From NCBI GenBank assembly GCA_945890885.1, contig CAMDDF010000008.1, positions 1 to 38,265 on the forward strand: a DNA stretch of 38,265 nucleotides, in the 5' to 3' direction. Both the position numbers and the translations under genes were made by a program. The notes beneath the pieces were generated by a model. That model did no database searches, was not told the DNA's origin, and saw nothing but the letters and a program-made list of their open reading frames with translations. Source of the stretch: Candidatus Kuenenia stuttgartensis (GTDB lineage Bacteria > Planctomycetota > Phycisphaerae > Sedimentisphaerales > CAMDDF01). This document shows, one piece after another, positions 1 through 38,265 of the stretch (position 1 is the first letter of the stretch; each line of letters starts with the position of its first letter).

Positions 1-162
1 TGGCATTATCTGCGTAGCCACTATTGGTCAAATAGAATTTATGCCGATTATGATGCCCTGAGAATCGCAGCAGTTGATGCCTGGCAGCAAGTTTGCCTTG
101 AACCTGCTATGCTCCGTTCGATTTGCCATTGCACATACATTGAGCGCAGTTATTTATTATAA
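1..162 (+). mobile_element. C-terminal end of an IS630-family transposase (partial, runs off the left edge)
   Basis: Frame 1 reads WHYLRSHYWSNRIYADYDALRIAAVDAWQQVCLEPAMLRSICHCTYIERSYLL*, which resembles the WHYLR.HYWSNR.Y.DYDAL C-terminus of IS630-type DDE transposases. Recognised by eye. Confidence 0.75.
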
Positions 163-902
163 ATGGTATCATACCCGGAATCAATAATTTCACGTCTGAA
201 CTTCTCTGGCTTTTCGTTCCATGATAAGTCATTGGAGAATATCGCAGCTTTCTGGAGACCTCTCAAAGTGCTCAACAAGCCATGAGAGTGCCAGCCCTTG
301 ATATCAGTAAGTGAATCAGCTATAAGCCCGCAGATATCCAGGTATTTTTTATTGCCGGTATGCTTAAACAACATTGAGAGCGGCTCAGTGATCCACAACT
401 GAATCGCCTGGTAGCCAGGCTTGAGAAATTCGGCCCATTTATCCTTGTTATTTACATGCCAGTTGCCGATACCAACAGCACAGTCGAGTGCCCTTTCATC
501 ATTTGTGAGTTCATAATACCTAATAAGGCCTGCAAAAAGTCTGTCACAATTTGCAAAAAGATGCTCTTCGTGTGCGATGGGCTCAAATGCACAGGCAAAT
601 TTGCCGATAAGGCCAGAGGGTTGCCTAAATTTTATAATGCGTTCGAAGAGTTCATGTACCAGATTATCTGATTGAGAAGCGATGCCTGAAGCACAGCTCA
701 AGAATTCAAGTGTTCTGCCACTCAGATCACCCGTCCACCAATCAGCATGCCTGGAAGAATCGCTGGGCCGTTGCAGATCCATGAGAATAAAATCCATGTT
801 ATCAAGCGGATAAGATCTCATTCGCCTAGAAACGAGATCGAGCCTGAATTTGAGTTGTGACTCACCAAGAACCGGCTTGCTGATAATCGCGTTACGAACC
901 AT
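150..902 (-). pseudogene. Truncated glycoside hydrolase, GH127/DUF1680-like N-terminal part, ending at the IS630 end
   Basis: 250-aa ORF whose stop lies inside the IS630 transposase 3' end. Motifs such as HEEHLFANCDRLFAGLIRYYELTND suggest an (alpha/alpha)6 barrel. Family assignment is tentative. Confidence 0.5.
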
Positions 903-927
903 ATTTTTTTCCCAAGAATAAGGCTGG

Positions 928-3492
928 TCAGACCGCCTGTTCCTTTAACATTTTCTGTTTAACAGCTATTTTTGAGCAACTGGAAACTGTGACTATAACT
1001 TTATGACAGCTTCCATCGCCCCGGCCGCAAATAATATTATCGTCCAGAACATTTCCATTTAATTCTATTATAACCTTGCCTTTGCAAATGCCAACTTCTT
1101 TATTGATAAGTATTTCAAACATATCGCCTCTGAATTTCCTTGCAATCTTCACAGAGCTCCAGCTTTTGGGCAGGCACGGATCAATCCTTAAACCATCAGG
1201 CTGAGGCGTGATGCCAAGCATGTGCTGGAAAACATTTGTAAGGGTCCAGCACGCTGTGCCAGTTGCCCAGGAATGGGAACCTTCACCGGGATTGTCAGTT
1301 TCCGGTGCATAGATAAACTGGCAGGCAACATACGGTTCTATGAAGTACCTGTCGGGCAAAGACTCGTGAAGGGTTGTCGGAAGGGTCTGGCGAAGGATTT
1401 CGTACGCTTTGTCGCCACGGCCCGCTACACATTCAGCCCAGATACGCCAGCGGCTTGCGTGACAGAATACTGAACCATTCTCCTTGGTGCCAGGCGCGAA
1501 ACGGCTGATTATACCGACACGTTCATCAGGTTCATAAAATGGCGGGTAGAAGAGCAGGCTGCCATATGGGGTATCCAGATACGTATCAAAACTTTTCAGG
1601 ATTTCAGATGTGCGTGTCTTGTCGGCTATGCCGGTTATTATAGCAAAAGCGTTGGGATTAGACCAGATAGCGCCGCCCTGCTTCAACTGTTGGCTGGTTC
1701 CGATTATCCGACCGGTTTTATCGGAAGCACGCCAGTACCAGTTACCGTCCCAGCAAAGTTCGTTTACCTTTGCCTTGAGATCTCCTATTCTTTTTTTGTA
1801 CTTTTCGAGTCGCGCAAAGTCCTTCATGTATTCCATACAAGGATAGAACATTTCAATACACATAACTGCCCAGCCAGCAAGCAATACCGATTCAGAACAG
1901 AGTTTTTGATCTTCAAGTACGCGTCCTTGTGAATCTATTTTGGGGGCCTGACCGCATTGATTGAGGGCATCGTTCCAGTCTCCTTTAAGAATCAAAGGCA
2001 ACCCTCTTTCGGAAAACATCTTCCAGAACCACTCCGCACCCGCAACAGCATGTTCATAAATTGGCGAAGGCAACTTCTTACTTTTGCCAGCGATACAGGT
2101 TACAGGGTCAACCCATGCGGTTTTTTCATGCAGAATTGAAAAATCGTTTGTCTCATTGCAATAACTTGCAATTATGTAAAGCGGATTTAGCGGATCGTCT
2201 GAGTGGAACGTGCGCGCAGCATGCATATTCATGAAGTTGCCGCTGTGGGCATAATCACCGTTATCAAATTGCCAGATCATGATTTTATTCTTTATGAAAT
2301 CCCGGACCCAGTCGGGATGATGCGGCAGGCGAGAGACAGCATCCTGACATGCGTCGCGGATACCAAAATCATATATGCCGCTATAGCAATAGCCCGTATT
2401 GCGGTTCCACCAGGAAAGGATCGCTCCCTGATATTTGAACCAGATATTGATAAGCACGTTAAGATCAGGATCGGGAGTTTCTACCCATGGCGATGATATT
2501 ATGTTGCTCCAGTATTTTTTCAGATTATCAAAAGCAACTTGTGCTTTCGCGGGCGAATTATATTTTTCATACATATGTGAAGTTGATTTGTCACTGCTCT
2601 TTTCAGCACCTAGTACAAGAACGTACTCGACCGACTCGTCTGGTTCAAGAGTAAAACCGTTTCTAATGGAAAGGCATGAATCGCGTCCAACTGCGGCGGC
2701 GTTGTTCAATGCTGGCGTGTCCATGGCTGCGGGATTGGTTAGATCACGGTAGGCACCAAGGAACGAGTACCTCTCTCCCGTAAAACTATCTACGGGATGT
2801 GAACTATTGAGAAATATAGAATACGGAAATTCAGAATTATTAGAATCTGAATCCTGAGCCTGCCAGCCGTCTGTCTCCTTTACCCAAGTCGTCGCACGGT
2901 GCCATATGGTGTTATCCATATATTGCTGACGTTGCATTAGCGTGTAGAACTCGCGCCATGAGGTATCTTCATACCAGTTTCCAGGCGCTAGTTCAGCATA
3001 GCTGGTAGAGGTGATTCTGCGACGTCGGCCGGATTTATTGGTGAGTTTTATAGTCCATATAAGGCATGCATCTCCAACCTCAAACGTCCCAGCCTTGGAA
3101 GCATCGGGCATAGGTGTAAAATAGGTAATTTCCGAAGCGATTCCTAGATTTTCACTTACGATCTTGTTATAGCCCAGTCCAATATGACATCGCCAGTTTT
3201 GAAGTTTCTTTGTGGGAGGATAGCCGTTTGCGTTCCACCACTGCCCGGTTTCTTCGTCCCTGAGAAAGATGAACTTTCCAACAGTATCGCGGGGCACACC
3301 GTCTACATGCCATCTTGTGATTCGTCCGACACTTGGCTGACCTACATATGAATAACCGCCTCCGATATGCGAAGCAACAAAACACCAGTTGCCATTGGTC
3401 AATATATTCATCCAAGGACGATTAAGTAATGGTTCAGTTAATATGAATTCCTTACCATCTGCGGAATAATTGCCATATTTTGTTGTTTTCAT
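928..3492 (-). CDS. GH94-family glycoside phosphorylase (cellobiose/chitobiose phosphorylase-like)
   Basis: 854 aa. Contains GDWNDALN with the catalytic Asp context, YSGIYDFGIRDACQD, and GSVFCHASRWRIWAECVAGRGDKAYEIL, typical of GH94. Confidence 0.9.
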   Translation of the reverse strand: MKTTKYGNYSADGKEFILTEPLLNRPWMNILTNGNWCFVASHIGGGYSYVGQPSVGRITRWHVDGVPRDTVGKFIFLRDEETGQWWNANGYPPTKKLQNWRCHIGLGYNKIVSENLGIASEITYFTPMPDASKAGTFEVGDACLIWTIKLTNKSGRRRRITSTSYAELAPGNWYEDTSWREFYTLMQRQQYMDNTIWHRATTWVKETDGWQAQDSDSNNSEFPYSIFLNSSHPVDSFTGERYSFLGAYRDLTNPAAMDTPALNNAAAVGRDSCLSIRNGFTLEPDESVEYVLVLGAEKSSDKSTSHMYEKYNSPAKAQVAFDNLKKYWSNIISSPWVETPDPDLNVLINIWFKYQGAILSWWNRNTGYCYSGIYDFGIRDACQDAVSRLPHHPDWVRDFIKNKIMIWQFDNGDYAHSGNFMNMHAARTFHSDDPLNPLYIIASYCNETNDFSILHEKTAWVDPVTCIAGKSKKLPSPIYEHAVAGAEWFWKMFSERGLPLILKGDWNDALNQCGQAPKIDSQGRVLEDQKLCSESVLLAGWAVMCIEMFYPCMEYMKDFARLEKYKKRIGDLKAKVNELCWDGNWYWRASDKTGRIIGTSQQLKQGGAIWSNPNAFAIITGIADKTRTSEILKSFDTYLDTPYGSLLFYPPFYEPDERVGIISRFAPGTKENGSVFCHASRWRIWAECVAGRGDKAYEILRQTLPTTLHESLPDRYFIEPYVACQFIYAPETDNPGEGSHSWATGTACWTLTNVFQHMLGITPQPDGLRIDPCLPKSWSSVKIARKFRGDMFEILINKEVGICKGKVIIELNGNVLDDNIICGRGDGSCHKVIVTVSSCSKIAVKQKMLKEQAV

Positions 3493-3546
3493 ATTTTTAC
3501 AAAACTTTCATATATTGTTATTAATAACGCGGCTTTTTAACCCAAC

Positions 3547-5304
3547 TTAATCATTCAATCCAAAATGATCCTCATTAACCTTAAATGGATCTTCTCCAAG
3601 AATAGTTGGTATATCTGTTGAATTTCTACCTAACATCGCCATCGCTTTTCTCCATAATTCAGTGCGACGATATCTACAGCCGTGATGACGCTCCCACGGT
3701 TTGTAAGTTAAAATATGCAAGGCTTGCTCTGGGTTACCATCGTCAATTGCTATCTCAGCTTCTGCTTCACGTTTCCTGTAATCCCAATCAGGCCAATAAT
3801 TCAATATCGCTTTTCTATCTTCAATATTATTTAATTCACGCAAAATAGAATTAACTGCAACAAGTAAAGCTCCGTCAGGAATTTCTCTAATGATATTTTT
3901 AAGTCTATTCCAAGCGGCTTCTGGATTATTAAAGCCTTTCCAATCAATCATGGCCATAAGAGCCTCAACCTTCAGGCTTTTTGGAGAAATCTCAAAAAAA
4001 CTCATTGCCTCTGAGAATTTTTTATTAGCGTATAAATATAAAGCTGTTGAATAATTCCACAAACCGCCAACAACTGAAGATGCCCATTTTAAAGCATTTT
4101 CAAGTTCCAAACCGGTTGGCGGCCAAATATCATCAAGACAGCTTTGTTGCTCTAGGAGCCAATTTTTATCTTTATTTTCAAAAGCCTCAATTAGATTTTT
4201 CCAGAATTTCATAGAGGAAGATTCTATCTCTTTCTTTTCAGCGGAAAGAGCCTCTTTACCACCAAGCATATTTACAACTTTTTCAAAAGACAACCTTTTA
4301 CCATCGTCAAGCTCTCCTCTGGAATCCACTGGAACCCAAAACTCAATAAAAGAAAGTTCTTCATTTGGATTAAGATTGATGAATCCACTTTGAGTAGCAG
4401 GCACTCCGCTTTGAATCTCACAGCTTATTCCTCCATTTCTTGTCATCGCCAAAGTCCAGTCTGCTGTCGAACCAGTTTGGCCAAATGTCCACAATTTTTT
4501 CCCAGGCATCTCATGTGGATCAGATAGATGAAGAAGTCCCATATCGATATCATGATGATATATACCAAACCAATCGGATTTAGTTTCTTGCCAAAACAGC
4601 CCGCACATATTATTATAATTCTTGTGCCATCTGCGATCTATTCCATCAACAATCGGCCATTGTCCAGTTTTTGCCTCTTCGCTATGTTCAATTACTGATT
4701 CATATGGAAACACAAATTCAGTTCCTTCACCAACTGGTTGTGCCGCATTCGACCACCACTGAACATCCCGTGCGGTCTTCGTAGGATTCCAGCACTTTGC
4801 CGATAGACAGACTGCATTACTATTCGGAAACAGCTTTATCTCTGCCCGCCAATTCAAACCCCACATAATTTCTTTTTCACCAACGGCAATACCTTTACCG
4901 CCATTGGGACAGTCTATAATCTCATAACCAATTTCAGAAATTCCTGTCGGTGAATGTGCAATCGGAAAATTTAATTCTATTCCTAAACTTATAAATGCCC
5001 ATCTCATCGAAATTCTTGTGGGCAAAACAACATCGTTTTCATGAAGATATTTGGTACCATTCTTCACGTTCTCTATTTGCAAAATTCGGCCTCCAAGTTC
5101 AGGCAGAACGGTAACTCGGAGCATATCGTTTTCGAGCACAAGCGCTTTATATGTTTTATCCTGAGGTTCTTTAGCATTAAGCAGAAAACCATTGTATGGG
5201 TAAACGACCTCAGGATCAAAGATTGGAGGGAGTTTTGAACGCGGCACCATCGAGTATGTCGGGATCACAATTGTCTTTTCAAATACAGTTACATTTGATG
5301 GCAT
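3547..5304 (-). CDS. DUF5107 domain-containing protein
   Basis: 585 aa. VLENDMLRVTVLPELGGRILQIENVKNGTKYLHEN is characteristic of DUF5107; helical repeats at the C-terminus. Confidence 0.8.
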   Translation of the reverse strand: MPSNVTVFEKTIVIPTYSMVPRSKLPPIFDPEVVYPYNGFLLNAKEPQDKTYKALVLENDMLRVTVLPELGGRILQIENVKNGTKYLHENDVVLPTRISMRWAFISLGIELNFPIAHSPTGISEIGYEIIDCPNGGKGIAVGEKEIMWGLNWRAEIKLFPNSNAVCLSAKCWNPTKTARDVQWWSNAAQPVGEGTEFVFPYESVIEHSEEAKTGQWPIVDGIDRRWHKNYNNMCGLFWQETKSDWFGIYHHDIDMGLLHLSDPHEMPGKKLWTFGQTGSTADWTLAMTRNGGISCEIQSGVPATQSGFINLNPNEELSFIEFWVPVDSRGELDDGKRLSFEKVVNMLGGKEALSAEKKEIESSSMKFWKNLIEAFENKDKNWLLEQQSCLDDIWPPTGLELENALKWASSVVGGLWNYSTALYLYANKKFSEAMSFFEISPKSLKVEALMAMIDWKGFNNPEAAWNRLKNIIREIPDGALLVAVNSILRELNNIEDRKAILNYWPDWDYRKREAEAEIAIDDGNPEQALHILTYKPWERHHGCRYRRTELWRKAMAMLGRNSTDIPTILGEDPFKVNEDHFGLND

Positions 5305-5328
5305 AAACTTCCTTTTTATATCAACAAG

Positions 5329-6708
5329 TTAGACGATCTTCACTGATCCCAGCGAATACCAACCATCTTGCTCTTCTGTTTTTATAGCAAGCTTTACATC
5401 ACACTTTTTGGAAACACGGTGTTCAAGTGCGATACTGAGGTTATAATTTCCTTTAGCTATGTCTGAGGGTAATTGTATTTTGCCTATGAGATCATGTCTG
5501 CCCGGAAACAGGCTGCTGACAGCAATATTATCGAAAGAAGCCGTCTTTGTTTGTTTGCCTTCAAATGCCTTAAACCGAAGCGTCAGGTCATACCCACCAT
5601 AACACGGCGCAACACCTTTATTTTCCCATATCATCGGGATCTCAATTTGCTGCCCGGCCTGCATGCTGTCAGGGAAAACAATTTCCTTAAGCAGCAAACG
5701 ATATCCCATCTTTTTTGAAAAATCATCTATTTCAGGTCGCCACTCATCAGGGATGGGGAGAGATTTATTATTCATTATGGATACATGCATCGATAGCGCA
5801 TATGCAAAAATATAATCAATGCTCCATCCGTGATCATACCAGTATTTTATTTCCCATCCTGATTCAAAAGCTATAGGAGATTTTTTCCAAGCCTTATAAG
5901 CATCAGCGGCAATTATCTGCTGCGTGTAGTAATCCTCCATGTGGTTCCATATACGAGGCGGCTCTACCTGGTAATTGAAATAATCCTGCCTTAAGTCGCC
6001 CAGACAATCCGCCCGCCAGCCGGCCCCCTGAGACACAGCATAGGACAGGGCCTCTCTGTCAGCAACGGGTATCAGCAGCGGCGTCGACGGGAACGCACGA
6101 AGGTACATATCCACTATTCTCTTGCGATCACAAAACGGAGGAACGGGCACTGCACCAACATGCCATTCACCCCAGCGTCCGAATGTGCCGATGTCGATAT
6201 GATCGAGGTCGACATTTCCATCGTATCGGCCGCCAAACGCCGATATAAAATTCTCGGTCTTTTCCAAAAACAGAGGATCGCCGTAGTCCGGCTCCCACAT
6301 CTTCGGAGCAGCAGGAACCCATGGATCAACGCAGATGGCACCTTTAGGGCCAAGCTTGTAAAACCACTCAGGCACGCGATAATCTTTATTAACTTTCGTG
6401 CCAAGTTCGCCGAAAATCTTTTCACGCCATTGCGCGGCTATCTCCATTCCATCCATAGCGCTTACACGTAACGCGATTTTTTGACCATTCTGACGACCCA
6501 TTTCAAAGAGCCGGTCTATTACATCCCACCTGAACTGCCCTTCCTCGGGTTCAAGATCATCCCAATAAAAACGGAAGTAAGCAATCGAAGCCTCAGGATG
6601 ATTAATATTAATTTCATCACCATTAAAGCTATAAAAGGTAGTCCACCCCATTCCCGGATTAACTAATACATCTGAATTTACTTCTGGTTTTATTGTCACT
6701 AAGCCCAC
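5329..6708 (-). CDS. DUF4832-type (beta-barrel glycosidase-like) protein
   Basis: 459 aa. NPGMGWTTFYSF...YFRFYWDDLEPEEGQFRWDVIDRLFEMGRQNGQKIALRV followed by a C-terminal Ig-like domain. Confidence 0.7.
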   Translation of the reverse strand: MGLVTIKPEVNSDVLVNPGMGWTTFYSFNGDEININHPEASIAYFRFYWDDLEPEEGQFRWDVIDRLFEMGRQNGQKIALRVSAMDGMEIAAQWREKIFGELGTKVNKDYRVPEWFYKLGPKGAICVDPWVPAAPKMWEPDYGDPLFLEKTENFISAFGGRYDGNVDLDHIDIGTFGRWGEWHVGAVPVPPFCDRKRIVDMYLRAFPSTPLLIPVADREALSYAVSQGAGWRADCLGDLRQDYFNYQVEPPRIWNHMEDYYTQQIIAADAYKAWKKSPIAFESGWEIKYWYDHGWSIDYIFAYALSMHVSIMNNKSLPIPDEWRPEIDDFSKKMGYRLLLKEIVFPDSMQAGQQIEIPMIWENKGVAPCYGGYDLTLRFKAFEGKQTKTASFDNIAVSSLFPGRHDLIGKIQLPSDIAKGNYNLSIALEHRVSKKCDVKLAIKTEEQDGWYSLGSVKIV

Positions 6709-6732
6709 TTTGTAAACTCCCTATATGTCCAA

Positions 6733-6762
6733 GATGACGGACAGCAACTTCTGCCCGTCATC
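6733..6762 (-). other. Intergenic hairpin (GATGACGG / CCGTCATC)
   Basis: 8-bp perfect inverted repeat (6733-6740 and 6755-6762) between the PEP-CTERM gene and the DUF4832 gene, with no clear U tract. Confidence 0.6.
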
Positions 6763-6806
6763 CTGGCTTCAATATCTTCACGCACTACATATTTGCTAAC
6801 TATTCC

Positions 6807-7589
6807 TTAGCGAACCCTTCTCTTCTTGATAAGAGTAGCAGCTCCACCGAGAATAAACAAGATTGTTGCTGGCTCTGGAACTTCGCTTACAGCGATGTTG
6901 AGGTTATCATAGATCACGTTGGTAACCCAGCCGCCATAGTTTGAAAAGGCAACGGTGCCGAATGCTCTTGCATTGATACTTGAATCCGTGTAACTGATGA
7001 TCTGATTGTTATTGAGATATACGACACTCTGAACAACGCCAGGTGCAGTCATTTCGGTGTGAATTTTCAGATTGTCGCGAGTATCCCAGGCTTTGCTAAG
7101 AGCAAGATTCTCAACCCTTGCCAGATCCACTATGTTACCAGAGTCATTCCTCTTCAGGTAAATTACACCCGATGGATGAACACCAAGAAAATAGGAAGCT
7201 GCACCAAACGGATAAGCAGTTCCACCTTTCATGTACTCAATAATCGCTTCACCTGTTCCAACCATCGAATAGTCAATCGATAGATCCATTTTCTGTGTGA
7301 AAAGATCCAAAGACAATCCGCCAATAGTCGCACAAGCCGTGCTCCATCCGGAGCAACCCATTACTCCCCAGGTGGCATCGATATACACATCCTGGCCGCT
7401 GTCGGTCTTAGTTTCAACCCAATTGTAAATCAAACCTGGGTCCTCAGTTGTTCCCAAATCTGTCCCTGACCGCGTCGTAAACGTGTCAGTGATGACAAAA
7501 TCGGCAATTGCGCAGGCATTCATTGCCAATACAACTACCACAACCATAAATAAATTTGATACTATTCTCTTCATTTTTCTTCTCCTCAA
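6807..7589 (-). CDS. Secreted PEP-CTERM sorting-domain protein
   Basis: 260 aa. N-terminal signal peptide and C-terminal VPEPATILFILGGAATLIKKRRVR. Likely start is internal (MKRIVSN...). Confidence 0.9.
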   Translation of the reverse strand: MRRRKMKRIVSNLFMVVVVVLAMNACAIADFVITDTFTTRSGTDLGTTEDPGLIYNWVETKTDSGQDVYIDATWGVMGCSGWSTACATIGGLSLDLFTQKMDLSIDYSMVGTGEAIIEYMKGGTAYPFGAASYFLGVHPSGVIYLKRNDSGNIVDLARVENLALSKAWDTRDNLKIHTEMTAPGVVQSVVYLNNNQIISYTDSSINARAFGTVAFSNYGGWVTNVIYDNLNIAVSEVPEPATILFILGGAATLIKKRRVR

Positions 7590-7684
7590 CTAAATTACAA
7601 CCTTTTTTTAACATTAAGAGCAACACACTCTTAATTTTTTTTAAACCTTTAGTACAAAACTTTCTCTCTAAAATTCAGAATCTG

Positions 7685-8539
7685 TTACGGATTGTAACTG
7701 CATGGTGCATTTGGATCCGTGCAGTCCAGCCAGTTCGCAGACATAAGTGCAAGGTCCGCCAAATCAACATAACAATCTTCAGTCAAATCGCCGACAGGAT
7801 ACGGATGATTAGTATCGCCGCAGAAACTTGGCAGATTATTTTCAATTGCACTGATTAGAAGATTATCATAGACTACATTGGTAACCCAGCCGCCATAGCT
7901 TGAAAAACCAACGGTACCAAATGCCCTTGCATTGAAACTTGAATCTGTGTAATTTATGATCTGAGTATTGTTGAGGTATACAATACTCTGGACAACGCCT
8001 GGCGAGGTCATCTCAATATGAATTCTCAGATTATCATATTCCGCTGGTGTCCAGGTTTTATTCAGCGTAAGATTTTCAACCCTCGCCAAGTTCACCATAT
8101 TACCCGAATCATTTCTCTTGAGGTAAATTACACCGGACGGGTGAATACCGACAAAATAAGTCGCGGCCTGAAAAGGATAACCGTTACTTCCTTTTAGATA
8201 TTCAATAATCGCTTCACCTGTTCCGACCATTGAAAAATCGAAAGAAATATCTACTGTCTGAACAAAAATATCCAGGTTCAATCCGTTGATATCTGCGCAC
8301 GCAGTAGAAAAACCCATACATTCCATTATACCAAAGGTGGACTCGAGATATACATCCTGATCGTTATCTGGTTTGCTTTCATACCAGTTAAAGATCTGGC
8401 CTGGAGCTTCAGTGGTGCCTAAATCTGTGCTGGAAGGCCTTGTGAACGTATCAGTGATGGTAAAGTCGGCCATCACCAAGGCATTCAACCCTAATACTGT
8501 TGCCGCAACCACGGCAAAACTTAATACTGTGTTCTTCAT
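7685..8539 (-). CDS. Secreted protein paralogous to the neighbour, with a C-terminal dockerin-like (EF-hand) repeat
   Basis: 284 aa. Ectodomain closely similar to 6807..7589. C-terminus GDLTEDCYVDLADLALMSANWLDC resembles a planctomycete dockerin-type calcium-binding repeat. Confidence 0.85.
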   Translation of the reverse strand: MKNTVLSFAVVAATVLGLNALVMADFTITDTFTRPSSTDLGTTEAPGQIFNWYESKPDNDQDVYLESTFGIMECMGFSTACADINGLNLDIFVQTVDISFDFSMVGTGEAIIEYLKGSNGYPFQAATYFVGIHPSGVIYLKRNDSGNMVNLARVENLTLNKTWTPAEYDNLRIHIEMTSPGVVQSIVYLNNTQIINYTDSSFNARAFGTVGFSSYGGWVTNVVYDNLLISAIENNLPSFCGDTNHPYPVGDLTEDCYVDLADLALMSANWLDCTDPNAPCSYNP

Positions 8540-8604
8540 AAAAAACTCCTCTCATAAATATAAACAATCAAAAGCCTTTTTTATTATTTAAGAGCAACAT
8601 GCCC

Positions 8605-11490
8605 TTAAATCGGTTTTTCAACTGCAAAAATAGCTACATCACCATAATAATCGCCCCAGCCCAATTCGAATTTCAATATATCATTTTCTATCTTATAGGA
8701 ATGGTCTGTAAGACATTTTGTAATTACATAGCCTTTAGGTAGTTTTACCTCCTGTGGGCCACCTGTAACACCAACAACTCCAAGCAGTCCGGAACCAATA
8801 ATTAGTTCATTATCATTCTCAAGTAGCGGATTCATCCCAGCTTCTCTGGCCATGTTTCTGATGAGGGTAGGACTAAGCGCACCAGGCGCACCAATCCAGA
8901 GAACTGAATAATCTTTTTTTCGACTTACAAGCATACCTGGAACTGATGTTCCTGCATACGTCGCCAGCACTTTGGCACCGGCAGAAGGGTCAGCAGAAGC
9001 ATTGCTTGCGAACCACTCCAACCCTGCACTGGTTGGACAATTACCAAGGAGAGTACCCTGCCTGATGCCTCTCAGCAGAGGATCGGCAACCGCAAGAGTT
9101 GCAAGTGATTTACCGGTTACAGAAGAGTCCTCATGTATATTAAAGCCGGTGATCTTTTGCGGATTTGACAAATCTCCAGCGGCAGCTACCCCGGGTAAAC
9201 ACATGAAAGCGACAACTCTATTTTGATTGCAGTATTTTGATTTTATCTTTTCCGCCTGTTCCAGTGTCATCGTAAGAGGGTTAACGAATATGGCTACCCT
9301 TGGCACAGTCAACTCTGGATTAAAAGCGTCTTGCATACAGAAGAATCGCACAGGCAAGCCCGTACAACCCCAAGGATACATTCCACCAAGACCAAGGCTC
9401 ATTGCATAATAAGGTTTTTCGACCGCACCAGAATTAAAATATCTGCCAAGCTGAACAAGGTGATTAGCTGCGTCCTCGTCGACGAACACACCAACATAAT
9501 CCTGTCCAAGACTTGGACTCTTGCCCACATATTCGGATATTTCCATACCCTCTTTAAATGTTTTCATCGTGTCAGGATGCCAGTACCACCCGCCCCACAT
9601 GTCCCACATGTGGAAACCTGCCCCGCCTGCGAACTCTCGGAGAAACGAAGCAAGTACCTGCCGTTTGAATTCTGCCGGAGATTTTGCGATGTATGCGTCA
9701 TCATAATCGAGCCAGGCATCAAGGCCGGACTTGGTATCTCGCAAATCAAGTTCCTGCACAGCAAGTTTGCCGTGGAGGACTGATCCTAACATTCCACCTC
9801 TGGAGATAAAATCAACATAGGGACTGTTGAGCATTTCATAGAAATCTCCGTGGGCCAGCGGATACGAAGCAGGAAGTGTAGGCCAGTACTGTCCACAGAG
9901 CAGCCTGCCATTTGTGCCGTCTTTTAGTCCGCGACAAAACGCGATCTGCCGCCGTGTATTGCTGATTGAGAGATAAGCGTTAAAGTCCGAACATTGGGCA
10001 GATTTGCCGTTATAGCTTAAAAGCGGGCCCTTGTTTTGTCCTGTACTTCGCATTGTGATATCCGGAATCGGAGCACTGGCAAAATCAGTTTGCATGTCCC
10101 ATGCCTGCCAAAGATTTGCGTCAGTTACATATTTTTCCTTGAGGTATTTACGGAAGCCGTTAAACATTGACTTGCTGTAATCGGCAAATTCCCATTCGTT
10201 AGAGAATATCCACTGTCCATCGGCGCCGCCATTGAGGTATGCACCTATAACTACCTTGCCTTCCGGAACGCTTTCAAGCCACTCGCCAAGAGCCTTGAGC
10301 ATCTTCGCACCATCACTGGCGAATTTTTCAGAATGTATCGAAGCTTCCCAGAATTCACCATCTTTGGGTTCCGCACCTCCGTACCGCGATACACGTGACC
10401 ATCCAGCTATACCTTTTTCACCCTTCGCATTGACATGCACGTCATCTGGATTTTCTGCTGCCCAGTCATCGTAGACATTGATCCATAGGTGCAACAGTAT
10501 GTACGCGTCTGGGCTTCTAGCTACCACGTAACGTATCGCCTCACGGAGAGGTTCAAAATTATATTTACCATCGCCCAGCCATATATTACATGGTGCCCCT
10601 GGCGTATCGCCGTATGGACCTGTTTTGACAGTAATAGTGTGAAGCTGAACACCGATATTACTCATATTACGATAATACCCGAATTCATGACCAGAATATG
10701 GCGCCATGTGGATGACAGGTTTTACAGGCTTTCCGTTCACAAGCATCTCAACCCGGTAATCCTGCCTTACAAGCGTAGCAAAGGCCTTTTCCCTGCTCTG
10801 AAACACTTCATTGATTTCATCCTGAGACTTAAGAACAGCCGCATCCTCATCCGTCTTTGCGGAATCAAAGTAATATCGCACAGCAGGCATACCTCGTCCG
10901 GCTTTTTCCTTTGGGCTCCAGAGTGTTTTTTCGAAATTGGGCTCGATTCGGATAGACTTGATCTTTACTTTTACCCGGTTCCCAAAAAACCTGATACCAG
11001 CCGAAACATATTTTGCATTTTGCGGCGGGTTCCAGCTTGCTCCGATACTTCTGAATAATCCTGGTCGAGTAGGAAGCGTACGGTCCTGCATGGAATCTTT
11101 GAACTCGATATTTCCTACTTCTATTTCGTTACTGTCGTAAAATTTAACAAATGGAATTATCTTTGAATCAAATTCAACATCCTGTATACCAAGTTCAAAT
11201 ACGATTCTACCTTTATTCTCATATCCACATTTAAACGCTATCTTTTCGGACGAAAACACTTGTGCCCCAAGCTCTTGCCCATTCCACGCAATGGACATCA
11301 TGCCGTTCTGCAATTTAATCGACAGATTCTCCTTGTTTGTATTTTGCCACAAATCGATCTTTGCAGTATTAAAATACACGGCCTCACTAGAAACCGGTGG
11401 CCCAATTATCTCCTCAGGCCCTGATTCACCTTTAACCGGAGCACATGAAAAATAAATAACCAATGCAATTAAAATTCTAACTTTGTACAT
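8605..11490 (-). CDS. Secreted GH42-like / beta-galactosidase-like glycoside hydrolase
   Basis: 961 aa. Signal peptide, TIM-barrel-like sequence (IGAYLNGGADGQWIFSNEWEFADYSKSMFNGFRKYLKEKY) and a trimerisation-like domain. Exact family uncertain. Confidence 0.6.
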   Translation of the reverse strand: MYKVRILIALVIYFSCAPVKGESGPEEIIGPPVSSEAVYFNTAKIDLWQNTNKENLSIKLQNGMMSIAWNGQELGAQVFSSEKIAFKCGYENKGRIVFELGIQDVEFDSKIIPFVKFYDSNEIEVGNIEFKDSMQDRTLPTRPGLFRSIGASWNPPQNAKYVSAGIRFFGNRVKVKIKSIRIEPNFEKTLWSPKEKAGRGMPAVRYYFDSAKTDEDAAVLKSQDEINEVFQSREKAFATLVRQDYRVEMLVNGKPVKPVIHMAPYSGHEFGYYRNMSNIGVQLHTITVKTGPYGDTPGAPCNIWLGDGKYNFEPLREAIRYVVARSPDAYILLHLWINVYDDWAAENPDDVHVNAKGEKGIAGWSRVSRYGGAEPKDGEFWEASIHSEKFASDGAKMLKALGEWLESVPEGKVVIGAYLNGGADGQWIFSNEWEFADYSKSMFNGFRKYLKEKYVTDANLWQAWDMQTDFASAPIPDITMRSTGQNKGPLLSYNGKSAQCSDFNAYLSISNTRRQIAFCRGLKDGTNGRLLCGQYWPTLPASYPLAHGDFYEMLNSPYVDFISRGGMLGSVLHGKLAVQELDLRDTKSGLDAWLDYDDAYIAKSPAEFKRQVLASFLREFAGGAGFHMWDMWGGWYWHPDTMKTFKEGMEISEYVGKSPSLGQDYVGVFVDEDAANHLVQLGRYFNSGAVEKPYYAMSLGLGGMYPWGCTGLPVRFFCMQDAFNPELTVPRVAIFVNPLTMTLEQAEKIKSKYCNQNRVVAFMCLPGVAAAGDLSNPQKITGFNIHEDSSVTGKSLATLAVADPLLRGIRQGTLLGNCPTSAGLEWFASNASADPSAGAKVLATYAGTSVPGMLVSRKKDYSVLWIGAPGALSPTLIRNMAREAGMNPLLENDNELIIGSGLLGVVGVTGGPQEVKLPKGYVITKCLTDHSYKIENDILKFELGWGDYYGDVAIFAVEKPI

Positions 11491-11512
11491 ATCATCCTTT
11501 ACAAAACAACTG

Positions 11513-12199
11513 CTAACGTGTTACCAACCATGCAAAATAAGTATCACCCCACAGGCGACGCTCATCCCAGTATTTATCAAATTCCCGATAACCGCTTTCA
11601 ACATGAAGATCAGAAAACAAGACGCTCTTGCCGCGATCATGCGATGCTCCGAAAGATGCGGTTATTCCGTCGTAAACCAGGTAGTAATGATTATCCATAA
11701 TAAGGAAAGTAGTTTTTGGACTTTTAAGTTTATCAGAGCGGAAATATGCTGACGGCGGTGCATCCGCCCACAAATAGCGGTTTATCCCATAACTGTTGCC
11801 GAACCACGCATCACGGCTTGGCACCTTGAAACTCGTTGGGCACCTGAAAACTCCTAGCTGCCTGTCTGGATAATTACTGTTATCGCCAGTAAAGTTGCCA
11901 GGAGCATAAATATATTTGGAAGCGGCGGCTCCGCCAAGATAAGGAGCTAACTGGCCCTGCCAGTAGTTAATAGGACCAAACCAATTAATTTTATCAATCA
12001 TAGGAAAAATCTTATAATCGTTTGCGTACAGGTTAAAGCCAAGACCACAGCTGCGCATGTTTGAGAGGCACACTACTTTTTTTGCGGATTCCCTTGCCTT
12101 GTTAAGCGAGGGCATCATTATCGCAAGTAACAGAGCTATTATTGATATGACTACCAGCAATTCTACTAGCGTAAATGCTTTGTGTTTGGCTTTTGCCAT
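11513..12199 (-). CDS. Type II secretion pseudopilin-like protein (DUF1559-like), prepilin N-terminus
   Basis: AFTLVELLVVISIIALLLAIMMPSLNKARESAKKVVCLSNMR prepilin cleavage/methylation motif; GKSVLFSDLHVE near the C-terminus. Confidence 0.9.
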   Translation of the reverse strand: MAKAKHKAFTLVELLVVISIIALLLAIMMPSLNKARESAKKVVCLSNMRSCGLGFNLYANDYKIFPMIDKINWFGPINYWQGQLAPYLGGAAASKYIYAPGNFTGDNSNYPDRQLGVFRCPTSFKVPSRDAWFGNSYGINRYLWADAPPSAYFRSDKLKSPKTTFLIMDNHYYLVYDGITASFGASHDRGKSVLFSDLHVESGYREFDKYWDERRLWGDTYFAWLVTR

Positions 12200-12220
12200 A
12201 ATTAATTCCTGCCTGATAAA

Positions 12221-13348
12221 TTATTGCATAAAACTTTGTTTTGAAACCGGCTGTACCAAACGTGGTTCAACCAGAATTTTCATGCGATGTTCATCCGGAT
12301 TCTTGATGCGCCACATCAGTTGTTCTACCGCCTTTTTGCCGATTATTTCCGCACCAATATCAATACTGACTGGTTTAGGATCAAGGCCGGCCAGAACTTC
12401 CGTTTCGTTATTACAGGATACTACGATTACATCTTTGCCAGGCTTGATGCCGCGACTGTTGAGTATCTGGTATAAATTGGCCGCCTGCATATCTGATGGA
12501 ACAAATATGCCGCGGGGTCTTGGGGATAGTTCTAAAAATCTTTCGACCAACTGCTCTACTATCTGAATATTTGAATCGATGCTTCGAATTTGCGATGTGA
12601 CTACATTTTCAGGCTCAAGCAGTTCAGCTTTAATATTTGATGCCATGCAATAAGACACAAACGCCCTCCTGCGAGCAGAAAAGGAAATGTGAGCGGGCTC
12701 TGAGTTGAGGAATACCAGATTATCAAAACCCAATCCTGCAAGATAATCCGCCGCCAGGAAACCTATCCTGTCTTCGTCGGAATAAACCTCATCCACTTCG
12801 AGATTCGGATTGGCATTTTGAGTCATAAACCAAACCTTTGGAATATCACTTATCTTGGCTAGTATTTCCGCTGACGGACACACGCCTTCCATCAAAATAC
12901 CATCGACACGTCCATCAAGTACGGCTGGCGGCAGTTGACTGGCGCGATTGACATATGCCATTGTCATATTTAACTTGTTTTCGGTCAGTTCATTACCTAT
13001 CCCGTGAATCGCGGTAGCCATAACCGGTGCATGTGCAAGCCGCGTATCCATGCCCATAAGCAACACGGCGACATTTTCGGTTCTGATGCCCTCATGCACC
13101 CTGGTTTTGGGACCCCTGCGGGGGACGCTTATTGCTCCTAGCCTTACCAGTATTTCCCGGTACCTATTGGCCGTTCTCGGTGCAAGGCCTCTGGTTCTTA
13201 CGAAGTTTGACAGTAATTCCGATATCTGGGCGGTGGTGATATATTCGAAACAGTTGGCTTCGATGATTTTGGTCTTGCCTATCGGATATTTGTTGCATGC
13301 CTCGATCAGTTCCGGCTTTACGGCCTTGCGGTACACCGTTTGGTACAT
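12221..13348 (-). CDS. LacI-type transcriptional regulator (periplasmic-binding-like effector domain, atypical N-terminal DNA-binding region)
   Basis: NVAVLLMGMDTR...VDGILMEG...DEDRIGFLAADYLAGLGFDNLVFL...PRGIFVPSDMQAANLYQILNSRGIKPGKDVIVVSCNNE is a LacI-type effector domain. The N-terminus lacks the classical LacI HTH. Confidence 0.8.
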   Translation of the reverse strand: MYQTVYRKAVKPELIEACNKYPIGKTKIIEANCFEYITTAQISELLSNFVRTRGLAPRTANRYREILVRLGAISVPRRGPKTRVHEGIRTENVAVLLMGMDTRLAHAPVMATAIHGIGNELTENKLNMTMAYVNRASQLPPAVLDGRVDGILMEGVCPSAEILAKISDIPKVWFMTQNANPNLEVDEVYSDEDRIGFLAADYLAGLGFDNLVFLNSEPAHISFSARRRAFVSYCMASNIKAELLEPENVVTSQIRSIDSNIQIVEQLVERFLELSPRPRGIFVPSDMQAANLYQILNSRGIKPGKDVIVVSCNNETEVLAGLDPKPVSIDIGAEIIGKKAVEQLMWRIKNPDEHRMKILVEPRLVQPVSKQSFMQ

Positions 13349-13368
13349 AAACAGCTATTTTAGGCCAT

Positions 13369-13403
13369 AAAAAAAAGGACTCACGATTTCTCGCAAGTCC
13401 TTT
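13369..13403 (-). terminator. Rho-independent terminator, probably the original one for tRNA-Arg
   Basis: Minus strand AAAGGACT TGCGAGAAATCGTG AGTCCTTT followed by a T run (8 A on the plus strand). Confidence 0.8.
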
Positions 13404-13414
13404 ACTGTCAAACC

Positions 13415-13458
13415 AATACACCTGAAGGGATTTGAACCCCTAACCTTCGGTTCCGTAG
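13415..13458 (-). repeat. 44-bp direct repeat, displaced copy of the tRNA-Arg 3' end (att site)
   Basis: aatacacctgaagggatttgaacccctaaccttcggttccgtag, identical to 14389..14432. Confidence 0.95.
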
Positions 13459-13575
13459 GCAATCAAGATGAGTCTTGCCGTCAATACGACTTTTACACGT
13501 AAGTCTTTTCATAACAGCAAATTAAGAAGCTGGCATTAACCTGTCAAGGCAAATAATATTTGCACCAGTTTGCAC

Positions 13576-14277
13576 CTATTTTCGCCTACTTTCAACCGCT
13601 TTTGGGTAGACTACCCATTTAAAAATCACATACCATACCAATAGCTGTAGTTGAATCATAGCCCATGCAGGTTTGGAAACATAATCTTTTGTCGCTTCAA
13701 CACTTTCAATACTTACGGGCTTTATTTTCTTCGACTCTGGAGCATCAGTATATCCATTGCGAAGTCCTTCAACTGCTTTCAACGACCAGAAAACTTCCTG
13801 ACTGACCAACTTCTTCTTGAGACCCCATTTAAATATCCGCCTAATTCTGACAGTCATTTTATTAATATATTGACGGGAATGCCCCTCCCTGACTTGCCAT
13901 TGCTGGATGCATTCTAATTCTGGAGCACCAAAACCCTTTATCAATATGTCCCCATATAAACTTACCATAATTTTAATTGTGGTTTTGAAATTAGCAACTT
14001 CAGTAGAAATCTTACCATTCCGACTTTTGTAATGACCTTCTGCAAATACTAAAAAGTCTGCACAAAGCTCCGCTATTGTGGCACTATAATTTGGGGATGG
14101 ATTGAGCTTGCAACCGTTTGCCAGATATTCAGCAATAACACGCCTGTATTCCTGCTGAGTTTCAGGGAGAAGGCTTTTGCCCAGATAGATGCGTTTTTGG
14201 TCAATTCTAACGTAAGCTTGACCGGTTGCCTTGTGATGTGCCATTTGAGGGATTTTTACTGTTTTTGTCTTTGCCAT
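13576..14277 (-). pseudogene. Tyrosine recombinase (phage-type integrase), truncated before the catalytic domain
   Basis: 233 aa. Arm-binding/core-binding-like N-terminal region (TIAELCADFLVFAEGHYKS...; YINKMTVRIRRIFKWGLKKKLV). Ends just after AWAMIQLQLL, where the first catalytic Arg motif would be expected. Confidence 0.8.
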
Positions 14278-14388
14278 AATGCGACTCCTTAAAATTTTGG
14301 GTAGTACTACCCACTTTTAAAAAAATTTTAAGCCGCACTGTCAGGCAAGACAGGTATCCTAAGCATAGGACTCAGCAATATTTACAAA

Positions 14389-14464
<76 letters not shown>

Positions 14465-14711
14465 AAGATATTATAAATTACCACAAAATAAGCAATTACG
14501 CAAATAATAAACAAAAAAAACTGAAAACTCCGTTCCGACAAATTTTCGCTTACTTTACATACCACAGGCCTTTATTGCAAGAAAATTAAATCTATTTATC
14601 GACCTGATTAAGCCCCCCTTCAAAAAAGCAGAAACAAAAGAATGATAAGCCGTAATCAAGGAAATTCATTTAAGGCTGCACAAAAAATATAACGGCGGAA
14701 AGGTTACTCTG

Positions 14712-15488
14712 ATGGACATAGCGACAATAGGCGGAATTATCTTCGGATTAGTGGTTGTTCTGGGCACTATTCAGTATGAAGGCGATCTCATGCTTTTCTT
14801 TAATATTCCAGGCATTGCAATCGTCTTTGGAGGAATGGCCTGCGCAACAATGGTGCACTTTTCAATGTCACAGTTTCTCGGCATATTCTCGGTGATAAAA
14901 AAGACCGTGTTCACCAGAGCAATAGCTCCTGAATTGATAATCAAACAAATTACAGAACTGGCAACAATCAACAGAAGAGATGGAGCTTTGGCGCTTGAAC
15001 AGGAATTGCCCAAAATCAAAAATACTTTCCTGAAAAAAGGACTGTTACTCGTTATCGACGGCCAAAATGAAGAAAGTATTAAAAAAAACATGGAGCTTGA
15101 AATTCAATACATGCAGGAAAGACATGCCATCGGCAAAAAGATTCTTGATTTCATGGGAGCATCCTGTCCATCATTCGCAATGGTAGGAACGCTCATAGGA
15201 CTTGTTTCTATGCTTAGCAAGATGGACAACCCTGACGAAATCGGTAGCGGTATGGCATGTGCTCTGGTGTGTACGTTTTATGGCTCAGCCCTGGCAAACC
15301 TGATATTCCTGCCGCTGGCGGGAAAACTTGGGCTGCATTCAAAGGCAGAAACAACTTCGATGGAAATGGTGCTTGAAGGCATTTGTGGAATAGTAACCGG
15401 CGAAAGCCCCACAGCAATCAGGGAACATCTGCAGGTCTTCCTGTCAGCGAAACAAAGAAATAATCTGGCCAAATTAAAGGCAGCATAA
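14712..15488 (+). CDS. motA: Flagellar motor stator protein MotA
   Basis: 258 aa. MDIATIGGIIFGLVVVLGTI; GMACATMVHFS; FMGASCPSFAMVGTLIGLVSMLSKMDNPDEIGSGMACALVCTFYGSALANLIFLPLAGKL, typical of MotA/PomA. Confidence 0.93.
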   Translation: MDIATIGGIIFGLVVVLGTIQYEGDLMLFFNIPGIAIVFGGMACATMVHFSMSQFLGIFSVIKKTVFTRAIAPELIIKQITELATINRRDGALALEQELPKIKNTFLKKGLLLVIDGQNEESIKKNMELEIQYMQERHAIGKKILDFMGASCPSFAMVGTLIGLVSMLSKMDNPDEIGSGMACALVCTFYGSALANLIFLPLAGKLGLHSKAETTSMEMVLEGICGIVTGESPTAIREHLQVFLSAKQRNNLAKLKAA

Positions 15489-16141
15489 TGGCAAAAAAGG
15501 AAAAAGAAGAAGAAGAAGAAGAAGAAGAATCTTGCAGCGAATCGGCACCGTTGTGGATTATCTCATTCGCAGACATGATGTCGCTGTTGATGGCTTTTTT
15601 TGTAGTCCTTTCAACGGCCGCCTCCAGTGGACCCAAAGCGCAAGAGAAACTTAAAACCGCAATCAACATCGCATTGGCGCCGTGCGGAGGAATGTTCCGC
15701 TCAACGGGGGATGACATAGGCCCCGGATTAAACAAAACGGCTTCCGCAGACAGCGGAAGCGAAAAACCTACGCAATGCGACACGAACAAAGGTTCAATGA
15801 AACCTGCTGACGACTCGGCACACAAGACACATAAAGTGTTTACACTAAACTCCAACGAAATATTCTATGGTTCAGGCGCATCAATTTCGACAAAAGGCAA
15901 AGAATTTCTCAATACACTGACTGAGTATGTCGTCAAAACAAACGCCAGAATAACAATCGGAGAATCCTCAAACAAGGTCAGTCCATTAGGGATCAGCAGA
16001 GCCACAACTACGGCCAAATATATGGTTGATCGCGGTGTTTCTGAAGATTCAATCAATATAACAGCGCAAGTTCAGCAACAAACCGGTGATGATACACGAA
16101 AATTTCAGATAATGATTCTTGAGAAAGAAATTTACAAATGA
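15488..16141 (+). CDS. motB: MotB-like stator protein (paralog 1), Glu-rich N-terminus
   Basis: APLWIISFADMMSLLMAFFVVL MotB plug/TM motif with conserved Asp; short OmpA-like C-terminal domain. Confidence 0.88.
   Translation: MAKKEKEEEEEEEESCSESAPLWIISFADMMSLLMAFFVVLSTAASSGPKAQEKLKTAINIALAPCGGMFRSTGDDIGPGLNKTASADSGSEKPTQCDTNKGSMKPADDSAHKTHKVFTLNSNEIFYGSGASISTKGKEFLNTLTEYVVKTNARITIGESSNKVSPLGISRATTTAKYMVDRGVSEDSINITAQVQQQTGDDTRKFQIMILEKEIYK
15506..15529 (+). repeat. (GAA)8 trinucleotide repeat within the coding region
   Basis: Perfect run of eight GAA codons after ATGGCAAAAAAGGAAAAA. Confidence 0.95.
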
Positions 16142-16887
16142 AAAAAGGTCCGCCAAAAGAAGAAAAAGGCGAGAGTGCTCCGCTTTGGATGATTTCTTTC
16201 TCGGATATGATATCGCTGATGATGGCATTTTTCGTGATGCTTTTGGCGATGACAAATTCAGACGGCGGCTCAAGTAGTGGAAATGGCGACGACGTTTTCA
16301 AGCGTTCAATAGCAGGCTTCAATAACTCCATCAAAAGTTTTGGAGTGCCGGAACTGTTCGGCAAAAAAGCTGATGGCGGCGGCAAAAAACAAATGAGACA
16401 TTACGCTATAGATTCCAATGAAAACGCTCAGACAGGCCAGAGAATTATTAGTTCTATTGAGGAACAAACCAAAAAACTTTTCAATCAACTCGACACTGAT
16501 GCGGAAACATCTCCATCAACAGTGAAAGGGACTCCGATCATATTCACAGCAACCCCCATTCTTTTTAACAAGAGCGATTATGAGTTGAAGGAAGAAGATA
16601 AAACTTACCTCAAGCAATTTTGTTCCGATATAAAAAGCTCTTCGCAATCAGGTAATATAACTATAGTTGTAATTGGCGCCGCTGAAGAAGATATGAACTT
16701 CAGGGACAAATGTATGGTATCTTCGCAACGCGCCAACGCTGTTGCCGAATACATAAAACAATATTTCCCAGATTCCTCCATAAACGTCGTTGCCTGGGGT
16801 ACAAACAACCTTTCAAGCTGGGCGAAAGATTCATCCTTCTCAGCAAACAAAACACATATTCTTTTATCAGTCCTTCGTAAGGATTAG
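16138..16887 (+). CDS. motB: MotB-like stator protein (paralog 2)
   Basis: APLWMISFSDMISLMMAFFVMLLAM plus OmpA-like domain (SSQRANAVAEYIKQYFPDSSINVVAWG). ATG overlaps the upstream stop (ATGA). Confidence 0.88.
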   Translation: MKKGPPKEEKGESAPLWMISFSDMISLMMAFFVMLLAMTNSDGGSSSGNGDDVFKRSIAGFNNSIKSFGVPELFGKKADGGGKKQMRHYAIDSNENAQTGQRIISSIEEQTKKLFNQLDTDAETSPSTVKGTPIIFTATPILFNKSDYELKEEDKTYLKQFCSDIKSSSQSGNITIVVIGAAEEDMNFRDKCMVSSQRANAVAEYIKQYFPDSSINVVAWGTNNLSSWAKDSSFSANKTHILLSVLRKD

Positions 16888-16905
16888 AGAATTTTAATGT
16901 CTTTT

Positions 16906-17568
16906 TTACCAATCGATAACTTCGCGGCCCACCCCAGCAAGGTTGGCTGCAAAAAAATCCGCCCCACTAAGCTGATCGACACTAAAACTTGATGTTATCG
17001 CCAGGCATTTCGCCCCTGCCGCTTTCGCCGCCTTAACGCCGCTGACAGCATCTTCAATAACAAGACATTGCTCGGCCCGCAGACCAATTTTCTCCGCTGC
17101 CTGAATAAAAACATCAGACCACGGCTTCTTACGCTCAACATCTTCGCCGCAGACAATTGCGTCAAACACGCCATTATCCAGCCCGATTTCTGCAAGGTTG
17201 CCTTTGACTTTCCGCATATCCGCACTGCTGGCAACTGCAAGCTTAAGACCGCGTGCCCTACATTGGCTAATGAAATCTTTCACGCCTTCGAGCGGTTGCA
17301 ATTCACCCTTAATCATCTCAAGATAAATATCGTACGTTCGCACCTTATCCGCTGGCATATTCAACTGACAGCCGTATTTTTCCGCAACGCCGCCGATAAA
17401 TCGGTCTTCGCCAGTGCCGATAAATGGCCGAAAGTCATCCGGCTGAACTTTATTGAAACCCTTCTCAGCAAACATCGCACAAGCCGCTTTAGCAATAAAT
17501 TCTTCGCTGTCGACAAGCACCCCGTCCATATCAAACAGGATGCCTTTACATTTTCCGTTTTGCTTCAT
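16906..17568 (-). CDS. HAD-superfamily hydrolase, beta-phosphoglucomutase-like
   Basis: ILFDMDGVLVDSEEF; VASSADMRKVKGNLAEIGL; KKPWSDVFIQAAEKIG; CLVIEDAVSGVKAAKAAGA. Confidence 0.92.
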   Translation of the reverse strand: MKQNGKCKGILFDMDGVLVDSEEFIAKAACAMFAEKGFNKVQPDDFRPFIGTGEDRFIGGVAEKYGCQLNMPADKVRTYDIYLEMIKGELQPLEGVKDFISQCRARGLKLAVASSADMRKVKGNLAEIGLDNGVFDAIVCGEDVERKKPWSDVFIQAAEKIGLRAEQCLVIEDAVSGVKAAKAAGAKCLAITSSFSVDQLSGADFFAANLAGVGREVIDW

Positions 17569-17745
17569 AACTTTCTCTTTTTCCAGTTTCTTACACTAAG
17601 CCTTGCGCCTGAATATAAACTTCCTTCGTCCATTTTAAAACAAAAAAATCCGCGGAATCCGCATCTTAAAAAAATCCGTATTTTTTTTCCACTTGCCCCA
17701 AAAAAACTTACACATTGAACAATCCACAATGCCTACTATTCATTT

Positions 17746-17775
17746 TGGGCAATTTTTAACGCTTAAGATTGCCCA
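17746..17775. promoter_or_regulatory. Inverted repeat TGGGCAAT-N14-ATTGCCCA upstream of the 17855 CDS
   Basis: 8-bp perfect inverted repeat (17746-17753 and 17768-17775). Confidence 0.4.
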
Positions 17776-17854
17776 TTCCTGACAAAAAATTGACTTTATC
17801 ATCTGTGCCTTTTACGGTATAATCACGCACTGAGATATTGGTTATGAGGTACTT

Positions 17855-18796
17855 TTGAATAAATTATCTTTTATTATAGTTTTGTTTATCTGCGGCGTAA
17901 GATTAGGATCGTCCTGCGGCTCTGAAGCTAAGGGTGGTGCTCCAGCCTGCGAACCAAACACCGTTTCATATACCGAAATCACAGACAGCAATACCGGGCC
18001 AACGATCCTGCTAGGCTACAACGAAAACAGCAAGAGCAACCCGATTTTTTCATTCATGTACTTTGTTCCGATGATTTCGCCGACAATGGTCGAGATGGAA
18101 ATAAGCCCCAACTGTCTGCAAAAAGGCCGATTTGTATCGCACAAAATTGAATACGATGGCGACAAATTCGAAGTAATAAGCGAATTTGAAATCAATGGCA
18201 CTGGCCATTACAAAAATTGCTTTGACCCTGAAGAAATAATCAAATGGAACATAAAGCACCGGAACGAAGGCGACAGGCTGACAAAAATTCTCGATTACAT
18301 AAAATTCGAGGGGCAAGCCTTTGGCAGACTTGAAATATCGGGAACGATTACGGATGGAATCAAGGAAGTCAAGCAGGTCAAGGCTTATTTTAACAATAAG
18401 GACACAAAAAGCCCTGTTACAATAGGAATTTACGACATTTATGCAAAAGATGGCGAGTTTAAGTACGCAAATGCCACCAACCGTACTGTTGTTAGAGTCA
18501 ATGCTCTTACTTTCCAGAAAAGCCAAGGCGAGCCCAAAATGGACATTGAAATTGCCAGCTTGTCTCAAGACGAAGACTGTGACAGCTTATGGGCGACACT
18601 AAAGGGTAAAATTGCCAATTTCTTCCTAAATCCCCTCGAAATAAATTCCGAAGGAAATCAGTCGATGCTGGAGTTTGGGTTGGCATTAACAGAGAAAAAA
18701 GAAAGTTTTACATTTACAAAAGCTAAAAATTTGAAACAAAATGAGGCAACCAGGCAACAATTTGCTCTAAAATCGTCAGATTCATCTGAAATTTAA
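17855..18796 (+). CDS. Secreted hypothetical protein (TTG start)
   Basis: 313 aa with hydrophobic N-terminal signal; no recognised family. Confidence 0.75.
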   Translation: MNKLSFIIVLFICGVRLGSSCGSEAKGGAPACEPNTVSYTEITDSNTGPTILLGYNENSKSNPIFSFMYFVPMISPTMVEMEISPNCLQKGRFVSHKIEYDGDKFEVISEFEINGTGHYKNCFDPEEIIKWNIKHRNEGDRLTKILDYIKFEGQAFGRLEISGTITDGIKEVKQVKAYFNNKDTKSPVTIGIYDIYAKDGEFKYANATNRTVVRVNALTFQKSQGEPKMDIEIASLSQDEDCDSLWATLKGKIANFFLNPLEINSEGNQSMLEFGLALTEKKESFTFTKAKNLKQNEATRQQFALKSSDSSEI

Positions 18797-18825
18797 AAAA
18801 ATATTTGTTTTTTTCAAAAAAACAG

Positions 18826-18854
18826 TTGAAAGATTAAAGCCAAAGGCCTATAAT
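18826..18854 (+). promoter_or_regulatory. Sigma70-type promoter
   Basis: TTGAAA (18826-18831), 17-nt spacer, TATAAT (18849-18854). Confidence 0.8.
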
Positions 18855-18861
18855 GACGAAG

Positions 18862-18989
18862 TATTATATATCTCTTTTCTAAAGTTCCTGGGTAGTGCTT
18901 GAGGAGTTAGATAAGATAATAAATTAGTAATTTTTAGTTAAAATAACGACTCAAGCGAAAGCTGAAACTGACGGGTTTCAGCTTTTTTT
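18862..18989 (+). ncRNA. Candidate intergenic small RNA (~128 nt)
   Basis: Downstream of a near-consensus promoter, no ORF in the track here. GCTTGAG (18897-18903) pairs with CTCAAGC (18950-18956); ends in a strong terminator. The 5' end is estimated. Confidence 0.7.
18958..18989 (+). terminator. Rho-independent terminator
   Basis: AAAGCTGAAAC-tgacgg-GTTTCAGCTTT with continuing T tract. Confidence 0.92.
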
Positions 18990-19008
18990 ATGCGCCTTTT
19001 TTCACCCT

Positions 19009-19263
19009 CTAGTCATTCTGCCAAGTGCTATTGGTCATTATGGCCGCCAGAAGGATGTGCCGCAGCCTATCAACATTGAGTTTTGCGAGGAAATCCTCCG
19101 TGAAATCGAGCTTGAATCTGCCATGAAAAGTCATGATTTTTTCGATAATGTCCGGCTTCTCAAGCGAGGCGATTTCGACCGCAATGTGTTCAAATGTTTC
19201 AGTTGTCATATAATCTTTATCCATAACCCGAAAACCATTTTTTTTAAGCTTAACCTTACGCAT
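19009..19263 (-). CDS. Hypothetical protein
   Basis: 84-aa ORF with plausible coding composition; no recognised family. Confidence 0.5.
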   Translation of the reverse strand: MRKVKLKKNGFRVMDKDYMTTETFEHIAVEIASLEKPDIIEKIMTFHGRFKLDFTEDFLAKLNVDRLRHILLAAIMTNSTWQND

Positions 19264-19399
19264 TCAACTAATCGGATTTTTTAAGGCTTGGCTTAATGTA
19301 AAAAGGATGTTTTTTTTCATTTTTTGGCCATTTTCTAATATGGACTGGAAAATTCCTGAAAAGAAGTCCCGCTTACGGAAATTTTGCCCCTAAAAACCA

Positions 19400-19744
19400 T
19401 TAAATCTGATAAATAAGAACGTCAGCCGGGGTGTTTGAAATAGTCAGAAATCCGGGGAGGATTGAATATTGTTTTGCATCGAGGGTTTTCAATATCTCTA
19501 TTTTCCTTGCATCGCAAGCAAGGCAACAGCAAAGAACTTTCCCGTTATACTCAGCTTTATACTGCCGGATAGTCTGCACAATCAAAGTATTGGCATTTTC
19601 GAGAAAATCATCCAGCGTGAAAAAATCTAGCATCGATGCGTTACCAAATTGTCCGTGAGGCGGCAAAGTTATCGAAGCTATTCCGACAATGCTCTTACTG
19701 TCGTCGCGGCGGAGAACATTATAAACTGCGGCCTTTTTTTTCAA
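19400..19744 (-). pseudogene. C-terminal part of the adjacent GNAT gene, separated by a frameshift at an A8 tract
   Basis: Joins in frame with 19719..20399 (AVEKK-AAVYNVLRRDDSKSIVGIASITLP) if one A of the homopolymer is removed. Confidence 0.65.
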
Positions 19745-20399
19745 CAGCGGACATCATCTCCGGAAATACCGGCAGAAACCGATGCGGCTCCGCATATCTG
19801 GTTGAATATAACCCCTTTGAAAAATCAAACGTGTACATATCCGCAGGCTCGCATAGCATCGCAGAGACTTCCGGAAAATGGTGCCATTTGAGCGGCTGAA
19901 TCGATATTTGCCTGTTACGCTGAGAATATCTTTTATTAAAGCTTTGCTCATCGACGAAGAGTTTGCGCAAAACTATTCCGGCACGTTTTTCAAAGCCAAT
20001 CTTCTGATAGAGATGCATCGCTGGGTTATCAGGATTTACGCCTAAATATACTGCTTCGACATTTACAGTCTGGAGATGGTCTAATAGAAGTTGACAAAGC
20101 TTGCGGCCAAGGCCGAGGTTACGATACTGCGGGTCTGCGCATACCGGGCCAAATAGAGCAACCGCAGGATTTTCAATATCGTACATCACGCCAGCGGCGG
20201 CGATTATAGTATCGTTATGCTGGGCAATGAAAAATGTACATTGAAGTTCGGGACTTAGCTGTGATTGCAAGGCTCTTCGGAAGCTGTAATTGCCGAATTC
20301 GAAAATTTTCAGAAGGAACGATTCAAGCTGCCATGATTTTTCGGGTGATACAGGCGAAATGAGCTTTGAAAAAGTTATATTGTCCGGTGCATTTTGCAT
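19719..20399 (-). CDS. GNAT-family N-acetyltransferase (N-terminal part of a probably longer protein)
   Basis: ALFGPVCADPQYRNLGLGRKLCQLLLDHLQTVNVEAVYLGVNPDNPAMHLYQKIGFE is the GNAT acetyl-CoA binding motif. Confidence 0.88.
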   Translation of the reverse strand: MQNAPDNITFSKLISPVSPEKSWQLESFLLKIFEFGNYSFRRALQSQLSPELQCTFFIAQHNDTIIAAAGVMYDIENPAVALFGPVCADPQYRNLGLGRKLCQLLLDHLQTVNVEAVYLGVNPDNPAMHLYQKIGFEKRAGIVLRKLFVDEQSFNKRYSQRNRQISIQPLKWHHFPEVSAMLCEPADMYTFDFSKGLYSTRYAEPHRFLPVFPEMMSAVEKKGRSL

Positions 20400-20402
20400 T
20401 TA

Positions 20403-21653
20403 TTATTTTAAAGCGGTGGTGTATTTCTGTGCGTTGGTGCCTGCCAGAACGCCAGTTGACCAGCAAATCTGGAGGTTGAATCCGCCGCAAGGGCCATCGA
20501 CATCAATGACTTCGCCAGCAAAGAACAAGCCCGGGCAGATTTTCGACTGCATCGTTTTGTCGTCAATTTCGGAGGTGCTTACCCCCCCTCTTGTTATGGT
20601 TGCCTCGTTCATTGAACGGGCGGCGATAACTTTGACTTGAAGGCCTTTGAGCATTTCAGCTAGTTTACGCCTATTTTGTTTGTTCAGCTGGCCTGAAAGT
20701 GTTGCCTTAAGGTAATCGAAATTTTCACATATGCTCAACGCCAATTTTCTCGGCATAAATTCGGATAGTATGCCAGGAATTTCTTTTTTGGGGTGCATTC
20801 TGCAAAGATCAGTAAGGTTATTGTCTATCTGGTCAAGGGTTCTGTCCGGAATCAGGTCGAGTTTTATCATAGCTGGTTTTCCAGCGGCAAGGTAATCTGT
20901 GATGTATCTGCTGAAATCAAGTACGGCTGGGCCGCCGATACCGTTATCAGTAAATATCATCGGGCCTACGGTGGTGAATTTTTTGTCCTCAAATTCGGCA
21001 CGGATACCAACCCTGTCGATTGCAACTCCGGTTAGTTTGTGCATCCATGTATCTGCAGTTTTTAACGGAACAAGCGCGGGCTTGGGATTGACAATGGTAT
21101 GGCCGAGTGCTTTTGCGAATTTGTATCCGTCGCCATTTGAGCCTGTTTGAGGCCAGCTCATTCCGCCGGTGGCGATAATTACCGCTTTTGCAAGTATGAC
21201 TTCTTTGGGTGCCTGGAGAATAAAGAGCCGTTTTTCTCTCTCTATATGCTCGATTTTCGATGCCATCTGGAATTTTACCCTGAAACTTTCAGCGATGTCG
21301 GTCAGTACCCTCTTGACATCGGTGGCGCGGTTTGTGTATGGGTAACAAAAGCCATGTTCATCGGTCTGGATTTTGAGTGCATTTTTTTCAAAAAATTCGA
21401 TGGTTTTATCCGGCCCGAAGTCGTGCAACGCAAATCTGAGGAATTTGGCGGAATCGCCGTACACTTTTATGAATTCGTTTATCGGCAGGCTATGGGTGAT
21501 ATTGCATCTGCCGCCGCCGGTGCGAAGAAGTTTTAGCCCTGGGGTTGTATTTGTATCGATAATTACTGTTTTGGCAGACTTGTGCGCAGCGTAAATGGAG
21601 GCCATAAGTCCTGCTGGGCCGGCACCAATAACGGCAATATCGGTTTCAATCAT
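20403..21653 (-). CDS. BaiN/HI0933-family NAD(P)/FAD-dependent oxidoreductase
   Basis: 416 aa. DIAVIGAGPAGLMASIYAA; GGGRCNITHS; GLFFAGEVIDVDGPCGGFNLQICWSTGVLAG. Confidence 0.92.
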   Translation of the reverse strand: MIETDIAVIGAGPAGLMASIYAAHKSAKTVIIDTNTTPGLKLLRTGGGRCNITHSLPINEFIKVYGDSAKFLRFALHDFGPDKTIEFFEKNALKIQTDEHGFCYPYTNRATDVKRVLTDIAESFRVKFQMASKIEHIEREKRLFILQAPKEVILAKAVIIATGGMSWPQTGSNGDGYKFAKALGHTIVNPKPALVPLKTADTWMHKLTGVAIDRVGIRAEFEDKKFTTVGPMIFTDNGIGGPAVLDFSRYITDYLAAGKPAMIKLDLIPDRTLDQIDNNLTDLCRMHPKKEIPGILSEFMPRKLALSICENFDYLKATLSGQLNKQNRRKLAEMLKGLQVKVIAARSMNEATITRGGVSTSEIDDKTMQSKICPGLFFAGEVIDVDGPCGGFNLQICWSTGVLAGTNAQKYTTALK

Positions 21654-21817
21654 ATAACAATCTGCTCAAATTAATTAAACTAAACTCTTTATATCTCGGC
21701 GATTGCGGTTTGAAAACTTGATTTTTGGTCTTGAATAAGAATTTGTTGTAAATTACGCTAATTTCTAATACTATGTGGGCGTTTATGATTTAAATTTATG
21801 ACATTATGGAGTAAGTA

Positions 21818-23959
21818 GTGAAACATTTTTTGCGAATTTTCGAGTATATCTGGCCTCAACGGAAAAGCGTCGTAGTTATAGTGGCTACCGTTGTGCTGAT
21901 AAGCATTCTTTTTGCGTTCAGCTATGCAACGATTTCTCCCCTGTTGACAGTGATGATGGGTTCAGAGGGAATTCACGGGTGGATGGACAGAAAAATCTGC
22001 CAGCACCGCTACGATATGAAATTTTATGTGCCGGACAGCGTGGATATTGTCAACTCTTCGGATTCCTCAGCAGCGTATCGACTTCGGATAACCAGCATCG
22101 ACGAAAAAAGTTCCGCATATCAGGCCGGGCTTCGCAAGGAAGACTGGATTATCGATATCGACGGAGTATCTGTCAATGAACAAGGCAAGGCTTCCATACC
22201 ATTGTTGCTGGATGTGCTGGCAACGGTACCTGAAAACGAGATTGTCAAAATCCGATATAATAGAATAAACGATGAAGGGGTAGTTGAAAAACTACCATTG
22301 GAGTTTAAAGCTGCCAAGAAGCCGTTTTACGCTAACCTTGCACAGAAGGCACTTAGTTATGTTCCGCGTGATGAGACTCGCAAAGATAAGCTCAATGCGA
22401 TTTTATTTATTATAATCGTAATGATGTTTGTTACATTTATCCGGTGCATCTGTAAATATGTACACGATTATCTGCTTCAAAAGGTGGTCGATGTCAGCCT
22501 GACAAATATGCGTAATGATATGTTCAGCCGCGCTCTTAACATGGAGGTCGGGTTTTTCTCAAGCGAGGGTGCTTCGGATACTGTGAGCAGAATGATACGC
22601 GATACCGATGCGACAGGCAGAGGAATAAAACTTGTTTTCGGCAAGGCATTGCTTGAGCCAGCTAAGGCATTGGGGCTGCTTGTTTTTGCTTTGATATCGG
22701 CACCTAAAATTACACTGATATTTGTAAGCTGTGCACCAGCAATGTTCTGGGTAATCGCCAAACTTGGTAAAAAGATGAGCAAGGCTACCAGACGTTCGCT
22801 TGAGAGCTGGTCTGTTATGCTTGCCAAACTCGAAGAATCGATAGCGGCACTTCGCATAGTCAAAGTTTACGGCAGACAGGATCACGAGAGAGAGCGTTTC
22901 CGTTCGGTAAATCAGACGCTGCTGAAATATTATCTAAAAATCGCAAAAGTTGATGCCCTTACGCCGCAGCTTCTTGAGATTCTGGGAATGATAGGTGGGT
23001 CGATAGGCATTATGTTCGGGGCGTACTGGGTTTTCAGCGGAGAAATAGATGCCCCCCAGTTTTTGACGTTAATGATAATTCTCGGCACAATCGCGGAGTC
23101 TTTCCGTAAAACAAGCGATGTGTGGAACAAGGTTAAACAGGCAGACGCAGCAGCAGAACGAGTTTATAAAGTTCTTGATCAGGGAACCGAATATGAGGCA
23201 GACAATGCAGTTGAGCTTTCGCCGATAAGGAACAAGATTGTATTCAATAATATTAATTTTACATATCCAGGCAACGAGACACCATCGCTGAAGTCAGTAA
23301 ATCTGACAATCCGGGCTGGCGAAAAGGTTGCACTGGTCGGGCCCAACGGTTCGGGCAAGACAACGCTAGCATCGCTTCTGCCGAGATTTTATAATCCCGA
23401 TAACGGAACGATTACTTTTGACGGAGTGGATATTAAACAAGCCACGCTGGCAAGTGTGCGTGCACAAATCGGGCTTGTAACGCAAAATACAATGACGTTC
23501 AAGGATACAATTGCCAATAACATCGGCTATGGAAAGCTGGGCGCAACAAGAGAAGAAATCATAGATGCCGCCAAAAGAGCGTACGCCCACGATTTTATTA
23601 AGCAGCTTCCGAAAGGGTACGATTCGATTATCGGCGAGGCAAGTTCCGGATTTTCTGGAGGTCAGCTTCAAAGAATAGCTATTGCACGGGCAATTGTTAG
23701 TAATCCTGCGATATTGATATTCGATGAGGCGACAAGCCAGGTTGACGCTGAAAGCGAGACGAAAATTCATATCGCGATAGAAGACCTGATGCAGGGCAGG
23801 ACGAGCATTATTATCGCCCACCGCTTCAGCACTATATTGAAAGCGGATACTATCGCAGTATTCGATGAAGGCAAAATTAGGGCAATTGGTACGCACGAAG
23901 AGCTTGTCAAGAGCTGTCCGCTCTATAATGCACTTTACGAAACGCAGATTATCAAGTAA
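21818..23959 (+). CDS. MsbA-like type I ABC exporter (fused TMD-NBD) with a PDZ-like domain between TM1 and TM2
   Basis: 713 aa. Walker A GPNGSGKTT, signature FSGGQLQRIAIARAI, Walker B ILIFDEATSQVD. The aa ~86-166 insert YRLRITSIDEKSSAYQAGLRKEDWIIDIDGVSV is PDZ-like. Confidence 0.92.
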   Translation: MKHFLRIFEYIWPQRKSVVVIVATVVLISILFAFSYATISPLLTVMMGSEGIHGWMDRKICQHRYDMKFYVPDSVDIVNSSDSSAAYRLRITSIDEKSSAYQAGLRKEDWIIDIDGVSVNEQGKASIPLLLDVLATVPENEIVKIRYNRINDEGVVEKLPLEFKAAKKPFYANLAQKALSYVPRDETRKDKLNAILFIIIVMMFVTFIRCICKYVHDYLLQKVVDVSLTNMRNDMFSRALNMEVGFFSSEGASDTVSRMIRDTDATGRGIKLVFGKALLEPAKALGLLVFALISAPKITLIFVSCAPAMFWVIAKLGKKMSKATRRSLESWSVMLAKLEESIAALRIVKVYGRQDHERERFRSVNQTLLKYYLKIAKVDALTPQLLEILGMIGGSIGIMFGAYWVFSGEIDAPQFLTLMIILGTIAESFRKTSDVWNKVKQADAAAERVYKVLDQGTEYEADNAVELSPIRNKIVFNNINFTYPGNETPSLKSVNLTIRAGEKVALVGPNGSGKTTLASLLPRFYNPDNGTITFDGVDIKQATLASVRAQIGLVTQNTMTFKDTIANNIGYGKLGATREEIIDAAKRAYAHDFIKQLPKGYDSIIGEASSGFSGGQLQRIAIARAIVSNPAILIFDEATSQVDAESETKIHIAIEDLMQGRTSIIIAHRFSTILKADTIAVFDEGKIRAIGTHEELVKSCPLYNALYETQIIK

Positions 23960-24045
23960 ATGCTTGATAATAGAGCTTGCTGGCGGTATTATCTATTTAT
24001 AGTTGAGGACAGATAAGTCGGTAAACTTTGATATGAGGGTAGTTT

Positions 24046-24996
24046 ATGGAACTTTCCAAGATAGCGCAGAATCTTTTCAGGAAATATCCCGGTAATCCTA
24101 TCCTGACCAAAAAAGATTGGCCTTACCCAATTAATTCGGTTATGAACCCAGCGGCAATAAAGGTTGACGGGGAATATCTTCTGCTCAATCGTGTCGAAGA
24201 TTTGCGGGGGTTCAGTCATTTGTGCGTGGCAAGGTCTGCTGATGGTTTGACAAAATGGCGAATTGACGAAAAGCCTACGCTTGTGCCTGATACGAATACA
24301 CGTGAAGAACGATTTGCACTGGAAGACCCTCGTATAGTCTGGCTTGAAGAACAGAAACAGTTCGCGATAACATACGTTACGTTCGGCGAAGACGGGCCGA
24401 CGGTAGCGCTGGCGATAACAAGGAATTTTAAGACGTTTGCAAGGCTTGGGGCACTTTTGCCGCCGGAGGATAAGGACGCATGTCTATTTCCGCGAAGGTT
24501 CAACGGCAGGTTCGCTCTTATTCATCGCCCTATCGTTCGTGGCGAGGCGCATATCTGGATCAGTATGTCGCCAGACTTGAAACACTGGGGCGACCACAGG
24601 GTGGTACTCAAGACCAGGCATGCGTACTGGGATGGTGTTCGCGTCGGACTTGGATGTCAGCCTATCGAAATTCCGGAGGGATGGCTAATTGTGTATCACG
24701 GCGTAAGAGGCACGACGGCGGGTGCGATTTATCGTACGGGGCTTGCGCTGCTTGACCGTGATGAGCCGTGGCGGGTTCTAAGGCGAAGCGAAGAATGGGT
24801 TCTCGGGCCAAGCGAAGATTACGAGCAGATCGGCGATGTCGGCTCGGTAACTTTTGTAACGGGCGGGGTAATCAATGACGCAACCAATGAATTATACCTC
24901 TATTATGGTGCCGCTGACGATAAAATAGCGGTAGCGATAGGAAATATGGATGTAATTCGGGACTATATAATGAAGTGTCCCAAGGTAAGTGATTAG
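24046..24996 (+). CDS. GH130-family glycosidase/phosphorylase
   Basis: 316 aa. NPAAIKVDGEYLLLNRVED, LEDPRIVWLEEQKQFAITYV, YHGVRGTTAGAIYRTGLALLD, LYYGAADDKIAVA. Confidence 0.9.
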   Translation: MELSKIAQNLFRKYPGNPILTKKDWPYPINSVMNPAAIKVDGEYLLLNRVEDLRGFSHLCVARSADGLTKWRIDEKPTLVPDTNTREERFALEDPRIVWLEEQKQFAITYVTFGEDGPTVALAITRNFKTFARLGALLPPEDKDACLFPRRFNGRFALIHRPIVRGEAHIWISMSPDLKHWGDHRVVLKTRHAYWDGVRVGLGCQPIEIPEGWLIVYHGVRGTTAGAIYRTGLALLDRDEPWRVLRRSEEWVLGPSEDYEQIGDVGSVTFVTGGVINDATNELYLYYGAADDKIAVAIGNMDVIRDYIMKCPKVSD

Positions 24997-25055
24997 TTAA
25001 AAAAGGCGTAAGGCAATAGGCACGAGACATAAGGGGAATGAAGAAGCAGAGATTT

Positions 25056-25118
25056 CACCCTTTTGAAAAAGCCCAAAAGGGTGCCACACAGAATTACGCC
25101 CTTTAGAGGGCGGCCACC
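25056..25118 (-). repeat. Two-hairpin dispersed intergenic repeat, copy A
   Basis: Minus-strand GGTGGCCGCCCTCTAAAGGGCGTAATTCTGTGTGGCACCCTTTTGGGCTTTTTCAAAAGGGTG resembles 30832..30890. Confidence 0.7.
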
Positions 25119-25124
25119 AGACGT

Positions 25125-25370
25125 TTATTTCCGGAACTCTATAATTCCCAATAAAGTCAACAGTCCCACGAGAAAAAACACTACTCCACCAAAAAGCACT
25201 AAAAGATTAATATAAGGACTGATGGTAGATTCCCAATCTTTAATTTGCCATTTTAGCTTTTTATTAGATCGCCATATATTATATCTAATTATCAGTTTAA
25301 TATATTGCTTTCTAAATATCAAAATAAGCATCCCAATAATTAAACAAATATAACTATCAATATTTTCCAT
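25125..25370 (-). CDS. Small two-TM membrane protein
   Basis: 81-aa ORF with two hydrophobic segments. Confidence 0.6.
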   Translation of the reverse strand: MENIDSYICLIIGMLILIFRKQYIKLIIRYNIWRSNKKLKWQIKDWESTISPYINLLVLFGGVVFFLVGLLTLLGIIEFRK

Positions 25371-25475
25371 TTTAATAGCCCCTACTTATATTCTTTAGAA
25401 AATTTACCCTTAGTGCTTTCATAGTCGATAGGGTGTGCAATTTCTGCGCAGCAGGTTTTGCACACGCGGTAATTT

Positions 25476-26576
25476 CTATGTTTTCATGGCATCGATTTCT
25501 ACCAGTGCGACGGGCAGAAAAATCAGCACGGGCAGCCAGGCCCATAGTTCGGGCCTAAATAGAATCGCTTCGCCTGCGGCCATTTTGCAGCCGAAGGTTA
25601 CAATGAAGCACGTCGTTGAAATAATAAAACTTATCATAATCGCAGACTTCATAGCCTTAGGTTCACGGCAGACGAGTATCGGAAGCGAAATCAGAAGCAT
25701 TATAATGTTCATTATCGGCGATGTGAAACGGTCGTGCTTTTGTGCATAAAGCTGGGCCAAATCCTTAATTTTAGCGCCCTGATCAATCAGTTCGGAAAGC
25801 TGATAGCTGCTGAGCAAATCCATAAAATTAGCTTTTCTGCGTATTGGTATATCCTTGGGGGCGATATCGCTCTGATAAAATTCAATCGGCATTTCGATGC
25901 TTTGCTCCTGTAGCATATCAGCGGGCTTTTGCATTATAATGCCGTTGATTAACTTCCATTTTCCATCTTCGCTATAGACGGCAGAGTCAGCACGTATCTG
26001 GGCGGTGCATTTATAATAAAATTCGTTGACAGGCTCACGAAGAAAAATAACAGGATTATGAAGTGTCTGGTTTTTAATGTCGTATTTTTGTGAGCATAGC
26101 AAAGAGCCATTGCCGTCGCTTAGAAACCATACATCAATATTACCCTGGCCTTGCAGAGTATCTTGTGACCTTACGAGTTTGTCGGCTAGCTTTGGCAAGA
26201 TAACTTCCTGATCAATGATATAGGCGAAATTCAGGATTACAGCAATGAAAACTATAGGGGCGATAACTCTTTTGAGGCTTATACCTGAGGCCATAACCGC
26301 TATCATTTCATTATTGCGAATTAATTTGCCGAGTGAAAAAGCAGCGGCGACAACGGTTATCATACCAGCGAAATCCCTGTAATATAAAAACAGCTGAGCG
26401 CCATAATATTCAAGAACATTTTTCAACGCGACCCACACACCCTGATCAACGCGTTCAGCGAATTCGTCGATGTTGATGAATAAATCGACAATAATCCTAA
26501 GGCCTATAAGCACAAAGAACGCTATCGCATAGCTTACTATAAAATTCAAGCCAATATATTTATCAAGTTTTTTCAT
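25476..26576 (-). CDS. LptF/LptG (YjgP/YjgQ) family permease
   Basis: 366 aa. LRIIVDLFINIDEF; RNNEMIAVMASGISLKRVIAPIVFIAVILNF. TM domains flank a periplasmic domain. Confidence 0.88.
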   Translation of the reverse strand: MKKLDKYIGLNFIVSYAIAFFVLIGLRIIVDLFINIDEFAERVDQGVWVALKNVLEYYGAQLFLYYRDFAGMITVVAAAFSLGKLIRNNEMIAVMASGISLKRVIAPIVFIAVILNFAYIIDQEVILPKLADKLVRSQDTLQGQGNIDVWFLSDGNGSLLCSQKYDIKNQTLHNPVIFLREPVNEFYYKCTAQIRADSAVYSEDGKWKLINGIIMQKPADMLQEQSIEMPIEFYQSDIAPKDIPIRRKANFMDLLSSYQLSELIDQGAKIKDLAQLYAQKHDRFTSPIMNIIMLLISLPILVCREPKAMKSAIMISFIISTTCFIVTFGCKMAAGEAILFRPELWAWLPVLIFLPVALVEIDAMKT

Positions 26577-26577
26577 A

Positions 26578-28191
26578 TTACATTTTCAATAGTTTTTTGT
26601 AAATAAACACCACGACCACCAAAAGCACGATAAATCCTGCCCACATTATCGCAACACCTGCCTGCGAGCCGGCGGCAGTCATATTTTTTGTCATATTTTT
26701 GCCAGCCATCATGCAAACAAGCAGAAAAGCCGCAGGTATGACACTTATGCCGAAAGCAAAAAGCAAATGGCCTCCCTTGTAGATAATGCCAAGACCGATG
26801 CTTATTAATATCAAGGCGATGCAGCCGATACCGAAGACAAGCCGGGAATTTATCTCGGATTTTATACTGGCAAGAGTCTTGCGCATTTCTCTTTCAAGCC
26901 CGCTGGCAAGGCTGGTGAGCATCGGGGACGGCTTTTCAATCATCGTCTGGTCAGGCGATTCAACAAAGAGCTTTTTTATAGCAATGAGTTTATCAGCGGG
27001 CAGTTTGTCAGCGATTGAAATAGGCAGCTTTAATCCTCTGAAAAACGGCCTAAACCGCAACTGCACTTCACCTGTGTCCTGCTTTCTGGCGGCATCGTAA
27101 AGCGTCATAACAAAGCTTGAAGTATCGTTTTCGCGTTCCATCTGGATAACGGCACTGCTGCACTGCCATTGCGATATTGATTGATTATTCGACAGGTCGT
27201 ATTCTATCAGTGTAACCCCGGTGAGTTCTATCTTCGATTCTTTTTTCGAAACAACGCAATCCTGCGCAGTGAAAATAATGTGCTTGTCATCGCTTAGCAA
27301 ATTTCTGTAATATTTGCCCTGTAAAGTGCTGATAAAAGCGCCGTTGATTTCCTCTGCAAGCATTTCTGTAACCAGTCTGGCATAGGCATGGTCAACGAGT
27401 TTTTGAATCGGGTAGAACTCCTGTGGATTAGCCTGTATCTGTTTTATCTCGTTGAGTTTTTTGAAACGGATATTATCACCCAGGAGGCTGTCAAAACGAT
27501 AATTCAGCGGGAGTTTCTCGAAATAGACCTGTTCGCCTTCGGGGCTCGTGTCGTAAACATCAGTTGCCAGAATTTCGAGGTCATTATATTTTGTGTGCGG
27601 AGTTATCCGTATATTTGCGGTTTGAGCATCAATGGTTCGGCGGAATGTCTGGTCTTTGGTTTCCACTATTACAACGCCAAAAAGCTGATCGTTGGCAGTA
27701 TCAACGTAATCGGCTTGTATTTTGAATCTGCCGCCGGGAATTTCATAGAAGCCTTTTCGCTGAATATTGCGGAAACATATCTGTTTTGCGTCGGCTTTGA
27801 TGACTCGTTCAGCTTTTTGTATGAAGCTGGGCATAACGTGAAAACTTAATATAAGCGTAGTGATTGAAACGACAATGCCAAGGAAAAGTCCGGGATAAAT
27901 CAATGTCAGCAGGCTTACGCCGCTCGCCCGGCAGGCATCAAGTTCATTATCGCCAGCGAATCGGCCATAAATGAGTGCGGAAGAAAAAATAGCCGCGACA
28001 GGCAGAACGAAGGTCAGTATTACCGGCATAAAGCAGAAAAGGAGCGTTAGCACCTGCGAAGGGGCAACACCGAATTTTTGTATCGGCTCAAGCAGGCTGC
28101 CCAAGCTCATCATCAGCGAAAGAGCAAGCGCCGAGAGAATAAAAACCTTGAACAGTTCCCTGAAGATATATCTCTGTAATGTGTAAACCAT
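26578..28191 (-). CDS. LptF/LptG (YjgP/YjgQ) family permease, long periplasmic domain
   Basis: 537 aa. LQRYIFRELFKVFILSALALSLM; FAGDNELDACRASGVSLLTLIYPGL. Confidence 0.88.
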   Translation of the reverse strand: MVYTLQRYIFRELFKVFILSALALSLMMSLGSLLEPIQKFGVAPSQVLTLLFCFMPVILTFVLPVAAIFSSALIYGRFAGDNELDACRASGVSLLTLIYPGLFLGIVVSITTLILSFHVMPSFIQKAERVIKADAKQICFRNIQRKGFYEIPGGRFKIQADYVDTANDQLFGVVIVETKDQTFRRTIDAQTANIRITPHTKYNDLEILATDVYDTSPEGEQVYFEKLPLNYRFDSLLGDNIRFKKLNEIKQIQANPQEFYPIQKLVDHAYARLVTEMLAEEINGAFISTLQGKYYRNLLSDDKHIIFTAQDCVVSKKESKIELTGVTLIEYDLSNNQSISQWQCSSAVIQMERENDTSSFVMTLYDAARKQDTGEVQLRFRPFFRGLKLPISIADKLPADKLIAIKKLFVESPDQTMIEKPSPMLTSLASGLEREMRKTLASIKSEINSRLVFGIGCIALILISIGLGIIYKGGHLLFAFGISVIPAAFLLVCMMAGKNMTKNMTAAGSQAGVAIMWAGFIVLLVVVVFIYKKLLKM

Positions 28192-28296
28192 TTGTACATT
28201 TTCTACATATTCGCGTTTTTTTCAACTATAATTTGCCCCAAACATCCAATATTGGCCCAAAATTGTTTTTTTGCAGGCTTTTTGGCGGTAATCATT

Positions 28297-28370
28297 ATTC
28301 CCATTGAAGAAATTGCATTTTTTGTTATAATCCGGAGCATCTTATCGGTTTGTTTGTCCTTAAAATCCTG
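28297..28370 (+). repeat. Imperfect direct repeat (promoter/leader), left copy
   Basis: ATTCCCATTGAAGAAATTGCATTTTTTGTTATAATCCGGA...TTTGTCCTTAAAATCCTG matches 30970..31042. Contains TTGAAG-N16-TATAAT. Confidence 0.85.
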
Positions 28371-28390
28371 AATGCTACCAGGGAGTTATT

Positions 28391-29230
28391 ATGAAAAGCG
28401 ATTTGGCCATTTTTGAAGATTACAAAATCCGTCGTCTGTACGATGAAAAAAGCGAAACATGGTTTTTTTCGGTGGTGGATATTATACAGGTTCTAATCCA
28501 GCAGCCCGATTTTCAAGCCGCCAGAAAGTATTGGAATAAGTTGAAAGAACGACTGAAAAATGAGGGTAATGAAACGGTGACAAATTGTCACCAGTTGAAA
28601 ATGGTTGCTGAGGACGGGAAAATGCGACTTACCGATGTTGCCAATGTCGAAACACTGTTGCGGTTAATCCAGTCCGTCCCAAGCCCTAAGGCTGAACCGA
28701 TAAAACTATGGCTTGCTAAAGTCGGTTACGAGAGAATGCAGGAAATGGCCGACCCTGAAAGATCGCTCGATAGAGCACGGGAAAACTGGCAAAAGCACGG
28801 GAGAAGCCAAAAATGGATACAGCAGAGGATGATGGGACAGGAAACCCGCAATAAGCTTACCGACTATTGGAAAGACCACGACATTACGAAAGACGAAGAA
28901 TTTGCCATTCTCACAAATATCATTCATCAGGAGTGGGCGGATGTTTCCGTAAAAGAACATAAACATATCAAGGGCTTAAAAACGCAGAATTTGCGCGACC
29001 ATATGAGCGAAGCGGAGCTAATTTTTACTGCTCTTGCGGAACTTTCAACCCGCCAAATTGCCGAAAGCACCGAAGCCAGAGGATTGCCTGAAAATGAAAT
29101 AGCCGGCAAAAAAGGCGGAAGTATTGCCAAAAAAGCCCGGCTGGAACTGGAAGAGAAAACGGGAAAGCCAGTTATTTCCGGAGAAAATTATTTACCCCCG
29201 AAAACCAATAAGAAATTAGGTGGGAAATAA
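28391..29230 (+). CDS. Bro-N domain protein (phage antirepressor-like)
   Basis: 279 aa. N-terminal WFFSVVDIIQVL...YWNKLKERL...MRLTDVANVETLLRLIQSVPSPKAEPIKLWLAKVG is Bro-N-like. C-terminal AELSTRQIAESTEARGLPENEIAGKKGGSIAKKARLELEEKTGKPVISGENYL is typical of the same family. Confidence 0.88.
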   Translation: MKSDLAIFEDYKIRRLYDEKSETWFFSVVDIIQVLIQQPDFQAARKYWNKLKERLKNEGNETVTNCHQLKMVAEDGKMRLTDVANVETLLRLIQSVPSPKAEPIKLWLAKVGYERMQEMADPERSLDRARENWQKHGRSQKWIQQRMMGQETRNKLTDYWKDHDITKDEEFAILTNIIHQEWADVSVKEHKHIKGLKTQNLRDHMSEAELIFTALAELSTRQIAESTEARGLPENEIAGKKGGSIAKKARLELEEKTGKPVISGENYLPPKTNKKLGGK

Positions 29231-29231
29231 A

Positions 29232-30329
29232 ATGGCAGATAAACGGGTGTTTATTCTTGGTGCTGGTTTTTCAAAGATGGCAGGGATGCCTCTGGCCACG
29301 GATTTAATGAGCCACTTTAACATCAAGTTTAAAGAGAATGATTTGAAGGATGCTATAGAATGGCTTGGCTCTTTACAACAACGCATTGAATGGCTGGGGA
29401 ATGGTAAATCAGGGAATATAAACATCGAAGAAGTATTCGACCTTGCGCAGTTCGATATTGAATTATGGAAAATGAGACAACAATTGTTCCAACTTGGTCG
29501 TAACTATGGTGATACGCATTGGCAAAAGGCAGAGAGCATTGGGGCGTGGTTAAGCTATATGGAGGACAATCTTCTGGATGTTATCTGGGAAGAACAGAAA
29601 AAGGCAAAACTTGACCAAATCGAGAAATTCTCGACTCGTCTGTGCCCTGATGATGTTGTGTTGACATTTAACTATGACACTCTTCTGGAAAACTCCCTAG
29701 AGCAGCAGAAGAAGAAATGGTATTATGGTTTCAAGCAAGAGAAGGACTCTGGCATAAAAATTCTGAAGATGCACGGTTCAATAAATTGGGTAATGGTTCC
29801 TCGTAACCAAAAAAATAATTTTGGCTATCCCCTGCTTTTTGAAAAAATTGACCTTAATGCTGATGACCATGGCATAAACGTATCAAATGAAACTGAATAC
29901 AATTCTGTTCTGCTCCGAGTACCAGATGACAAACTTTCTGATCAGATTGAAGATAGAGATTTACAAATGCCTGGGAAGAAATATGAGATTGCAATTGCTG
30001 GTTTAGGGAGATACAAACCGCTCAGCGAACTGGTAGGATGTGGCGAGATTTGGAATAATGCGTTTACTGCGATGCGTAATTGTGAGCGGATATATATTAT
30101 TGGTTTTTCGCTCTCGCCATTTGATACAATGGCTCGTTTACATTTCGGCGGGGTTATGATGGAACGTTCTAAGGAAGAAAAAAATAAAGAGCTACGGATA
30201 ATGTTAATTGACCCCTCCGCACAGGATTTAAAGCCTAACTTTGAAAAAGTTTTTGGCTTTAATTCCAACATAAACGTAATAGAAGATAAAGGTGAAAAAG
30301 TCAATTGGTCAATTCTGAAGGTAACATAA
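29232..30329 (+). CDS. SIR2-like domain protein (putative NADase effector)
   Basis: VFILGAGFSKMAGMPLATDL, VLTFNYDTLLEN, ILKMHGSINWV, IYIIGFSLSPFDTMARLHF are SIR2-like fold motifs. ATG at 29232 follows the upstream stop by 1 nt. Confidence 0.85.
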   Translation: MADKRVFILGAGFSKMAGMPLATDLMSHFNIKFKENDLKDAIEWLGSLQQRIEWLGNGKSGNINIEEVFDLAQFDIELWKMRQQLFQLGRNYGDTHWQKAESIGAWLSYMEDNLLDVIWEEQKKAKLDQIEKFSTRLCPDDVVLTFNYDTLLENSLEQQKKKWYYGFKQEKDSGIKILKMHGSINWVMVPRNQKNNFGYPLLFEKIDLNADDHGINVSNETEYNSVLLRVPDDKLSDQIEDRDLQMPGKKYEIAIAGLGRYKPLSELVGCGEIWNNAFTAMRNCERIYIIGFSLSPFDTMARLHFGGVMMERSKEEKNKELRIMLIDPSAQDLKPNFEKVFGFNSNINVIEDKGEKVNWSILKVT

Positions 30330-30330
30330 A

Positions 30331-30813
30331 ATGAAAAATTTGGAAGATTGGTTCTTGGATAGATTTATGCCTTGGTTCATGAATATTAGCCAAGGTGTGG
30401 GTGCGTTAACAATACTTTTTGGATTATCTTATTGCATTATAACACCCTTAGGCTGGGAATTATCCCATGTATTTATAGCAACATTAATAATTGGCTTCTT
30501 TTTATTTGGCGCTAATAGTTCAGCTAAAGATAGACGCCTTATGAAACAAATAAATGATCTCTTAGATAAAGAAAATGACAATCTGCTAAAGATTGTTAAT
30601 AAAAAAAAATTGATAGATTACCCATCACTTGACAGCATAACTTTAAATGTATACAGAAGACTGGACACTGAAACACTCGCGTCCTACTCTGACACAAGGG
30701 AGGCGGATGGCAGCGATAAAGTCTATAAAAAAATAAAAGAAGCTGTGCGGGGTAGATATCTTGGTATTTCTAACGAAAATACGGAGATAGAAGAAGCTAA
30801 TACACAAAGTTAA
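30331..30813 (+). CDS. Membrane protein with two predicted TM helices and a cytoplasmic tail
   Basis: 160 aa. Hydrophobic segments GVGALTILFGLSYCIITPLGW and HVFIATLIIGFFLFGA. Starts 1 nt after the SIR2 stop. Confidence 0.8.
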   Translation: MKNLEDWFLDRFMPWFMNISQGVGALTILFGLSYCIITPLGWELSHVFIATLIIGFFLFGANSSAKDRRLMKQINDLLDKENDNLLKIVNKKKLIDYPSLDSITLNVYRRLDTETLASYSDTREADGSDKVYKKIKEAVRGRYLGISNENTEIEEANTQS

Positions 30814-30831
30814 AAAATGGTTGTAACCGTA

Positions 30832-30890
30832 GGTGGCCTCTTTATGAAGCGTAAGACTGGGTGACACCTTTTTGCGTTTTTTGCAAAAGG
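30832..30890 (+). repeat. Two-hairpin dispersed intergenic repeat, copy B
   Basis: GGTGGCCTCTTTATGAAGCGTAAGACTGGGTGACACCTTTTTGCGTTTTTTGCAAAAGG resembles the reverse complement of 25056..25118. Confidence 0.7.
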
Positions 30891-30969
30891 ATAGATTGGC
30901 TATTCTTAATTCGAAATTCGGGCTTGATTCAGCAGTAGGGTTTAGTGATTGGGAATTTCAATTCGAGAG

Positions 30970-31042
30970 ATTCCCATTGAACAAATTGTTTTTTTTGCTA
31001 TATTAGGCCGGAATAACGTATCGTTTTGTCCTTAAAATCCTG
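30970..31042 (+). repeat. Imperfect direct repeat (promoter/leader), right copy
   Basis: ATTCCCATTGAACAAATTGTTTTTTTTGCTATATTAGGCCGGA...TTTGTCCTTAAAATCCTG. Contains TTGAAC-N16-TATATT. Confidence 0.85.
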
Positions 31043-31057
31043 TTTTTGGAGATAATT

Positions 31058-32218
31058 ATGTTCAATAGTAAGTATTTGCTGGTTCTGGTGCTTTCAGGGC
31101 TGTTTTTTGTTCTCGGCTGTGATACTCTGCGAAAAGGAAAGTTCACAGATGAAGAGATGGAAAAAATCAAGAGTCCCGTTACTTCAGAGCTGCCCAAGCC
31201 GACCGGCGGGTTTACTCTGGCGGTTGGAGATCAGAAACTGACCGTCGAAAATGTTCTGGCTCCAAGGAAAGATCAAGTCGCAAAAGTAGTACAGGACGCT
31301 GACAGCTATGAAGAGTTCATGGTTAATGTTAAGCCTGCGATGAAGACAATTGTGTCAAATAATATCGCTGACCTGCTGCTTTACCAGAAGGCTCAAAAAA
31401 CGCTGCCCGAACAGGCTGATGAAGAATTTTTCAAAAAGACAATCGATGGCGAGGTGCAGAAGTTTATCGCGGCACACAACGGCAATTATGCCGATGCACA
31501 GAAAACCGTCGAGGCAATGGGGCTTGACTGGCAGGGTTTCAGAGATTATCAGAAACGGCTCATTATCGTACAGTCTTTTATAGCTACGCAGACCGATGAT
31601 GAAGACCCTTTAAGCTACGATGAAATAGTCGCATACTATGACTCGGTAAAGGACAGCAGATTTACGACGAAAGCTTCACTTGAGTTTCGCTTGATAGATA
31701 TTGTTCCATCGCAAATTATAGTACCTGACGTTAATGATGTTAATGACCCAAATGCACCAAAGCCTGACCTCGAACAAATGGCACTTGAGACCGCACAGCA
31801 GATAATGGATAAAATAAAGGCGGGTGAAGATTTCGCGGAGCTTGCTAAAAAATATTCAAATGATTATGCCGCTACCGACGGCGGATTATGGAAGCCTATA
31901 ACGCCGGGATCCCTGGCAGAACCTTATAATATGATCGAAGATCAGATCAGGACGATGAAGCCTGGTGATGTTGCGGGGCCCGTAAAGGCTGGCGACCACG
32001 TATTCATTATCAAGCTTGTACAGAAAATCGAAGCGGGCACGGAGCCTTTCGAGAAGGTTCACGCCAAACTGGAAAAGGAAATGAAATTCCAGAAAAAGCG
32101 GCAGGCTATCGATAAAATGCTCACAGGCCTTGTTGACCAGGTCAATTCAAATGAAATAGACCTGTTTGTAGATTTCTGCATCAAGGAAGCTTATCAGAGA
32201 TATAAAGTTGTTTCGTAA
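31058..32218 (+). CDS. PpiC-type peptidylprolyl isomerase lipoprotein
   Basis: Lipobox FFVLGC. Rotamase motif AGEDFAELAKKYSNDYAATDGGLWKPITPGSLAEPY. Start at ATG 31058 preferred over 31046. Confidence 0.88.
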   Translation: MFNSKYLLVLVLSGLFFVLGCDTLRKGKFTDEEMEKIKSPVTSELPKPTGGFTLAVGDQKLTVENVLAPRKDQVAKVVQDADSYEEFMVNVKPAMKTIVSNNIADLLLYQKAQKTLPEQADEEFFKKTIDGEVQKFIAAHNGNYADAQKTVEAMGLDWQGFRDYQKRLIIVQSFIATQTDDEDPLSYDEIVAYYDSVKDSRFTTKASLEFRLIDIVPSQIIVPDVNDVNDPNAPKPDLEQMALETAQQIMDKIKAGEDFAELAKKYSNDYAATDGGLWKPITPGSLAEPYNMIEDQIRTMKPGDVAGPVKAGDHVFIIKLVQKIEAGTEPFEKVHAKLEKEMKFQKKRQAIDKMLTGLVDQVNSNEIDLFVDFCIKEAYQRYKVVS

Positions 32219-32227
32219 GGGAATCAA

Positions 32228-32620
32228 TTGCAACAGATAATATTAAATGGTATTGACCTTGTTGACTGCCCGCGAATAGAGGAAATGATTCAACGGCATG
32301 GCGAGAAATTTCTCGACCGGGTTTTTACGCCTGCCGAACAAGCTTATGCGGGCAACGGCAAAGGCAGAACCGAAAAACTTGCGGGCAGATTCGCGTGCAA
32401 AGAGGCGGTGCTAAAACTTATCGGCACAGGCTGGCGAGGCAAAATAGCATGGACGGATATTGAAGTCGTCAACGACCCGCTCGGAAAGCCTGTTGTAAAT
32501 CTTAGCGGCGAAGTTGAAAAAATCGCTAACGAAAAAAAAATCGGACAGATAAGCATAAGCATATCGCATACAGCAAATTTTGTAATGGCATCGGCAGTGG
32601 CATTAGCGGGGACAGAATGA
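32228..32620 (+). CDS. acpS: Holo-[acyl-carrier-protein] synthase
   Basis: 130 aa (TTG start). GIDLVDCPRIEEMIQRHGEKFLDRVFTPAEQAY; LAGRFACKEAVLKLIGTG; ISISHTANFVMASAVA. Confidence 0.93.
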   Translation: MQQIILNGIDLVDCPRIEEMIQRHGEKFLDRVFTPAEQAYAGNGKGRTEKLAGRFACKEAVLKLIGTGWRGKIAWTDIEVVNDPLGKPVVNLSGEVEKIANEKKIGQISISISHTANFVMASAVALAGTE

Positions 32621-34434
32621 TTTCCGGCTATGATGTTATAGTTGTCGGCGGTGGACACGGCGGAGCAGAAGCGGCAAATGCAGCAGCGAAGATGGGGGCA
32701 AAGACGCTGCTGATTACGATGTCGAAAGACACTATCGCAAAAATGAGTTGCAACCCTGCTATCGGCGGAATCGCGAAAGGCCAGATAGTTCGCGAAATTG
32801 ATGCTCTTGGCGGCGTAATGGGAATTGCTATCGATGCGACCGGCATACAGTTTCGTATTCTCAACAGCTCAAAAGGCCCTGCGGTGCAATCTCCGCGTGC
32901 GCAGGCGGATAAATATAAATACAAAGATTTCGTGCGGCAATATCTTGAGCAGATAGAAAACCTTGATATTGTCGAGGGTATGGCTTGCGATGTAATCGTC
33001 GAAGACGGCACTGTCGCTGGCGTTAAATGTGCCGACGGAAGCCAATATGCCGCAAAGGCAGTTATCATAACAGCGGGGACATTTCTTCGCGGATTGATGC
33101 ACATCGGGGATGAACAGTTTCCCGGCGGAAGACTCGATGAGCCGGCGAGCAACGAATTAAGCGTTTCGCTTGAAAGGCTTGGGCTGACTCTCGGCAGATT
33201 AAAGACCGGCACGCCCGCAAGGCTTGATGCGAAAACGATAGACTATGATAAATGCGAAGCTCAGTATGGCGATAATCCTGCGGTGCCTTTTTCGTTTTTG
33301 ACCGAGACAATCAATCAGCCGCAACTGCCCTGCTGGATAACATATACCAATCCGGAGATTCATCAGCTTTTGAAACAGTGCATCGACGAAGGCCGGTCGC
33401 CATTGTATTCGGGGCAGATACTCTCGATTGGTGCAAGATATTGTCCGAGCATCGAAACCAAAATAATGCGATTCGCGGATAAGTCCCGGCACATGGTTTT
33501 TCTTGAGCCGGAAGATTCGCAGAATAGCACTATTTACTGCAACGGCATCAGTACATCGGTACCTCGCGATGTGCAGGAAAAAATGTTCAAGCTGATGCCG
33601 GGTACAGAAAACGCGAGAATCGTTCATTATGCTTATGCAATAGAATATGATTTTTGTCCGCCGCAACAGTTGAAAATAAATCTTGAGACGAAAATCGTTA
33701 AGGGACTTTTTCTTGCTGGACAGGTCAACGGCACAAGCGGCTATGAAGAGGCGGCTGGCCAGGGACTTATGGCGGGAATCAATGCGGTGAGGATGCTGCA
33801 AAATAAGGAGCCGTTCGTTTTGCGGCGCGATCAGGCGTATATCGGCGTTATGATTGATGATTTGCTGACGCGCGGGGTTGATGAGCCGTACCGGATGTTT
33901 ACATCGCGGGCAGAATATCGGCTGCTGCTTCGAAGTGATAACGCCGACCGCAGGCTAACTGCTGCTGGCAGGGAAATCGGGCTCGTTGACGATAATCGCT
34001 GGGCGAAATTTTGCGATAAGATGCAGGCTATCGAAAATATTAAAGCATACCTCAAGAAAACACGCACCGGCGGCCAAAGCCTTTGGGAACATCTCAAGAA
34101 GCCGCAAAATACGCTAGCGGATTTGATAAAAGATTGCGCGGAGCTGGGCGGTTTGAATTTTTCCGGCGATATTATCGAGGCAGTGTCGATTGATGCGAAA
34201 TATGAGGGGTATCTTGCACGGCAGGAAAAAGTTGTTGAAAATTTTAGAAAACTTGAGAATCAAAAATTGCCGGAAAATATTGATTATTTTGGGGTGCCGC
34301 ACCTTCGGGCGGAGGCAAAAGAAAAACTTACGACATTTAAACCTTATACACTCGCCCAAGCCGGCAGAATTTCCGGCATAACGCCAGCGGATATAACGGT
34401 CTTGCAGGTTCATCTGAAGCATACCAAGGCATAA
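32617..34434 (+). CDS. mnmG: tRNA uridine-5-carboxymethylaminomethyl modification enzyme MnmG (GidA)
   Basis: 605 aa. YDVIVVGGGHGGAEAANAAAKMGAKTLLIT; CNPAIGGIAKGQIVREIDALGG; LFLAGQVNGTSGYEEAAGQGLMAGINA. Confidence 0.97.
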   Translation: MISGYDVIVVGGGHGGAEAANAAAKMGAKTLLITMSKDTIAKMSCNPAIGGIAKGQIVREIDALGGVMGIAIDATGIQFRILNSSKGPAVQSPRAQADKYKYKDFVRQYLEQIENLDIVEGMACDVIVEDGTVAGVKCADGSQYAAKAVIITAGTFLRGLMHIGDEQFPGGRLDEPASNELSVSLERLGLTLGRLKTGTPARLDAKTIDYDKCEAQYGDNPAVPFSFLTETINQPQLPCWITYTNPEIHQLLKQCIDEGRSPLYSGQILSIGARYCPSIETKIMRFADKSRHMVFLEPEDSQNSTIYCNGISTSVPRDVQEKMFKLMPGTENARIVHYAYAIEYDFCPPQQLKINLETKIVKGLFLAGQVNGTSGYEEAAGQGLMAGINAVRMLQNKEPFVLRRDQAYIGVMIDDLLTRGVDEPYRMFTSRAEYRLLLRSDNADRRLTAAGREIGLVDDNRWAKFCDKMQAIENIKAYLKKTRTGGQSLWEHLKKPQNTLADLIKDCAELGGLNFSGDIIEAVSIDAKYEGYLARQEKVVENFRKLENQKLPENIDYFGVPHLRAEAKEKLTTFKPYTLAQAGRISGITPADITVLQVHLKHTKA

Positions 34435-34577
34435 GGGTAGGAAAAAATATTTTAGACACGGATTTTGGGGAGTACGTGGATTTTCACAAAAAAGATTAAA
34501 AATATTGACAAATCTTTCTCTGGTAGAGATAATTTTTACAGGGAATGGGTTTAAAAACTTGGCTTGGAACCTGAAAA

Positions 34578-34796
34578 ATGATAGCAGCGCCACTGTTTAT
34601 ATTCGTAATATTGTGTTTTGTGTGCAGAGAAGAACTGGGCTGGAAAGGTATTTTAATTTGCATTTTTACATGGTTGAGTCTTTTAATTGTTTTTAGGTTA
34701 TTGAATATTTCGCCCTATTTCTTTGTTATGGCTGAGGTATTGCTTGATATAGTTATTATTCTTTATGTCTTCGGAGGGGATATTACGATTAAATAA
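34578..34796 (+). CDS. Small hydrophobic membrane protein
   Basis: 72-aa ORF, mostly hydrophobic. Confidence 0.5.
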   Translation: MIAAPLFIFVILCFVCREELGWKGILICIFTWLSLLIVFRLLNISPYFFVMAEVLLDIVIILYVFGGDITIK

Positions 34797-34859
34797 TCAC
34801 AAATCTAAAGACATCGTATAGACTATTTCTGAAAAGGTTAAAAACTGGCAGCAAACATT

Positions 34860-35207
34860 ATGAAAAATTTCGGTGTATCGCAGGCAAAATTCGATCAGTT
34901 GCTCGGGCGGATGCTATCGCTTGGGCTGGCAGAGTCGGATATCGAGGAAAAATTCACCACATCATCCGGCCCAGGCGGCCAGAATGCCAACAAAGTCGCG
35001 ACCTGTGTACATTTGAAACATTCGCCAACCGGCATAGAAGTCAAAATGCAGAAGGCCCGCACTCAGGCAATGAACAGATTTTACGCCCGCAGGCGACTAT
35101 GCGAATTGCTGGAAGAACAAACTCTTGGGCAGGAAAGCCCAACACAGAAACAATACGAAAAAATAAGAAAACAAAAACAACGCCGAAAAAGAAGAAGCAA
35201 ACTTTGA
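34860..35207 (+). CDS. Release-factor-like GGQ domain protein (peptidyl-tRNA hydrolase/ArfB-like)
   Basis: 115 aa. TTSSGPGGQNANKVATCVHLKHSPTGIEVKMQKARTQAMNR and a basic C-terminal tail KIRKQKQRRKRRSKL. Confidence 0.85.
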   Translation: MKNFGVSQAKFDQLLGRMLSLGLAESDIEEKFTTSSGPGGQNANKVATCVHLKHSPTGIEVKMQKARTQAMNRFYARRRLCELLEEQTLGQESPTQKQYEKIRKQKQRRKRRSKL

Positions 35208-35246
35208 AGATTGGCAGGCACGGCCTAGGAAAAAAGGGATTTTATA

Positions 35247-35819
35247 ATGATTGAGGAATTGATTAAAAAAAATCGCAGCACACGAAGATTTGTTCAAAGT
35301 GAAACTATTTCAATCGAAACTCTGAAATGGCTTGTCGGACTGGCTCGATTATCCCCTTCAGGTGCAAATCTACAGCCTTTAAAATATCTGTTATCCAATG
35401 AAAAACAAAAAAATGACAGGATTTTCCCTTGCCTGTACTGGGCGGGATACCTGAAAGACTGGGATGGCCCAGATGAAAATGAACGGCCAGCCGCTTATAT
35501 AATAATTCTTGATGATACGCAAATTAGCAAAGACCCGGGATGCGACCACGGCATCGCGGCACAAAGCATAATGTTGGGTGCCGCTGAAAAAAGATTATCG
35601 GGATGTATGATTGGAAGCATTAACAGGGAAAAACTTCAGGAGGAACTCAATATTCCGGCCAGATACCATATAAGCCTTGTGCTGGCATTGGGAACTGCAA
35701 AAGAAAAAATAATCCTCGAAGAAATCGGAACAGATGGCAGCATAAAATATTATCGGGACGAAAATAATGTTCACCATGTCCCCAAACGAAGTCTTGATGA
35801 AATCATAGTATCCTTTTAA
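35247..35819 (+). CDS. Nitroreductase family protein
   Basis: IEELIKKNRSTRRFVQSETISIETLKWLVGLARLSPSGANLQPLKYL; DHGIAAQSIMLGAAEKRLSGCMIGS. Confidence 0.88.
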   Translation: MIEELIKKNRSTRRFVQSETISIETLKWLVGLARLSPSGANLQPLKYLLSNEKQKNDRIFPCLYWAGYLKDWDGPDENERPAAYIIILDDTQISKDPGCDHGIAAQSIMLGAAEKRLSGCMIGSINREKLQEELNIPARYHISLVLALGTAKEKIILEEIGTDGSIKYYRDENNVHHVPKRSLDEIIVSF

Positions 35820-36006
35820 CAGAACGGCCAAGGCAAATTATTTATTCTGGTTCCACGGGGTAAGACGCGGAATTCAACGTCTGGCATTCTTTTTGTAATC
35901 CATGTAATCATTGCCAAAGCGCAATGCCAACGATAGTTCCTCAAACCAAAGAAAATTACCTCGCCCAGCAATAGTAATTAATGTGGAGCTAATCGACAGC
36001 ACATGC

Positions 36007-37597
36007 TCATTTTCTGTTTGCCGTTACGCACGGCCAATCATCTGTTCTGAAGGAAGAGGCGGGCAAGCCTTCTTTATTGAAAAGATTCGGCATCGCTGTA
36101 TTAGTCCAGGCATATCTTACGGCAACGGGATTCCTGACCTTTTCGCTGGATACGACAATTGTGTTATTGTCAATTTCAGCATTGGCTTCGACAAATTTGC
36201 CATCTTCGCCAGCAATAGTGAAATCTGTGAGTTTGCCGCCTTTTGCTGTCAATCCACTGCCAATATGGTCGAAAAACAGCCTGATTACTGTTTCTGAATT
36301 TTTGGCTTTTTGTTCAATAGCCATTGATTTATATAGCGGGCCTGAATAAACGATATTTTTGTGGCCATATGTCTTGGCCAACGCCCAAAGCGCGAGCCTT
36401 TTGCCAACATCCTGTTTATTTTCGGGGTGGATGTTGTTGATATCTGATATGTCCATTGTTACGGCCATGCCGGTATTGGGAACATTCAGTGCCATCGTTT
36501 GTGCCTCACGAAGTTCAGGGACTATGGGTTCTTCAATGCCATTATCGAAGATGCTGTAATCAAATGATGCAATCTGTACATAGTAGAACGGAAATTGGCC
36601 CTGTCCCCAATCATCACGCCAGTTGGCAATCATCGCAGGGAAGAGCTTTCGATACTGCCAGGCACGCCAGGAATTGCACTCCCCCTGATACCAAATTACA
36701 CCACGGATTCGGTATGGAACCAATGGTGCAATCATGCCATTATACAAACAGGATGGTGATTGATAATGGCCTGGCCCTGTTTGTTCCATTTGCAGGACGT
36801 AGGGTTTCGATGGGATCGGTGTGTGATCCGCCTTGGCCTTATTTACAGCCTGTGTCCATTCTTCTAGCTTCTGAGCATATTCTTGCTTTGCGAGGGGAAA
36901 ATCCGCGACGCCCTTTGCAAATCGTTCGAGGATAGGTGCAAAATCAGGTTCGGCTTCAAGCACCTCTTTTCTGATCCATGCTTCGGCTGGAGAACCGCCT
37001 TTGCTGGCATGAATAAGGCCTATAGGCACCATTCATTTCCTGATGCAACTGCCGGCCAAAATAATACGCCGCAGCGCTGAACTCGGCTGCTGTCTCGGGA
37101 GTGCATTGGGACCATGAACCGACACAATCCTTCTGCGGCTTATCCGCGATAGTCATGTTTACGTTAAAAAATCTTATGTTGGGATAATTTGCCGCAGCTA
37201 TTTCATTTTGTGCATTTGCTGAATAACTTAATGACAATCCCATATTCGATTGTCCTGAGCAAATCCAGACTTCACCAATTAAGACATCTTTGAAAATGAT
37301 CTTGTTCTTGCCGGTTATGCTGATTGTAAATGGCCCGCCAGCTTTTGGAGTTTTTATTTTTGTTAGCCAATTGCCATCTTTATCCGTTGTTGTTGAGGTT
37401 CCTGTCCACTGCCAGCTTCCTTTTATATAGATTTTTTCACCTGGTTCAGCCCATCCCCAGATTGGTGCCTTTGCTTTTTGCTGCAGCACCATGCCATCAC
37501 CAAATATCGCAGGCAGCCTGACATCTGCTGTTGCAGGCAAAACATTCAACAAAAGCAAAAAACAAATAAAAGCTGGAACCATTTTTGTATTTTTCAT
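36007..37597 (-). pseudogene. Sialate O-acetylesterase-like SGNH hydrolase, interrupted by a single-nucleotide frameshift
   Basis: ORFs 36956..37597 (signal peptide, WICSGQSNMGLSLSY) and 36007..37032 (IGLIHASKGGSPAEAWI; VIWYQGECNSWRAWQYRKLFPAMIANWRDDWGQGQFPFYYVQIA) join as QEMN-VPIGLIHAS if one base is removed near 37030. Confidence 0.85.
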
Positions 37598-37796
37598 AAC
37601 AGGTGACCTTTAAATGAACAAAGATTTACCAAATAATACGTAAGCTTGTGCATCTTTCAAGTATAAAAACACATCAAGCAAATAAATAATCATAATAAAC
37701 AAAAACTTCAAGCAAAGATTCTCTATGATAATTAACTGATTTTACTATATAATATTGTGGCAATGATTCAAATAATTATTTTTTCAATGAGGGTGT

Positions 37797-38021
37797 ATGC
37801 TTAAGATTACTTTTATGGGGGCCGGAAGCTCTGTTTTTGCAAAAAATCTTCTCGAAGATTGTCTTCTGAAAAAGACGCTTAATGATTTACATATTGAATA
37901 CCGGATGAGCAAGATAACAAATACTGTTCTTGATAACGCCAATTGTCAAGCGATTCCCTGCCAATATGGCACTGGCGAAATACTGCCAAAACCCCTAAAA
38001 TACTACATAATAAGGCCTTAG
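37797..38021 (+). pseudogene. GH4-family (alpha-glucosidase/galactosidase-like) N-terminal remnant
   Basis: MLKITFMGAGSSVFAKNLLEDCLLKKTLNDLHI is a GH4 Rossmann N-terminus; the sequence then diverges and stops at 74 aa. Confidence 0.7.
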
Positions 38022-38095
38022 CAAAAAAACATATTCAGGAACGCGATTTGCATCTATATTTACCGACACTTATTATATATTTTGCGAGGTAAAAT

Positions 38096-38265
38096 ATGAA
38101 ATTTGACAAATTCACCATCAAGGCACAGGAAGCACTGGCCACCGCTCAGCAAAAAGCAATGGCCCAGTCTAACACCGTTCTGACAACGCTGCACCTGCTC
38201 GCGGCAATGCTCGAAGACCAAGACGGAATGGTAAGAGCAATTCTCAGCAAAATAGGCTCAAACAT
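38096..38265 (+). CDS. clpB: ClpB chaperone, N-terminal part (runs off the right edge)
   Basis: MKFDKFTIKAQEALATAQQKAMAQSNTVLTTLHLLAAMLEDQDGMVRAILSKIGSN is a Clp-N repeat. Confidence 0.92.
   Translation, partial: MKFDKFTIKAQEALATAQQKAMAQSNTVLTTLHLLAAMLEDQDGMVRAILSKIGSN

Follow-up and report, generated by a model that had tools for sequence, protein, structure and literature searches.

The PEP-CTERM/exosortase (EpsH) system (Haft, 2006; PMC1569441) sorts proteins by a C-terminal tag, and homologous proteins are known to carry different sorting tails, with GlyGly-CTERM, LPXTG and PEP-CTERM, all membrane-anchored tags, exchanged across species (PMC3237569). Dockerins offer a second kind of C-terminal module. 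In Planctomycetota, non-cellulosomal cohesin/dockerin pairs have been proposed as a ‘planctosome’ (PMC6461901), and Limihaloglobus sulfuriphilus, which belongs to the same order as the genome considered here, encodes a single Coh2-Doc1-Coh1 scaffoldin together with 13 dockerin proteins (PMC11557425). A full-text literature search joining dockerin and PEP-CTERM with Planctomycetes or exosortase returned no paper, within a coverage from which subscription journals are mostly missing.

In the window (the whole 38,265-nucleotide stretch analysed, contig C8 of a 2.14 Mb genome that is 95.6% complete), two adjacent genes encode secreted proteins that share one ectodomain but differ in their tails, as the sequence-only reading had claimed. 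One tail is a PEP-CTERM tag; the other is a four-cysteine module with a single EF-hand. The pair shares with the exchange described previously (PMC3237569) that homologous proteins bear different sorting tails, whereas here they are tandem paralogs within one genome, the alternative is a folded module with a predicted calcium-binding loop, and double-tailed forms occur among other proteins of the group. The explanation we favour, with moderate confidence, is that an old duplication was followed by exchange of the retention module of one copy, the two tails being exchangeable surface-retention parts. The parts of the pair are as follows.

6807–7574, minus strand: gene 1 (P0001), a secreted 255-aa protein with a PEP-CTERM tail (ORF and translation)
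7503–7574, minus strand: predicted signal peptide of gene 1, about 24 residues, MKRIVSNLFMVVVVVLAMNACAIA (seen in the sequence)
6882–7502, minus strand: ectodomain of gene 1, residues 25–231 (71% identity to the gene 2 ectodomain)
6810–6881, minus strand: PEP-CTERM sorting tag of gene 1, VPEPATILFILGGAATLIKKRRVR (NCBIfam TIGR02595; genome-wide PF07589 search)
7614–7634, no strand: hairpin TTAAGAGCAACACACTCTTAA upstream of gene 1, common to the copy at 8588–8608
7685–8539, minus strand: gene 2 (P0002), a secreted 284-aa protein with a contracted-dockerin tail (ORF and translation)
8468–8539, minus strand: predicted signal peptide of gene 2, about 24 residues (seen in the sequence; signal-peptide heuristic)
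7841–8467, minus strand: ectodomain of gene 2, residues 25–233 (alignment to gene 1)
7688–7822, minus strand: four-cysteine, single-EF-hand C-terminal module of gene 2, C240–P284 (tail profile; PDB dockerins; AlphaFold2)
7754–7789, minus strand: predicted 12-residue calcium-binding loop, D251-L-T-E-D-C-Y-V-D-L-A-D262 (EF-hand position rule D1, T3, D5, D9, D12; alignment to PDB dockerins)
8588–8608, no strand: second copy of the hairpin, ahead of gene 2; it overlaps the stop codon of the neighbouring 961-aa gene

The likely start of gene 1 is the ATG at 7574, which follows a GAGGAG and lines up with the ATG of its partner at 8539; the start at 7589 is a mechanical TTG start. All of the ectodomain motifs quoted by the sequence-only reading are present in the pair. 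The two proteins are identical at 157 of 238 aligned columns (66%; BLASTP, E = 1e-117), their mature ectodomains are 71% identical, and the similarity breaks off abruptly at codons 231–233, past ...YDNLNIAV in one and ...YDNLLISA in the other, which fixes the breakpoint that had been proposed for mapping. A 21-base element (plus strand TTAAGAGCAACA..C(T/C)CTTAA) stands ahead of each gene. Since this hairpin is common to both, the duplicated unit included flanking DNA, and since no third copy with fewer than three mismatches occurs in the whole genome, the pair arose by one tandem duplication and not by chance. The idea that the element is a genome-wide repeat was rejected on the same search; its stem is predicted, and its folding energy does not stand out from that of shuffled sequences. 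Independent origin of two genes that are merely alike, the alternative that the sequence-only reading had set against duplication, is excluded in practice by the 66% identity, the shared private hairpin and the adjacency of the genes. The duplication is old, because dS is about 1.7 (near saturation); with dN at 0.19, dN/dS is about 0.11, which points to purifying selection on both copies. Near the junction, third-position identity seems higher at residues 180–220, a possible trace of gene conversion that is not significant (permutation p = 0.68).

The pair lies in a run of minus-strand genes that, by their sequence similarities, reads as a saccharide-utilisation cluster. The other genes of the run are as follows.

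12221–13348, minus strand: LacI-family-like regulator
11513–12199, minus strand: DUF1559/pseudopilin protein
8605–11490, minus strand: 961-aa secreted protein with weak GH42 similarity
5329–6708, minus strand: DUF4832 protein
3547–5304, minus strand: DUF5107 protein
928–3492, minus strand: GH94-family protein
150–902, minus strand: GH127-like protein

The regulator is of the LacI type, periplasmic-binding-like, and its N-terminus has no DNA-binding domain by Pfam. The GH42 similarity of the 961-aa protein, whose gene is the first one upstream of the pair, is sub-threshold only.

Because its neighbours read as a saccharide-utilisation cluster, a glycan-binding role for the ectodomain of the pair is plausible. 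The ectodomain itself is an orphan. It has no Pfam, NCBIfam or PDB match, and no convincing relative turned up among 397 class and 161 order genomes, contigs of named genomes or 1002 ORFs of retrieved loci, sets that contained no other genome of the host’s family. AlphaFold2 reached a pLDDT of 37 from a two-row alignment, and the LamG/concanavalin-like fold raised earlier as a question finds no support here. A kinship with proteins of two other loci (L161 and L099), suggested by a shared YxDNL/YWDDI end, was discarded when a profile gave no significant match. Since the ectodomain has no relatives in the searched genomes, the swap within the pair can be neither dated nor polarised, and the general pattern of exchange described below is taken from other families, not from the window pair.

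The tail of gene 1 reads as an ordinary PEP-CTERM tag, with a PEP motif, a transmembrane or hydrophobic stretch and a basic end. It scores 18.0 bits against the NCBIfam model TIGR02595 (PEP_CTERM; cut-off 16) and 16.2 bits against Pfam PF07589, under the 20.7 cut-off of that model. A search of the genome with PF07589 gave 12 PEP-CTERM matches over the Pfam cut-off and 21 at E ≤ 1. The exosortases that the sequence-only reading had proposed to look for are present as two EpsH-family genes (E = 4e-58 and 1e-55), and 153 of the 161 genomes of the order have an exosortase. Gene 1 therefore resembles the described system in its tag and in its genomic setting and is itself ordinary; only its dockerin-tailed twin stands out. 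Elsewhere in the genome (L086:1544–3322, contig C149), two adjoining genes end in nearly identical PAPGAI(I/V)LAGIGTGIIGWLRKRKDA tails, a PEP-CTERM variant with PAP.

Gene 2 ends in CGDTNHPYPVGDLTEDCYVDLADLALMSANWLDCTDPNAPCSYNP, and its second module, of about 45 residues, starts at C240, about 10 residues earlier than had been quoted. The tail has a single calcium loop with its helix where a full dockerin has two, and it carries four cysteines and the signature CGDxxHPYPxGDxNxDC. The consensus of related tails is CGDxxHPYPxGDxNxDCxVDLxDLAxLAxxWLxCTxPxC, a pattern favoured by the gathering of these tails through similarity to the gene 2 tail; gene 2 matches the tail profile, among whose rows it is itself, with iE = 1.3e-22. 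When a 47-tail profile was compared with the PDB, solved type I dockerins were matched from E = 1.8e-4, and other EF-hands stayed under significance, mostly over the calcium loop and the next helix. AlphaFold2 on the tail alignment (pLDDT 85, core 92–95) predicts a loop followed by one helix (28–36), which is half a dockerin. Foldseek matched this model to one PDB entry only, the NagH dockerin complex, with an rmsd of 0.4 across 20 residues, at an E of 9.9 that alone is no evidence. Pfam Dockerin_1 (PF00404) matches 22 of 29 tails weakly, below cut-off, and gene 2 itself is unmatched; NCBIfam models match 0 of the 29. Some planctomycete proteins are labelled ‘GC-type dockerin domain-anchored’ by NCBI, and the NCBIfam scan gave no match to a model of this type among the 29 tails. 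The tail of gene 2 is thus homologous to dockerins, which it resembles in the calcium loop pattern and helix, the sequence match to solved structures and the C-terminal position, yet it forms no complete type I dockerin: it has one repeat and not two, adds four cysteines and HPYP, falls below the cut-off, and occurs in a genome with no detected cohesin. The dockerin-like tail proposed by the sequence-only reading is upheld in its homology and predicted loop–helix and fails in the second EF-hand repeat.

From its predicted loop, the tail would bind calcium. The cysteine before HPYP and the cysteine of the loop are both present in 67 tails, both absent in 16 and mixed in 11; after the tryptophan (WL), two cysteines are found in 50 tails, none in 37 and one in three. 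Because the cysteines are gained and lost in pairs, disulfides C240–C256 and C273–C280 are likely.

The single-repeat four-cysteine tail is probably a contracted two-repeat dockerin, since in its relatives both repeats survive, or the second does so in degenerate form. A protein at L099 (CGDTEHPYPAGDLNQDCYVDFEDVDVFAGQWLASGCVTPSWCSGADMSTDGNVKFNDFAILAANWFDCTDPNPPCSYNP) has two full repeats and the HPYP signature, with the same beginning and the same CTDPNPPCSYNP end as the single-repeat tail; further two-repeat forms are found at L176, L180, L253 and L294, degenerate second repeats at L169, L172, L173, L175 and L182, and single repeats at L165–L168.

A search of the order with gene 2 matched 99 of 161 genomes at E ≤ 1e-5, nearly always on the tail or just before it. 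In 56 distinct tail-bearing genes, the module ends no more than 10 residues from the stop. Its carriers are otherwise unrelated and include FGE-sulfatase-like, BsuPI-like, polymorphic-membrane-protein-like and DUF3466 proteins as well as several without a family. A signal-peptide heuristic, which is loose, was positive for 49 of 52 tail proteins versus 322 of 673 others. In a phylum sample of 392 genomes, a 29-row profile (E ≤ 1e-6) matched every one of the 11 that belong to the order of the host (the host genome among them) and two more from its class, but no others. Carriers with a name are MAGs of Sedimentisphaerales, Anaerohalosphaeraceae and other Phycisphaerae; the four-cysteine module is almost confined to this order, most likely Sedimentisphaerales. 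Pilin-like neighbours were considered as an export machinery of the tail genes and rejected, the association being too weak (5 of 56 tail genes versus 35 of 927 in the background).

A classical cohesin–dockerin complex (a cellulosome or ‘planctosome’), in which the tail docks on scaffoldin cohesins, would agree with the dockerin homology of the tail, with the cohesins found in nine of the 99 tail-bearing genomes and with the scaffoldin and dockerin proteins of L. sulfuriphilus (PMC11557425). Like the window gene, the ‘planctosome’ (PMC6461901) and the L. sulfuriphilus system are non-cellulosomal cases from Planctomycetota, the latter from the same order, but both rely on cohesins. The host genome, at 95.6% completeness, has no match to PF00963 at E ≤ 1, a single Pfam model by which divergent cohesins may go undetected, and the cohesin-like partner that the sequence-only reading had proposed to look for did not appear. 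Across the order, cohesins were found in 10 of 161 genomes, and 90 of the 99 tail-bearing genomes have none that Pfam detects. With these counts and a single repeat, a classical complex is very improbable, and the putative partner of the contracted dockerin would most likely be something other than a recognisable cohesin.

The scarcity of cohesins would also suit a module with no targeting function, a calcium- and disulfide-stabilised cap left over as a relic of a dockerin without its cohesin; the single repeat, the contraction series and the position at the very end of the protein agree with this. However, the strong conservation of HPYP, GD.N.DC and D..A...W on unrelated proteins, with many copies per genome, is hard to account for without a partner, and repeated substitution of a mere cap for PEP-CTERM at one junction would be surprising, so that we regard this explanation as unlikely.

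Such replacement is general and recurrent in the group. The host genome has a second swapped tandem pair (L070:13026–15094, contig C53), FGE-sulfatase-like and 69% identical, with a single EF-hand repeat on one copy and PEP-CTERM on the other. In another genome (G152), a PEP-CTERM protein (L161, 8927–9754) lies beside one with a four-cysteine tail (9839–10759; 37% identity), and a second PEP-CTERM protein (L137, 15731–16459) lies beside one with an EF-hand tail (16523–18235; 51% over 217 aa). A non-adjacent swapped pair with 70% identity is found at L099. The fullest record comes from family B, which occurs in 143 of the 397 genomes of the class (host copy at C6:12008–12973). Past a conserved ...EIDAxADV junction, always the same one, the 70 members sampled for their tails carry a dockerin or contracted dockerin (45), PEP-CTERM (20) or both (5), labels that were set by pattern and corrected by eye for L260, L282 and L288. 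The double-tailed members (L178, L179, L187, L188 and L263) have the dockerin repeats first and then PEP-CTERM. On a maximum-likelihood tree of the ectodomain only, whose bootstrap is not fully settled, the dockerin-only and PEP-only labels require nine changes each (bootstrap range 8–10), of which four to five are forced by well-supported branches. Three of the five double-tailed proteins have a PEP-only member as their neighbour on the tree, which makes it plausible that tail exchange passed through a double-tailed stage.

The sequence-only reading had proposed that each tail takes the shared domain to a place of its own. These places could be, for instance, an exosortase-anchored envelope and an extracellular calcium-dependent complex, with labour divided between capture near and away from the cell. 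Purifying selection on both window copies (dN/dS about 0.11) would be expected if their uses differ, both tail systems coexist in the genome, and swapped tandem pairs recur. Against this, orthologs in family B carry either tail or both, and because the tails replace each other at one junction and occur in series, exchangeable or additive retention is suggested. Moreover, in all eight loci examined, a dockerin-tailed family B gene is directly beside a small PEP-CTERM gene, as if both products were used together and needed at one place. A gene pair conserved in eight loci (L072:6168–8556, L145, L147, L154, L156, L157, L158 and L164) has the gene of a small PEP-CTERM protein directly upstream of that of a four-cysteine-tailed one, and in some a pilin-like gene comes next. 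Two destinations are thus not supported by these comparisons and seem rather unlikely; exchangeable holding at the surface fits at least as well. The two window copies may still have specialised.

Under the favoured explanation of exchangeable retention, an exported ectodomain gene in a saccharide-utilisation cluster was duplicated in tandem long ago, and the C-terminal retention module of one copy would have been exchanged afterwards. The product of gene 1 would be exported through Sec, after which one of the two exosortases would recognise it and cut it at PEP; it would then stay at the cell surface or within the exopolysaccharide layer. The product of gene 2 would rely on its one calcium-binding loop and helix, braced by the two likely disulfides, and would most likely be held at the surface in a calcium-dependent manner through its non-cohesin partner. 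Both tails would, most likely, hold the exported protein at the cell surface. Within the class, the two kinds of tail would be interchangeable parts: some orthologs have PEP-CTERM, some a dockerin and some one behind the other, with double-tailed proteins as plausible swap intermediates. A further step is to see the four-cysteine contracted dockerin as a distinct sorting or retention tag of Sedimentisphaerales, with a non-cohesin receptor of its own, equivalent in function to PEP-CTERM and exchangeable with it in evolution; this is a tentative proposal that falls short of probable.

Dockerin-type modules are common in the Planctomycetota genomes searched here, mostly without a recognisable cohesin. 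Two proteins that share an ectodomain but not a tail, in a group whose orthologs swap tails repeatedly, form a natural controlled comparison, by which it becomes testable whether a cohesin-free dockerin is equivalent to an exosortase tag as a surface-retention device or the two lead to different places. The short signature of the contracted module may also allow its partner genes to be found by phylogenetic profiling, as exosortase was.
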